Origin: Nothopassalora personata
Taxonomy: Eukaryota > Ascomycota > Dothideomycetes > Mycosphaerellales > Mycosphaerellaceae
Reading direction: 5' to 3'
Assembly (NCBI GenBank): GCA_033816765.1
Contig: CM066287.1
Location: forward strand, 7,502,001 to 7,566,000
DNA: 64,000 nucleotides
This document shows, piece after piece, positions 1 to 64,000 of this stretch; the stretch's first letter is position 1; each line of letters opens with the position of its first letter. The translations under genes were made by a program, and so were the position numbers. The notes beneath the pieces were generated by a model. That model worked only from the letters and a program-made list of their open reading frames with translations. It ran no database searches and was not told the origin of the DNA.

Positions 1-1543
1 GGCGACGACGCATAATAGCGCTCGCGCGGCACTTGGCCGTGCCCTATGACCGACGTCTGGAATGTAGTTCGGTCGGTATGCGCACCCGTGCGGTAGTTCG
101 CATGTGTTTGAACTGGCCACGCCAATCAAAGCGCTGTTCCGGTCTAATGAAACCCCGACGATACTGTAGTATCTACAAACCGTGCATATAAGTGCCCGCA
201 CGATAGGACTTGCTACTGCCGCGTATTAGCTTAATCATGTCACTGTCGCGCCGCCAATCCTACACTTCACCTATAGTTGCTACTGCCGCACGTCCTATCG
301 TACACTGTTACGTTATGGCTGTCGTCGCTATTAGTGTGGTCCTCAAGCAAGCCAAGCCACGAAGGCGCTGGCTGACTACAGAGAGGACCAGTTCGCCTGT
401 GCACGGGGACAGCTCGCTTCCATCCCGACAACGTGCTAGGGGAGGGCACTGCGGCATGTCGCGGAAACGCGGTAGAAGTATGGTGCGAGGGAAGCACGGT
501 CGCATGTGGAGCACGGCACCACCAAAGCCATCTATTGCCTGGGTGACGGAGGTTAATATTCGAGCTGGCAGACCCCATTTTCGTCGACGGGAAGACCCTA
601 ATCTTACTCACAATTCAAAATCTGTTTGGCTCTGTAGCACTTTGAATGCGCATGCTCGCCCGGCGAGGGTTAAGAGTATCTATGTTTCCTATAGCCGTAG
701 CAAACCTAGGAGGGGCCTTAGAGGAAGGGGGCTGGAGGGTCGCGTAGGACGACATAAGTGCGGCGGAGGGCTAGGGGGTAGGTATTCACCATTTGATAGG
801 ATTGATTGATTAGTCCGGTTGGGGTCTGGTCTGCCCATAGATACTGTATTCGATGCACGCTCACTAAGTTTACAGGGGGCGTGCTCGACGTGCGACCGGC
901 GCGCAAGACTCTTCTACGTAGCTGGGATGCATTTCGCAGTAGTGACTAACTGCTACAGTAGCTTGCAGTGTTGGTTGTTTCCACCGGTCTCCATCAGCTT
1001 CATCACTGATGGCAAGATTCAATGCGCTGGCGGAACGTCGTTATGTAATCGAAGCGCTACTTCCCGGGCACAACTTACTCCGACTGCTAGGCTTCCTTCG
1101 ATCTCGATGCGCTTGGCCTGCAAACCTTGCCCGTACCTTGCTGCCAGGACCAGGGAGCTACGATCAGTGTATAATAAACTAAACTGCATTGAGATCGTAC
1201 GAATTCATATTACCGTGCAGATAACGATCATGTGTGTAGGTAGTACTACTGGTGACCTGCAACGTTCGAGAGCCAGATGAAATCAGATGTGAGGGTGGTG
1301 GAGACACGGGCGAGTGCTATTTGCTATGGACATGCAAGCTATTCGGCTTAAACCAACTGCTTACCTTTACGGCCGCTGGCTCCTCTGGAAGCGCAACGCA
1401 CACGTCAGAAATGTGAACGAGGTCGCCAAAAATACTTCGTTGCCGACCAAAGACAGGCCACGGGTGGAGGCGACTCAAAGTTCACACATGTCGATTCCAA
1501 GCACTGGCCACAGCACGACGGTAGCTTGAATCTTGTTCTGTAG
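1..1543. other. Unassigned left flank of the transposon nest
   Basis: No gene could be supported here. The longest open frames (about 150-200 codons) have no recognisable domain and overlap in several frames. Base composition is mixed and not RIP-like. Because the outer Copia has the duplication TCGGT at 1544-1548 and 32776-32780, this stretch was originally contiguous with position 32781 onward, i.e. the region downstream of the C2H2 gene at 33032. A 12-base near-inverted repeat (GCACGATAGGAC near 198-210 and GTCCTATCGTAC near 291-304) and a repeated TTGCTACTGCCGC are present, with no assigned role. Confidence 0.5.
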
Positions 1544-1548
1544 TCGGT

Positions 1549-1797
1549 TGTGAAACTAGTGGAGATGGAAGTTTGGAACTAGGGTATTAAGTCTAGAAAT
1601 CAGGGTATGAAAAACCATGTTTATTACAAGTAGTGGCACCCTTAAGGTGCTTATATAAGTCTTCTTTTAATAAGAAGCCCTCAATCCCTATAATTTAGGT
1701 GCCTAATCTCATTTCCTAAGAACAAGTAATTACTACACTTAATTAGGTTATATTACCCTCAAAACCTACTATCCATGCATTATCCTAGCGCTTTACA
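1549..1797 (-). repeat. 3' LTR of outer Copia
   Basis: This 249-bp repeat matches 32527-32775, beginning TGTGAAACTAG and ending GCGCTTTACA. It has more C-to-T changes (for example ATTAGG versus ATCAGG) than the right copy, so RIP has acted unevenly on the pair. The complement of CACCCCCTC at 1798-1806 is the polypurine tract, which is interrupted by element 1 at 1807. Confidence 0.92.
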
Positions 1798-1959
1798 CAC
1801 CCCCTCTGTTAGGAACCGCTGTACGTTATCACAACTCGGGCTTGGATCTTTGCAGGGATGTCTCAATCAGTTATGAAGGTAGTGGTTCCAAACAGTATAT
1901 GGTGTATACTTAAAATGAGTTGAGCACGAGGCTCCTATCTACTTGCAAAAGAGCGTCGT

Positions 1960-1967
1960 CTATATAG
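1960..1967. promoter_or_regulatory. Palindromic TATA box CTATATAG in the LTR
   Basis: CTATATAG reads the same on both strands. The copy at 4042-4049 in the 5' LTR could drive Gag on the minus strand, and this copy in the 3' LTR could drive the antisense gene on the plus strand. Equivalent copies in element 2 are at 5271-5278 and 7432-7439. The promoter role is inferred from position only. Confidence 0.5.
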
Positions 1968-1993
1968 TGCCGTGTCTTGGCGTGATCTTTCCT

Positions 1994-2048
1994 GCTCTCT
2001 CTGCTCTCTCTGCTCTCTCGAGAGAGCACCCGAGAGCACTGAGAGCAC
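1994..2048. repeat. U3 array of GCTCTC/GAGAGC repeats with central palindrome (type A)
   Basis: Three GCTCTCTCT units converge on a GCTCTCTCGAGAGAGC palindrome, followed by three GAGAGCAC units. Relative to Gag transcription this lies directly upstream of the TATA box, where an enhancer or operator would be expected. The same array is repeated in the right LTR. Confidence 0.7.
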
Positions 2049-2143
2049 TCTGCATATCGGGTGCATCCGCTGGTCTGCTGGCATCGATTGGTTGGCTACG
2101 GGCTTCCCCAGACCGATCCGTAACACCATCCCCCTTCTAGCCT

Positions 2144-2160
2144 AGCTTCGTCCCGAAGCT
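2144..2160 (+). promoter_or_regulatory. 17-nt hairpin upstream of the antisense gene
   Basis: AGCTTCG, loop TCC, CGAAGCT form a perfect 7-bp stem. It lies between the polypurine tract and the antisense start codon, ending 38 nt before the ATG at 2199. Element 2 has the same hairpin at 5465-5481. The Gypsy fossil has a different stem sequence with pairing preserved at 11629-11645. Confidence 0.6.
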
Positions 2161-2198
2161 TACAAGATGTCATTCCTTTCCAACTTTGTCATCCAACG

Positions 2199-2838
2199 AT
2201 GTCTTCTTCTTCCCTTTCCCTTCCCGTCACTAAAACCAGTACGCATCGTCGCAAGAAGCTTGCCAAGTTCATTCGAGAGAACGGGATTACTATGGTCAAG
2301 TCGTGCTCTTTCTGCACTCGTGAGAAAAAGGTGTGCCGTGTCCACATCAAATCGGGCCGCTGTTCGGAGTGCAACGAACACAACATCAAGGGTTGTGACG
2401 TGCGAGTCACTCCTGCTGAGTGGAAGTCCCTTCAGTCCGTACGGGACAAGCTCACCCGTGAGCTTGAAGCGGTCCGTCATGATCTCGTTCGCAAGAGTGA
2501 AGAGATCGCGGCAGCCTATGCGAAGGAGGCGCGTCTTCGTCGTCAGCTTGAGCTGCACGAAAAGCGCGAGGGCGAGGCGATCGCTGTCGAGGAGGCGAGC
2601 ATCCAAGTGTTAGAACAAGGGGAGCTCGAGGCCGCTCCGCCTTCCATCCCGGAAGACTGGTGGTTTCCTGCCTCCGATCCTTCGGTCTTCGACCCTAGCT
2701 TGTCCTTGGATGGGAATCTCCTCCTTCCTGAATCCTTCTCGGAGTTGGTCTCGTCGTAAGTTCGTCCTTTATCTGTTTTCCGTGTCGTAGTGTTGACTTC
2801 TGTGTCCTAGGTCATCAAATCAAGAAGCCGCTGTTTGA
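2199..2838 (+). CDS. Antisense zinc-cluster/coiled-coil protein of element 1 (spliced)
   Basis: Proposed exons are 2199-2755 and 2811-2838 (194 residues), with an intron GTAAGT...TTGACTT...CCTAG at 2756-2810. The N-terminus is basic. Six cysteines follow with spacing C-x2-C-x6-C-x8-C-x2-C-x7-C (CSFC, C, CSEC, C; about residues 36-66), which fits the fungal Zn2Cys6 binuclear cluster rule. A charged heptad-like helix covers about residues 75-130 and the C-terminal third is acidic and hydrophobic. This is the architecture of a small DNA-binding regulator; that role is inferred. The gene runs opposite to Gag and starts 73 nt inside the 3' LTR. The downstream exon adds the tail SSNQEAAV, identical in element 2. 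An upstream ATG at 2167 is in another frame. Confidence 0.75.
2756..2810 (+). other. Predicted intron in antisense gene of element 1
   Basis: Donor GTAAGT, branch-like TTGACTT and acceptor CCTAG give a 55-nt intron of normal fungal size. It splits the codon after two bases. It lies antisense to the element's genomic RNA, so retrotransposition would not remove it. Confidence 0.65.
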
Positions 2839-2863
2839 TGCCTTTATCGTCAGGTCGTTTCTG

Positions 2864-3862
2864 CTAGGCAGATTTCGAGAGAAAGCTCTCGCATTCCTGG
2901 TATGCATTCTCTTCGCGAATCATTGCGTTGAACTCGCGGCTAACTATGTTCTTTTTCTTGCAGTTCCTTGCATAATGGCCTTGCTCGCCACATACGTAGC
3001 AGGTGGAACCTTTGCTCTTCAGCCCCCTTCCTGTCCTACGTTCCGTTACGTCCAATTCCATTGGGTCTCCGTAACCATTAGGGTCCTGACTTCTGGCCTT
3101 GAAGCCCCCTCTTCCGCCCGCGGCGGGTCTCTGGTATCCAGGCTGTACGTGTCGGTCGTACCTCAACTCCTGGAGCCTTTCGTCGATCTCCTTTGCTGCC
3201 TTGATCATCGCCCCTAGCGTAACGACGCTGGCGTTTCGGGATAGTTCGGCTTTGACGTTGTCTTTCAGCCCGAGGTAGAACTGCGATCGCAAAGCTGCGT
3301 CGTTCCATTCCAGGTCGGCGGCATATCCTTGGAATTCTGAGGCGTACAGCGCTACAGAAGTAGTCTGTCGAAGTTGTCGGATATGTCGGTCGGCGTATAC
3401 CTCCTCATTTGGTATCCCGTATAGATCATCGAGTTTCGTCTCAAACTCGTCGTAGTCGTGGAAAATTTTTCGAGTTTCCGTTTTCGGTGTTTCTCCCTCG
3501 CCCTGGTTGTGTAGCCAGTCCTTGAGGTATGGTCGGAATCCTCTAGCTGCTTTTCCTCGTAGGAAGGATGCGGCGTACAAGACCTTGCTGGCCTCGCCTT
3601 GAAACTGGTGTGCGTTGAAGTGAAGGTACAACTGAACCTGCAGTTGAAAAGCCTCCAGTTTGTCCTTGGTCCCGTCGAACGTCTCCGGCGTAGACACCTT
3701 AGGTGCACGGTGGTGGTCCAATGGGTTCAGCATACCCATAGGAGTGTTGTTGTTCTTGCTGCTTCCTGTAATCGACATTTCGCTCATTCGTTCCGTGATG
3801 CCAGTTGACTGTGGCTGTTGTCGTGACGGACTCCGGGTAGCGTCTCTCCCAGACATATGCAA
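2864..3862 (-). CDS. Gag capsid/nucleocapsid protein of element 1
   Basis: A 332-residue intact Gag. A retrotransposon Gag domain spans about residues 50-230 (around ETFDGTKDKLEAF and LYGIPNEEVYADRH), followed by a basic Arg/Gly stretch and one CCHC zinc knuckle, CYVCGEQGHYARNC (C-x2-C-x4-H-x4-C, about residues 288-301). Gag assembles the particle that packages element RNA. The frame ends 28 residues after the knuckle and no pol follows, so the element encodes only its structural protein. The 3' end faces the 3' end of the antisense gene across about 25 bp. It differs from the Gag of element 2 at three residues, all near the C-terminus. Confidence 0.9.
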   Translation of the reverse strand: MHMSGRDATRSPSRQQPQSTGITERMSEMSITGSSKNNNTPMGMLNPLDHHRAPKVSTPETFDGTKDKLEAFQLQVQLYLHFNAHQFQGEASKVLYAASFLRGKAARGFRPYLKDWLHNQGEGETPKTETRKIFHDYDEFETKLDDLYGIPNEEVYADRHIRQLRQTTSVALYASEFQGYAADLEWNDAALRSQFYLGLKDNVKAELSRNASVVTLGAMIKAAKEIDERLQELRYDRHVQPGYQRPAAGGRGGFKARSQDPNGYGDPMELDVTERRTGRGLKSKGSTCYVCGEQGHYARNCKKKNIVSREFNAMIREENAYQECESFLSKSA

Positions 3863-3888
3863 AGGGCCCTGGTGGTGGTGCTCAAAGT

Positions 3889-4207
3889 TGTTAGGAACCG
3901 CTGTACGTTATCACAACTCGGGCTTGGATCTTTGCAGGGATGTCTCAATCAGTTATGAAGGTAGTGGTTCCAAACAGTATATGGTGTATACTTAAAATGA
4001 GTTGAGCACGAGGCTCCTATCTACTTGCAAAAGAGCGTCGTCTATATAGTGCCGTGTCTTGGCGTGATCTTTCCTGCTCTCTCTGCTCTCTCTGCTCTCT
4101 CGAGAGAGCACCCGAGAGCACTGAGAGCACTCTGCATATCGGGTGCATCCGCTGGTCTGCTGGCATCGATTGGTTGGCTACGGGCTTCCCCAGACCGATC
4201 CGTAACA
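3889..4207 (-). repeat. 5' LTR of element 1
   Basis: A 319-bp copy that reads the same as 1807-2125. It is followed by the right target duplication CCCTC. Its TATA palindrome is at 4042-4049. Confidence 0.92.
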
Positions 4208-4212
4208 CCCTC

Positions 4213-5117
4213 ACTCTACATAGGAACTGAGTAGAGTGATCTTAGCGCTAAGGACCTTTATATCCTTTATGACCTTGTTTATATTACCCTTAACTTTATA
4301 GATAAGGTCTTCGATAACTCCCTCCTAACTAGTAATAGTACCCTTTATCTTCTTTTTCGGGGTTTCCTCTTTATTAGTTTCTTCGTCTTAGGGTGCCTCT
4401 CTCTTCTTAGAGGCTATTCCCTTCTTTAGAGTAGACTTAATTATGCTCTATTAAATACCCTAAAGCAGCTTAGTAAGGTTATTAATGTTGTAGGTAGGTA
4501 CATAATCCTTATTTCCTAGAGTGGTACTCTTATACTAATCTAGGGACTGCTTATTAATTTCTACCCTAGAATCGTAACTAAGGTCGCTACGGATGCCTAA
4601 GAATTGCTTAATAAGTCTAAGGATAGGCTTAAAGGCCTTATTTTTCTCTCTAAGGTTGAATTTAGGGAGGCGAGGTTTTCGTCCTTTAGCGAGGGTCCTA
4701 AGTAACCTATAGACGTAGTTTCGGAGTTTGCTCTTCTACTTAGAGTCCTTATGCGCCTTATTCTAAGCCTTTTGCTTCTCCTCTAATACCTCTTTTATAG
4801 GGGTCTTCTTTGCCCCTTACTTCTTTCTTAGGCTACTATACGGCTTAGTGTCGGACTCGTAGCCTATCTCCTAGCTCGCCTTAAGGAGTTGTTAGAATTC
4901 TTTAATAGACATAGAGGACTTGTTTCTAGGGTTTAAGGGTTCTTCTTTAGGTATAGTTAGTAGAGGTAGCGCATTCTTAGGCTCGACTAGACCTAAATTA
5001 AGTAGTGTAGGTGTCTTAACTTCTAAAATAGGCTCTATTTTAAGGGTTCTAATACTTATGTTCTAGTGTTCTAGGATGTAGTCGTACCCTAGTATAGTGG
5101 TTGAAGGGTAACTAACT
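4213..5117 (-). pseudogene. Post-pol open frame of outer Copia, RIP-degraded
   Basis: On the minus strand one frame reads through most of this segment, interrupted mainly by TAG codons expected from CAG after RIP. Readable pieces include SMSIKEF, EIGYESDTKPYSSLRKK and a Lys/Arg-rich stretch ending near NYVYRLLRTLAKGRKPRLP. In element order it lies downstream of RNase H, between pol and the 3' LTR, where simple Copia elements have no gene. I do not recognise the product. The upstream continuation is split by element 2. Confidence 0.45.
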
Positions 5118-5446
5118 TGTTAGGAACCGCTGTACGTTATCCCAACTGGGCTTGGATCTTTGCAGTGATGTCTCTGACTCGTTGAGAAGGTAGTGGTTCC
5201 AAACAGTATATGGTGTATACTTGAAATGAGTTGAGCACGAAGCTCCTATCTACTTGCAAAAGAGCGTCGTCTATATAGTGCCATGTCTTGGCGCGACTTG
5301 ATCAGTCCGATCAGTTGATCTGTCCTGCTCTCTCTGCTCCCTCAGAGATCACCCTAGAGCTCAGAGAGCGATCTCGTCCCATAGGTTTCCTTGCTCTCGT
5401 TTGCCTAACGAGTGGTTGTGGGTTCTCCACGAATCAAACCGTAACA
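5118..5446 (-). repeat. 3' LTR of element 2 (type B throughout)
   Basis: A 329-bp LTR whose left part differs from element 1 (CCCAACTGGGC, CTCTGACTCG) and whose right part carries TGATCA-type repeats. The TATA palindrome is at 5271-5278. Confidence 0.92.
5298..5374. repeat. U3 array of element 2 (TGATCAG plus GCTCTC, type B)
   Basis: TTGATCAG, CGATCAG and TTGATC are spaced closely, followed by GCTCTCTCTGCTCCCTC and GAGAGCGATC. It occupies the same place as the type A array of element 1 but has a different sequence. The same array is in the right LTR. Confidence 0.6.
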
Positions 5447-5464
5447 CCATCCCCCTTCTAGCCT

Positions 5465-5481
5465 AGCTTCGTCCCGAAGCT
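5465..5481 (+). promoter_or_regulatory. 17-nt hairpin upstream of antisense gene, element 2
   Basis: AGCTTCG, TCC, CGAAGCT, identical to element 1, 42 nt before the ATG at 5524. Confidence 0.6.
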
Positions 5482-5523
5482 TATAGGGTCCGGCGTTTTC
5501 TTCGTCAATCCTGTCATGCAACG

Positions 5524-6226
5524 ATGACTTCTCTTTCATCTATCACCATTGGTCCTTCTCAAGCAAAATCAACCCTTCGTCGCAAGCGCCTTGTCGAAGA
5601 TATTGAAGAGAACGGTTACGAAATGGCTCCCTGCTCCTATTGTCGTTCCCTGAAACCTTTGGCTGATGGCAGTCGTCCTGCCTGCATCGTTGGTCCGAGG
5701 TCCTCGAAGTGCTCCGAGTGCGTTAGACACAACCGCAAGACTTGCGACGTTTCTCTGGCCTTCCCCCAATGGGAAAAACTTCGCTCCGTCCGGGAACAGC
5801 TTCGTCGCGACTTGGAATCCTTAGAAGAGGAGGAGATTGAGCTTCTCCAGCGTCTTACTGAGAAGCGCATGAAGAAAGTTCGTGTACGGAAACAGCTTCG
5901 TCTTGCTGAGCGTCGTACCGATGATGCGACCGGGAAGGCCCTCGACGAACTCGAGCTGGACGACCCTCCTGTCGATCTCCCCTTCTCTGTTCCGTCCGGT
6001 GTAGAGGTCCCTGAACCTCCTTTCCCTTTCCATGGCATTCTCGAGATGCCTCCTCAAGACTGGAGTTCTCTGTCGGACGTCCCGCTGGACGATCCCTTGG
6101 ATTTTCTCTTTCCTCCCGTCTTGGCATCTCAATCTTCGTAAGTCGTGTTACCCAGTAGTCATTTGTTCCGTGTCGTTGTGTTGACTTCTTTTCCTTAGGT
6201 CATCAAATCAAGAAGCCGCTGTTTGA
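5524..6226 (+). CDS. Antisense zinc-cluster/coiled-coil protein of element 2 (spliced)
   Basis: Proposed exons are 5524-6137 and 6199-6226 (213 residues), with intron GTAAGT...TTGACTTC...CCTTAG at 6138-6198. It is homologous to the element 1 protein by order of parts and by motifs (SSKCSEC versus SGRCSEC, then TCDV versus GCDV). The six cysteines are spaced C-x2-C-x13-C-x8-C-x2-C-x7-C, so the first loop is longer than the usual Zn2Cys6 spacing. A long Glu/Arg/Leu helix (about residues 85-140) and an acidic, proline-rich C-terminus follow. Exon 2 gives the same tail, SSNQEAAV. A four-codon upstream frame (ATG at 5516) overlaps the start. A regulatory function is inferred; it could also bind element RNA or Gag. 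Confidence 0.75.
6138..6198 (+). other. Predicted intron in antisense gene of element 2
   Basis: A 61-nt intron with GTAAGT donor, TTGACTT branch region and TTAG acceptor. Same position and codon phase as in element 1, although the intron sequences have diverged. Confidence 0.65.
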
Positions 6227-6253
6227 TGCCTTGCTGTCCTCAGGTTGTTTCTG

Positions 6254-7252
6254 CTAGGCAGATTTCGAGAAGAAGTTCTCGCATTCCTGGTATGTATTCT
6301 CTTCGCGAATCATTGCGTTGAACTCGCGGCTAACTATGTTCTTTTTCTTGCAGTTCCTTGCATAATGGCCTTGCTCGCCACATACGTAGCAGGTGGAACC
6401 TTTGCTCTTCAGCCCCCTTCCTGTCCTACGTTCCGTTACGTCCAATTCCATTGGGTCTCCGTAACCATTAGGGTCCTGACTTCTGGCCTTGAAGCCCCCT
6501 CTTCCGCCCGCGGCGGGTCTCTGGTATCCAGGCTGTACGTGTCGGTCGTACCTCAACTCCTGGAGCCTTTCGTCGATCTCCTTTGCTGCCTTGATCATCG
6601 CCCCTAGCGTAACGACGCTGGCGTTTCGGGATAGTTCGGCTTTGACGTTGTCTTTCAGCCCGAGGTAGAACTGCGATCGCAAAGCTGCGTCGTTCCATTC
6701 CAGGTCGGCGGCATATCCTTGGAATTCTGAGGCGTACAGCGCTACAGAAGTAGTCTGTCGAAGTTGTCGGATATGTCGGTCGGCGTATACCTCCTCATTT
6801 GGTATCCCGTATAGATCATCGAGTTTCGTCTCAAACTCGTCGTAGTCGTGGAAAATTTTTCGAGTTTCCGTTTTCGGTGTTTCTCCCTCGCCCTGGTTGT
6901 GTAGCCAGTCCTTGAGGTATGGTCGGAATCCTCTAGCTGCTTTTCCTCGTAGGAAGGATGCGGCGTACAAGACTTTAGAAGCCTCGCCTTGAAACTGGTG
7001 TGCGTTGAAGTGAAGGTACAACTGAACCTGCAGTTGAAAAGCCTCCAGTTTGTCCTTGGTCCCGTCGAACGTCTCCGGCGTAGACACCTTAGGTGCACGG
7101 TGGTGGTCCAATGGGTTCAGCATACCCATAGGAGTGTTGTTGTTCTTGCTGCTTCCTGTAATCGACATTTCGCTCATTCGTTCCGTGATGCCAGTTGACT
7201 GTGGCTGTTGTCGTGACGGACTCCGGGTAGCGTCTCTCCCAGACATATGCAA
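6254..7252 (-). CDS. Gag capsid/nucleocapsid protein of element 2
   Basis: A 332-residue intact Gag with the same domain layout as element 1, including the zinc knuckle CYVCGEQGHYARNC. It differs only near the C-terminus (Ala to Thr, Ser to Asn and Leu to Phe within the last 15 residues). A short synonymous cluster near 6972-6981 (ACTTTAGAAGCC versus ACCTTGCTGGCC) is the other visible difference. There is no pol. The near identity contrasts with the strong divergence of the antisense protein next door and fits a recent sequence exchange with an element 1-type copy. Confidence 0.9.
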   Translation of the reverse strand: MHMSGRDATRSPSRQQPQSTGITERMSEMSITGSSKNNNTPMGMLNPLDHHRAPKVSTPETFDGTKDKLEAFQLQVQLYLHFNAHQFQGEASKVLYAASFLRGKAARGFRPYLKDWLHNQGEGETPKTETRKIFHDYDEFETKLDDLYGIPNEEVYADRHIRQLRQTTSVALYASEFQGYAADLEWNDAALRSQFYLGLKDNVKAELSRNASVVTLGAMIKAAKEIDERLQELRYDRHVQPGYQRPAAGGRGGFKARSQDPNGYGDPMELDVTERRTGRGLKSKGSTCYVCGEQGHYARNCKKKNIVSREFNAMIREENTYQECENFFSKSA

Positions 7253-7278
7253 AGGGCCCTGGTGGTGGTGCTCAAAGT

Positions 7279-7607
7279 TGTTAGGAACCGCTGTACGTTA
7301 TCACAACTCGGGCTTGGATCTTTGCAGGGATGTCTCAATCAGTTATGAAGGTAGTGGTTCCAAACAGTATATGGTGTATACTTAAAATGAGTTGAGCACG
7401 AAGCTCCTATCTACTTGCAAAAGAGCGTCGTCTATATAGTGCCATGTCTTGGCGCGACTTGATCAGTCCGATCAGTTGATCTGTCCTGCTCTCTCTGCTC
7501 CCTCAGAGATCACCCTAGAGCTCAGAGAGCGATCTCGTCCCATAGGTTTCCTTGCTCTCGTTTGCCTAACGAGTGGTTGTGGGTTCTCCACGAATCAAAC
7601 CGTAACA
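7279..7607 (-). repeat. 5' LTR of element 2 (A/B chimera)
   Basis: Positions 7279 to at least 7384 follow the element 1 sequence. From 7402 onward it follows the type B LTR of 5118-5446. The switch therefore lies between 7384 and 7402. Confidence 0.9.
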
Positions 7608-7612
7608 TAACT

Positions 7613-10503
7613 AAGCTAAGGGGCTACCTAGTAAGGAGATCAACGGCGGTGCGAAGTGGATTGTAAAAGAGAGGGTTGCTAGAAGGATTAAGAAATTAGA
7701 TATAGGCTATATTCGCGCTAAGTATATAAGGTTATTGCGTTATAAGTGCATGTGACCGTTAGGTGAGCTTTACTACGAGTTATAGGCCTTATATTATTCT
7801 TAGAAGTCCTTTAGTCCTCTCTAGTTGTAAAGATAGGGTGTCCTTAGCCCCTAGCTAAATGAATTGCGAGTGTTTATTTTAGAAGTGAAGTAAAGATAGC
7901 ACCCCCTAGCTATTGAAGCGAGGGTATACCTGTTTGCTAATCTCCTAAATTGAGGTGATTAACAAACCGCTAGTGCTATTAAGGAGTTAGGACCTTAGTT
8001 AGACCGTCCGCGGCTATCTTCTATGTCCTTATCTAGCTAATTTCAAGACGTCCTACTTAGTACTGTTCCCTAAGCTAGTATTGTTAGACGTCTACATGCC
8101 TTATCTTAGTATCAATTCTGCCATTTAGGGTCTTAACAATCCTTATAGTCTACTAGTTATTATAGTATAGCAGTATCCGATTCTCCAATTTAAGGGTAAC
8201 TGCACTAAAAAGCCTATCCTACTATAGGACCTCTAAGGCGGCGTGACTAAGGGCATACAGCTCTAATTTAGTGCTTGATTTCGTAACTATTCCCTGCTTA
8301 ACTGCTCTCTAGTCGATAATCCCCTTAAAAAGGAAAAAGACAAAGGCCTCACTTAATCTACGAGTTTCCTTATCGTCGGTAAATAAGGCATCTAAGGCCC
8401 TATAGAATTCTAGTAGCGTTGAGTCCGAGGGTTTAGGTAGGCCGTAGTACTTAATCGAATAATCCGTAGTGTAGAGAAGGTATTAAATTAAGTGTCTTAC
8501 TGCCCTAAGAGCCTCCTTTATAGGGTTAGTTAGGTGCTAAGAAAGAAGAGAGACTAAAAAGGATATATTAGGGCGCGTTTCTACTGCTAAGAAGTTCACC
8601 AATCCTACTTAGGACCTATAAACGTTAATCTCTTCCGTAGTGGCCTAAAGTTCATTTCTAAGGCCGATATATCCCCCTAGTAGGGGAGTTTCAATCCTCT
8701 TCTCCGGTCTTAAGATACCGTAGCGATAACTAATCTTCTCGATATAGGCCTTCTAGTTAAGTTTAAGGATCCGCTATTAACGATTGCGAGTAATGTGAAT
8801 CCCGTAGAACCATTTAATAGGTCCTATTACCTTTATCTCGTATTTGTTAGTTAGTCCTTAAACAAGCTCCTTAGCTCTTAATTCGGATTTTAAGGGCTAA
8901 GTAAAGTAAATATTATCTATATAGAAGAAAATTAGGACTAAAAATTCCCTATTAATAAAGAGATAGTCCGTAACTTTAGATAGGCCGAGGTCGTTAAGGG
9001 TGTTTTTAAGCTCTAAACACTATAGTAGAGGGGACTCCTTAAATCCGTAAAGGGCTTTATAGTACCCTAGAAGTTTTTCTTCCTTCTTAAATCCTTTAGG
9101 GGCATACATATATACTAGCGATAGCATAGGGGCATTAAGAAACGCGTTTACGGCGTCTATCTATAGTGTCTTAAGGTTAAAATAGGCTACTAGGGCTATT
9201 ATATACCTAAAGAGTCTTGCATGAAGGGTTGCTACGTAGGTTTCCCCTATAGCGTCCTTTTAATCGCCTCGAGCGCACACTCGAGCCTTACATTTTAGGA
9301 GTTCTACGTTTTAGTTAAGCTTGTATTTCTATACCTAAGTTATTAACGTTATCGGGTGTTCTACTACTTCGACCTTATTACACTAAGACAGGGTGTTTAT
9401 CGTAAATTGCTTCTTAAATTCTTTAATACTTGCTGCCCTAAATGCTTCCCTATAAGGGTGTGTATTAAGGTCCTTCTATCGCTTTAGTTTAGGGGGTAGT
9501 GTGTTCCCTGTTCCGGTTGTTTTAGACGATGTAGTTAAGGTATTACTCTCTTAAGGTCCCTTCGAGAGAGTAGCTAAGACTTTAATCCTCTCAATAGTAA
9601 GAATCGAGTGTACTCGTTCTTCGTCGTACCTCGGTTTCTTATTCTAATGGATTGTGTCGTAGGTATCCTTAGAGTCTAGAGTTTTAGGTCTAGGTCTAAT
9701 TAATCCTCTTAACTTATATGTATCCCCTAGAGGAACGAATAGTCTAAATAGCTAGAGTTGAGTTTCTGGACCTATTTGCGGATCTGGTTACAAAGTTTAG
9801 GGGTGTATCCATTAATGATTAAATTCCGATTCCCTTATTTCAATCGGATTATTATATAGGATTTCCTTATCTACCTCTTCTTAAGGTATGCTGTCCCCCA
9901 CCCCCTAAGCTTAAGGGTTAGTCGAAAGGTTAATTATTAATAGCAATTCCTTAAATTGTCCCTTATAGGCTAGCCTTAGAGGTTTTACGACATATAGAAG
10001 TCTCTCGTTGTCTTAAATAGCTAGTCCGAGGTTAACGTCGTATAGGCCCTCGTACCTTAACTTCTTATTAAAGGTAACATCCCTAGATCTTATAACTTGT
10101 CTATAGGATAATATCTAGATTCGGTAGATGTTATAACCTTTAAATCCAACTAAGTAACCGATGTGGCATCGAGAATCTATTTTATGGGCGCGTAGGCGTT
10201 CTTTCTCATTCGTCTTATAAGCGTATGCCCTAGAACCTATTTTATAGATGTAAGCAAGGCTTAGCTTAATGCCCGTAGCTACTTTAAATAGGGTCCTCTA
10301 GCCTAACTTCTTAGATAGTGTTCTATTTATAAGGTAAGTAGCTATTAAGACGATCTTAGGCTATAGGTTTAAAGGTAGGCCTACTAACAATGTTAATGCC
10401 CTAGCAGTAATAATTAAGTGCTTTCCGGATATTTCTACTAGGTCCTAAGCGGGCATATAGGGGGCAGTTAGTTTCTAAGTAACCCCGTCTCTTAGTAGCT
10501 AAG
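7613..10503 (-). pseudogene. Outer Copia pol fossil: RNase H, reverse transcriptase, integrase C-part
   Basis: Minus-strand translation shows Copia RNase H near 8165-8300 (KSSTKLELYALSHAALEVL) and the RT catalytic box FYIDNI at about 8912-8929 (a RIP form of YVDD). Integrase/linker sequence follows to 10503, where the solo LTR interrupts. Stops are TAG/TAA at former Gln codons. The element cannot encode enzymes. Confidence 0.8.
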
Positions 10504-10888
10504 TGTTACGGTTCGGTCCAAACGGCAGCCCCGACCAGACACACGAAACACTGATCACTTGGAAACACGTGATACTGATCATCCAGACGCACGTGACACT
10601 GATCACTTCACGGACTGATCAGTGTGATCAGTATGCTCAGTGGGACTGATCAAGGTGATCATACTGAGCCATAGGCTCTACGCCGCGAATCTCCTTTGTA
10701 TTTAGAAACGCTAGAAACCCTTATGGTTCTGATGCGTTCAACTCATGTTACTATCTCACTGATTGGAATACAACTCTTATTCCTATCATTTATCTTCGCT
10801 CAGCTTGCTTCAGCCTCTCCAAAGAATAATACCGCCACGTGACTTGACTTATCTCTTTTGAGACTAGCCCTGGAACGAGACAATAACA
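10504..10888 (+). mobile_element. Solo LTR of the Gypsy family, unmutated
   Basis: A 385-bp LTR in the opposite orientation to its neighbours (TGTTACGG...CAATAACA), flanked by a perfect duplication CTAAG (10499-10503, 10889-10893). Its R-U5 half matches the Gypsy LTRs at 11203 and 24250 (shared motif CGCCACGTGACTT, reversed), but its U3 is different. It has no RIP signature, unlike the Copia sequence around it. A solo LTR forms when the two LTRs of one insertion recombine. Confidence 0.9.
10549..10666. repeat. U3 array of TGATCA palindromes in the solo LTR
   Basis: The motif TGATCA occurs about six times, mostly as CACTGATCAC or ACTGATCAGT, together with two CACGTG boxes. TGATCA-type motifs also occur in the U3 of element 2. 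Confidence 0.75.
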
Positions 10889-11202
10889 CTAAGACTTAAA
10901 TACTACCCCGTAGGCCTTGTTGTTGTCTAAATATAGTACGGTAAGTAACCTTCTAAAGGATCGAATAAACCTTATAAGTTCTAGGTATGCCTCTATTACG
11001 TTCTCCTAGGTTCTTCGAGGAAAATTCCAGTTGAATTGAAGTCCTGTATCCTTATCGCTAGTATAGAAGGTATATCGATCCCTATTGTACCCTACATCGA
11101 ATTCTATAAGGTTAATTGAGATGTCCTTAAGTATCGACGGAGGTCGTATCTTAATCCTAGACCTTCGAGATATCCTCTTATGTCCTTTTAAGAGGGCATA
11201 AG
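10889..11202 (-). pseudogene. Outer Copia integrase N-terminal fragment
   Basis: The minus strand reads INLIEFDVGYNRDRYTFYT followed by DKDTGLQFNWNFPRR, the start of the Copia integrase catalytic core. It joins the 7613-10503 segment once the solo LTR is removed. It stops abruptly at the Gypsy LTR, and the preceding part of the polyprotein is absent on the other side. Confidence 0.75.
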
Positions 11203-11610
11203 TGTTATGTCTCGTTCTAGGGCTAGTCTCAAAAGAGAGATAAGTTAAGTCACGTGGCGGTATTATTCTTTAGAGAGGCTAAAGTAAGCTAAGCGAAGAT
11301 GAATAATAGGAATAAGAGTTGTATTCCAATTAGTGAGATAGTAATATAAGTTAAACGTATTAGAACTATAAGGGTTTCTAGCGTTCCTAAATATAAAGGA
11401 GATAGAGCGTTTGCTCTCCGTACTCTCTATGCTCTCTATACTCTCTCGAGATTACCGAGATTAACGAGATTAAGGAGATTACTTTAGTTGCTCTCTCGGT
11501 TCCTTAGTTTTATTCCTACGGGTAAGAGAGCACTTCTCGGGCGGAAGCGTCTACTAATTGTAGAGGTCTAATTAGTTAGCTTCCTTCAGCCCTAGATTAG
11601 AACCGTAACA
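11203..11610 (-). repeat. 3' LTR of Gypsy element
   Basis: A 408-bp LTR, TGTTATGTCTCG...CCGTAACA. The left about 205 bp (R-U5) match 24250-24455; the U3 differs. Confidence 0.85.
11413..11480. repeat. U3 array of the Gypsy 3' LTR (CTCTCTAT and CGAGATTA units)
   Basis: Tandem TACTCTCTA/TGCTCTCTA units are followed by CGAGATTAC, CGAGATTAA, CGAGATTAA and GGAGATTA. This is a different array from that in the 5' LTR of the same element. Confidence 0.65.
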
Positions 11611-11628
11611 CTATCCCCCTTTTAGCCT

Positions 11629-11645
11629 AGCTCTATCCTAGAGCT
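11629..11645 (+). promoter_or_regulatory. 17-nt hairpin upstream of antisense fossil, with compensatory changes
   Basis: AGCTCTA, TCC, TAGAGCT: the same loop and stem length as in elements 1 and 2, but three stem bases differ on each side with pairing kept. Ends 40 nt before the ATG at 11686. Confidence 0.55.
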
Positions 11646-11685
11646 TTATAAGTTATGTTGTACTTCCTTTTCGTGTCTCGTAACG

Positions 11686-12245
11686 ATGTCTTCTTCCTCC
11701 TAATCTAAATCTACCGCTCGCCGTAAGAAGAAGGCCTAGTAGATCTTTCGTGACGGCGATACCGCGATGCGTCCGTGTGATTCTTGTTAAAAGGAGGGCC
11801 GTATATGCAAGGTGCACATCTTATCTAGTCGCTGTTCCGAGTGCTAGCAGCGGAATCTAAAGAGTTGTAATACGAGGGTAACCGAGGGCGAGTAGAAGCG
11901 CTTATCGCTTTAGCGGAAGAAATTGTTATAGGAACTAGATACCGCGAAGAGGATTCTTAGTAAAAGGCAGGATGCCTTAATAGAAGCGTATATAAAGGAA
12001 ATGCGCCTTCGTAAGCAATTGGATACGGTTAATTAGAAGGTTACGGAGGGTCGTTCGTTAGAAGATCGGTTATTACTAGACGAGGATCTAGGGGCGTAGG
12101 AGTACGCTGTAGTAGACGCGGATCCTAGTGCTCCTAATCTGTCCTTATCTCCTTAGACCTAGAGTGCTATCGAAGGTCTTCCGGACGACTTCTAGCTTTC
12201 TCCTTCTAGCGAGACGGTACCGTCGGTAGCTTAGCCGTCTCCTTT
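11686..12245 (+). pseudogene. RIP-killed antisense zinc-cluster gene of the Gypsy element
   Basis: The plus strand keeps one frame for 560 nt with no frameshift. It is interrupted by about 14 TAG/TAA codons, each explicable as CAG or CAA changed by C-to-T. The order matches elements 1 and 2: basic start (ARRKKKA), cysteines C-x2-C-x6-C-x8-C-x2-C-x7-C (CDSC, C, CSEC, C), a heptad-like helix (KEMRLRKQLDT) and an acidic tail. It ends at GTAAGG (12246), a donor at the same codon phase as the introns of elements 1 and 2. CTAG at 12292-12295 could be the acceptor. Confidence 0.75.
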
Positions 12246-12289
12246 GTAAGGGTATTTATTTATAAGTTGTGTCCCTATTCTTATTAATC

Positions 12290-12363
12290 GGCTAGGTAGC
12301 TCAGTAGTAGAGCGCAAGCTGTCTATACTCTTAAGGTCGTAGGTTCGATTCCTACTCTAGTCG
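12290..12363 (+). tRNA. tRNA-like sequence (probable tRNA pseudogene)
   Basis: A 7-bp acceptor stem (GGCTAGG with TCTAGTC, two G-U pairs), TA at positions 8-9, a perfect D arm (GCTC/GAGC), and a perfect T arm (GTAGG, loop TTCGATT, CCTAC) are all present, with A- and B-box promoter motifs. The anticodon arm (12315-12333) is two bases too long and pairs poorly, so no anticodon is assigned. It lies between the antisense gene fossil and the chromodomain inside RIP-mutated sequence, so it is probably non-functional or was carried by the element. Confidence 0.45.
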
Positions 12364-12439
12364 TCCGTTTACTTAAAAGTTACTATGTCTTATAGTGTAG
12401 TTACTTCTAAGTAAGCGCCGTTTTAATACTCCCGAATCT

Positions 12440-15400
12440 TCTACTAACAGTTTCGTAGGTTTTCTTTTAGTTCCTAGGTATTTTCTAATTCGTCGTATCC
12501 CTTCTATTTAATAAGGTATCGCTAACCCTTTTTTTCTAGGATTTTTTCAACTTCGAATTCGTTTTCTACTTCCGGCTCGAAATAGAAGCTCTCTTAGCAA
12601 GGTGTTCTAGCGTCTACGGGTTCTAGCTTAGAGATATAGAAGACTAGGTAGATTTTTGCGTTAGGTAGTAGTCGTAGTCGATAGTTAACTAGTCCTACGA
12701 CTTTGTCGATTAAAAATGGTCCGACCTTAACGTAATCTAGTTCCTTAGTCTATCTTCTTATTCTTAAGTTTTTTATAAGGAGATAGACCTTATCCCCCTT
12801 TTTTAGTAGAGGTGCTATTTTTCTCGTGTCCTACCGTTGTTAAGACAGTTTTCGTTATACATCTTCGATCGCCTTGCGTGTTTCTTTATGCACTTCCTTA
12901 AGAGTATCCGTCGTTACGATTGCTCTCTCGGCCTATAGATAGGATCTAGGTGTTCTGAATAGGTTAGGATCTTTACTAAAGTTCGCATAAAATAGCGTCG
13001 TTAAAGTTGTCTCCGATTTGTAGTTATTTAGTGCAATCTGCGCTATTAGCAGTAATGAAACCCAGTTATCTTATACATAGTTAATGTAGTGTCGTAGGTA
13101 TTATTCTAGCGTTTAATTCATCCTCTCGGTTTATCCGTCTGTTTCCGGATAATATGCTATTAACAGCTTATGTTTAATTCCGATCGTTCCTATAAGCGTC
13201 TTCTAGTAGTTTAATGTAAATAGCTTATCTCTATCCGTTATAAACGCTTAAGGGAATCCGTGGTATTGGATAAGTTTATCTAGTACGAGGTATCCGAGCT
13301 GCTCTACATTATATGTCTCTAATATAGGAATGAAGTATACGTATTTTGTAAGTCTATTAACTATAACTAGTATTATATCGTATAGTTGTTTCGTAACTTA
13401 ATCTCTTAACGGTGGAAGTTTCGTAATAAAGTCTATTATAACTTCGTCCTATGGTTTCGTCGGTAGTGTCCTAAACTGTAGGTAACCGTATTTTATATGT
13501 CTCGTAGCCTTGTTTCGTTAGCAGTGTACGCATTGTTTAATGTAGCGTAACACCTTAAGTCTTATCTATAGAAATGAGAAACTGCGCTATATTAGGTCTA
13601 TAGTTTTTAAAGTTCTAGGGTGTCTATAAGTTAGTCCGTCGTAATGTTGTTAAATGCATTCTTCTTCTCGATCCTTCGGTACTTAGTATTTCCCTTGCGA
13701 TATAGGGAACTGTTCGTCCTTATCGCCTAGTATCCGTACGATGTTGTTAAATTCTCTCGTGTTTATACTAAGACTTCCGTTGGGGTTTATCTTTAATATC
13801 TTATGTTATACTAGTTCTTTTCCTTCTATATAGTCGCTTCTTCGGCTTAGCGCGTCGGCGCGGCCATTCTCTCTTCCTAGAGTATATTTAATTTCGAACT
13901 TATACTATCCTAGTAGCTCCGACTAGCGGGCTTGCCTTCGGGTAAGTTCCTTCGTCGTTATTGATTGATTATTCCATTAACGTGCTATTTGAGTCAAAGA
14001 CTATGCAACACGGGTCTCGAGAACGAGACCAAAATTTGAGAGATGGAGAAAAGCCCCGTCGTACCCCGGACGTAAAAACTCCTTAGAAGATGCGAGCAAC
14101 GCTCGCTATTCGAACCGTAAATCGAATATATTGCGGCGTAGTACGCGCGTACCCGGTAGTCGTGTCTTGTCGAGAATTGCGGTTTGTCGCCTTGCCCCGG
14201 GCGAGACAAGTTTTGCGCCCGTGTCTCGTTCTTGTTTTAAAAAGCCAAGCCGGCCGTACCCGTACGCACCGAGCAAAATCCCAAGAAACACCCGTTGCCT
14301 CTGTTTCAATCCAGTCGCGTTCTCCGGTCTCGAGTGTAGCTCCTCGGTCGCAGTGGCCTCGCTGTCGTCCCCCCCTCGGCCTCTCTTGGTTCCAGCCGTG
14401 CAGTATACGTGGTTTGCGCCCCTAAACGCCTCTCTTGGTTCCAGCCGGCAGTTTACGTGGTTTGCCGGGACGACAGGTAGACAGCGCCTTCGTTGTTCGA
14501 GCGACGTGTACGCTATGTACGTCGCTTTCCCTTCTCGCAGTTCCGGAGTTCTTGTTTGTAGATTTTGAGCGTATCTCGTTCGTTCGGTTCGTCCGACCTG
14601 TCTTTTCTTGTTTCGAGTCGAGTAGGCTTGTATTTTTCGAGAGAGAGAGTCTTAGTTTCTCTTCGTCGTAACGAAGATACTTACGTCGTCCGCCGCGTGA
14701 AGGCGCTCTCTATAGGACGACTCCTTCGTCGTTATAAAGTACGTAAGATTCTTATAGTTAGAAAGAATCGTTAACTTCGGTAGGCCCTCGATATATACTC
14801 TCTAATGTTGTATAGTAGTAACAATGGCTAGAAGCTCTTTATTATGGATATCGTAGTTCTGTTCCGCTATAGTTATTTTCCGGGAGTAATAGGCTACTAG
14901 GTATCTCTACCTATCATATGTCTATGTTAAACACGCGCCTATTACTATATTAGACGCATCGGTCTCGATATAGACTTCCTTACTACTATCGAATAGTCGA
15001 AGCGTAGGGGCTAAAGCGCATTGTTCCTTAAGTTTCTTAAATGCTTCAATCTGTTCTTTTCCCTATTTCTAAGTAACGTCCTTTCTTATAAGCATCGTTA
15101 TTAGTGCTACTGTCTTTAAGTAGTCCTTAATGAATTTCCGGTTATAGTTCGCTAGTCTAAGGAATGATTATACGTCCTTAACTGTTTTCGGTTCTAGCTA
15201 TTCTCTAATTAACTGTGTCTTCGTAGGGTCGATCGTTATCCCTATAGTACTAATAATAAAGCCTAGGAATTTAACTTCTTTCTTATAGAATTCGCATTTC
15301 TCGGGTGCCGTCTTAAATCCTAATTGCGTAAGTCGTTCGAAGACGTCCTAGACTTATCTTATATATTCCTGTAGGGATCCTTTCGTGTAGACTAGTATAT

Positions 15401-16940
15401 CGTCTATATAGGCGATAACGTATACGTCGAGTAGGTCTCTAAGTGTTTCGTTAATAAGGTCCTAGTAGGATGCGGGTGCGTTAGTTAATCCTATTAGCAT
15501 AACTAAGAATTCGTAGAGTCCGTATCTTATTCTAAAAGCGGTTTTCCATTCTTCTCCTTCTACTATCCGTATAGCGTAGAAGGCATCTCGTAGGTTAATC
15601 TTCGTGTACTAGTCCGATCCGGTTAATCTATCTTATGCTTCTTCGATGTTAGGTAGCGGGTATCGGTTCTTAATCGTGATCTCGTTTAACTTCCTATAGT
15701 CTTATACGAGTCGTAACTTCCCGTTTGCTTTTAGAACGAATATATATAGAGTTCCTACACTCGAGGTGGATCTTCTTATCTATCCTTTAGCTAGCTTCTC
15801 CTTTAGCTATTCTCGTAGGGTCTATAGCTCTTTCTTAGACATTTGATATAGGGGTCTCTATAGAGGCTCTTTCCCTAGCTAAATGTTAATCTTATAATCC
15901 TATAGGCGGTACTTAGGTAAGGCGATTTTACCTCTCTCCTCTTTAAAGAGTCGCGACCACTTACGGTACTCCTTAGGAATACTTAACTCTAAGATGTTAG
16001 TATTCTTCGATAGTGCGTTACTTCTATCACTTCTAGTAACTTCGTGACCCGGCGGCCCTACGCTAGTGTCTATCCCGGTCGAAGGTAGTTCTTCTATCCT
16101 TCTATTCGGCGTAAGCTATATCTCGTTTAGCTATTTCCTTACCTCATCTACTAGTAAACGCTACTACTACGTAGGCTAAATGTCGACAACGCAATCGCAT
16201 TCCCTAAATGTAAGTACTCCTCTTCTCTAGTCGATTACTGGATTATGCTTTCTTAACTAAGGTATACCTAATACTATGTTATAACTAGCTATATTAGTGA
16301 CATCTAAGGTAACATTCTCGTAGTACTATTAGATAGCTAGTAGCAATAGTATCGTCTCCTATTCTACGCTAGGTAACGATAATCCGTTTACCGCGATTAA
16401 CTCGTAACCCTATTTCTTCTTTAGGGTAGCTAACCCGTTTTTTCTTATAAAAGACTCGGAGATAAAGTTCCCCGCTACTCCTAAGTCGATCATAATACTA
16501 GTCTTATGTCCGTTAACGATTACTTATGTCTAGAAAACTGTGTTTAATGTCGATGCGTAAGCCTAAGTATTACATAACTCCCTCCGGTCGCTTATTCCTA
16601 GGGAGCTAATCCTTTTCCCGAATGGTATTTAGTTCGCTATGCTTCGTGCCTAGAGGCTTTGGCTAGAACCTATATCCCGTTGCCCTATGTCTATACTTAT
16701 AGTCTATTACGTTCCTAGATCTTCTACGTTTCTAAGTAGAGTACGCGTACGTGTTGCACTATGTTACGTAATTTATTCGATATAAATGTTCCTAACGGTA
16801 TAAGATATCCGGTTCCTATTATTCGGCTCCCTATCGGTAGTCGTTCTATAACGGCGGTTGCTAGATTCTCGGTTGTTTCTATAAGTGGGTATCCCTAGGC
16901 TATGCCTCGTAGGGTGTCGAGTGTCTTATTAAACTTAATA
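12440..16940 (-). pseudogene. Gypsy pol fossil: protease, RT, RNase H, integrase, chromodomain
   Basis: Minus-strand motifs in element order: protease MIDLGVAGNFI (about 16470-16495, from DSG); RT box YIDDILV at 15390-15410; RNase H/tether region around 13860-14860 (NLTYF, ELTRRQARWSELLG, ENGRADALSRR); integrase zinc-finger region YIKQCVHC (about 13510-13550) and catalytic region YPETDG-stop-TERMN (about 13110-13150); and a chromodomain relic near 12450-12560 (YLIK-stop-KGYDEFENT). These place it among the chromoviruses. RIP stops are frequent. The frame is split by a 761-bp insert at 13961. Confidence 0.85.
13961..14721. mobile_element. Unidentified 761-bp insertion with 13-bp target duplication
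   Basis: TCCTTCGTCGTTA occurs at 13948-13960 and again at 14722-14734. Removing one copy plus the 761 bp between restores the Gypsy frame (TTKE joined to LTRRQA). The insert is GC-rich and keeps its CA/TG dinucleotides, unlike its surroundings. The left end is TTGATTGATT, a possible short tail. Internally, an approximately 38-bp direct repeat (14380-14417 and 14429-14465) contains CTCTTGGTTCCAGCC and TACGTGGTTTGC. Target duplications of this length are typical of target-primed (LINE/SINE) insertion. No domain-bearing gene was recognised. Confidence 0.65.
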
Positions 16941-16948
16941 GAGTGTAG

Positions 16949-17195
16949 TACTAAGTTAAGACCTTATAGGATACGTAGTTAGCAGCGGAGTGGAGTAAGA
17001 GATCAATCTTCAACTAGCTAATAGCTATAGGGCATGTAGCAATATATTAGGAACTAATGTGTTAATTGTGTTAGATGTCTATCTAAGCTAAAGGGGAGAG
17101 AAGGTGTCTTCCGATAAGCTAAGTTATCGTAGATGCCTTAGGCTATTAGATCACAACCTAATTGTTAGCTCCCCTTAAGATGCTACATCTTAACA
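16949..17195 (-). repeat. 3' LTR of inner Copia
   Basis: A 247-bp partner of 22316-22562; few differences, mostly C/T or G/A transitions. Confidence 0.9.
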
Positions 17196-17269
17196 CTCCC
17201 ACTTATCTTATATAGGAGGTTATAGTCTACTCTTCTCCTATTAGTAGTATTTAGACCTCTATAACAGGT

Positions 17270-20200
17270 TAAGCTAGCTCATAAACCTCTAGAAGTGTGG
17301 ACTAGTCTTTAGCTTTATGAACCTATCTACAACTATCTTAGATGTTAGGGTGTACTTAATAGTAATAAGCCTTCTCCACTAAAGTTTCCTAACAGCATTA
17401 TAGGCAATGTTAATGTGCTTTAACTTGTTATAAACATATACATCCCTTACTAGGGTAAGGGCAGCTTAGTTATTACCTCTTAATTGGACTAGTCTTAAGC
17501 TTAATACAGTCTCCTAGTTTCTAGTGATCCTTAGTTAATAGGAATAGTCTCCTACTAACTCTAGACAGTCTATCTCCCTTAGTAGTAAAGCTAGGAATTA
17601 GGATTGCTTTGCACATACATTTATAGCTATGTATTTAGCTTCTATTATAGATGTTGCTATAGACTTTTGCTTCTTGCTTATCTAGGAGACTAGTGCCCTA
17701 TAGAGGAAGAAGATATACCTAAGGATAGAGACTCTATCTACTTTGTCTATTGCATAATTAGAGTTATAGTATCTAACTAGGCATCCTTCTCTATGCCTAG
17801 AGAAGACAAGGCTAAGATTAGGATATAACCTTAGATATCTCATAATCTTCTTTAAAGCCTTTATGTAGTAGGTGGATAGGTTACTTATAAATGAGCTTAT
17901 CCTTCCTAGGGCAAAAGCAATGTCTAGCCTTATAATTGTTACTAGCTACATCTATGTACTATTGATACTCTAGTACTCTACCTTATTACACCTCTTATCT
18001 ATGTAGCTTAAAGGTTTAAGAGCCTTATAGCTGTCTATAGGTAAGTGTGTAGGTGCTGCCTTCTTATAGTTTATCCCTATCTTAGTAAGGTTGTCCCTAA
18101 TAAAGTATCCCTAGTTAAGTTTTAGGATTCCTCTCCTCCTGTCCCTTATAACTCTTATACTAAGGATCTTTTTAGGTTTACTAAGATCTTTAATCTTAAA
18201 GACTTTGCTAAGTTCTCTTTTAAACTAGAGAACATCTGTTAACTTTAGTGTAGCAATTGGAATGTTATCTATATGTGTAAGAATTATAATCTCTTTTTCC
18301 TTATGAATAAGTAGGCATAGATCTACCTCTAACTATGTAAATCTAATCTCTCTAAGCTTTAATATATAGAGTTGATTCTAATCTCTAGCTACTTGCTTAA
18401 GTCTATATAAGCTTTTAAGGATCTTAAACACTATGTTTAGTAGAAGCTTAACTCCTAATAGTAGTAACATAAAGATGTCTTTATAGAGGGTGCTTTCTAT
18501 AAACGCATTGTTTACATCTACTTAGTAAAGATAGAGATCCTTCTTGCATATAATAGCTATAAACACCCTAAGGGTGTTCTGTCTAACTGTAGGCGCAAAT
18601 GTCTCTATAAAGTTAACACTAAACTTCTATAAAAAGCCCCTTATAACTAGCCTAGCCTTGAACTTTTTAATAGCTCCACTAATGCTTCTTTTAACATTAA
18701 AGACCTATCTTAACGTAACTAAGTTTACTCCTTTTAGTAGAACAGCATTCTCCTAGGTGTTGTTGCTCTATAGAGCATCTAGCTCCTTCTAGATTGCTTC
18801 CTTCTAAAGATGTCCCTATTTCTTGTTATTCACAGCATCCTTATAGGACTTTGGAATTAGGATCTCTTACTTGTATGTAATAACTTCTGTAGTTGCTATA
18901 AAGGCTATCTCCTTAACTTCTTCTAGGAATTCACTATCCTATAGTACTGAATTATCTACTAATTGCATAGCTGTAAAGAAAGCTTAGTAGTAAGCAGTAA
19001 GGTTCTCTAAGAGGTCTATTACTTCTCCTACTTCAGTAGCTAGTTTAGGTATAGGGACTATAGATCTTAGGGCTTTCTATTTCTATTTATAGCCCTTAAC
19101 ATTATAGTTAGCCCTCCTCTTACTAAGGGATAATCTAAGAGTAGTTACTTATGTCCTAGTAACATTCTTTTCCTAGAGATCTAGTAAGCTTATCTCAATT
19201 GGCTTATCGATTTTCTGAAATTCCCCTATATTCTTTAGAGGCTAGGGAAGTTGTATAAACAGCTTTCTTAGCTAGGCTGTTACTAGGCTGCTCTACTAAA
19301 TAATTAAATAGTAAATAGGTTGCTCTAAGGATATGTCCTTCCTTAGCCTCCCTAAGGGTCTCCTAGCTAGTGCATTGCTTAATAGATTCAATTTTGTAAC
19401 ATTAAGATCTATATTACCTCTAGGTTAATCCTTAAAGAAGTCTACATGTATATGTTGTTTCATAGCTTTTATGTCTAGTTCCTAAAAGAGCTAGGCCTTA
19501 GCTATGTTTTTAACGTATCTAACAAACACTGCTTCTTTACCTCTATTTATTAGTTTATTACTTCTTGCCTAATAAGGCTGGGATCTTGTGTCTATATAGA
19601 CAATAGCTTTGCATCCCTAAACCTTTAAATAGTTAATAGTTAGCTTAATACTATTAAAGGCTTTATCTAGTGAAACCTTAAACCTATTATAGTCTAGACT
19701 ATTTAGTAGTTTGTTCCTTATGTAGGTTTAGGCTTCTAGTGCTTTAGGCTAGAATTCAATTGGCATCTTAGCCTCTTTAAGCATTGCCCTTATAGAGTCT
19801 TCTAAGGTTTGTATTAACCTTTTAACTAGTCCATTTTAGAGCGAGTTGTATGCCTTAGTATACTCTAGCCTAATTCCCAAATCCTTCTCCTACTGCTTAA
19901 CTAATGCAATAAGTTCCCTTGTATTGTTAAGCCTAACTGCTTTTAACTATGCTAATGATTTCCTCTCTACCTTAATCTTCTAGTTCTAGAGAGTAACTAG
20001 AGCATCTTCTCTTTTCTTAAGAGAATAGGTCTACTTTTTTCTAGAGAAGTTGTTAACAATCTTAAGCTAGTATTTGAACCCTAGCCTTAATGTTAGCAGT
20101 AGACTACATATGTTAATAGATATAAGGGCAAGTCTTTTAGGTCTTCTCTTAGTAACTTTACCTTTGTACTTTTTCATCTTTGCTATTAAACACACTCTAC

Positions 20201-21860
20201 ACTAGTGGAAGCTATCCCTAGGAATAGGAATAGGTTCTTTTAAGTCTATTACCTTATAAAGATTCTAGAGCAAGTTCTTCCTAAAGTGTGCAAATCTTCT
20301 ATGCTAAAGCTCCTACTGTTTTAGGTTAGTCTCTAATTTAGTAGTTATAAAGGCATTCTCTATTAGTAGTGTACATAATAAGTGATGTGCCCTTTTTTAT
20401 AGTAGAGGAGAAATCTCATTAATGAATAGAACCCCCTTAAGAAGCCTTGTCTAGACAACAGTTTAGCTAGAGGGGGATATAAGAGAAAATGAAGGAGGTT
20501 AGACACTAAACTGCTTGCTGAACTAGTTCTAAGAAACTAGGTTTACCCCTAGCTTAGGTACAAGTAGAACATCTTCTAAAACAACTTTCCTACTAGATCT
20601 CCCACTTATCTCTATAGTCCTAATATAAGTGGCTAACAAATACCTACCTCCTACTTTGATCTATTTCTTCTTTATTAAGGGAGTTATAGATCTAAAGAGG
20701 TAGTTCTAGTTAGTTATATAGGATAAAGCACAAGAATTAAGTAACTACTCTAATAAGGGGAACTTGCCTTAGACTTCTATAGTTAAGTAAGCTACTTTAT
20801 TATACTTATTATTATTAGACATTGTCTTCTAGGATGAGTTGTATAAGTTAGGTGGCTCTTAGGCAGAGAAACCTTTCCTAGTCTTCCTTATTTTAGAGGA
20901 AGGAGACTAGGCCTAGTTCTTCTAGAGTAATAGTATGTTAGAGCTAAGTTTCTTTACTATTTTCTTAAGTTCCTCTATAGAGGACTTCTCTCTTAGTATT
21001 CTTCTTAAAGATGGTGGTAGAGATCTTCTCTTCTTAATATATGTTGCATTCTAGGAGGATAGTGCTTAGGAATAAGATCTAAGGACCTTCTTTGCCTTAG
21101 AGAGACTAGGGCAGTCCTTAATGAGATGGTCCTTCTTATAGAGAAGGTAGGAAAGTGATCTTACCTAATCTAAGGGCCTAACCTAGGTAGCTACTATACT
21201 ATACTTAGCCTTAGAGGGATTTAATCTAGCCTCTTAAGCCTTAAGGATCTTTAAGGTCCTTTTATAATCTATCTTTAGCTAAGCTATAATAGTATCCCTA
21301 GCTATATAGTAGTTAGGTGGCAGTGAGCTTAAAAGCTAGGTTATTCTTACATTAGCTTTCCTATAGTGCTAGCCCTCTAGGTTAACATTAGCAATCCTCC
21401 TTCTAAGAGACACTAGGTGTGCCTATGTAGATCTAATAGTGAACTCTTCACTTATCTTAAAGTTTATAAACTGTTTTGTAAGCTTATGTGCATAGGTTAG
21501 CAATACCTAGCTATACTTGTTCTAGAGATGCACCTATATCTTAGCAGCTTTTCTAGATTCGTAAGAGCCCTTAAGCTTAAATTTATCTTCTTCTATAATC
21601 CTACTTAGGATACTAAAGCAGTAAGCTGCATTTTGTTTTGTCTATGTTAGTGTATTAAGAATCTCTTTAATCTTAGTCTCTTCCTAGAGTTTTAGGTTCT
21701 TGCCCTTAATGTTGTTAAATAACACTTCTAACAGGTTATTAATTGCAAAGAATGCTAACTAGCTCTCTATCTTGTATCTCTAAAGGTTGAACTATCTCTT
21801 CTAGTTATCTCTCCTAAGAATTGGGATTTTAGTTCCCTTCTCTTCTCCTTTCTCTTAGTG
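17270..21860 (-). pseudogene. Inner Copia gag-pol fossil
   Basis: The minus strand shows a CCHC zinc-knuckle relic near 21108-21162 (KKDHLIKDCP), integrase-like sequence around 19500-20200, and the RT box THIDNIPIA at about 18255-18280 (RIP form of YVDD). Stops are abundant and mostly TAG. It cannot be translated. Confidence 0.8.
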
Positions 21861-22315
21861 TGAATCTATAATAAATTGAATATAATGAAACAAGGTGTAT
21901 ATGCTTCAAGGTCGTAGCTTAGGTCCTGCTAAGGCTTTTAGTGTAGAATAGTAAGGTTCGTAGGTGTAGATACTAAGGCCTGCTTAGTAGGGTAAAGAAA
22001 GAGCGGTGTAGTCTCGGAGCTAGGACATAGGTCTGTCTCTCCTAGCAGAGTTCTAAATAACTTACTTAAAGTCCTTCTTAATAGTATCTCGATGCAGTTC
22101 TACCTATAGAGTGTCTTTAAGGTATTGGCTTATAGTAAGCCGTATAGAGTCCTTTTCTAGATTACCTATTACTTAGTATTAAACTAAGCTCCTTAATAGG
22201 ACAGATAGGGTAGACTTCTGCTTCCTAGATGTTTTCTGCTATAATAGCAAGGGATATAAGTAATCTGTACTAATATAGGTTGCTCTTACTCCTACATAAA
22301 CTCGGGCTTATAACC

Positions 22316-22562
22316 TATTAAGTTAAGACCTTACAGGATACGTAGTTAGCAGCGGAGTAGAGTAAGAGATCAATCTTCAACTAGCTAATAGCTACAGGGC
22401 ATATAGCAATATATTAGGAACTAATGTGTTAATTGTGTTAGATGTCTATCTAAGCTAAAGGGGAGAGAAGGTGTCTTCCGATAAGCTAAGTTATCGTAGA
22501 TGCCTTAGGCTATTAGATCACAACCTAACTGTTAGCTCCCCTTAAGATGCTATATCTTAACA
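22316..22562 (-). repeat. 5' LTR of inner Copia
   Basis: A 247-bp partner of 16949-17195, followed by the duplication TGTAG. Confidence 0.9.
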
Positions 22563-22567
22563 TGTAG

Positions 22568-24240
22568 CCTCCTTTATCTACCTATCTTAGGTAGGAATTC
22601 CTCGTGCCTTCTTTATAGGTAGATAATTATGTCGTATAGTTTCTTAGGTGCATCTACCGTGAAGGTAAGTTATTCGTTATCGTCGTTAGTGTCGCTCTCT
22701 TCTCCTTCGGAGGAATCTTCTTCGCTTAATTCTTCCGGATCCTGTTCTTCCTTAATGGTATTTAGCCCGGTAGTTTCTTAACTTTCTTCCTATGGTTCTA
22801 GTGACCATAATCCGTTCTATCCTAGGTCCTAATTTTCTTTATCGCTTCTATCTTCGTTAAAGTAGGATGTATCGATGTCTACTTCTCGCAGCGTAGCGTT
22901 TTGCCTATACGTCGCTCCTAGGGTTCCTCGTAGTTACTAAGGCTAATACCCTACGCCTAACTTCGCGGCGTAGTGAACTTAACACGAGTCTTAGTAATAG
23001 AATCGCTAATGAAGGCTTCTATAACCATTTCGAGATTCGGATTCGATCTCGTAGTCGACTCTTCGTGTTATTCTGTTAAACTATCGTAGTTGGTTCTTCG
23101 CATTAAATAGAATAACTACTATTTACTACCTATAGTATCCTCCTCGTCCTTCTAAGGGGTCTAGGAGAGGCGTCGTGCTTCTATTACTAGCTCTCTCCCC
23201 TACTCTCCGAGTATAGTCGGTATCTCCTCGAGATCTAACGCTACTCTTAGATTTACTAGTTCGGGGTTGCATTATATTGAATTGCTCGCGGCGCACTATA
23301 TTATTACCGCGGCAATCCCGTGCTATATGACCTTTCTTACTATAGGTATAGTATGTGAGTTTTCCTTTTCCTTTAAAGGGCTTTCCGTAGCCCCTACTCT
23401 TATCGATCCTCCGTCCTCGTTAGGTAACGTCCAGTTCTATTGGCTGTAGTCTATAGTAGGGCTAGTTTTGTCGTGAGAATTCTCCCTTCGTAACGTATCC
23501 TCCTAAGGGTCTACGGTCCGGAGCATATCCTACTATTCCTCCTACTTTAGAGTCGTATTTCTTCTCCTAGTGTCGTTCCTAGAGCTAGTTATCGATATTG
23601 ATCGACGCCTTTATTAGCTCTTCGAGGTTAGTAATCTGTCCCCCGTGTCTTATTAACTCGTCCTTAACGGAGTCCTTAAGTCCACGTCGGAACATAGTCA
23701 TTAACGCCGTCTAGTCCTATCTAGTAATTTGTCCGTATTCTTCGAATTTAGCGGTATACTCTAAAGTAGACGTCTTCTATTTTAGGTGTTGAATGATTCG
23801 TATAGCCTATTAGACTTCGTTCGAGGTTCTAAAGATTGACTTTATCTTATCTTTAAAGAGGGTGTAGCTCCTAAACATTCTAGTAGGGTCTAATTGTCCT
23901 ATATCTTTAAGGTATTCCTTAAGGTAAGGTTTAATCTAGTTCTGCGCACTTCCGCGAAGGTACGTAATAGCGAAGATAGTTCTTTTATCGGCATCGACTA
24001 GGTTGAACATAAGATACATATCTATCTAATTAATCCAGTCGTCGAACTTAGCCCTATCTCTATAGAAGAGGTCTGGCTTAGCAGCCTTAACGTCGTTCTT
24101 CCTTAGAGTAGGCTCGTTATCGTTATTAGACTTATCGTCCTTCGTAGTGGTCTATTGTAGTAGCGCTCGGCGGATGCTTCCTACTTCGCTAGGGGCGGGT
24201 GTTCCCCTACTAGCTACTTAAGTAGCGCTTATCCTAAGGG
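22568..24240 (-). pseudogene. Gypsy gag fossil
   Basis: The minus strand holds a degraded Gag. A zinc-knuckle relic at about 23293-23345 reads YSKKGHIARDCR, with the leading cysteines changed to tyrosine as expected from TGY to TAY by RIP. Upstream Gag-like sequence extends towards the 5' LTR at 24250. It continues into the protease on the far side of the inner Copia. Confidence 0.7.
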
Positions 24241-24249
24241 CGTTTAAAG

Positions 24250-24610
24250 TATTATTATCTCGTTCTAGGGCTAGTCTTAAAAGAGAGATAAGTTAAGTTA
24301 CGTGGCGGTATTCTTTAGAGAGGCTAAAGTAAGCTAAGCGAAGATGAATGATAGGAATAAGAGTTATATTCCAATTAGTGAGATAGTAACATAAGTTGAA
24401 CGTATTAGAACTATAAGGGTTTCTAGCGTTCCTAAATATAAAGGATATTCGTAGATCTCGGTAATTAGTCTAATTAGTCTAAGCATAAGCAGTCTAATTA
24501 GTCTAAGCATAAGTAGTCTAATCGCTCTAAGTCTAAGCGCTTAGGTAGGATGAGTTACGTGTTCGTCTTATTATCCTAATTCTAGGGCCCGTAGGAATCA
24601 TTCCGTAACA
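24250..24610 (-). repeat. 5' LTR of Gypsy element
   Basis: A 361-bp LTR starting TATTATTATCTCG (first G lost, TG to TA) and ending CCGTAACA. The internal side, CTTTAAACGCC on the minus strand, resembles the CTTTGAGC that abuts the LTRs of elements 1 and 2. Confidence 0.85.
24465..24540. repeat. U3 array of the Gypsy 5' LTR (AGTCTAAT and AGCATAAG units)
   Basis: Repeated TTAGTCTAATTAGTCTAAGC and ATAAGCAGTCTAA-type units. Not related to the array in the 3' LTR. Confidence 0.65.
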
Positions 24611-25333
24611 CCTTCTAGCAAACTTAAGACACCTCTAAATAGCGTCTTTAAGGTTATTGCTCAATTCCGCAATAATTCTACCTTTAGCTACATCGATAGT
24701 GTCCTTAATTATGCGGCATAGGTCATCTTTTATGTATAGGGCAAGTAGATAGCCCCTCTGTCTAAGCTTTCGGTTAAGCTCGAGCTACTTTATAAGAAAT
24801 TAGTCGATATTCTTACTCTTAGGTCCCTTTATAAGCTTATTATATTAGCTCTAAAGAATCACCCTTCTGCTCTTAGTCTTAGGCTCTAGTTTAGCTTTAA
24901 TGTATGTCTACTAAGTAGAGAGGGTATCTAGTCGGCTAAGAAGGTCGTTAAGGTACATTTATAGAATGGTCCTCTCGAAGTAGGATTTTAGGGAGCGTTT
25001 ACGAGTTACAAAGTCCTCGTATTCTTTCTTCTAATCCCTATATATCGCATACCGGAGGTTGTACGATGTGCTAATTCTGCTAAATAGGGTCCATACAGCT
25101 GCATTATCGTCTTTAGTAGGAGGGTTTAGTAGAGGGCCTATAACTAGTTCCTAAGGTTTAGGCAATAGATCGAGATCTATTTCCTAGGTTGTCGTACCGT
25201 CCTATAACTTCCCTTCTATATACTTCCACAAGTCCATTCTAACTGCTTTAGCCTAAGTCTAAAGGTAGAAGTTATTAAACATAGAGGGATTATAGTAGTT
25301 TAGTTCCTTTATTGTCGTAGCGGACGGGTGGTC
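24611..25333 (-). pseudogene. Outer Copia Gag N-terminal fossil
   Basis: The minus strand reads NYYNPSMFNNFYL, then RMDLWKYIEG and IDLDLLPKP, a Copia Gag start, with TAG stops at former Gln codons. It runs into the Gypsy LTR at 24610. The rest of Gag, the protease and the integrase zinc finger are not found anywhere in the nest. Confidence 0.65.
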
Positions 25334-25338
25334 CTAAA

Positions 25339-25545
25339 TATCACGTTACAAGTGGTTGGAAGTCATGAAATGGGCTCATAAAGGTGTTTCAAAAGCAGAT
25401 AGTAGATTGCATGTATCTCAGCTAGAATTGAAAGGGGCTGCTTGTGAAAAGGCTGCAGGTGACTAATCAATGTCACCTGATTCTTGGCGGCTGCTGCCTC
25501 AGGTTTGATTGGGCTGCAGCGCCGGTGCACGCTTGGATCGTGACA
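25339..25545 (-). repeat. 3' LTR of intact Copia
   Basis: A 207-bp repeat, TATCACGTTAC...GATCGTGACA in plus orientation, reading the same as 32219-32425. Confidence 0.95.
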
Positions 25546-26858
25546 CACCCCCTCAGCTCGTGCGGCTTGTAGGTGAATGAGCTGATCGCATGTGATCGCG
25601 TGCACCCCATCCATCACCCATCACCCCACCCACCCACCCATGACGTAAGGCGTCGTTGCTGTGCGCTTGTTGGAGCTCCATTGTGAGCTGCACAGTAGGG
25701 CGATGAGTCAGCGTTTCAGGTGAGGCTATTGTCCTAGCCTCACATCCCCATTCACAATCTCACTAAGTCCCTCACACTGTAGTTAACCCATATAATAGGT
25801 TCTGAGCGATGTGATTCTTGTCCGGTGGGGTGGCTGAGCTGTTCTTGTAGCACTGAACGGCAAGGCGTGCTATCTCCCTGCATTTCAACGGACATGTGAG
25901 GTTGTGGGTTCGAGTCCTGGGGGTTATTATATCTGCTGAATTTATTGCTTGGCCTATCGTCCGCTTCAATGTCTGCTCCATTATTCTTGATCAAAATCCT
26001 AGGTGTCATAGTACGCTGTTGCTTCGGCAATTGGGGTGCCTTGCTGCTATCCAATGACCACGCATATGTGACTTCGGTCACGGTCTCAGAGAACTCCGCT
26101 TCCTGCCTTAGGTAGAGATTACCATTCAGCTACGTCCTGGTGGGAACTCTTTTGCCTGATGAAAGGTCTTCACAGCTTGTGAAAGCCTTATCTTTTTGCT
26201 CAGGGCAAGGGTGATCCCAGCGACGGTGGTGCTGCAGGTGCTGTACGCCCAGCGGGTGGAGATGCTGTCTCTGAGTGAGGTGAGGACGATGATGGAGGCA
26301 TCGATGATGTTATGACGATCGTTGTGATATGGTAACGGAGGTAGTGATGGTGATGCTGCCAGCAGTATGGAAGTTGATGGTGTTTCGGCGCTCGTGATTG
26401 GCTGCGCCGTTGCTGGTGCGCATGCGCTGCACCGCTGCTGGTAACAGGGGTGTTTCCGGTCCTTTTGCTATTGGGCCAATGGGAGTCCGAGAAACACCTG
26501 GTGATGATGGTGCTAGGGCAGTGCCGGTGATGCGGAGCCGGTAGAGGAGACAGTAGTACAGAACATACCGTACATCCTCTGCCGGTCCATGTTGGTTGGT
26601 TAAGGAAAGAGGAAGGGTTTGGACCTGAAGAGGTGTTTTTATACAGTCCTGCTGCTGGTTCCTTCCTGTTTTGGCATAAAAAGGATAAAAGGGAAGTCGC
26701 ATCCATCCGAATGCGGAAGGAGAGGCATGATGGAAGCAGCGCTTAGTGGTGGCTGATCACCATGTCGTGCATGCTGTGATGCGCCGAGAAGAGGAGTCCT
26801 GTAGTCAAAGCCTGGTGCTGGCAAGAGAAGAGCCACTGGTGTGGCAGGCCTACGCATC
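25546..26858 (-). other. 1.3-kb 3' region of intact Copia with tRNA-like boxes
   Basis: No convincing gene is present; short minus-strand frames of 109-168 codons are low-complexity (His/Ser/Pro-rich). On the plus strand, a B-box-like GGTTCGAGTCC (25907-25917) and an A-box-like TAGCACTGAACGG (25848-25860) lie within a sequence that resembles part of a tRNA, but no acceptor stem could be formed. Its role is unknown. Confidence 0.4.
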
Positions 26859-29800
26859 TTAAGCGTTGCTGCCATTCGCAGAGGGTGCTAAGGAGGGGGT
26901 GCGTGGGTCTACGCCCTCCTCAGCCATGTTGAGGAGCTGCACAAAGCGTTGGTGTTTCTGCTTTGGCAGCAGCTTGGTAAGCCCGTCTGCTGGCATGTCG
27001 TTTGTGTTGAGATACTGGATCTCAATGTCTCCTCGCTGGTCTCGTTGACGCAGCCAGTGATGGTGTATGTCAACATGGCGTAGCTTGGTGTCAAGCTTTT
27101 GCCCTTGTTGGTTAACAAGGCGGATGGTTTGGGTGTTGTCACAGTACAGGTAGGTGCGCTGGTTGAACTCGAGATGGATCTCGGCGAAGATGCGTTCCCA
27201 CTGGATCAGCTCTGATGCCGCTTGTGACAGGCCAAGGAGTTCGGCTTCGGTTGAGGACTTAGTAACAGTGATCTGCTTGGATGCTTTGTAGTCGACTGGT
27301 CCGCCGAAGAGCATGAAGATCCATCCGCTAGAGCTGGTCCTGTCGACGTTCATGCCGTAGGAGGCATCTGATGCGCCAAAGAATTCATGGTTCTTGCCGA
27401 GATGTTCAGGCTGACTATGTAGGCCAGTAATGTGCTTGCTGGCGCCATACACAAGGCAGAGGTTCTTAGTCTCTAGGAGGTAGCGCAAGCACTGATCCGC
27501 AAGCTTCAGATGTGTGTCCGTTGGCTTGGTCAGGTACTGCGAAAGCATTGACAGGGAAAAGGCAATGTCCGGGCGTGTGTGTGTTGCTGCGAAGTTCAGA
27601 GACCCAATACGCTGTTGGTACGCAAGGATCTTCATGGGGTCTGCAACATGGCCCTTAGGCACTGTCCAGTCGAGGTGTTGATCCACTGGCACTGTTGTCT
27701 TGCGTGCGCTGGTGGATATGCTGAACTTAGCGGCGAGCTTCTCAATGTAGTCCTCTTGTGAGAGCCATAGCAGTCTCTTTTGCCGGTCTCGTGTTACCTT
27801 GATTCCTAGAAACCAGGCAAGATCTCCAAGCTCGTGCATCTCGTACTTGGCAAGCAGACGCTTCTTGATGCTAAGTGCATGGTCCTTGTGCTTGCGGTGA
27901 TACAGCATGACCAGGTCGTCCACATAAAAGAAGAACATGACCTTGTTATTAAAGTAGATGCATTCGGAGTCCGAGAGAGGAACCATTCCAAGGGAGGCCA
28001 GCGTCTCGGTGAGGGAGTTGTACCACAACAAAGGGGACTCCTTCAGTCCGTAGAGGGCCTTGACTAGTTTGAGAGCGTGTCCATCGGCAGGGCGATCGAT
28101 TCCAGGAGGCGGCTGTAGATACATAGTGTATGGCAGGTCTGAGTTCAAGAAGGCGTTGACAACATCAAACTGTTCAGCTTCTAGGTCGAAGCTCGCGGCC
28201 ATAGCACAGCAGAGGCGAAACATGCTTGCTGGCAATGTAGCGGCGTATGTATCCAAGTGTGTGCCCTGTAGATCGCCTCTTGCGCATAGCCGGGCCTTGA
28301 AGCTCTTTAGCATGCCATGCTCATCCAGCTTGTACTTGTACACCCACTTCAGCGGCAGTGGTGGCTGAAGTCCCTCCTCTTCTTGCTGAGCATCATGATC
28401 CTTCTCTTGCTGAGTTGCCCATTTGAATGTGCCAGTAGAGATTGCCTTGGCAAACTCCTTGGCCATAGCTTCACGCCATTGTTGGGCGAAGCGGTGCTTC
28501 ATGGCGGCACGGTAGTTCAGAGGTTCGGGCGGAAGGTCATCGCGGTGCATCGACGTGATGGTGTTGACACGGCGTGTGGGGGAGGATCGGCGTGTTCGTA
28601 CGACATCGTGGTGCTTAGGTCTCGGGCGGATGCCCGCCATCTGGCTGATGACAACGTTAGCGACCATGATATTGTGCAGAGCATGGTGGAAGTAGGCGGT
28701 TCGGAGCCTCTTCCCAGTGTCGGTGAGGGTGTAATTAGTGTCAGCGGAAAAGTCATCCATTTGGCTGAGTTCTTCGAAGGGGATTGCTGAGGGGGGAGGA
28801 GCGGCAGCGACGTCTGAAGTCGTCGAAGCATCTGCTTCTGCCATAATCTCCTCACGATCTTCCTCTGTGAGGGCATCCATCAACTGCTGTTGCAGTGTGT
28901 TGATGTACTGTTGTTCAGACGCGTCACTGTTGTTTACCGCGTTGTTGTTGTAGTCAGAGTTCTCTGTGCTCTCATTGGTCGCTGGTTCGACCCCGGATTT
29001 GACCTGGTCTCGTGAAAGTGCAGGGGTTATAGCGTCATTTGTTAATGGCCAATCAGGTGGCTCGAAACTGCTGCCACTTTCTAGGTGGTTGAATGCTGCT
29101 GAGGAGCGGTGCTCTGGCCAGTGTGGTTCTTGCCCAAGGAGGAGTTGATGGGCGTTTTGATGGTATTGACGAGGGTTTTGATGGAGCGGCTGCTGTTGGG
29201 CCTGTTCTTCCACCCCCTCGGCCTGTAGTGTGTCGTGCTCATGGTGAGCCACATACAGGTCGTAGTACTGTTCAGGCTCTTCAGCCGGTTCTGCCGTCGC
29301 GATGTTCTCAACAGGGGTTGAGTAACCAGCAGTGAGAATTGATGGGTCGTAGAACGTGGTCTCATCAAAGAGGACGTCCTTTACCCGCATAACCCTATCT
29401 TTCGATGGGTCCCACACCCTGTAGATGTTGGTGGAGTCGTAGCCCACAAGGTATCCGATCAGTGCTCGTTCTTTGAGCTTCTCAGTCTTGCCTGGTTGAG
29501 TGGTGCCATGAATGTACACGTAGGCTAGGCAGCCGTACACCACCATGTGGCCCACATTTGGTACCCTGCCTGTTGCCAATTCGAAGGGAGTCTTCCAGCC
29601 TTTTGATTGGATTGGTGACCGCCAGAGGATGTAGCAGGCTGCTGCGGTGCATTCGTTCCAGAGCTTCTCAGGTAGGCGAGCGTGGATGCGGATTGTGCGT
29701 GACATCGTGATAATGACGCCGCCCGCTCGTTCTGCTGGGTCCTGGTTTGCACTGTAATCAGCAGTGTTGTGCCATTCAATCTGGTTGCTGTTAATAGTGG

Positions 29801-32057
29801 AGCGGAATCTTTTTCCAATGGCTGGTTCGTTGTCGCTGTAGAAGCACACGAATCTGCGGCCAATGAAGTTGATGAAGCTCAACAGACTGTTGAAGCAGGC
29901 AAGGACTGATTGCTGGTCTCGGTTCTTGACGGTGAACTGAAAGTGACCATGGGTATCCAGATCGTAGAAGTGGACCATGTACCGGTCTCCGTTGTAGGCG
30001 GGTGTGAACTCAGCCAGGTCCATGGCCATGTGGCCATAGGGAGTCATTGCCCGAATAGGCGCCACCCGATTGGTGACCTTGTGTGCCTTGGCAAGACCAC
30101 ATGCTCTGCAATGTGCAGTGAGGGGTGCCTTGGGACTATCAGGTTTAATGATCACCCCCTCAACCCGATAGGGTAACTGGTTAATGCGGTCTGCACCAAT
30201 ATGGCCAAAGATTTGATGCCACTGGCGCCCGGAGAGCTTGCGGTGTTTGATGGGGCTTCTGCTGGATGTAGCAGCGCCTTTAGTGCCCCCTGTGCTGTTC
30301 ATTACTGCCAAAACGGTGCGGTCGCCGTTGGAGCCCTGAACAGGCGGTGTTTGCATGGTATCACCCTTGCCAATTGTGCTGATGAAGTGCGCTGTGCGGT
30401 GTTTCTCAGTAATCTTTGGCAGGATGCTCCCATCGGTGCTTGATGGCCATTGGTAGACCATCTCTGATTGAGGCGGTGTGACCACCTTGAAGAAGGGGAT
30501 TGTGCCAGTCGGGCGGTGTAGATCCATCAATTTGGTGTCATTGTGGTACACCGAATTAGTGCGGCCATGCCACCAGAGTCCGGCTGCTTCCATGCGAGAA
30601 TGAGAGATGACGTTCACATGAAAGCCTGGGCAGTAGGCAACATCCATGAAGTTGAATGAATACCCCTGTATCTTCATGTGAACACGCCCTATTGCTGCAA
30701 TGGGGAACGTGGTGGTTCCAGCCTGGATGCAGGCGGTGGTTAGGCGCTCAGCAATGAACTCTACGCCCTGCTGATCATGGTGATTGATGACGTGGGTGTC
30801 CGAGCAGTTGTCGTATACCCAACAATCCATGAAGTTGAAGCTTAATTGGCTTATTGAGCTTGAAAGGACAGTGAGGCCAGCGAAGCCATTTAGTGTTGTT
30901 TCGCCCTTAGCAATGGCCTTGTCGCGTTCTTCATCTGTGCCATAGCGATTGAGCACCTTCAAGAGACGCTCACCATCGTCGCCCATGCAGTAGTTAATGA
31001 AGTTGATCCAGTGCTTCTTCCACTGCTCTGTGCGTTGATCTGGTGATGGGCGGATCTTGGGGTTGATCACATCGCATTTGCCCAGCGACGGATGGCAATT
31101 GTCCTTGGGCTCGCCGGTGATGTTCCAGCAGCCGCTTGGCTTGTCACTGCTCTTGTTGTCCTTGTTGCCACGGTCACGGCTCTTGTTGCCGCGGCTGCGG
31201 CCACGCGTGTTGTTGTTGTTCCCACCCCCTGTGCCTGCTGTAGGTGCTGGGGTCGGTGGGACCTCTGGAGGATCGTGTTCGGCTGATGGCTCGCCTGCGA
31301 AGGTTGCAAAGACTGATCGACCGGTGGTTGTGACTGGTGTAGTGTCGCGGATCCATTCGAGGTATCGCTCAGTAAGCTTTGACAATGGCAGGCTTTCGCT
31401 ATCGCGTCTCCACTCATTGTACAGAGCAGCACCAAATGCTGGTGCTTTCTGCTGAATGGCAAGCAGCAGATGCCTGCTGAGATCGTCGTGCTCGGCGTGC
31501 CTACACCTGGCCATCTTGGTCTGTAAGACAAGCCAGTCTGAGCACCAGTCGTCGATCCTCCGTGCTTGGCTCTTTTGAAGCCTGGACAGCTCAAGGGTGA
31601 GCTGCCGCTTACGCAGCATGTCGTCTGGACTATACTGGCCCTGCAGAGCCTTGTACTTGTCTCTGAGGGTCTTCTTACCGTGCATAAGCTCGTGCCCAAG
31701 ATCGGTAGTGGTCCGAATTAGGTATGTAACCAACTTGGACCTAGCGGTAGCGAATAGGTCGTACTGCCGTTGCTTGCGGTCGGCATCAGACTGCTTGAGT
31801 TTGAGGAACTCACGATCTGCAGCCTTATTGCCTTCCTGTGCTGAATGGTATGCATCGTAGATCTCGTCCATGCTCATGTGCACAGGCTCGACAGGCTCCT
31901 GGGCGGTGCCGGTCGGATCCACATACTTCCAGATGTTCAGAGACTCTGCGTAGAGCTCTATTTGCCTGTCAAACTTGTCCCATTGGTCAGGGCTCTTGAG
32001 AACGATAGTAGCTTGCGGTAGGATACCGGTACTACCGGATGTCTCGGAAGTCGCCAT
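26859..32057 (-). CDS. Copia Gag-Pol polyprotein, intact
   Basis: A 1732-residue single frame. Order: Gag (around DQWDKFDRQIELYAESLN, residues about 20-240) and a basic Arg/Gly/Asn linker without a canonical CCHC knuckle; a protease region near residue 414 with core YDNCSDTHV where Copia proteases normally have D-S-G; an integrase zinc finger (WHQIFGH...CRACGLAKAH) and DDE core (MDLAEF, YSDNEP, DPAERAGG); RT with FYVDDLVML near residue 1377; RNase H (GASDASYG, SSTEAELLGL, YCDN); and the C-terminal ADGLTKLLP motif. All enzymatic regions look complete apart from the unusual protease site. The ATG lies 161 bp inside the 5' LTR. This is the likeliest source of active Copia enzymes in the window. 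Confidence 0.95.
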   Translation of the reverse strand: MATSETSGSTGILPQATIVLKSPDQWDKFDRQIELYAESLNIWKYVDPTGTAQEPVEPVHMSMDEIYDAYHSAQEGNKAADREFLKLKQSDADRKQRQYDLFATARSKLVTYLIRTTTDLGHELMHGKKTLRDKYKALQGQYSPDDMLRKRQLTLELSRLQKSQARRIDDWCSDWLVLQTKMARCRHAEHDDLSRHLLLAIQQKAPAFGAALYNEWRRDSESLPLSKLTERYLEWIRDTTPVTTTGRSVFATFAGEPSAEHDPPEVPPTPAPTAGTGGGNNNNTRGRSRGNKSRDRGNKDNKSSDKPSGCWNITGEPKDNCHPSLGKCDVINPKIRPSPDQRTEQWKKHWINFINYCMGDDGERLLKVLNRYGTDEERDKAIAKGETTLNGFAGLTVLSSSISQLSFNFMDCWVYDNCSDTHVINHHDQQGVEFIAERLTTACIQAGTTTFPIAAIGRVHMKIQGYSFNFMDVAYCPGFHVNVISHSRMEAAGLWWHGRTNSVYHNDTKLMDLHRPTGTIPFFKVVTPPQSEMVYQWPSSTDGSILPKITEKHRTAHFISTIGKGDTMQTPPVQGSNGDRTVLAVMNSTGGTKGAATSSRSPIKHRKLSGRQWHQIFGHIGADRINQLPYRVEGVIIKPDSPKAPLTAHCRACGLAKAHKVTNRVAPIRAMTPYGHMAMDLAEFTPAYNGDRYMVHFYDLDTHGHFQFTVKNRDQQSVLACFNSLLSFINFIGRRFVCFYSDNEPAIGKRFRSTINSNQIEWHNTADYSANQDPAERAGGVIITMSRTIRIHARLPEKLWNECTAAACYILWRSPIQSKGWKTPFELATGRVPNVGHMVVYGCLAYVYIHGTTQPGKTEKLKERALIGYLVGYDSTNIYRVWDPSKDRVMRVKDVLFDETTFYDPSILTAGYSTPVENIATAEPAEEPEQYYDLYVAHHEHDTLQAEGVEEQAQQQPLHQNPRQYHQNAHQLLLGQEPHWPEHRSSAAFNHLESGSSFEPPDWPLTNDAITPALSRDQVKSGVEPATNESTENSDYNNNAVNNSDASEQQYINTLQQQLMDALTEEDREEIMAEADASTTSDVAAAPPPSAIPFEELSQMDDFSADTNYTLTDTGKRLRTAYFHHALHNIMVANVVISQMAGIRPRPKHHDVVRTRRSSPTRRVNTITSMHRDDLPPEPLNYRAAMKHRFAQQWREAMAKEFAKAISTGTFKWATQQEKDHDAQQEEEGLQPPLPLKWVYKYKLDEHGMLKSFKARLCARGDLQGTHLDTYAATLPASMFRLCCAMAASFDLEAEQFDVVNAFLNSDLPYTMYLQPPPGIDRPADGHALKLVKALYGLKESPLLWYNSLTETLASLGMVPLSDSECIYFNNKVMFFFYVDDLVMLYHRKHKDHALSIKKRLLAKYEMHELGDLAWFLGIKVTRDRQKRLLWLSQEDYIEKLAAKFSISTSARKTTVPVDQHLDWTVPKGHVADPMKILAYQQRIGSLNFAATHTRPDIAFSLSMLSQYLTKPTDTHLKLADQCLRYLLETKNLCLVYGASKHITGLHSQPEHLGKNHEFFGASDASYGMNVDRTSSSGWIFMLFGGPVDYKASKQITVTKSSTEAELLGLSQAASELIQWERIFAEIHLEFNQRTYLYCDNTQTIRLVNQQGQKLDTKLRHVDIHHHWLRQRDQRGDIEIQYLNTNDMPADGLTKLLPKQKHQRFVQLLNMAEEGVDPRTPSLAPSANGSNA

Positions 32058-32204
32058 GACGGTGTTAATGGGCCTAATGAACGCGGTAGTAGGTCCCCTA
32101 GGGTCTCTGCAGTGGTTTGCAGTAGTGCTTTGATGACTGGCTGATGACGATGCAAAACCTGCTTTCTAGGGCTTCTTTTGTGCAGCGAATGTTAGTGAGC
32201 GCCT

Positions 32205-32218
32205 GTCGGGCTCATAAC
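32205..32218 (-). other. Primer-binding site, half-tRNA type (initiator Met)
   Basis: The plus strand reads GTCGGGCTCATAAC, the anticodon arm of eukaryotic initiator tRNA-Met ending just after the anticodon loop. Its complement therefore primes from a cleaved 5' tRNA half, as established for Drosophila copia. RIP-altered versions occur at 32513-32526 and 22301-22315. Confidence 0.8.
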
Positions 32219-32425
32219 TATCACGTTACAAGTGGTTGGAAGTCATGAAATGGGCTCATAAAGGTGTTTCAAAAGCAGATAGTAGATTGCATGTATCTCA
32301 GCTAGAATTGAAAGGGGCTGCTTGTGAAAAGGCTGCAGGTGACTAATCAATGTCACCTGATTCTTGGCGGCTGCTGCCTCAGGTTTGATTGGGCTGCAGC
32401 GCCGGTGCACGCTTGGATCGTGACA
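32219..32425 (-). repeat. 5' LTR of intact Copia
   Basis: A 207-bp copy identical by eye to 25339-25545. Confidence 0.95.
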
Positions 32426-32526
32426 CTAAAGGTATTGCCTAAGGTCCATTATGTACCTCGATTAGGTCTAATAGATATATACAATTCCGAATAGAGACCC
32501 TAAGTTGCTTAACTCGGGCTTATAAC

Positions 32527-32775
32527 TGTAAAACTAGTAGAGATGGAAGTTTGGAACTAGGGTATTAAGTCTAGAAATCAGGGTATGAAAAACCATGTTT
32601 ATTATAAGTAGTGGCACCCTTAAGGTGCTTATATAAGTCTTCTTTTGATAAGAGGCCCTCAATCCCTGTAATTCAGGTGCCTAATCTCATTTCCTAAGAA
32701 CAAGTAATTACCACACTCAATCAGGTTATATCACCCTCAAAACCTGCTATCCATGCATCATCCTGGCGCTTTACA
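32527..32775 (-). repeat. 5' LTR of outer Copia
   Basis: This 249-bp partner of the LTR at 1549-1797 is followed by the duplication TCGGT (32776-32780). The bases just to the left, 32513-32526, are the primer-binding site (complement of an initiator tRNA-Met anticodon arm). Confidence 0.92.
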
Positions 32776-33031
32776 TCGGTGATCTACCAATAGACTATCA
32801 GGAAGCAAGAGTGCGAAGAGGTCCATGTGAGCTGTCCTAATTATTGAGAAGCTGTGTTGATATTCGGCCGTTCATTGAATGTGGTACCACACTCGTAAGT
32901 CTTCATGACAGAAGCGCATCTCAACATCATTATCTCCCTCATGATAGACATCAAAGGCCGTCAACATCCCCAATCATACTCGTAGTCAGCATCCACAATC
33001 TCTCACGGCATCTCTTCTCGCACCAGCACTA

Positions 33032-35333
33032 TCAATACACCTCATGATCACTCTCCCCCTGCGCATCCATATCCACATCCCCATCCAGACTGTCAACCTT
33101 CCTCCTCTTCCTCTCTCCCTCCCAAAAGCCCCCGACACCGACTCCCTCGTTCACCCCGTCCCACAACTCCTCTTCCCCCTCCCTCTTCGCAGTAGCCCTC
33201 TTCACCCCACCCCCCGAACCCCAAGCAATATACCTCTTCATCCGATTCTCCTCCACACAAACCCAATCCCCACTATCCCGCCCATCCTTATCGAAATGGT
33301 CCCCAATATGCTTAAACCTCGCATCCCAAGCATTACCACCGTTTTGCTCCGGCTTCACCAAACTTTTACAGAACCCGCACCAGAAGTGATGGTGTCCTTC
33401 GCGGCCGAGGCGGGACCTCTCACAGATGGTCTGGATCTCATTGGGGTTGGAGAGGGCGTGGAGGGAACACAGATGTTCTGAGAGTTGATGCTGGTGAAGG
33501 AAGGGACGACGTAGGCAGTAGGGGCATTTCCAAATTTCGGTGAGGAAGTGTTGGGAGGATTCGTGGCGTTTCCAGTCGTTGCGGGAGCCGAATTTTAAGG
33601 TGCAGGAAGGGAAGGTGCAGCCGTAGGGGCGGGTGTGACGTTTCATGTGTTTTCTGGTGGGTGATGTTAGTTGAGGTGTTGGGAGGAGAGATGGGGGGGG
33701 GGGGGCGGATGGGAAGGCGTACCGTAAGTCGCATTCGCGGGTTTTGATTTTGCCGCAGTCTTTGCAGGGGAAGTGGCCTTGGATACTGGGAGCAGGGCCT
33801 GCGGATTGGGAAGTGCTCGTGGTAGAGGCGGATTGAGGCTCGCTGAGGCTTGAGGCTGTGACTTGTATGCTGGGAAGCATGTGGTGTCGCTGCTCTGGAT
33901 GAGCGAAGTCACGGCGCCGGGGAGTTGAATGTTGCTGGGCGGGTGATGGGAAGGGGAAGGTGGTCCCATTTAGTTGCATAGGCGATGGCATGTCGTAGTG
34001 CTGGTCTCCGAATAGTATTTGGGTATCGTCCATGTGGCCTCCAGCGAAGGCAATAGGATCGCCCTGCGATTCTATGGCGGAGTCTGGCGGGAATACAGGG
34101 CCATCGTGATGTTCTGGCATCGGATGAGCCATGAAGGGAGATGCTTGCTGGTAGGCATGGCCTTCGATTGGGTCGACCTGCGACTGCCGGGCTGATCGTA
34201 ATGCAGCGTCGTAGACGGACAGACCGTCAGCTGTCTGAGTATCATCAGGTCTGGCATTTTGTTTGGATCTACTCATGTGAGTCAATCAAGCTTTCAGGTC
34301 AGATACGAGAGGGTACGCTTACGCTTCAAGTAGCTGCTCTTCGTGGTAGGAAGCATGCTTCCGTTTGATATGAGCCTTGAAGTTGTCCCTCCTGGGCCAG
34401 AACTTCGGTTGCACACCTTCGACTGTCGGACAAGCCGCACATATATAGCCTGCTGGGTTGCCAACCTTTGGACACATCTCGTGAACACTCTTCTTATGTC
34501 TCTCAAGGTCATTGACTGTCGCGAAGCCGTCCTTGCGGTTACAATCTGGCTCATGACACCGGTATGGCTTGGTATGGGTGAGCTCGTGCTTTCTAGGCAT
34601 GTGTCAGTTCACGTGAAGCATTCATGCATCAAGGGTTGACATACTTAGCATCCGACTGATTCTTTGGCTGCTTTTTGCAGCCTGGGAATCGACATGGACC
34701 GACGTGCTGCTTTCTCCGACTGTTGTTGGCAGAGGGCGTGAGGAATTGTCCTTCTGACTTGACACTCCGAGTTGGATTCGCTTTGGCTGGCGATCCAACA
34801 AGGTTCGGCTTAATATTCGCAGGGAAATATTCTCCCATCAACTCGTTGCTGTCCTTATTGTATGTCGCTTCTAGTGCCCCTCCTGATGTTGGCATGGACT
34901 CATATGCGGAGTCAGAGACCTCGGATGACTTATGAGGACTGAGTCTGTAGAGCTCTGATTCTGGCATTGGCTCAGTCATAGCTTGTGTCTTTGCCATACC
35001 ACTGCCGATCCACATAGGTCTGCTGGAGTGTGGCTGCAGAGGCAGCGCTCGTAGCTGAGGATTCCATGCCGTGTCGTTTACTGGCTTCGTCAAATTTGAC
35101 ATGGAAAGCTCATTCGCAGCGGGGGCATTCCGATGGAACTGTAGCAGATCGAGCGGATCTGAAGCTCGATGGGGCATATGCTGTTGGTTGCCATTGCCGT
35201 AGGCATCGCCAGGCATACCATAGTAGTTGTGAGTCTCCTGTCCGGCATGATCAGCAAGATGTCGTACTGTTCTACCGACATCACCTACTTGGTCTTGGTA
35301 AAAGGTGAATCCGTAGTTGCCATCCTGAGACAT
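33032..35333 (-). CDS. C2H2 zinc-finger protein, four exons
   Basis: Proposed exons, in transcription order, are 35333-34645, 34592-34323, 34271-33723 and 33653-33032 (709 residues). The three introns (52, 51, 69 nt) have donors GTATGT, GTAAGC and GTACGC and branch motifs CTGAC, CTGAC/TTGAC and CTAAC. Two clusters of C2H2 fingers result: one around residues 215-300 (CRFPGCKKQ, then CHEPDC...H...H) and one around residues 455-540 (CKDCGKIKTRECDLRKHMKRH, then CTFPSC...H, CPYC...H). Joining across the splice sites completes the finger histidines, which supports the model. It is probably a nuclear DNA-binding regulator with disordered termini; targets unknown. Only 34 bp separate the stop of the second open segment and the next, so two separate genes are less likely. 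Confidence 0.75.
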
Positions 35334-36801
35334 TCAGTCGATCGGTCTAAGCAGTCTACTTCTGTTAGCTATGATACGTAGAACAATGGTATTCTGTCTA
35401 CACCAAACCCGGATTGTGCTACATGGAGACAAACAAATGGCTATGACTAGAAAGAGAACGTGTCTAGACTACCTTTCGACTGCCAGCCAGAACAATGTGA
35501 GGCGTCAAGGTGAGGCTGAGGATACACAGCAGTGGAGGAAAACTAGCTGTATTATGCTGCGATAGACGTGCGTACCCTGCTATGCTTCGAGGCGAGCGAG
35601 TGCGTGCGGAGCGGCAGCAGGCTTGGTGAAATAGAAAGCGAGTGTCAAATAGGAACGGTCCGCACACGAGAAACGTGCATGTATATGGTTGGCCTGAGAA
35701 GAGCATCGACCCTAGGCGTTGGAAAGTCGTGTAGTGAAGTAGAAATACGGAGAGTGAGGCTAGGTCATTGCTCTCATGGCGGCCGGTAATCACTGTGACC
35801 TCCAAAAAGCAGCTACGTGTTCCATTGTGGGAACATTGAGAGCGTGGTGCGAGTACAAGGCAAACAGTTGATTTTTAGCTTGCATGAGGCAGAGCTGGCG
35901 GCCTCTGCGCTAGTCCTGCAGAGCCAATGAAAGGCAATCCCTCAAGACGAGCAGTGAGAAGTGATCAGACAAGTTTACACCAGAACTTCGCCCTCCTGCA
36001 GGCTTCCGACCCATTCATGGCCCAGCCCTTGTGCGTCCGTTTCAAAGATGCTCGATCATCGACTCTGCGGCCGGGCCTTGTCTCCGATGCGGTTCTATTG
36101 GATTTCATGTATGTGCCCAGATACACTGCATGTCTCGCTAAGCTCAGCTGTGTGCAGTCCGGAAGAGGAAGATGCGTAGAAGGAATGCAACGTGGTCTTC
36201 AGCCACCAGTCAAAACAACCAAATAGTTCCCACTTTCGACAGGTGCATGATCAGGCGCTGTAAGAAGTTAATGCTGCATTGCATATTCGTGTCACAGAGT
36301 CTGTGACTTTCAGGTATGGACGAGGGATTTGGAAGCGCCATGAGACGATCATAGGCTAGAGTTGCGCCGTGGAACCCAGCGGCCTCCAAGAATATTTGAC
36401 AGAAGTGGCTGCATCGATGACGCCTAACATCAGCCCTGTTGGCGGTGCAGCAGGCGTGGTAGTGATATTGGTGCTGTATCGCCGTCGACAGTCCAGAGAA
36501 GAATTGTGTGACTTGAAGTTTAGTTGCATGATCGAAAGACCTTGTTGGATCTCGACAGTCCAACATGTGCAGCCTCCCGTCGGTGCCGAACAAGGCTGCT
36601 GCGCATCGCCTGACAGCAATGTGGTGAGCAGCATCGGTGCAGTCGTCGAAGTGGATCTCGTTCTTGCGTCAACAGTTATTAATAAGTCCGGGTGAGAAGG
36701 GAGATTGACATGGTATTATACATTTGATGCAGTGGAGAACATTTCAATGCACCATTCTCTACCTTTGCGAGCAATAAGACATACCAGGCGAATCTTGACG
36801 T
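35334..36801. other. Intergenic region, nothing recognised
   Basis: This holds the upstream region of the C2H2 gene and the downstream region of TspO. Open frames up to about 127 codons occur on both strands but overlap each other and lack domains or splice logic. Confidence 0.5.
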
Positions 36802-37465
36802 TTATCGATTCTTTGGCGTCTCGTTGTTGAAGGTGCTGTCCTTTCCTCCCGCCGGTCGCTTTGCTTCTTTGTCGCTGAAGTCCCAGTTGTTGAGGTAGCC
36901 GACTCCAAATGTTAGGTAGTTGGCGAATGCCAACCATCCAAGATACGGTGCCAGGCACCAGCCAGAAACTTCATCGACTTGTCCCCAGATGTAAGCCAAA
37001 TAGCCAACGACACCAGTCAGAGTGACGATGTCCGCGGCAGCTTCAATCGGACGCTTGAGACCGAAGAAGAGCGGCATCCACACCAAATTGAGACCAAGCT
37101 GAATCGTGTAAAGAGTCGCACCGTGCTGGAAGGGTCAGCACAGGCACCATTCATCAAAAGGTCCATATGCAACGTACCTTTGCCAATGCTACTTTGCCAG
37201 GGTCGATGCTGCTAGATGCGGTCGACCACGCGCGATACGCCGAGTAGCCCATCAAGCCATACAATGTCGTCCAAGCTGGCCCGAAAACCCATGGTGGAGG
37301 GCGGAGTGGCGGCTGTCGTAATGCGAGATATGTTTTCTGTGTCTCCTTAGGCCGCGTGGCGAATCCAACAGCTGTGCCTGCTGCAATGGGAAGGAGTATG
37401 GCCGCGGCGGGTTGCTCCAAGAGAACTGACGGCAACGTGAGTGATGGTATGTAGGTCGTCATCAT
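36802..37465 (-). CDS. TspO/MBR family membrane protein
   Basis: Exons 37465-37178 and 37125-36802 (203 residues), with an intron GTACGT...GCTGACCC...CCAG at 37126-37177. TspO proteins are five-helix membrane proteins that bind tetrapyrroles and sterols; the eukaryotic members sit in mitochondrial or ER membranes. The family signature is clear: PPLRPPPWVFGPAWTTLYG in exon 1 and, after splicing, LYTIQLGLNLVWMPLFFG, then the WGQV...LAPYLGWLAFANYLTFGVGYLN segment of the last helices. Length and helix order fit the family. The C-terminal 25 residues are polar. It is divergent from the Ars2 gene with about 730 bp between starts. Confidence 0.92.
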
Positions 37466-38193
37466 GGAAAGCGGCGATTATCGATGGCTTCTGATGAGGA
37501 AGTACGGGAACACCTCATACAGTGTCTTGTATATACTATATCTACAGTAGCCCCAACAAGGAGCCAAGCTCTTCGTCGCCATGCCTCCCTCAGTGCCTCT
37601 CCGCTCGCTGGGACCCTGGGAACAAGGACCCACTGGTGTCCGTCTCCGCGGTCAGCTCCATCACAGCCGACCAGTCTCCCAACAACAACACTCCTCGTCA
37701 TTTCTGCGCTCGACGGTGTTGTTGTCCACTTATCGTTAGTATGCCTCTCTCATTCTTCGATACGGAGCACACGATGCCTCCGCTCCCCCTTTGTCGCGTC
37801 AAGGCGGCCAGCACCGCCAATGCATGGCAGCCCAGCTGTATGCACGGCACTGCTCTTGTGACATTGCGTTAAGAACAGCATCCAGCCCCCGACACGCACT
37901 CGTTCTTCGCTTCTTACTGCCCTTTGTCTGATCGCTCGGTTCTAACTTGGCCATGGCAAACAGTCCGCCGCATACACCACCAGCCGGCTCTATCAGCTGC
38001 AGCGCGCCCACGCCATCCCCACTCCGAGCGTACCCACCAGGCGCCGTCGACATCGCATACCAACCGCGATACATATTGCAGCCGCTTTGACTCGGGGGCT
38101 GCCGGTCGGAGCCTTGCCAGCTTGATGGAGACGATCTAGACACGCGCCATCACCATTGCTGAAAAGGACAGCGACAGCGTTCCTCGATTCAGC
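37466..38193. promoter_or_regulatory. Divergent intergenic region, TspO/Ars2
   Basis: 728 bp between two outward-reading starts. Pyrimidine-rich stretches typical of fungal promoters are present (CTCCCTCAGTGCCTCTCCGC-like). No defined element was identified. Confidence 0.4.
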
Positions 38194-40923
38194 ATGGACG
38201 ACTACGGCTACGGTCGAAGCCCCGTGGTGGATGATGCTCCGCGAAGATTGGACTCGCCTCCGATGTCGCGCGTCTCCACCAGAGAAAGAGACGCATATCG
38301 CGACACCCGTCGTCGCTCGCCAGGTAGATACGGCAAGCCCAGCAAGCACGAAACACACTTTCTAACGACGCACACAGACCGTCGTCGCGGAGCAGATCGT
38401 GATCGGAGACGATCTCGCTCCCCAGCACAAATCGACCGGTACCAGCCAGATCGTGTCCGAGATGACTATACCTATGCCTCTCGACGCGATGACCCTCGCG
38501 AACGTCGACGATCGTCGCCGCAGCCGATCGATCGATATGTCCCTGGACCCGAGCCATCCCCCGCTCTCCTCGTCAATCCACTGCCCGACCCGATGAAACT
38601 TGATTTCCAGGTCGGTTTCACCTGGTTCGCCGAGTGGTGGCGTGTCGAACAGCGCGTGAAAGAGGAGAAGGAGCGCACGAAGAGTGGTCGACCGCCGCGT
38701 CTCCGGGGCGAGCGAGAGTCGAGGGAGGATCGCGAAGCCGAAAGACCCAAGATTCAGGCTGCCTACGATCAATACAAGGAGAACTTGCAGAAGGCACAAG
38801 CACAGACGTTCGTACGATTGCATAAGAATGAAGACTGGTTCCGGGAACGTTATGTTGCAGAAGTGCGCGATCCGTTCAGACAAAAGCTGATGGAGTACCG
38901 AAAGGGACTGTTCTCGCAGTGGGAGTCAGACTTGACCACTGGCCTGTTCGACGAGTTCACCTTGGAGGGCATCTATAAATCCGAGTCCAATGGTCTGGGG
39001 GGTATCCTGGAGCGAGAAGAAGGCGAAGCCTCCGCCGCAGCAGAAGTTCTGGGAGTAGGCGATCTGCTACCATCGAGGGGTGGAGATTTGCGCGATCCCG
39101 CATCTATGCAGCCAACCCTGCTCATCAAGACTGTGGCACCGACCGTCACCCGCGACAAGCTAGAAGCTTTTGCAAAGGAGCATCTGGGCGATGGCGACGG
39201 CGGCTTCAAGCACCTGTCCCTTTCTGATCCGAACCCGCTGAAGAAGTGCCACAGGATGGGCTGGATCATTATCAACCCTGAGCCGGAACAAGAAGAGCAG
39301 CCAGCAGAAGTTCCACGTGGCGAAGAGAATGAGGACGGCGAAGAGGGCGAGGCAATCAAGACAGACCAGCCAAGCAGCTTGCTCAGTTCGAGCGAGAAAG
39401 CACTGGAGAAGATCAACGGCAAGACTATCGAGGATCCCGAACGTGGCAACTTCACAGTGCACTGCGGCGTCCATCGACCTCCGGAAGCATCCAGGAAGAA
39501 GGCGTTGTGGGACCTTTTCTCTGCACCTGAGCGTGTTGCTCGCGATCTCGAGCTTGCAATACGGCTCGTCCGAAAGCTTGACAACGAGCTTGGTGATGAA
39601 GCCTTTGGTGTTGCGAAGATTGAAGAGCGTGTCAATGACCTGTACGAGCGTGGGCTGTTGAAGCCGGCTGAGTCTAGCAAGCCTGCCAAAGACGTCGATG
39701 CTATGGAGGAAGAAGCAGAAGAAGGCGAGGAAGAGGAGGGCGCTCTTGACGAGGACGAGATCGATGACGAAGAGCTCATTATCAAGAAGAAAAAGCTCGA
39801 TCTGTTGGTGGAGTACCTCCGTCGTGTTTACAACTTCTGCTTCTTCTGCGTCTTCGAGTCTGACTCTGTGCATGAGCTGCAGAGAAAGTGCCCTGGTGGG
39901 CATTTACGTAGACCTCGTGCCAGTCTTACTTCTGCTGCAAAGGAGACCGCTCGTGCTAGTGCCATGGGCGAGCCATTCCCGTTGAAGAAGAAGCCTGAGA
40001 CTGAGGCCGAGATCAAGGCCGAAGAGTCTATGGAAGATGACAGCCCGGTGGAAGAGAAGAAGTCGTCCATGCTCAAGCCTAGTACGAAGACTACACAACA
40101 GCTACAACGGGCGTACAATTGGGTCAAGACATTCGAGGAAAAGATTCTACAAATTCTGGAGCCAGACAACGTCAATATTCGCAAGATTGGAGGTACACCT
40201 CTGGAAGAGGGCGTAGAGAAGGAATTGAGCAAGGTAAGTGCACTCACTTCGATTGGCTTGAGCGCCATACTAACCACACCACAGTTTGTTACACAAGAAG
40301 ACGTCAACAAGTTCCGCTGCAAGGTGCCGGAGTGTACGAAGCTGTTTAAGGGCGTCGAGTTCTGGCGGAAGCACGTTGAGAAACGTCACGCCGACTGGTA
40401 CGAGCGTGTGCGCTCGGAGGTGGACCTTGTCAACACATACGTCTTGGATCCAGCGCACATCGCTCCCAGTCGTAGTGACGCGAACTCGAACGGGCACTTC
40501 CCGCTCAACAATCATCAACCTACGGGCACGCCACGCGGCTTCCAACTTAATCAGCAGTTCCCGATGGGCTTTATGCCGCCTGGCATAGCAGCTGGTGGAC
40601 CACCTGGTATGACACCAATGTTCAATCATGGTCAACCTATGGGCATGCCTGGCATGTACGCGCCGAACCCAGCTATGGGTGGCGTTGGACCAATGCGCCA
40701 GAATGGTCGCAACTATGGCATGAATGGCGGTTATCGCATGCCTGGGCCATACCAGCGTAATGGACGAGGGCGCATGCCGTCTATGAGCGGCGGCAGACCA
40801 CCCATGATGGAAGGTGGTGCTGCAACGATGGGTCCTAATGAGGCGGTGCAGGGACGTAGCTTGCGTAGCTACGAGGATTTGGATGCCGATAAAGGAGAAG
40901 GAACTGGTGAACTGAATTACTAG
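38194..40923 (+). CDS. ARS2: Ars2/SERRATE-like RNA-processing zinc-finger protein
   Basis: Exons 38194-38323, 38378-40233 and 40285-40923 give 874 residues. Both introns (54 nt, GTAGAT...CTAAC...ACAG; 51 nt, GTAAGT...CTAAC...ACAG) are multiples of three, so the unspliced frame also stays open. Ars2 links the nuclear cap-binding complex to RNA processing and decay. Visible features: an Arg/Ser-rich N-terminus, the conserved helical block WFAEWWRVEQRVKEEKER and DPFRQKLMEYRKGLF, an acidic middle (EEEAEEGEEEEGALDEDE), the FCFFCVF core segment, a C2H2 finger CKVPECTKLFKGVEFWRKH near residue 673, and a Gly/Met/Pro-rich tail. Length and order match fungal Ars2 homologues. Confidence 0.9.
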   Translation: MDDYGYGRSPVVDDAPRRLDSPPMSRVSTRERDAYRDTRRRSPGRYGKPSKHETHFLTTHTDRRRGADRDRRRSRSPAQIDRYQPDRVRDDYTYASRRDDPRERRRSSPQPIDRYVPGPEPSPALLVNPLPDPMKLDFQVGFTWFAEWWRVEQRVKEEKERTKSGRPPRLRGERESREDREAERPKIQAAYDQYKENLQKAQAQTFVRLHKNEDWFRERYVAEVRDPFRQKLMEYRKGLFSQWESDLTTGLFDEFTLEGIYKSESNGLGGILEREEGEASAAAEVLGVGDLLPSRGGDLRDPASMQPTLLIKTVAPTVTRDKLEAFAKEHLGDGDGGFKHLSLSDPNPLKKCHRMGWIIINPEPEQEEQPAEVPRGEENEDGEEGEAIKTDQPSSLLSSSEKALEKINGKTIEDPERGNFTVHCGVHRPPEASRKKALWDLFSAPERVARDLELAIRLVRKLDNELGDEAFGVAKIEERVNDLYERGLLKPAESSKPAKDVDAMEEEAEEGEEEEGALDEDEIDDEELIIKKKKLDLLVEYLRRVYNFCFFCVFESDSVHELQRKCPGGHLRRPRASLTSAAKETARASAMGEPFPLKKKPETEAEIKAEESMEDDSPVEEKKSSMLKPSTKTTQQLQRAYNWVKTFEEKILQILEPDNVNIRKIGGTPLEEGVEKELSKVSALTSIGLSAILTTPQFVTQEDVNKFRCKVPECTKLFKGVEFWRKHVEKRHADWYERVRSEVDLVNTYVLDPAHIAPSRSDANSNGHFPLNNHQPTGTPRGFQLNQQFPMGFMPPGIAAGGPPGMTPMFNHGQPMGMPGMYAPNPAMGGVGPMRQNGRNYGMNGGYRMPGPYQRNGRGRMPSMSGGRPPMMEGGAATMGPNEAVQGRSLRSYEDLDADKGEGTGELNY

Positions 40924-41215
40924 CGCACAGTTTGATGTTCATCTGCATTGCTCTGCATGGGCCACAGCACAAGGCGGCCTTGGGAATAAGTGTCGGTAAG
41001 GGAATGAACAGGTCAGGGAATAGATGTGTAACAAAACATATTCAATCAATATGTAGCAGGATGTTGTTGCTGTACGTATGGTCACGTGTACTCAATCTGC
41101 GCTAGCACACTTCAAGCTCTGTAAATCTCGAGCTCCCCAAAAAATATCCGTCGCGAGAGCTTCAACTGCACCACAACCGCCAGTCGCATACCTCCACCCC
41201 ATATCAATTTCCACA

Positions 41216-41956
41216 ATGGCTACCGACGAGATTCGCAAGAAGGAGAAGAAAGAGAAGAAGGACAAGAAGCGCAAGTCGGAGGACATTGAAGGCGGCGCGG
41301 CAGAACCCACACTAAAGAAGAGCAAGAAGGAAAAGCGCAAGTCAGAGGTTGCGCTCGCCGAGATTCAAGATGATTCGGTCATGGACGTCGATGTCAGGGT
41401 AGACGAGGAGAAGGAGAAAGGTGACAAGGCTGTAATCGCCGTGCCACTTGCTGCGCTCGTGCCCTTCGCGAACCCACTCGCAGACGACAAGAGCCAGAAG
41501 AAAGTGCTGAAGGCTGTGAAGAAAGGTAGGCAATCACGCCAGCCAAAGTAATTGGCAATCCCCTCCTAAAGTCAAACAATAGCCGCCAAACACAAAACCC
41601 TCAAACGCGGCGTCAAAGAATGCGTCAAATCCATCCGCAAATCACCACCCGCCACACCCGCAACTCTCGGCTCCTCCACCCTCCCCTCCGGCATCGTGAT
41701 CCTCGCCGCCGACATCTCGCCCATGGACGTCATCTCGCACATTCCAGTCCTGTGCGAGGACCACAATATCCCGTACATTTACGTCCCCAGTAGAGCAGAG
41801 CTGGGAGCAGCGGGATCCACGAAGAGGCCGACGAGTGTGGTGATGTTGACACCGAATGCGGGGAAGAAGGCTGGCGAGGAGAGTGAGGAGTGGACGGGGG
41901 CCTACAAGGAGTTGCATAAGTTGGCGGTTAAGTTGGGGCAGCATGTTAAGGTGTAG
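41216..41956 (+). CDS. NHP2: NHP2, H/ACA snoRNP subunit (L7Ae family)
   Basis: Exons 41216-41525 and 41583-41956 (227 residues), with intron GTAGGC...CAATAG at 41526-41582. NHP2 binds the kink-turn of H/ACA guide RNAs for rRNA pseudouridylation in the nucleolus. The N-terminal 85 residues are Lys/Glu-rich and unlike yeast NHP2, which starts close to the L7Ae fold. The L7Ae domain follows: KRGVKECVKSIRK, then ILAADISPMDVISHIPVLCE, PYIYVPSRAELG and TKRPTSVVML, all family hallmarks. An in-frame ATG at 41078 would add 46 residues, but the ATG at 41216 (CACAATGGC) has the better context. It lies 292 bp downstream of Ars2 on the same strand. Confidence 0.93.
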
Positions 41957-42565
41957 AGGCGACGTATCGAGGCTGCCAAGCGGGGATGGGGTTGTGTGTG
42001 TGCATGATTGAAAATTGTTTGGGATATGGAGGGAGCAGGCTGGCGTTGAAGGGCGTTTGTAGCATGAGGGTCATGCTTTTCTCTGTACAGCAGGTGGTGT
42101 GTTCGCGGTGAAAAGCGAGCGGAAGCATTATCTGTACTATGTGATGTGGATAAAAGACGCTATGCAGCACCCTCAAAGGCAGTCAGTCCTTCTTATCCTG
42201 ACGTGCAGAAGAGGCAGCGGTACCGGCCGCAGATGACTTGAGGTCAAGGTGTGCTATAATTGACCCCGACAATGTCTTCAACAACCGTCTCGTGGAACGG
42301 GCACATGCTACAGCAAATCAACACCACAGACATTCACCCCGCGACAGCGGTCAAGAGCTCAATCTCTAGACATGGCAATGAATTATGCTACAACTTATAC
42401 ACCGCGAAGGACTGCGCGGCACTCTGTCTTCCGTACACGCAAGCACTTGGTATCTTCATTCGAACAAGTAGCGCCCTCCACGCCCGCTAATATGATTCAA
42501 AGAGACCGGCTCTCTCTCTCTCTCTCTCTCAATCTTCACCTTGCAAAGAGTAGTAGTCTTGCGAC
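41957..42565. other. Convergent intergenic region with CT microsatellite
   Basis: 3' flanks of NHP2 (+) and the Zn2Cys6 gene (-). A (CT)n run lies at 42510-42530. Nothing else was recognised. Confidence 0.5.
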
Positions 42566-44536
42566 TTATTGTTTCTGCAGCATCCAGGACCGGATAGCCA
42601 TGCTACACATTCGCTGTATGACCTGCGTCGTGCCTCGCTGGTCCTCGTTCTCAATAAACTGTTGCGCCACTTTCAGCTTATTGACGTCGTCGTTGGGGTC
42701 GTTGGACGATGTGACCAGATGCCGATGTGGGTGGAAGTCAGGCGTTCGGCCTCCGATGTGGCGGGTGATTGCCATGGAGTATAGCACGTCGCGGTTCTCG
42801 AGCATGTTGAGGATGTTGCGCAGCGTCATTAGTTCGCTGTCAACGTCTTTCAGCGCGGCGGGGTTGTCGTCCCGTACGGCAACAAACCTGGCGAGGTGAT
42901 GCCAGAAGAAGAGTTCGTTGTATTTTCGGTTCGCTTGTTGTGAGTCTCTGTTTTCGCTTGGTGGTGGCTGTTGCGGCGATGAAGACACTCTGTTGGGTTT
43001 CAGATATTGGCCAGTCAAGAGATTCTCCATTGTGTCTATTCGAGGCAGCAGCTCGTAGACTGCCGGATCAGCGCCTGATCCGTTAGCGGTGGATGCCGCA
43101 AACCGTGGCATAGCTGCAAGTTGCCATACTAGCCTCGCCTCCAGTGATCGCAGCTGTTTGCCGTCTGAGTTGTCTGCCTGCGATCTGGACTTGAATTGCT
43201 CGGCGCATTGCGCAACAAAGTCATGCAGGATTGCATCGTTCTTCAAGTAGTCGAGACCACGCGCTGTGTACCATGATGTCTCGAAGAGTCGGTCGAGCCC
43301 TGGAGCGTAATGGTATTTGTAGAAGGTTTCAATCTCTGATGCTGTCGTTTGCGATACAGGCGGCGGTGCTTCCCTGCATGGAGTTAGGGCTATGCAATCA
43401 TGCAGGCGGCGGGTCTCAGAAGGACCTACCTGATGTTGTAACGTGGCGGTATGTCATTCAGAGAAAATAGCTCATCTATCTGAACCGGTTTCACTGCGCC
43501 CACACGTCAGTCTGAAGATGATGGACATCGACAGGTTCACGGCATACCTTTCCGCTGAGGCTGCAGTGGAGGTGCGTAGTTATTGTGCGCCATGTGTGTG
43601 TTGGGATCGCCCCCAGCCAGGGCTGGATCTAGCGATGCAGTGCTGTGCTCAAGAGCGGATTGCTCTGGTCCGTACGGCGGAGGACCTGCAGCGGGAGCGT
43701 AGGCGCCACCACCCTGCCCTGGGTACGTCTGCGGATGCTGATATGAATTGACGGGCAGTCCGTTGGGTGTAGCAGAGGCACTGGCCTGCGAATTATTGCC
43801 TGTTGGTGCGGGCTGGATGTTGGCGGGACCGGGCTGCGTCTTGAAGATGGGGTCGTAGCCCAAGCACTCGCGTTTACTCTTGTGACAGTTTCTGCACGTT
43901 GGTTGTCCTTCGTCGCACTGTGCACGCGTATGGTCAGATATGGGCACATTATAATTCAGGTGCAAGGCGCGTCTTCGCTCGCTAACTCCCGGTCTCGCCG
44001 TCTCGCCTGTTGGCTTTGCTTTACGCGAGACCGCAACCTCATCTGCTCTGCACCGCGACACTGACCTTTATTCGCCTCTTCCGACAGGTGAGGCAGCCCG
44101 TCTTCGTCCGCCTTTTGATTTCCTTCTTGTGCCGTCCGCCTGACATCTGCGGCAATGGCTGCTGGGGGAGCGCAAACCGCATCTGCCCGTTCGGGCCACT
44201 CGCGACGTTGGGCGGCATCTGGCCTGGGGCCATCGCGCCGTTCTGGTACTGATACTGCGGCGGCGCATACTGCATCGGCGCGCCGTTCTGTGGTCCTGGC
44301 TGCGCCTGGGGGTACTGCGCCTGTTGCGACTGCATACTGCGCGGCTCAAAGTGCTGGATTGGTGGGAGGCTCGGAGCTGGATGGGCTTGGGCGTGCGAAT
44401 GAGCGCGGGAGGCTTCCGGCGCGGAGCTCGAGCTGTAGGGCTGTTGTTGCTGGTGCTGCCGCGGCGGAGGCGCGTTCATACTTGGGGAGGAAGCTGATGA
44501 GGACGCCCTCTTCTCGCCCGCGTCCAAGTCATCCAT
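42566..44536 (-). CDS. Zn2Cys6 transcription factor
   Basis: Exons 44536-44066, 43917-43548, 43493-43430 and 43373-42566 (570 residues). Introns: 148 nt (GTCAGT...CTGAC...ACAG), 54 nt (GTATGC...CTGAC...GCAG) and 64-to-808 boundary 56 nt (GTAGGT...CTAAC...GCAG). The first intron splits the zinc cluster; splicing restores CLTCRKRRIKCDEGQPTC followed by RNCHKSKREC, a canonical fungal C6 cluster at about residues 147-175, preceded by a basic KKEIKRRTKT. A Gln/Pro/Ser-rich N-terminus and the KRECLGYDPIFK extension resemble regulators of the developmental NosA/RosA/Pro1-like group, but I do not assign orthology. The C-terminal domain (PVQIDELFSLNDIPPRYNI onward) is helical. Confidence 0.88.
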
Positions 44537-45719
44537 CGCTGTTGTACCTCTTGCTGGCCAGCTCTAGCGCCGCTCTCTTGGCTTCGGCCAGCCAGCGTTA
44601 ATTTGAGACAACGAATAGAAACAGTCCAGACAGCCTACGCGAGCCCGGCCCTGTCAAAGGTCAAATCGCTACGCGAGCGGGATGACTCGCTAATGACGGC
44701 ACGCTAGCTCGCTCACGGCTGAGGTGGATGCCCAGTCGAAACTCAACGTGCTCGATGAGCCTGCCTGCATGAGGGCGCTCGCGGATCAAATGTTAGTAGT
44801 GAATGAGCCTCTACGGCACACGTTCGTTGCTGCGCTGCTTTGTGTCTCGACAGGCACGAACCGCGATTGTGCCACCACCTGCTGTGACCTTCACGGCTAT
44901 GTAGCCCCATCGGTCCTAACGTGGATGCCACTCCATGTCAACCACGCGATCAGGGCACCACCACAACAGAGCCCTGTTGCTCTGCTGGTCAGCTCGTCTA
45001 TCAGGTGGATCTCGACAAAAAGTCTGCTGTCACAGACCTGCCACGAGTGGCAAGTGGAGCCATATTGTACTTGGCGGCCCGGAGTACGGCAGCCTCACCC
45101 CATCCATCGACGGGCTCAGGCCTCGAGCAAACATATGATTTGTGTATGGCTGGCTATAAACAACCGCGACCCATGCGCAGCTGTGTCTGAACAAGGACCA
45201 GTCTGAGCAGCTTCCCCTCACTGCTCGCGCTCCATCGTGATAACAGCCGCATATCAGCGGGCTAAACCGGAGGCAAAGATGGAGATGCTGAGATGGAGCA
45301 GGCTGATGCAACATGTGTCGGCACATGCACATGCGCGACATCTGCAAACACTTCGAGACGAGCCGTCCTGCGCCGAATCAGTAAGCCGGACCTTCATGCA
45401 TGCCGTGTGACGGAAGATTGACACATTGATTAAGAGCTCTCTCTGGGTGTACACACAGTACAACGTTACGAGTACATTCACATTCGCTGAGCAGAATGAC
45501 GGCCGCATGAATCGCCCGGACTCCAGAACTGCCGCCTGGCCATGTAGATAATAAGCGTGACCGCTTCATGACCGGACTCTCCTCCATTCCGTATTCGCAC
45601 TGCACACATAATGAAAGCTGACATAGGTACAGGGGTGTCATGTATCGCGTTGTTGACATGGACGTGCCGCCAGGGTTGTCTTTGGTCCAAAGGGCGACGG
45701 TACACGTGCATCTTTACAC
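44537..45719. other. Intergenic region, nothing recognised
   Basis: 1.2 kb upstream of the Zn2Cys6 gene and downstream of the HMG-box gene. A 160-codon plus-strand open frame (44724-45206) has no domain and no supporting features. Confidence 0.5.
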
Positions 45720-46887
45720 TTAGGCCGCGGCAGCAACAGCTTGTGGCTGGCCGTTCGAGAGCTGCGGCGGTGATTGTCCGTACGTGTCGGTGAACTTGGA
45801 CGAGTATCTGTCTTTCTCCTGTTGCGACAGACTGGCATACTTCTGCAGAATACATCAGCTAACTTCCAACCACAACAATGGACGAACAACGAACCTTCTT
45901 CTCGTCGGCACTGAGGTCTCGCCACTCGCGAGCGATCAGTCTAGAGCGCTCTGGCAACGAGATGTTCTTAAAATCGCCGCTGGCGTTGCGATTGATTGAG
46001 AATTGGAGGTAAGCAGTGACCGGCTTCTTGACCTGACGCGGGTCTTCGATTGGTGGCCATGTAGTACGGTGGCCTTTCTCGAGTGAAATTTGGCGACGCA
46101 GCTTTGCTCTCGCGTTGTTCGCAGCCAAGATCTCCTCAGGTGCATGCGACTCAACCCATTGCTTGTATTCTGCATACGACTCTTCACGCTGCTGGATGGC
46201 GAGGTGATTGTAGTGCTAAATGATGTCAGCTCAAACATCATGACTATGCACCGACCATATACGTACCTCAATATCAGCAGCAGTCGCGTCCTTCCACATT
46301 TGAACGACCTGGCGGGACGCCAGAACCAGGTACTCTTTCGGATTGGTGTCTGACCTTTGTTTCATCAATTCCCTCATCTTCTCCGCCATGAAGACATTGA
46401 AGGCCGATGCACGTGGCTTGTTGGGCGGAGACAGTGCGGCCTTCTTGAGCTCCTTTACTTTGACCTTCTTGGCTTCGACCTCAGCATTTGCCTTACGCTT
46501 CTGCCGTACAACCTTCTGCTGCTCCCGTCGCTCCTTGGCTGCTGCCTTTGCAGCAGCCTTCTTCGCGGCCGCTTGCTCCTCCTTGGCTGCTGCTTGCTCC
46601 GGCGTCAATGTCTTCCGTGTCTTCTTGGCCGCGGCGCTCTTCTTTGCAGCAAGATGCTTCTCGGCGGTAGAGCTCCCATCGGCGGGTTGAGCGGCTGTCT
46701 TTTTCACGGCGCGTTTCACGGGTCTTGATGGCTCGCCCACGACTCTCTTTGGCCTGCCTGGAGTCGCGTAGGCCCGGACGCTCAGCACGAAGGACGTTCG
46801 CAAGGGGGTTTCATTCTGGCATTGGGATAGTGGTAAGCGTAGCAAACGCGACCGAGCTGGCAAGCGCAAGAGCACACGCCCAATCAT
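45720..46887 (-). CDS. Mitochondrial two-HMG-box DNA-binding protein
   Basis: Exons 46887-46267, 46215-45895 and 45842-45720 (354 residues). Introns: 51 nt (GTACGT...GCTGAC...TTAG) and 52 nt (GTTCGT, a weaker donor,...CAG). The N-terminus, MIGRVLLRLPARSRLLRLP, is Arg/Leu-rich without acids, a mitochondrial presequence. An Ala/Lys-rich helix (about residues 60-140) leads to HMG box 1 (NKPRASAFNVFMAEKMRELM) and HMG box 2 (KKPVTAYLQFSINR, then ERSRLIAREWRDLSADEKK). This resembles yeast Abf2 and related mitochondrial nucleoid packaging proteins, with a longer coiled linker. The role in mtDNA packaging is inferred from the family. Confidence 0.88.
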
Positions 46888-47502
46888 TTTCCTGTTGTGT
46901 TGTGATGGTGTAGTATATCGTGTAGCGGCAAGTGTGACGGTGGAAACAGCGGGCGTTGATGTTGCTCGCGGGGGGTCCGAGTGCCTTGTTTCAATTGTCG
47001 TTGTTTACAGTACCTAACCAAGGAGGAGCTGGGCGTTTGGTCGCGTGTGGCTGGAGAGCTGTTGCAGTGACTCGCGGCATCCTTGCTCGCCCCGGCCTAG
47101 ACCGAAACCTTATGCTGCTGGCCTCACAATCTCCCACCACAGCACCTCGATCCTCACGCGGTCCACAAACATCACCTCATGCCAAGTCTCGCTGGCACTG
47201 ACCAGTCGCATTTCCATCCACTACCACGACCGGTCAAGGCAAAGATATCGAATCCATACCTACATCGAACAGCCGTTATCGGCCGACCAGGTAAGAGAAA
47301 AAGCAAGATACTAGGCGCGGCGGGGCAAGAGAGAGACGGCGGAAACAGGCGGCCAGGTGTTCAGGCTTGCAATAAGGAGGACGCCAGCGGCGCAGGCAGC
47401 AGATAACGAGCATCGGGACACCTGGGCAAAGCCACAGGAGCGAAGAGCTGAGGTGGAAATCGAGCGAGCTAGTACGACCGACGACTTCTAGGCCGTTGCA
47501 AA
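46888..47502. promoter_or_regulatory. Divergent intergenic region, HMG-box/PRP5
   Basis: 615 bp separate the two starts, so promoters must share this segment. CCACCACAGCACC-like CA-rich stretches are seen; no specific site was identified. Confidence 0.4.
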
Positions 47503-50500
47503 ATGGCCCGCTCACCACCTCGTAGGAGACATGATGACCGGCCGCGGGATCACCGCGATGAGCGAGACAGCTATTCGCGTCGCTCCCGCAGCAGAGATGT
47601 ACGCCCTGCCTACCCCTCTAACAATCACAGACCACGTACTTCATACTTACCAGCACACAAGCGCTACCGTGACGACCGCGACCACTACCGCGATGATCGG
47701 CGCGGAGGACGACGAGAGCGAGATGATGACCGCTACGTGAGCCGCGATGATGATCGTGATCGGCGCAGCCATCGCAGAGAATCGCCTCCACGCGCAAGAC
47801 GTGAAGAGAAACGAGAGAGATCACCGGTGAGAGATGGACGATCTAGCCGCAAGGATCGTGTCCGATCTCGCGACCGCGACGATATTGGTAACCGTGACAG
47901 TAAGCGACGTCGACGTGGTTCAGACGAGCGCAGCAGCGAAAAGGTACGTACTGATCAAACCCCCGCTCAAGTGGAACTCGCGCTAAACAAACAGTCTTCA
48001 CGCCCAACGACATCGAACGGCGCACAAAAGGCCGAATTCAAGCCCGCAGTCAACACTGCAGAGGCCGAAGCGGCTGCGAAGGCTCAACAAGAAAAGCTGG
48101 CCCGAGTCGAGGCCTGGAAGCAGCGAAAGCTGCGGACGGAAGCCACTAAGACTGGCTCTGTCGATGCCTCGCCTGCAGTCTCTCGACCAGTCTCTGCTGT
48201 TGGATCGCCGGCACCGAACAAGAATGAAATCCGACCTGCGTCGCCACCGCGCGCAAAATTCGATCCATCTGCAATCAAGAAGCGTGCAGACGCGGCCATG
48301 GCGAAGGCAAAACTGGAGAAGTCTACTCTAGGTAACGACGCTGCAATTCCTACCACCACCGGCGGCCTGGCTAACGGGACTGGTGTCATTGCTACACCTG
48401 CAAGCACTACCAACGGCGGACCTGCAGTGCCACTGGGCGACGCCAAAATCAGCTCGTTCGGACTCAACAAATCTGCTGGTGATGCCAAAGCAAGCGCTGC
48501 GAAGGCCACAGCAGCACTAGAAGACGATGAGGATGTACAGCGCAAGTTTAGAAAGCTTCCTGATCTACCTCAAACCTCAATTTCTAGTGATGCTGCGCTT
48601 GCTAATGACCAAGAGGACCAATCTGAGTTGCAGGACGACCTTCGAAGTGATGACGAAGAGGCAGAAGCTGCCCGCGAAGCCGCTCAGCGTCGCGCAGAAG
48701 CACAAACTGAGCAAGCGGATATTGACATGGCAGATGATGGTGCAGCTGACGAGACTGTCGAGGTGGCTGCACCTGCACCTGTGGAGAATGATACCAACGA
48801 GATGGATGTCGATGAGGAAGTGGACCCCCTTGATGCCTTCATGAGCGACCTCGGACAGTCAATGGAGAAGGCGCCAGCAACAAAGTTGACTGGCAGGCGG
48901 GCTAATCGTGGAACCCAGCTTTTCAATGATGACGATGGCCCCGCCCTGGAACCGGTTGGCGATAATCCTGAAGATCTTCTCTCGAATCCGAAGCGCAAGA
49001 AGAAGGAAGTACCAAACGTTGATCACTCAAAGATCGAGTACGAGACCATTCGGAAGAACTTCTACAATGAGTCGATCGAAATGGCGGAGATGAGCCAAGA
49101 GGATGTGGACAAGCTTCGCGCGGATCTGGACAACATTCAGGTTCGCGGTCTCGATGTACCCAAGCCCATCACTAAGTGGTCACAGTGCGGCTTCGGTGCT
49201 TCAATCCTTGAGGTCATTCGCGAGCAAAAGTTTGAGAGCCCAACATCCATCCAGTGTCAGGCACTGCCAGCAATCATGTCTGGGCGAGACACGATTGGTA
49301 TTGCGAAGACAGGTTCTGGTAAGACGTTGGCTTTCATTCTTCCCATGTTCCGACACATCAAGGATCAGCGACCAGTGGCCAATCTCGAAGGCCCCATCGG
49401 CATTATCATGGCTCCCACTCGCGAACTTGCAGTGCAGATTCACCGCGAATGTAAGCCGTACTTGAAGGCCCTGAACCTTCGAGGCGTCTGTGCTTATGGT
49501 GGAGCTCCCATCAAGGATCAGATTGCTGAGCTGAAGCGCGGCGCTGAAGTGGTGGTATGCACCCCAGGTCGAATGATCGATCTACTTGCTGCGAATGCAG
49601 GACGAGTCACTAATCTTAGCCGCGTGACCTACGTTGTCATGGACGAGGCTGACCGCATGTTCGACATGGGCTTCGAGCCGCAGATCACCAAGATCCTTGG
49701 CAACATCCGTCCAGATCGTCAGACCGTAACTTTCTCTGCGACCTTCCCAAAGAAGATGGAGTCCCTCGCTCGAAAGGCTCTGAACAAGCCAGTCGAGATT
49801 GTCGTCGGTGGTCGCAGCGTTGTTGCTGCTGAAATCACGCAACTTATCGAGGTGACGACAGAGGAAAAGAAGTTCCACCGCGTGCTCCAGCTACTGGGCG
49901 ACCTTCACGAGAAAGATGAAGATGCTCGATCACTCATCTTCGTGGAACGTCAAGAAACAGCAGATAACATGCTCAAGGAACTCGGCAAGAAGGGCTATCC
50001 ATGTGTCACCGTTCATGGAGGCAGGGAGCAGATCGATCGAGATCAGGCTATCCTCGACTTCAAGGCCGGTATTTTCCCGATCATGGTAGCAACTTCAGTC
50101 GCTGCCAGAGGCCTGGACGTCAAGCAACTGAAGCTTGTCATCAACTACGATTCACCGAACCACGGAGAGGACTACGTCCACCGAGCAGGTCGTACCGGCC
50201 GCGCTGGTCAAACCGGCACAGCTGTCACTCTTGTCACTCCTGAACAGGAACGTTTTGCACCATTCCTGGTGCGCGCACTGCAGGATAGCAAGCAAGAGGT
50301 CCCTGCGGAGCTGCAGGAGATGGCAGCCAACCACAAGAAGAAGGTCCAATCCGGCGAGGCAACGAATGCTGGTTCAGGCTTCGGTGGCAAAGGCATCGAG
50401 CGTCTCGATGCTGCGCGCGCTGCCGATCGCGCTAGGGAGAGGAAGCAATTTAAGACTGAAGATGAGCCTGAAGAGGAGGACGACACCGGCAAGGACAAGA

Positions 50501-51111
50501 AGGAGAGTGACGTTAACAAGCTAGTTGCGAAGGCTGCTGGTACCGTAAAGGCACACGATGCCACCGGCGAGGCGCCGGCTCAAGCTCAGCCAACCCAATC
50601 GTCCATGGACCAGAAACTCCAGGAGCACTTGGACAATGCCAAGCAAGTCACCAAGATCGAGGCTCCATCACCATCTGCTACTCCCCAGGACACCATGAGC
50701 AAAGCTGCCGCAGCAGCTGCAGCCATCAACGCACGTCTCGGCACAAAAGGTACTGCTCGACCAGGCGCTCCCATTGACAACCGCGGTCCCGATGCCGGTG
50801 CCTTCCACGCGACTCTCGAAATCAACGATTTCCCACAGAAAGCTCGCTGGGCTGTCACCAACCGTACAAACGTCGCAAAAATCCTTGAGGCGACTGGCAC
50901 TTCCATCACTTCCAAGGGCAATTACTATGGTCCCGGCACCGCTCCTGGACCAGAGGATGCTCCGAAGCTGTACATTCTGGTGGAGGGGGATACGGAGATT
51001 GCTGTGTCTAGTGCTATGAAGGAGCTTTCGCGCCATTTGACTGAAGGTACTCTCGCGGCGCAGGATGTGGAGGCTCGTGGTGGCACGGGTGGGAGGTACA
51101 AGGTGATATGA
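47503..51111 (+). CDS. PRP5: PRP5, DEAD-box pre-mRNA splicing helicase
   Basis: 1202 codons unspliced. A probable 51-nt intron at 47944-47994 (GTACGT...GCTAAAC...ACAG) would give exons 47503-47943 and 47995-51111 (1185 residues) without changing frame. Prp5 uses ATP to help U2 snRNP join the branch site. Evidence: an Arg/Ser/Asp-rich N-terminus (about 130 residues); VDPLDAFM, the DPLD motif through which Prp5 contacts SF3b, near residue 423; Q motif FESPTSIQCQALP; TGSGKT near 585; PTRELAVQI; TPGRMIDLL; DEAD near 695; SATFPKK; SVAARGLDVKQ; HRAGRTGRAG. The C-terminal region ends in a KH-like block (EINDFPQKARWAVTNR...YILVEGDTEIAV), as in other fungal Prp5 proteins. Confidence 0.95.
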   Translation: MARSPPRRRHDDRPRDHRDERDSYSRRSRSRDVRPAYPSNNHRPRTSYLPAHKRYRDDRDHYRDDRRGGRRERDDDRYVSRDDDRDRRSHRRESPPRARREEKRERSPVRDGRSSRKDRVRSRDRDDIGNRDSKRRRRGSDERSSEKVRTDQTPAQVELALNKQSSRPTTSNGAQKAEFKPAVNTAEAEAAAKAQQEKLARVEAWKQRKLRTEATKTGSVDASPAVSRPVSAVGSPAPNKNEIRPASPPRAKFDPSAIKKRADAAMAKAKLEKSTLGNDAAIPTTTGGLANGTGVIATPASTTNGGPAVPLGDAKISSFGLNKSAGDAKASAAKATAALEDDEDVQRKFRKLPDLPQTSISSDAALANDQEDQSELQDDLRSDDEEAEAAREAAQRRAEAQTEQADIDMADDGAADETVEVAAPAPVENDTNEMDVDEEVDPLDAFMSDLGQSMEKAPATKLTGRRANRGTQLFNDDDGPALEPVGDNPEDLLSNPKRKKKEVPNVDHSKIEYETIRKNFYNESIEMAEMSQEDVDKLRADLDNIQVRGLDVPKPITKWSQCGFGASILEVIREQKFESPTSIQCQALPAIMSGRDTIGIAKTGSGKTLAFILPMFRHIKDQRPVANLEGPIGIIMAPTRELAVQIHRECKPYLKALNLRGVCAYGGAPIKDQIAELKRGAEVVVCTPGRMIDLLAANAGRVTNLSRVTYVVMDEADRMFDMGFEPQITKILGNIRPDRQTVTFSATFPKKMESLARKALNKPVEIVVGGRSVVAAEITQLIEVTTEEKKFHRVLQLLGDLHEKDEDARSLIFVERQETADNMLKELGKKGYPCVTVHGGREQIDRDQAILDFKAGIFPIMVATSVAARGLDVKQLKLVINYDSPNHGEDYVHRAGRTGRAGQTGTAVTLVTPEQERFAPFLVRALQDSKQEVPAELQEMAANHKKKVQSGEATNAGSGFGGKGIERLDAARAADRARERKQFKTEDEPEEEDDTGKDKKESDVNKLVAKAAGTVKAHDATGEAPAQAQPTQSSMDQKLQEHLDNAKQVTKIEAPSPSATPQDTMSKAAAAAAAINARLGTKGTARPGAPIDNRGPDAGAFHATLEINDFPQKARWAVTNRTNVAKILEATGTSITSKGNYYGPGTAPGPEDAPKLYILVEGDTEIAVSSAMKELSRHLTEGTLAAQDVEARGGTGGRYKVI

Positions 51112-51569
51112 TCGCCTGGTAATTGATCTCGTTTACATTGAGGAGCAGGATAGCGTACAGTGGTAGGACAGTCGCTCCAAAGGTAAGGAGCGCGCTGTAT
51201 CCTGGTGGCTGCGCTCGAAACCATGCGGAATGACATGCGAGGGGCGTGCGTCGCCTTCAATCTTGGGCTGTGATCGATCGATGTGGAAATAGTGAGCTCC
51301 TGATTGACTTCTCGGAAGCCATAAAGGCTCGCTCGGTACACTGCATAAAGATAGTCGTCCAAAAACATTACCCGCCACACTGCTGTCGGTATCCTTTTCC
51401 TCGCTCATATTCTTTGTAATTCAAGATGACCAGGCCAAGTCAAAAAGCGCCTTCGCCGAAATGGTATCATAACACAAAAAACCAAACAAAATCTCCCCAG
51501 CTACAACGCAGCAGCAGTAGCACATTTCACAACTTCATCGTCGTTCCCCTTGTCCTTCTCTCTCGATTA
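51112..51569. other. Convergent intergenic region PRP5/GGPP synthase
   Basis: 458 bp containing the 3' ends of two convergent genes. Nothing else was recognised. Confidence 0.5.
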
Positions 51570-53129
51570 TCACGCACTCAGACTGACCCTCGAATGATGC
51601 TTGTCCACCCTCAAACTCTCCAACATTCCCTTCAACATCTCCCCCTTCCCCTGCTCCCCGTCGACCTCGTCCACCAAGCCCAGTGCCTTCTTCGTCAAGC
51701 CCCTCAGAATCCTCCTCGTATAGCTAAAACTGCCCGCCCTCTCCATGTAGCTCACCGCGTACCTTTTCACCTCGTCATCCGTCGTCTTCTGCTTCAAAAT
51801 GTTTATGAGCACGAGATTCGACGGATCCGCACGGATTGCGTGGATTATGGGGAAGGAGAATTTCCCTTCTGTCAGGTCTTCGCAGAGCCCTTTGTTGTGG
51901 GTGTAGGTTGTGTCGGAGAGGTTTCGGTAGTCGTCGAGGATTTGGAAGAGGAGGCCGATGGTGTTTACGAGGGGAATGTAGTCCGTTGGGCCGCCAGTGG
52001 GGTCTTCGGAGGAGGAGGAGGTTGGGTGGTGGGAGAGGTTGTGGGAGGGTGATTCGGCGCACATGAGTTTGATTGCTAGGCGGAAGAGACCGCCGGTTTT
52101 GTTCCCGACCATTTCGAGGTAGTCGTCTTCGGTGGGGCATGTTAGGGTGTCGCGCCAGAAGAGGTCCATGCCCTGGCCGCGGTGGAGGTTGAGGAGCTCG
52201 TCGGCGTAGATTTTGATGACTTCGGGGTTGTTGAGGGTCAGGAGTTCTTGGAGAGCGCAGAAGTAGACGTAGTTGGCGCTGTTGATTGTTTGGGCGGTGC
52301 CGAAGATGCTGTGGGCTACGGGAATGCCGCGGCGGAGCTGGGAGTTGTCTTCGACGTCGTCGACGAGGAGGGAGGCGGTGTGGAGCATGGAGATTACGCG
52401 GGATATGACTGCGAGGGAGGAGGGAGGGACGTGGAGCCAGGAGTTGAAGGCGGCGATCATCTGGGAGCGGATGTCTTTGCCCGGGTGGGACTCGAGGTAG
52501 TCGAAGGGCCCCTTGAGGATGTTCTCCTTCTCGGGGCCCCAGCTGGTGGTGCCGTTGATCAGGTCGGCGTTGATCATGGTGGGCGGCGACAGCTTCTCGG
52601 CGCCGTTGTGTTGGGCGGAGCTGGGCATGCCGGTGCTGGCGGTCAATCTGTGCCCTCTCGACTGTGCCAGCCACTCGCGCTCGTCCAGCTCCGGCAGCTT
52701 CCTGTTCTCTGGCACCGACCCCAAGCTGCGGTGTTTCTTTGGCCCACTGCTGCTCTTCGGACTGGCCGTTGTCCTGTCGCTTCTGTAGTCGATGCTGCCG
52801 TTGCTGAGCGCTCGGTGCGAGCTCCTTCTCACTGGTATCGCGGCGGGATTCACGTAGGGGGGCGGCGACTGGCTGGAGGAATCTGCCGTTATGGTGGTTT
52901 GCGCCGATATGGGCATGTCTCGCTGCGACTGCTCCCGTCCTTCAGAAGGGCCCGCATCTGCCTGGCCGTCTTGGGGCTGAGCGCCACTGGTAGCGGAGCT
53001 GTGCTTGGCCCCCACCAAGCTTGATGAAGGATACAATGAATAGCGGACTTTCGGTGCAGTGTTAGTCTGGACCGCTTTGCTCGCCGTTTGAGCCGCCGAG
53101 CTTCGTTCGCTCAAGCTCGTTGTCGACAT
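51570..53129 (-). CDS. ggs1: Geranylgeranyl diphosphate synthase
   Basis: 519 residues, no intron needed. It condenses farnesyl diphosphate with isopentenyl diphosphate to make C20 GGPP for protein prenylation, carotenoids or diterpenes. The first Asp-rich motif is DDVED (residues 257-261), followed by RRG; the second is DDYRN (399-403), with the GGPPS-typical form [30 protein letters not shown] and [11 protein letters not shown] match fungal enzymes. About 165 residues at the N-terminus are Ser/Pro-rich and probably disordered, a common fungal extension. No terpene cyclase or other biosynthetic partner is adjacent, so a housekeeping role is more likely than a cluster role. A perfect 18-bp palindrome lies about 80 bp upstream. 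Confidence 0.93.
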
Positions 53130-53725
53130 GTGAACCGATCGATCGGCCTTTGCAACCTCCGAGAGCTAGCAATATGACCGCGTTCAACAGGACGTTGAAT
53201 GACTAGTAGTACATGTACATGTACTGTAATAACGAGCGGACGCTAGCCAAACAACAGAGCTAGAGCTCAGAGGAATGCAGGCTGACGATAAGGATGCATT
53301 ACGCCGTAAGCGAATTGGTTGGCAAAATCGCTCAACAAGGTCACGTCCATTCTTGAACCTGGTCCGAATGCAGCAACTTCCTCCACTGACTCCTGAGCAC
53401 TTCTCCCGCGCTAGTTCTAAAGTACGCTATATTTGCTACAGCGGTGAACAACGACAGTGCGGCAGCTAAAATCGAGTGGTGACTCCGCTGCAAGGACATG
53501 CAAAGTTGTCAGAGGATTCCGATGCAATCTACGGTAGTCTACTTTCTATGTGCAGTCTGGTCGCCGAGCAAAGAGCCAGGCTGTACTCACTGCCGACTGT
53601 CATTATTGCAAGCAGGATTCCTCGTTGCTTACCCGATGCTGCGCTCAATGCCTTTCTAGAACGCCTCTTTGCGCCTTGCGGAAATATCAAAATAGGCATC
53701 TCGTTGTCGTCTCTCATCACACAGC
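53130..53725. other. Upstream region of GGPP synthase
   Basis: 596 bp that hold the palindrome at 53208-53225. No other feature was recognised. Confidence 0.5.
53208..53225. promoter_or_regulatory. Perfect 18-bp palindrome upstream of GGPP synthase
   Basis: AGTACATGTACATGTACT reads identically on both strands and contains ACATGT repeats. It sits 79-96 bp before the start codon of the GGPP synthase gene. A binding-site role is inferred from position and symmetry. Confidence 0.45.
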
Positions 53726-54388
53726 TCACTGCACCCCCTTCGCACCATAAAAGTAGAACGCAAACGGAATGCCACAACGAGCCAGTCCCATAAAAGCCAG
53801 CAAACTGCCAGCCCACTGGGCTCCCAGCCGGCTATACATCTGATTCGTGAAGAGGACAACACCAGCTCCATAGAATGACCGGAGGAAAGTCTTCGCTGCG
53901 AGAGCGCTGGCTGCTTGGTGCTGGTAGCTGTCCACGAGATAGTTGTTCGCCGAATTGTAGAGGAAGCTGAAGCCGGACCCGACCGGCCAGCCGCCTACAG
54001 CTGGACCTGCCAAGGAGAGGGAAGGATATGAGGACCAGGCGAAGATGAAGAGGCCGATGGGAATGAACCAACAGGACCACATCATGAGGATCAGACGTGC
54101 CTCGGCGGGTGGTTTGCCGTTGTGTTGTGCGACGAATCTGAGATAATGCTTGTTGATCATAGGGGAGCAAGCCGCGCTCATGCTGTCATGTTGGTTGTTC
54201 GTCCTCTGTGGTTTCTCAATATCGTGACTCTCCTTCTCGCCCAGTGTTGATGAGGACCTGTTAGATCTTCTTGTGCGAGCAAAGTCGTGTGATCGAGGCT
54301 CGCCATGAGTTCTGACAGGATACATGGATTCAACGCCTGCCGTATCGAACGAGCTAGTGATGGTGATCAGAGTTGTTGCACAATGCAC
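53726..54388 (-). pseudogene. Truncated MFS transporter (C-terminal four helices)
   Basis: 220 codons. The last about 140 residues are the C-terminal end of a DHA1-type drug/polyamine transporter: [21 protein letters not shown], then four hydrophobic segments ([75 protein letters not shown]). The family has 12 helices and about 450-550 residues, so the first eight are missing. The N-terminal 80 residues are polar ([20 protein letters not shown]) and could be an original cytoplasmic tail joined by an internal deletion, or unrelated. No helices were found upstream to 54460. No RIP-type stops. A functional transporter is unlikely. Confidence 0.7.
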
Positions 54389-56898
54389 TTACCGAGAGAT
54401 CGGCGAAGGCAGTATATAAGTGAAGCTTGACTGCCGCCACATGTACCAATGCCTCTATGCTGTTAGTCCGCATTGCAACCGCTGACTATCCGCATCATAT
54501 TTTGATATTGATGCGTATTGAAGGGTCCTGCGGCTGGAAAGAGAACGGTCCGAGCATAGACCGAACATCTTTCAGCATGCCTGATGGCATGAGATAAGCT
54601 GCCAGAGCGAACCGTGACATCTAGGAGAATGAGTGGTTGAAAGTGTGGCAGCGCGTTGAGAGACGCGAACATGTGGTCCGATCTTTTTGATGTCTTCGCG
54701 TTGCGTTACGATGACCGAGGCCGAAGTTGTGCCCGATGGACGTGCACAAGTCGACATGCTGGAGTTGCGAAGAGCTTCAATACTCGTCCAGCCATGAGCA
54801 GATCATGAACAGTTCGCGTTCATATGGTGGGCTGTACAGCACTGAACATTGGCTTGCAGGCAGCGCTAGGTAAGAAGTTGTTCTGTACGTCAGCTTGCTT
54901 ACCAACGAAGCCATTACAAGTGCACATCGCCAATCAATTCTCCTGTCCTAGGCAAAGGAGAGTAGGACTTTGGTCGAGCTAGGTCAAACAAGCGCACGCC
55001 CTCATCGCGCCACGAAGGTCGCTCAACATGAAGCGTGGCCTAGGTAGGAAAGGACGCAAACGGCGTTCGCTTCTCTTCGGCTTAAGAGTACCATCGCCAT
55101 CTGAGAGAATGGCTGAGTTACTTTTGACGACGAGCAGACATGCGCTGGCCTATGCAAAGCGCCCTCAACGTGACTGTTGCGATCACGTGTGTAGTGTTAC
55201 ATTCCAGAGTGGTGTGCGATAGGTGCTTGACGCTGGTAGTTTGCATCTCGACGATGCACCCGATTGTGGAGATTCGAGGTGCAATTCTTCTTGACCACGG
55301 GTATCGCTGCATGCTGTGCCTGAAGATCTTCTTCACGAGAAACCAAGGATCCGAGAGCATAGCGCATGTGACCGGTCATGGGCAATGCGAGTGGTTTGCT
55401 GAATGTTCTGAATGCAATGGCGAGGAGGCACTTATGCGAGTGGCGCTGACTCGGGGATGAAACGTAGGCTATGTTGCTGCAGATCTGGTAGTGCCAATTG
55501 CGCAAACAGCCGTTCGCCTTCTGGAATCGGACGTGGTCAACGATCGGTCGTGTTGACGTATGCGAACAGCCAAAGTGGCTGGGCGCGGGACTTCAAGCAG
55601 TATCTTGGTGTTTCTTGCTGCGGGCGAGCCGGTCACGTGAGCTGGGATATGTGTTGAGACACGCTGCTTTTGCTGCACGCACTGCAGGAATTTTGCTTCT
55701 CTTGTTCTCATGCCACACGCCGGCGAAGCGATAGGTGGTGAAATGCTCAACAGCGCATGGCAGCTGCAATCGTTTGCATATCCGGCTTTCGCGCGTCGAC
55801 GTGGCAGCACACAAACAAGTGTGCAAGCATGTCTGGCCGAGGATGAGACGGGTCGTCGACGAATCCTCGATGATTTTACCCCTGCTGATCTGCAGGCGGA
55901 ATCCTCGCCATCACCGCACCATCTCAGGCCGCTGCACTTTGCTCCTCTCATCACACGAGTCACGTCAGCCCATTTGCGCCTTTCCTGCGCGGGCGTTGTG
56001 CCCGCTTGCACGGCCGATTTCCTGTTCTCTTCTCCCCATAAACAGAGCGGCGCCCGCTCCAAGCACCTGCGTTTGTTCCGCAACGTCTTTCTCCCGACTT
56101 TGAGCCCAACAGGCGCCCAATCTTCTTCCTCTTCTATCAGGGATCTCGACGACAGTTCTTCAAAGAGCTACAGTACATCAGTCCTATTTGTCTGAAATCC
56201 TGCTTTGCATCGGACCGGTCCATCCACACAGGCTCTTCCTGCAGCCTAGTTTCAGGACATTATCACCCAGGATGACATATCGCACCAGCGAGGAACATTT
56301 GCTCCCCAGGTACTGTTTTCACTATGTTTACATCAACGTACAGATAGTTTTGGCTGCGAAATTGTACTTGGTTCATCCAAGCGTTGAGTGTAGTTTCTTA
56401 TCATTCCAAGGGGCTTGCTTCCACAGGGATCAGAGGACTTCCACAAGGACCAGAGGACCACAACCATAAGGCCACATGGGACTGTACTATCCGTTACCAC
56501 AGGAGCCAAGGAACAAAATTTTCCACGGATTGCCACATGGGATCATGTAGTGGCGCAAAGGTGACTTGACATACATCAAACTCACATGCAGTTGATGTTG
56601 TCTCGGCAAAGCCTGAGCGCAGCCCGACCGTTCTTCACCATGGAACTACATCCCCCGGTTTTGAATGGCCACCTGGTTGGACCACTTAGCCGTACTGTAT
56701 CCACACGAGTACCACATGTACCCGACAGTCTTGACTAGATCTATGCTGGCCGCATAGCTAACAGTATCGACGCGCGGAACACTGATGCCACGATCGCACC
56801 ATGGCGGATTCTGGACAAACGTGAGCCTACGGACCATGTTCACCAAATCCGTTCCGGATGATGAGCGCGATGACTCTCTGCGGCTCTAATACTTCGCC
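54389..56898. other. Long intergenic region with unsupported open frames
   Basis: 2.5 kb. A 106-codon plus-strand frame (55140-55460) has paired cysteines (CDRC, CMLC, CSEC) but no clear fold. A 204-codon minus frame (55469-56083) overlaps a plus frame and looks spurious. The pyrimidine-rich stretch near 56080-56180 and a short ATG frame at 56270 (MTYRTSEEHLLPR, ending at a GTACTG donor-like site) could be the 5' end of the downstream C2H2 gene. Confidence 0.4.
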
Positions 56899-59106
56899 AT
56901 GACAGAGTCTCCAATCCGACGACCAATTGCCGTAGAGTGCCACGCCCTTGCCAACGACATTACTGGCTCACGGATAATATTTCTTTTCGTAATATTCGCG
57001 TTGCTTTATTGTTTCGATTGCAGCATCACACGACATCGACGTGTCTTTACTGACGTCTACGTATTCAGCGAGGAGTACTCTCCATATTCCCAGCCTGGAT
57101 CTGTGCTCTTTTCCCACCCCTCGGAAGTGGATAACTGGTGCCATTCCATTCCCTTCGCGGAAGGATACCCCCTGACCCCGCCGGATACTGCCTCGGAGTG
57201 TGCCCTTTCGGACTGCCCAGACATGAGTGCCCAACCATGGAGTCAGACCTCGTTGCCAGAGGAATCGTGGAGAACAGTACCTGCACCGGGCAACAGCACG
57301 ATGATGCAGTCCACTGGCAGCGAATGGCAACATCAAGGAGTTCCCATCACGACCCAGGAGTTGCAAGCCTTGGACGCCTCGTCCTGGCTGAACGTTTCCC
57401 AAGGACCTGTAGACATGGGGTTGTCGCCTGTTCTAAGCCAAGAGAGCCAGAACACGCACACCCTTAGCTCGGTGTCAGAGCCAGAGATGCCACTGTTGCC
57501 ACCAGGATTGGATCTGTCCTTCATCAGTGAACCAAGTTGGGATCCATCTGCTCCTGTGATTTACTCCAACCCCGGAATGGTCCAGGATTGCTCTAACTAT
57601 GATGGCGTCTCTCCACACCAAGTCTCCCAGGAAGTTCCATTGTCCCAAGCATATGGTCTGCCACAATCTGCTGTTTCTGACTCTCGTACTCCAATGGTGT
57701 ACTTCCAAGGGTACACTGTTCCATACCCAAGGAGGACTGCTTCTGATCCATCTGTCTTCCAAGGAAGGCCACTCCTGCCAAGGTCCGAGGGTGTTCCAGC
57801 ATCAGCTCAGGGCCAGTATACTGCGCCCCAGTCTCGCTATCCACATGTTGTTGATCCAGAGACTGTAAGAGTAAGTAACACTTGTGGCCATCCCAAGGCA
57901 CCTGTGGAATCCGTCCAGATGCATGGCGCGTTGTCCAGGCCTGCCCGCGCTTCTCCATTCAGCCATGGATCACTCAGCCCACGTCCAGATACCGTGCCAC
58001 CCACCAGGATGTCCGGTCCATACATGCCGCAGCCCAATGAGGACTTCAGCAACTTCATCCGGTACGACCAGGACGAGAAGACATTGCCCGCACACAATAG
58101 GTCAGAGATCGAAGAACAATGTGGCAATATGTGCAGTACTGATATCGAGCGCAGCTATTCTAGCCCTCACGGCTCTGTCGCTGGTAAGCTACCAAGCAGT
58201 GCTGGTGGCGAGGCCAAGCCTATGGTAGTGAAGTCCGCTCACGAAGGACCCCTTGCTTTCCAGTCCACGTCTTCAACAACATCTTCCCAAGTCGGCGACG
58301 GAGATGAAGGCCGATACAGGAACCATCCACTGTACAGTGAAGGACCAAAGTCGGATGGCCTCTACCACTGCCCGTTCAAGAGCGATCCAAGTTGTGGTCA
58401 CAAGCCCACCAAGCTGAAGTGTAACTATGAGTACGCTGAACCACATCTAAGCCTTCGTCGCTGCGATTCCTGTATCAGTCCTCTGCTAACACATCTCGAC
58501 AGCAAGTTCATCGACTCCCACTTGAAGCCTTTCCGCTGCAAGATCGAATCCTGCTCCAAGCAGGAGTTCTCCTCGACAGCCTGTCTCCTTCGACATGAAA
58601 GAGAGGCACATGGCATGCATGGACACGGCGACCGGCCCCACCTCTGCTTCTACCCAGGCTGCGAGCGTGGCATCCCTGGCAATGGCTTCCCTAGGAGGTA
58701 CAACCTGTTTGACCACATGAAGCGCGTACACGACCACAAGGATGAGGCTCCTGCCATGGTTCAGGATTCCTCCCGAAAGGTTGCAAGTAGGAAGCGCAAG
58801 TCTCCCAGCTCGTTAAGCGAGGAGCCTGCCGCCCAGCGCCAAAAGACCCAGGTCAAGCAACAGCCCGCTCCTCCATCCATGGTCATGAATGTTCCCGGCT
58901 ATGGTCCCCCCACTCCAGTCTACCATGCAGATGCTCGCAATCACAACCGTCAACGGGTCATCTACTCGCAGTGGGCAAACCAGCGCGAGCTTCTCGAGTT
59001 CCAGATGAACTCGGTGCGAGGCCCAGATGACGAGGCCAACTTGCAACGTTTGTCGCAGAACATTGAGGAGCTGCGCCGTCTCTCTCATCAGGCCAGGCAA
59101 GGCTGA
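56899..59106 (+). CDS. C2H2 zinc-finger protein, probable transcription factor
   Basis: 735 codons unspliced. A 72-nt intron at 58431-58502 (GTACGC...GCTAAC...ACAG) interrupts the finger region. Removing it gives 711 residues and joins CNYD to KFIDSHLKPFRC. Finger-like Cys/His clusters follow: CPFKSDPSC, C...C...H, CKIESC...H...H and CFYPGC...H...H, ending near RVHDHKDEAP, then a basic stretch SRKRKSPS as a likely nuclear signal. The first 480 residues are Pro/Ser/Gln-rich and disordered. The N-terminus is uncertain: residues about 27-42 form a hydrophobic stretch followed by TTGCAG, which may be intron sequence, so the true start may lie upstream (near 56270) or downstream. Confidence 0.75.
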   Translation: MTESPIRRPIAVECHALANDITGSRIIFLFVIFALLYCFDCSITRHRRVFTDVYVFSEEYSPYSQPGSVLFSHPSEVDNWCHSIPFAEGYPLTPPDTASECALSDCPDMSAQPWSQTSLPEESWRTVPAPGNSTMMQSTGSEWQHQGVPITTQELQALDASSWLNVSQGPVDMGLSPVLSQESQNTHTLSSVSEPEMPLLPPGLDLSFISEPSWDPSAPVIYSNPGMVQDCSNYDGVSPHQVSQEVPLSQAYGLPQSAVSDSRTPMVYFQGYTVPYPRRTASDPSVFQGRPLLPRSEGVPASAQGQYTAPQSRYPHVVDPETVRVSNTCGHPKAPVESVQMHGALSRPARASPFSHGSLSPRPDTVPPTRMSGPYMPQPNEDFSNFIRYDQDEKTLPAHNRSEIEEQCGNMCSTDIERSYSSPHGSVAGKLPSSAGGEAKPMVVKSAHEGPLAFQSTSSTTSSQVGDGDEGRYRNHPLYSEGPKSDGLYHCPFKSDPSCGHKPTKLKCNYEYAEPHLSLRRCDSCISPLLTHLDSKFIDSHLKPFRCKIESCSKQEFSSTACLLRHEREAHGMHGHGDRPHLCFYPGCERGIPGNGFPRRYNLFDHMKRVHDHKDEAPAMVQDSSRKVASRKRKSPSSLSEEPAAQRQKTQVKQQPAPPSMVMNVPGYGPPTPVYHADARNHNRQRVIYSQWANQRELLEFQMNSVRGPDDEANLQRLSQNIEELRRLSHQARQG

Positions 59107-60760
59107 ACCATTCGTGCTGCGCAATGCAAGGATGGTATGCTCACTGTTGTCCCGTGATCTCTTTGCATCCACTGACAGTTTCAGCATTGCAATGATTTCC
59201 GAACTAGACCTCTGTGAGGGACCCATCACCCTGCCTTGGACACTCATAGCCATTATGGACCACGGATTCACTAGCCACAGTGCGGTATTACCACCAGGTC
59301 GGACCATCGTATAGCCGTCAGGAATTCCCATGATGATCTTGAACAAAGGAACGAGGCCAGCGGAAGCTCTCGCCAGGCCTAGGATTGTTCCGTCAGACCT
59401 ATTGTGCTTCCGCAGACCCCAGGGCTGTAATCGTCCGTAGGAAAACAGGGACCGCGATGTCAATGAAATGGCCGGTCCTGGCTGTGTTGTTCTCGTGTGA
59501 CAAGGTCGTGGAGTGCATGAGCACTGACACTTTCAAAGAGCCAAAGTGACCACGTCATTGCGGCAGTAAGGATGAAATGGCAGGATGCAAATGTGGAGGA
59601 GTGGTGGCATCGAGTTCGAGCAGATTGTGAATATCGGATAGTGACATTGTGTACGGCGTTTTATGGAACATTGGGAGTACAGCAAAGACGTGATCAATCC
59701 CTTGAGCCAATATGTCTCTGCCTCAGTTGCATTGGAACCGTGTTTCAACGCGGCAATGACGACTGACACGACTTTCGCTTCCAGATGCTGCGGTTCGAAA
59801 GGCTTGCCGCTCCTGGGTCGTGGCCGATAGCTGGGACTTCATCTCGACAGCCAGGTCGCGGCAGAGGACAGAAGGTGCCACCGGGAAGATGCCCACATCT
59901 CATTTTGCTGCATCATCGTGCTCGCTGCGGACAGCATGAACTTGACTATTTTGGAGGGAAGCGGCCAGAATCACGACGGGCAGCTACTATTAGTGCGCTC
60001 GCAAATACGCGAGGGACGAGGAAGCCGCGCGCAAGGCGGACCAGCGCCAGCAGGTCCCTCAACACTCCGGCCATGTATCCTTTCTCTTCGTCTCACATTT
60101 CGCTTGTCTTTTCCACCACCAGAACATCTAGAATATCCAAAACATCCATCCCTGACGACGTCACCAATACCTCAACAACAGTACACATTCAAACAACTAC
60201 CAGATCAGCTTGTTGAACACGAAGAACCAAGTATACACCACCGGCGTCAGGAGCGTAATCATCCACGGTCCCATCTCGCTCCGATAGCAGTAAGGGGTAT
60301 CGCTTAATGCCTTGGCGAGGTGCTTAATGTGTGTAATACATCGCCGTAAGCATATCTTATATTATTTGCTAAGTGGCAGTCGCCCGCTTGAACATGTTAG
60401 CCTTGAATCTAGCGATCTTCTTATCGAGGTCGGTTCTTGAAGCGGAGATATAGCATCTGCGAGTTTTGTAGAGTCTGCGAAAGAGAGGTTAACAGCTTTA
60501 CCTACGAAGGCGGTCATGCTGTTGGCATCGTGGAAAGGGATATAATATAAGTCTCTTTAGGGGTTACACGTGAGCAGCGTCTCCGATGAGGGTCACGTCT
60601 GGGACGTGTGTCCAACACAGAACAGCGTACTCCGCTCGCGCGCACCGTGAGCCGTCTTTCAGCCCGGCATTTGAACGGCGTCAGCGGCTGCGCTGTGGAA
60701 GCACTGTGTAGGTTCTGACATGGAAATTGCGCGAGAGCTCTCGAAAGCTGTATGCTGTTC
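59107..60760. other. Intergenic region, partly AT-rich
   Basis: 1.65 kb between the C2H2 gene and the mariner element. 60300-60570 has mild AT-rich, RIP-like character. Small minus-strand frames near 60220-60296 (25 codons, hydrophobic) and 60390-60500 cannot be joined into a convincing gene. Confidence 0.4.
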
Positions 60761-60762
60761 TA

Positions 60763-60822
60763 CAGGAGGAGGCAATAATCATACTAACCCCTGCTAGTGT
60801 AGATCATTTATCTAACCCAATA
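60763..60822. repeat. Left terminal inverted repeat of mariner
   Basis: Matches the reverse complement of about 61957-62016 with a handful of transitions; the shared core includes CTAGTGTAGATCATT. Confidence 0.88.
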
Positions 60823-60832
60823 TATCTAGTAT

Positions 60833-61876
60833 CTACCACCTTGTATGGCGGCCACCCTCTGCTTCAATAACTGCTTTGCACCTCTCTCTTATACTTTAAC
60901 AAGCCGTCAATATATTAGATGTAGTTAGTTTTGCCTATTCAGTTTGGATTGCTATAACCACTTCAGCCTTTATAGTTAGAAAATGAAGCCCAATCCTATG
61001 CTTTAATAGGCTCTAGATATTCTTAATTAGATTGAGATCTAGTAAGTTAGCTGGCCACTACAATAGCTCTAGGCTACAGGCCTTAAATAAGGCAATTGTC
61101 GCCTTAGCATTATAGGCTAATGCGTTGTCTTGCATAATAAGGCTAGGCTGCTAAAAGATAGACTTAGCTTGCTGCTTATAACTGCCCTCTTATATTAGGG
61201 GTACTATCTTCTCGCGATAGGACTCCCTATTTATAGACCTATTATCGAATATATAATAGATCTTTAGTCCACTAGCTAATATACCACCCTATATTATACA
61301 GGCTAAGTACTTCCTAAAGCGAGTAATTAAGCAGTCTTGGTTATAAGCCTCCTGTGCTGTCCGTGTAATATAGACCTAACCAAAATATCCGCATCGAATA
61401 GAGGCTTTATCTGTCTAGATAACGCGCCCCCACTGTCGATCTAACTAGTCGATATGCTCCCTTGCCTAGCGAAGGCGATTAGCCTTATGTTTCTCGGTAA
61501 GTAATAGCTTCTTTGTTGCTTTATAGCGTCTATAGCCTTCTTTTGCAAAACCAGCTCGTAGGGTACGAATATCGAAGGATAGGTCCTCTTTTACTGCAAT
61601 CTAGTTAAGCCGAAGCCTCCTATGGAAGGCATTAGCAGTCGCTCTTTCTATAAGACGACGTCGCTTGCGGGTAGTAAGTACGGGAGGTCGTCCCCTTCGT
61701 GGTGGTATATGTGGTGGTGTGCGTAGGTCTTGTTCTATACGCAATATAACCTAAGAGATAACCCCTTTTGTAGTATTTAGCTTTTTAGCAATACGCTAAA
61801 GTGACTAGCAGGCGTGCTTATAAAGAGCCTATATCTGGCCCTTCTCGAAGGTTGTAAATAGGGGACCTCTAGCCAT
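60833..61876 (-). pseudogene. Tc1/mariner transposase pseudogene
   Basis: From ATG (61876) to TAG (60833) the frame spans 348 codons with several TAG/TAA stops. N-terminus MARGPLFTTFEKGQI and the helix-turn-helix region fit Tc1 transposases. The catalytic region reads MQDNALAYNAKATIALFKA, then WPANLLDLNLIKNI, where intact relatives have QDNAPAH and SPDLNPIENIW; the changes are those expected from RIP. Not functional. Confidence 0.85.
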
Positions 61877-61956
61877 GATAATAAGCGTGTATGTGTGTAT
61901 GCGTATGTGGTGAGTATGTTGACAGAGTCCATACAGGACACTGTTACCCCTATATC

Positions 61957-62016
61957 TATCGGGTTAGATGAATGATCTACACTAGCAGGCGTTAGTATGA
62001 TTATTGCCTCCTCCTG
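61957..62016. repeat. Right terminal inverted repeat of mariner
   Basis: Ends ...GCCTCCTCCTG followed by the TA duplication. Confidence 0.88.
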
Positions 62017-62289
62017 TACGGCGACTCTGTGCGTTGCGGCCGTATCTCGCTGAACCTCGCTTGCGCTGGCTGGTGCTCGGAGGTGATGCTCGGCTGCTGA
62101 TCTTGGGCCCGCAATCGTCATGCGGGACCAAGATCAGTAGCTTACAAACTGTCGATATACAGCACAGTGCAAGAGCCGCCTCTTCACATGCAGGTACCTC
62201 GTTTTGCCTTCTGTCAAACCGGCGCCACCCATCACATAAAATCACGCCTGAGATCAGCAGCGTTCCAACCACAACGGCGATTTGTCAAC

Positions 62290-62970
62290 ATGGCTTCAGC
62301 AACCACTTTTTACGATTTCAAGCCAAACGACAAGGCCGGCAAGCCATATGATCTGCAGAGCCTGAAGGGCAAGGTCGTGTTGGTCGTCAACACCGCGTCG
62401 AAGTGCGGCTTCACTCCACAGTTCGAGGGCCTTGAGAAGCTGTACAAAGGTATGTCAGATGCATAGAAAGCTGCTCCCGGCGAGAATCAATCATCTCCAT
62501 TTCAGCGAGCGTGGCTGCTGCGGCGGCACCGAAGCGTATATAGAGTATTCTTCATGCTCTCAGGACGCTGACTCGTAATAGAGGTCAAGGCCGCCCATCC
62601 AGACTTCGAGATTCTCGGCTTTCCCTGCAACCAATTCGGCAACCAGGACCCAGGCAACGACGATGAGATCCAAAACTTTTGCCAGGTCAACTATGGCGTA
62701 TCCTTCCCAGTCCTCGGCAAAACCGATGTCAACGGCGCCAACGCCAACCCACTCTGGGAGTGGATGAAGAAAGAGAAGCCAGGACTCATGGGCCTCCAGA
62801 GAGTGAAGTGGAATTTCGAAAAGTTCTTGATTGGACGCGATGGCAAGGTCAAGCAGCGATGGGCCAGCACAACCACTCCTGATAAGCTCAAGAGCGCCAT
62901 TGAGGCGGAGTTGAAGACCTCGCCAGGCGCTTCAAAGACCGCCGCCGAGAAGCCTACTGCCACTTCCTAG
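62290..62970 (+). CDS. HYR1: Glutathione peroxidase-like thiol peroxidase (Gpx3/Hyr1 type)
   Basis: Exons 62290-62449 and 62582-62970 (182 residues), with a 132-nt intron GTATGT...GCTGACTC...AATAG. It reduces peroxides using thioredoxin in fungi and can act as a redox sensor (yeast Hyr1). Evidence: [20 protein letters not shown] with the peroxidatic Cys, then after splicing [20 protein letters not shown] with the FPCNQF motif, [14 protein letters not shown] with the resolving-Cys region, and the strongly conserved [18 protein letters not shown]. The Sec position is Cys. The C-terminus is extended by about 17 Ala/Thr/Ser-rich residues. An upstream mariner insertion leaves only about 270 bp of original promoter. 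Confidence 0.95.
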
Positions 62971-63553
62971 TAAGTACTGCACGACGCGCTTTATCCACGC
63001 GATAAGAAGCCTCTGAAGCACTAAAGCGTCTCTCGGCTGATACACGCTTACTCCAGGTTCAGAGCGGCAGCATCCACATTGTTTCGCCGAAAGCGTGGCA
63101 CCGTCAGAGTCCGCGGGCGGCTACTTAGGTTGGAGGAACTTCAGATCGATCGAGCAGTCTAGCAGCAGCTTGATAAGGAGACCAAGGAGCTGATCGTGTG
63201 GTCACAAACGAGGAAGGAGCAGCAGGCTTATGGTGAAGCATTCAATTAGCCTCAGAATGATACCCTTTATATGAGCGCGTCACTATAGTCCCAACAAGAA
63301 CACACAGTATATGTCACTGGAGCGATCTCGCCTCCATCGAGATGCGTCTACGTCGAGGTGGTTGCACAATCGAGAGTCTTCTGGCCACGACAGATCCATC
63401 GAGTGATCCTAGCTCTCGCCGACATCCAGTTCCATGAGGGAACAGCGCAGTCGAGATATCTGCGACACACCATGCTACCGGCGCTAGTCCATCGAATCGT
63501 CCGCGAGATGATAACTGGTGGCATGGCCATGATATCTTCATCACATGCCTAAG
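62971..63553. other. Intergenic region, nothing recognised
   Basis: 583 bp between convergent 3' ends of the peroxidase gene and the carboxymuconolactone-decarboxylase-family gene. Short open frames only. Confidence 0.5.
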
Positions 63554-64000
63554 CTATGACATATCCACCGAGTACTTCTCCCGCATCTCGCCAACATCCA
63601 GCGCCACCAAGAAGCGGCTCACAGTGTTGTACGCAGCTACCGTCGCCGTGATCTCCACCACCTCCCTCTCACTAAACAAGCTCTTAAGCTTCGCGAACAA
63701 CGGATCTCTAACAATACACCCCACCGTCATGGCATTGGTATACTCAAACACAACCCGATGCTTCTCATCCAGCCCACTACCATCCCACTCACGATCCTTG
63801 ATCTTCTCAATAACATCTTCACTCAGCACACCCGACTTTGACAGAATCGGCTTGTGCGATTCCCACTCGTACCACGCATGGTTCATCGAAGCTACTCTGC
63901 AGATTGCGAGCTCTCTGATTGAGTCTGGAAGTGTTGTCTGAGTGCGAATGCTCTTGAGGAACGAGTTCCAGCCGTCGGCTACGGGGGGTGCGTGGAGTAG
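63554..64000 (-). CDS. Carboxymuconolactone decarboxylase/AhpD-family protein, 5' part beyond window
   Basis: The minus-strand frame is open from the window edge (64000) to the stop at 63554, 148 codons. An internal ATG at 63886 is not the likely start because the conserved part begins before it: GWNSFLKSIRTQTTLPDSIRELAICRVASMNHAWYEWESH is typical of the family, with E...C...H positions around the AhpD-like helix. The C-terminal half reads VFEYTNAMTVGCIV and EREVVEITATVAAYNTVSRFLVALDV, also typical. No CxxC peroxidase pair is visible, so it is closer to the decarboxylase-like members. The substrate cannot be named. Confidence 0.85.
   Translation of the reverse strand, partial: LLHAPPVADGWNSFLKSIRTQTTLPDSIRELAICRVASMNHAWYEWESHKPILSKSGVLSEDVIEKIKDREWDGSGLDEKHRVVFEYTNAMTVGCIVRDPLFAKLKSLFSEREVVEITATVAAYNTVSRFLVALDVGEMREKYSVDMS

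Follow-up and report, generated by a model that had tools for sequence, protein, structure and literature searches.

A candidate regulator-promoter cassette with an antisense gene in LTR retrotransposons of Nothopassalora personata

Two LTR retrotransposons of the fungus Nothopassalora personata carry gag on one strand and a small gene on the other, which raises the question of what an antisense gene beside the 3' LTR does for such an element. Both lie in the window, the 64,000-nt stretch of contig CM066287.1 (GCA_033816765.1) analysed here from a genome of 54.5 Mb. An earlier sequence-only reading had proposed a Zn2Cys6-like regulatory protein, and had asked whether its frame is under purifying selection and whether its homologues lie inside LTR elements.

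Anatomy of the two elements and described counterparts

The features of the two elements are collected in Table 1. The LTRs of element 1 are 319 nt each and identical; those of element 2 are 329 nt each and 97% identical. Profile search gave Retrotrans_gag and zf-CCHC domain matches in both Gag proteins, whose DNA shares 99.1% identity, and the ORF list holds no pol-sized ORF between the LTRs of either element. With an LTR pair and gag and without pol, both are Gag-only non-autonomous elements of the TR-GAG type. As first proposed, the antisense ORF lies on the strand opposite to Gag and just inside the 3' LTR, at a distance of 73 nt (ORF 1) or 77 nt (ORF 2); the polypurine tract adjoining the 3' LTR and the target duplications were likewise read directly. 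An antisense intron was predicted in 14 of the 19 loci examined, with the splice phase kept, and in antisense gene 1 the unspliced stop codon falls inside the intron donor site. The predicted intron supports the antisense transcription that we infer.

Table 1. Features of elements 1 and 2 (positions in the window)
Feature	Position	Strand	Remarks
Element 1, Gag-only LTR element	1807-4207	-	target duplication CCCTC at 1802-1806 and 4208-4212
Element 1 3' LTR	1807-2125	-	TATATA 1961-1966; U3 from TATATA to 2125
Element 1 U3 array	1994-2046	-	second copy in 5' LTR, 4076-4128
Element 1 polypurine tract	2126-2137	-	sense GAAGGGGGATGG; direct reading; adjoins 3' LTR
Element 1 spacer hairpin	2144-2160	+	7-bp stem, loop TCC
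Antisense gene 1, exon 1	2199-2755	+	unspliced ORF 2199-2759, 186 aa
Antisense gene 1, predicted intron	2756-2810	+	55 nt, GTAAGT...TTGAC...TAG
Antisense gene 1, predicted exon 2	2811-2838	+	end SSNQEAAV, then stop
Element 1 Gag	2864-3856	-	330 aa from ATG at 3856; ORF 2864-3862
Element 1 primer-binding region core	3878-3885	-	complementary to GTGCTCAA of LTR
Element 1 5' LTR	3889-4207	-	LTR comparison
Element 2, Gag-only LTR element	5118-7607	-	target duplication TAACT at 5113-5117 and 7608-7612
Element 2 3' LTR	5118-5446	-	TATATA 5272-5277; U3 from TATATA to 5446
Element 2 polypurine tract	5447-5458	-	adjoins 3' LTR
Element 2 spacer hairpin	5465-5481	+	
Antisense gene 2, exon 1	5524-6137	+	unspliced ORF 5524-6141, 205 aa; enlarged loop in cluster
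Antisense gene 2, predicted intron	6138-6198	+	61 nt
Antisense gene 2, predicted exon 2	6199-6226	+	end SSNQEAAV, then stop
Element 2 Gag	6254-7246	-	330 aa from ATG at 7246; ORF 6254-7252
Element 2 5' LTR	7279-7607	-	LTR comparison

In HTLV-1, an antisense gene expressed from the 3' LTR encodes HBZ, a leucine-zipper protein of a retrovirus that acts as a nuclear regulator with a coiled-coil domain. The layout proposed for the genes described here resembles that of HBZ, and no homology is implied. HBZ is mentioned in passages of PMC11963269, and passages of PMC7264820 mention that the 3' LTR of HTLV has an antisense promoter. The sequence-only reading knew of no such system described for fungal retroelements, a statement that has to be withdrawn: passages of PMC7264820, PMC8365987 and PMC4227169 cite Zhao et al. 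2011 (PMID 21802103) for brtn, an antisense gene that Boty-like elements carry in Botrytis cinerea. As described there and in part of PMC5987419, the Boty-like brtn elements are Ty3/gypsy elements of Botrytis and Sclerotinia. Like the genes here, brtn is an additional antisense gene of fungal Ty3/gypsy elements between pol and the 3' LTR (PMC7264820, in part), and in N. personata too the antisense ORF stands between pol (or gag) and the 3' LTR. A chromodomain in pol is also common to the brtn elements (PMC4227169, in part) and the autonomous relatives here. Nothing on a cysteine cluster, an intron, repeats in U3 or an exchange of cassettes stands in the passages on brtn, which was compared by description only. 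Among the matches listed from the open-access literature, brtn was the one antisense gene found for LTR elements of fungi. The TRP28 ORFs of plant Retand elements, as described in part of PMC11963269, also lie antisense between pol and the 3' LTR, with predicted DNA binding and a proposed regulatory role, some Retand elements are likewise non-autonomous, and family-specific tandem repeats occur there too; they differ in the TRP28 domain and in the repeats, which lie in the internal region and not in U3.

Spread of the antisense gene and selection on it

The antisense ORF recurs in many families of the genome, gag-pol elements included, in which its homologues sit antisense beside pol. ORF 1 is present in at least 32 copies at 99-100% protein identity, five with one TAG (best 150 of 781 candidates scored). 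An LTR pair was found at 28 of the 30 fetched ORF-1 loci, with a matching duplication at 26 of those 28, and the LTRs were identical in 22 of the 28 pairs. The element-1 type has multiplied. Seventeen of 20 fetched regions hold the gene in antisense orientation, 14 of them with the cysteine pattern; among the 17, L040 is a frame-altered variant and L035 and L049 have an in-frame stop. The script found no antisense gene in the other three regions (L043, L047 and L048).

Gag stands beside the antisense gene in 43 of 46 ORF-1- and ORF-2-type copies, which are the entries of these two types among the 150 scored, compared with 51 of 121 gag entries (best 121 of 1050 candidates scored). For the other three, the L009 locus holds only 154 nt of gag, L030 lies at a contig end with partial gag, and C5:2050455 is absent from the 121 scored gag entries. 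On the question raised at the outset, the homologues checked in this genome stand antisense next to gag or pol. Homology searches found relatives of the antisense protein among 112 database proteins; most matches are unnamed, and none of those listed is named Botrytis or BRTN. RT, RNase H, integrase and a C-terminal chromodomain were found in the two pols scanned (L036 and L031), which places these autonomous relatives among the chromovirus-type Ty3/gypsy elements.

A tRNA-like sequence with the anticodon CUA was seen beside the antisense gene in 5 of the 11 regions scanned. Amber suppression of the gag-pol stop by this sequence was dropped because, in the junctions inspected, gag and pol lie in different frames and the stop varies (TAG, TGA or TAA).

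The dN/dS ratio of the antisense gene was finite in 10 of 16 pairs (0.05-0.39) and saturated in 6. The two unsaturated pairs gave 0.05 (dS 0.43) and 0.10 (dS 0.80); the gene of element 1 itself gave one finite value, 0.39 at dS 1.7. The antisense ORF is under purifying selection and is no chance frame. An ORF that arose by chance, or a gene taken from the host that does nothing for the element, would fit the lack of a relative of known function and the weak fold match, but is hardly credible for a selected gene that accompanies gag so regularly and is found across autonomous and Gag-only families and the database proteins. It is also very unlikely that the antisense RNA and not the protein matters, through double-stranded RNA or interference with sense transcription, as is discussed for such transcripts of plant elements in part of PMC7264820: the protein itself is selected, since the unsaturated dN/dS values are low, all six cysteines are kept in 75 of 79 aligned sequences (alignment A5) and the splice phase is kept.

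Relation of the antisense protein to Zn2Cys6 factors

Zn2Cys6 domains have the spacing C-x2-C-x6-C-x5-12-C-x2-C-x6-8-C and a fold of two short helix motifs around two zinc ions. ORF 1 reads C-x2-C-x6-C-x8-C-x2-C-x7-C and, with its nearer relatives, has the PF00172 spacing; the element 2 type does not, with x13 between cysteines 2 and 3 in ORF 2 and x11 to x13 in its relatives. In the Zn_clus search, L060 scored 21 bits at the Pfam cut-off of 21 (E 0.00036), ORF 1 (10.4 bits) and ORF 2 (9.1 bits) scored below it, and 3 of 27 members reached an E of 0.1 or better. Weak matches in alignment A5 were to DUF3716 in 25 of 79 members vs. Zn_clus in 19 of 79. Profile matches to LEU3, LAC9 and GAL4 were weak (best E 0.014) and outranked by a coiled-coil match at 0.004; coiled-coil family matches of the antisense proteins were set aside as low-complexity matches. 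The A5 profile matched only helical proteins in the PDB, with no Zn2Cys6 match.

The predicted models of both proteins contain a long helix, and that of ORF 1 has a short helix behind each CxxC and a coiled coil after. Pho7 took the top two places in Foldseek at a weak E of 0.46, and a second comparison matched HAP1, PUT3, LEU3, LAC9 and Pho7, also weakly; no Zn2Cys6 chain was among the listed matches of either comparison for the element 2 model. For ORF 1 and several families, matches that are mostly weak but point the same way support the Zn2Cys6 label given by the sequence-only reading; for ORF 2, fold and profile searches gave no confirmation, and Zn2Cys6 membership applies only in part to the antisense proteins as a whole. 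Like ORF 1, the fungal factors LEU3, LAC9, GAL4, HAP1, PUT3 and Pho7 have the six-cysteine spacing with a coiled coil behind, but these are host genes and the antisense proteins are element-borne, and in the element 2 type 13 residues separate the second cysteine from the third. Many host Zn2Cys6 factors also have a large middle region, which the short antisense proteins lack.

The heptad helix and acidic C-terminus of the first reading were borne out by the long helix and by the final 55 residues, with 11 acidic residues in ORF 1, 9 in ORF 2 and no basic residue in either. After the read-through ends of L055 and L063 had been trimmed, this stretch was net acidic in 21 of 21 families and held tryptophan in 20. 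By eye, the acidic tail with tryptophan and phenylalanine and a recurrent SPxTW...FW motif look like an activation domain.

Constant bodies, divergent cassettes and the U3 repeats

The 29 cassettes were reduced to 21 families by dropping near-copies (L032, L040, L054, L056, L058, L059, L061 and L064); two closer pairs stayed in with both members, L052 with L053 (proteins 96% identical) and L057 with L065 (85%). A check of L060 and L065, classed as Gag-only, showed the Gag-only gag in both, at 95.6-95.7%, and no pol next to their antisense genes. In five Gag-only families, gag DNA is 98.5-99.4% identical in all 10 pairs, and the antisense protein 22.8-36.5% in nine pairs and 62% in one. Six pairs of four autonomous families gave 96.6-97.4% for pol and 30-47% for the antisense protein. 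The body is near-constant while the antisense protein and U3 differ strongly, which is new here. In crapaud of Podospora, as described in part of PMC10787394, one LTR half is likewise hypervariable with R and U5 conserved, and template switching was proposed; crapaud differs in that only gag and pol ORFs are drawn and antisense genes go unmentioned in that part.

The U3 of element 1 holds six GAGAGC words, three per orientation in succession, 9-10 nt apart, and the repeat index of the array exceeded all 200 shuffles. Element 2 had weaker repeats, with p = 0.02 for the repeat index and p = 0.28 for the commonest word. Upstream of TATA, 18 of 21 families had a U3 repeat index above that of dinucleotide shuffles, L041, L042 and L051 falling short of significance; for the count of the commonest 6-mer it was 16 of 21, with element 2, L041, L042, L046 and L051 not significant. 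Internal duplications inflate the values of L031 and L045. None of four R-U5 stretches was repeat-rich, and one of two LTRs without the antisense gene (L047) was (p = 0.007). CGACC occurs 7 times in L044 and 5 times in L051, and none of the other 19 families has it more than once; L044 and L051 are mutual best antisense relatives on different bodies.

Across 98 autonomous x Gag-only pairs, antisense-protein similarity predicted U3 word similarity (r = 0.25; p = 0.015, and 0.011 and 0.012 in the two runs with the read-through ends of L055 and L063 trimmed; p = 0.018 with L053 and L057 left out) and was associated with the spacer (r = 0.47, p = 0.0003), but not with the R-U5 control (r = 0.05, p = 0.32). 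When all pairs were taken and close relatives removed, the U3 association had p = 0.0497, and 0.11 for the zinc cluster alone. The protein-U3 association across bodies is modest. A one-to-one rule, by which the nearest antisense protein has the nearest U3, was true in only 1 of 7 autonomous families, and adjacency by itself would co-inherit gene and U3.

At about even odds (roughly 0.5), we propose that the antisense gene encodes a Zn2Cys6-type transcription factor that acts on its own U3, probably as an activator, and is inherited with it as a regulator-promoter cassette. The small coiled-coil factor, with its putative zinc- and DNA-binding domain and acidic, tryptophan-bearing tail, would bind the short repeated sites arrayed in its own LTR's U3. 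On either side of this array would lie a start region, the two being divergent: the TATA box for gag or gag-pol RNA, and a start near the polypurine tract for the antisense mRNA from the 3' LTR. The protein would most likely activate both starts and so form a self-reinforcing circuit in each family. Gene, spacer and U3 would be inherited as one cassette because they are adjacent, and cassettes would have been exchanged between elements whose Gag or Gag-Pol is almost identical, with template switching in the course of reverse transcription as the probable route.

A nuclear DNA or chromatin binder that serves a step other than the element's transcription, for instance by steering integration or tethering a cDNA complex, would also suit the putative DNA-binding domain and coiled coil, and nuclear roles are proposed for antisense proteins of plant elements in part of PMC7264820. 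We consider this improbable, as it leaves unexplained a repeat-rich U3 that varies with the protein, and the scanned autonomous pols have an integrase and chromodomain of their own. Hardly more probable is a repressor that sets copy number through its own U3, different cassettes escaping each other's repression while Gag and Pol are shared. HBZ of HTLV-1 counteracts sense transcription, cassette exchange and U3 repeats would also fit a repressor-operator pair, and that many families coexist with one shared body is in keeping with heteroimmunity; the activation-domain-like tail and the multiplication of the element-1 type speak against it.

The activator cassette may, tentatively and at less than even odds, extend to more than 20 families on one body with mutually exclusive, exchangeable regulator-plus-operator cassettes, like lambdoid phage immunity regions. 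Each protein would then read only its own U3 array and drive a divergent, self-sustaining promoter, and the families would be transcriptionally separate despite their shared machinery. In a 2020 review of plant elements, the function of antisense genes is not known and no clear similarity to other proteins is described (PMC7264820, in part). Here their function is directly testable because a likely protein class, a likely U3 target and a cassette-exchange test coincide. If the proposal is true, the U3 arrays and proteins would form a natural set of DNA-binding specificities with their matched sites, LTR retrotransposons could encode both a transcription factor and the promoter that matches it, and such matched pairs would help to explain the coexistence and separate bursts of many families.

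Elements 1 and 2 and copies of the antisense gene

Both elements encode Gag on the minus strand, and pol is absent from both. On the opposite strand is an ORF of 186 aa in element 1 and 205 aa in element 2, starting at 73 and 77 nt, respectively, inward from the 3′ LTR. The structure described in the sequence-only reading (LTRs, target duplications, polypurine tract, Gag and antisense ORF) was confirmed.

Features located in the window and in related loci (L handles) of the same genome
Feature	Sequence	Coordinates	Strand	Remarks
Element 1	window	1807-4207		LTR ends TG..CA; 5-bp target duplication CCCTC; polypurine tract at 3′ LTR
Element 2	window	5118-7607		LTR ends TG..CA; 5-bp target duplication TAACT; polypurine tract at 3′ LTR
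Hairpin	window	2144-2160 and 5465-5481		adjoins polypurine tract
Primer-binding region	window	3878-3885		without TGG start
Inverted repeat	window	10689-10859 / 11233-11403		171 nt, 90% complementary, separated by 373 nt
Spacer-like stretch	window	11590-11647		69% match to element 1 spacer
Decayed antisense-gene copy	window	11701-12093		7 TAG and 2 TAA stops
tRNA-like sequence (CUA)	L032	3551-3628	antisense	ARAGORN
tRNA-like sequence (CUA)	L036	5647-5724	antisense	ARAGORN
tRNA-like sequence (CUA)	L040	6204-6281	antisense	ARAGORN
tRNA-like sequence (CUA)	L044	2120-2194	antisense	ARAGORN
tRNA-like sequence (CUA)	L050	1846-1920	antisense	ARAGORN

Homologues suggest that the genome (54.5 Mb, 40 contigs) belongs to a filamentous ascomycete. 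A search of it with antisense protein 1 gave 781 candidates, and the 150 that were scored were all matches to this protein. Of these 150, 32 were 99-100% identical to it (five with one TAG). The remaining matches (34-46% identical) are members of other families, many of them intact and many decayed, with TAG and TAA stops of the kind expected from repeat-induced point mutation; three additional genome queries found further families. Among 30 fetched element-1-type copies, 28 had an LTR pair, with matching 5-bp duplications in 26 pairs and identical LTRs in 22, and insertion was therefore recent. Gag lies directly 3′ of the antisense gene, on the opposite strand, in 43 of the 46 element-1-type and element-2-type copies checked. 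The antisense gene is not due to chance. The window also contains a decayed copy, a spacer-like stretch and an inverted repeat, and at L042, on contig C12, Gag-only elements are arrayed head to tail with a period of 2056.

The hairpin adjoining the polypurine tract occupies the same position in other families. Across 15 families its stem positions paired at 97%, vs. 52% for arms combined across families, the 97% being biased upward since the arms were chosen for maximal pairing. The primer-binding regions of element 1, L040, L044, L045 and L046 do not start with TGG. In eight of nine elements of the group, this region is complementary over 8-9 nt to the element's own LTR, 36-41 nt past the TATA box (GTGCTCAA in Gag-only bodies and GCGTTCAA in autonomous bodies); in L050 the longest match sits elsewhere. 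L043 and L047 likewise show matches of 9 and 10 nt. The complementarity in the eight elements suggests self-priming like that of Tf1.

dN/dS was calculated for 16 pairs of families, of which 10 gave finite values (0.05-0.39) and six were saturated at synonymous sites. The unsaturated pairs L052/L053 and L057/L065 gave 0.05 (dS 0.43) and 0.10 (dS 0.80). Values for the element 2 gene were 0.12-0.16 at dS 2.0-2.8, and the single finite value for element 1 was 0.39 against L036, at dS 1.7. By these ratios, it is the protein that selection maintains in the antisense gene. The stop codon of the element 1 ORF lies inside GTAAGT, and antisense introns of 55 and 61 nt are predicted in elements 1 and 2, respectively. 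A phase-2 donor joining to the same exon 2, which ends SNQEAAV, was found in 14 of 19 Gag-only loci (11 families). L052 and L053 are without the intron and read through to HQESAV, apparently the equivalent C-terminus left by precise loss of the intron; neither L054 nor L055 has a proper splice donor, and the L064 sequence stops short of the acceptor. Likeness of exon 2 is not independent because exon 2 sits in the shared body; the splice donor and its phase, unlike exon 2, are independent evidence. Inspection of the autonomous elements by eye found no such intron.

Constant bodies and variable cassettes

In 50-nt steps, elements 1 and 2 are 90-100% identical across the TATA region, R-U5 and gag. 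Identity drops to 20-62% from ∼2800 down across the antisense gene, recovers to 82% in the spacer adjoining the polypurine tract, lies at 36-82% over U3 and is back at 98% at ∼1965. In five Gag-only families, gag DNA was 98.5-99.4% identical in all ten pairs (dS 0.005-0.033), and nine of these pairs had antisense proteins of 22.8-36.5% identity, against 62% in the remaining pair. Four autonomous families showed 96.6-97.4% identity in pol vs. 30-47% in the antisense protein; pol identity was 79-88% in the other three. The cassettes (antisense gene, spacer and U3) are therefore older than the bodies carrying them. We infer template switching as the natural route of exchange. In crapaud of Podospora the U3 half varies and R and U5 are conserved, and template switching has been proposed for this element (PMC10787394).

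U3 repeats and the antisense protein

Upstream of the TATA box, U3 contains short repeated words that differ between families. CGAGCA occurs 18 times at 8-nt spacing in L062, and element 1 has six GAGAGC copies arranged as two opposed blocks; L065 carries eight copies each of CTGATC and CTGAGC, L044 and L051 have CGACC, and L045 has GCGAC. The repeat index exceeded 200 shuffles (p < 0.05) in 18 of 21 families (exceptions L041, L042 and L051), the values for L031 and L045 being inflated by long internal duplications. The commonest 6-mer was above shuffles in 16 of 21, and was not significant in element 2 (p = 0.28). No enrichment was found in the four R-U5 stretches examined. Of two LTRs without the antisense gene, one had repeats (L047, p = 0.007) and the other none.

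Over 98 pairs (7 autonomous × 14 Gag-only families), antisense-protein similarity correlated with the likeness of U3 in its 6-mers (r = 0.25; p = 0.015, 0.011 and 0.012 in three runs) and with spacer similarity (r = 0.47, p = 0.0003), and there was no correlation with R-U5 similarity (r = 0.05, p = 0.32). Part of the U3 correlation would be expected from the adjacency of gene and U3 alone. The association gave p = 0.018 after removal of one of each close pair and p = 0.025 without L060 and L065; over all pairs, after exclusion of close relatives, it was r = 0.15 (p = 0.0497), and p = 0.11 for the zinc cluster alone. The nearest antisense protein had the nearest U3 in just one of seven autonomous families. 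L044 and L051 are mutual best antisense relatives with different bodies, their U3s are alignable over 16 nt only, and they alone among the 21 families have CGACC more than once in U3. They provide the clearest single case of the association between protein and U3.

The repeats have the sense promoter's TATA box on one side and the antisense gene's start on the other, a position like that of a shared upstream activating site. The antisense protein may bind the repeat array of its own U3 and, once bound, would drive transcription in both directions; we put the chance of this at about one half (∼0.5). Binding to its own U3, whichever the sign of the effect, is rather probable. In the main rival explanation, the protein is a repressor acting in copy control; another nuclear role ranks after repression.

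Known systems and distribution

The sequence-only reading knew of no comparable system described in a fungal retroelement. This has to be corrected: four papers (PMC7264820, PMC8365987, PMC4227169, PMC5987419) mention brtn of Boty (Zhao et al., 2011), which is also an antisense gene in a fungal Ty3/gypsy element. In plants, Retand elements carry antisense ORFs whose products are predicted DNA binders (PMC11963269). A 2020 review describes the function of such genes as unknown (PMC7264820). At listing level, no open-access paper was found that assigns a gene of this kind to the zinc-cluster class, pairs its protein with sites in U3 or describes exchange of its cassette. Beyond the window's own copies, an element-2-type profile had 100 proteins among the matches listed, and two other homology searches had 8 and 9. 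Named homologues are from Cladosporium, Cryoendolithus, Friedmanniomyces, Elasticomyces, Ramularia, Zopfia and a Xanthoria MAG. Friedmanniomyces belongs to the Dothideomycetes, as does Zopfia, whose protein has the UniRef label Zn(2)-C6 fungal-type.

In 5 of 11 scanned regions, all autonomous, the antisense gene is followed immediately on its 3′ side by a tRNA-like sequence with anticodon CUA. Its internal promoter boxes look intact; a role as gag-pol suppressor was not evident.

The script found no such antisense ORF in three of 20 fetched regions (L043, L047 and L048), which are other lineages; the L043 pol has a chromodomain too, despite this. The antisense gene was present in the other 17 regions, with the cysteine pattern in 14, one of which (L038) has an in-frame stop upstream. 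All matches of the L050 type in one genome query share a TAG close to where the homology ends; the N-terminus is altered in L040, and L035 and L049 contain an in-frame stop. Full gag-pol elements are among the 17, and the two pols scanned in this group (L036 and L031) contain RT, RNase H, integrase and a chromodomain. The antisense gene is thus regular in one Ty3/gypsy chromodomain group and its Gag-only companions.
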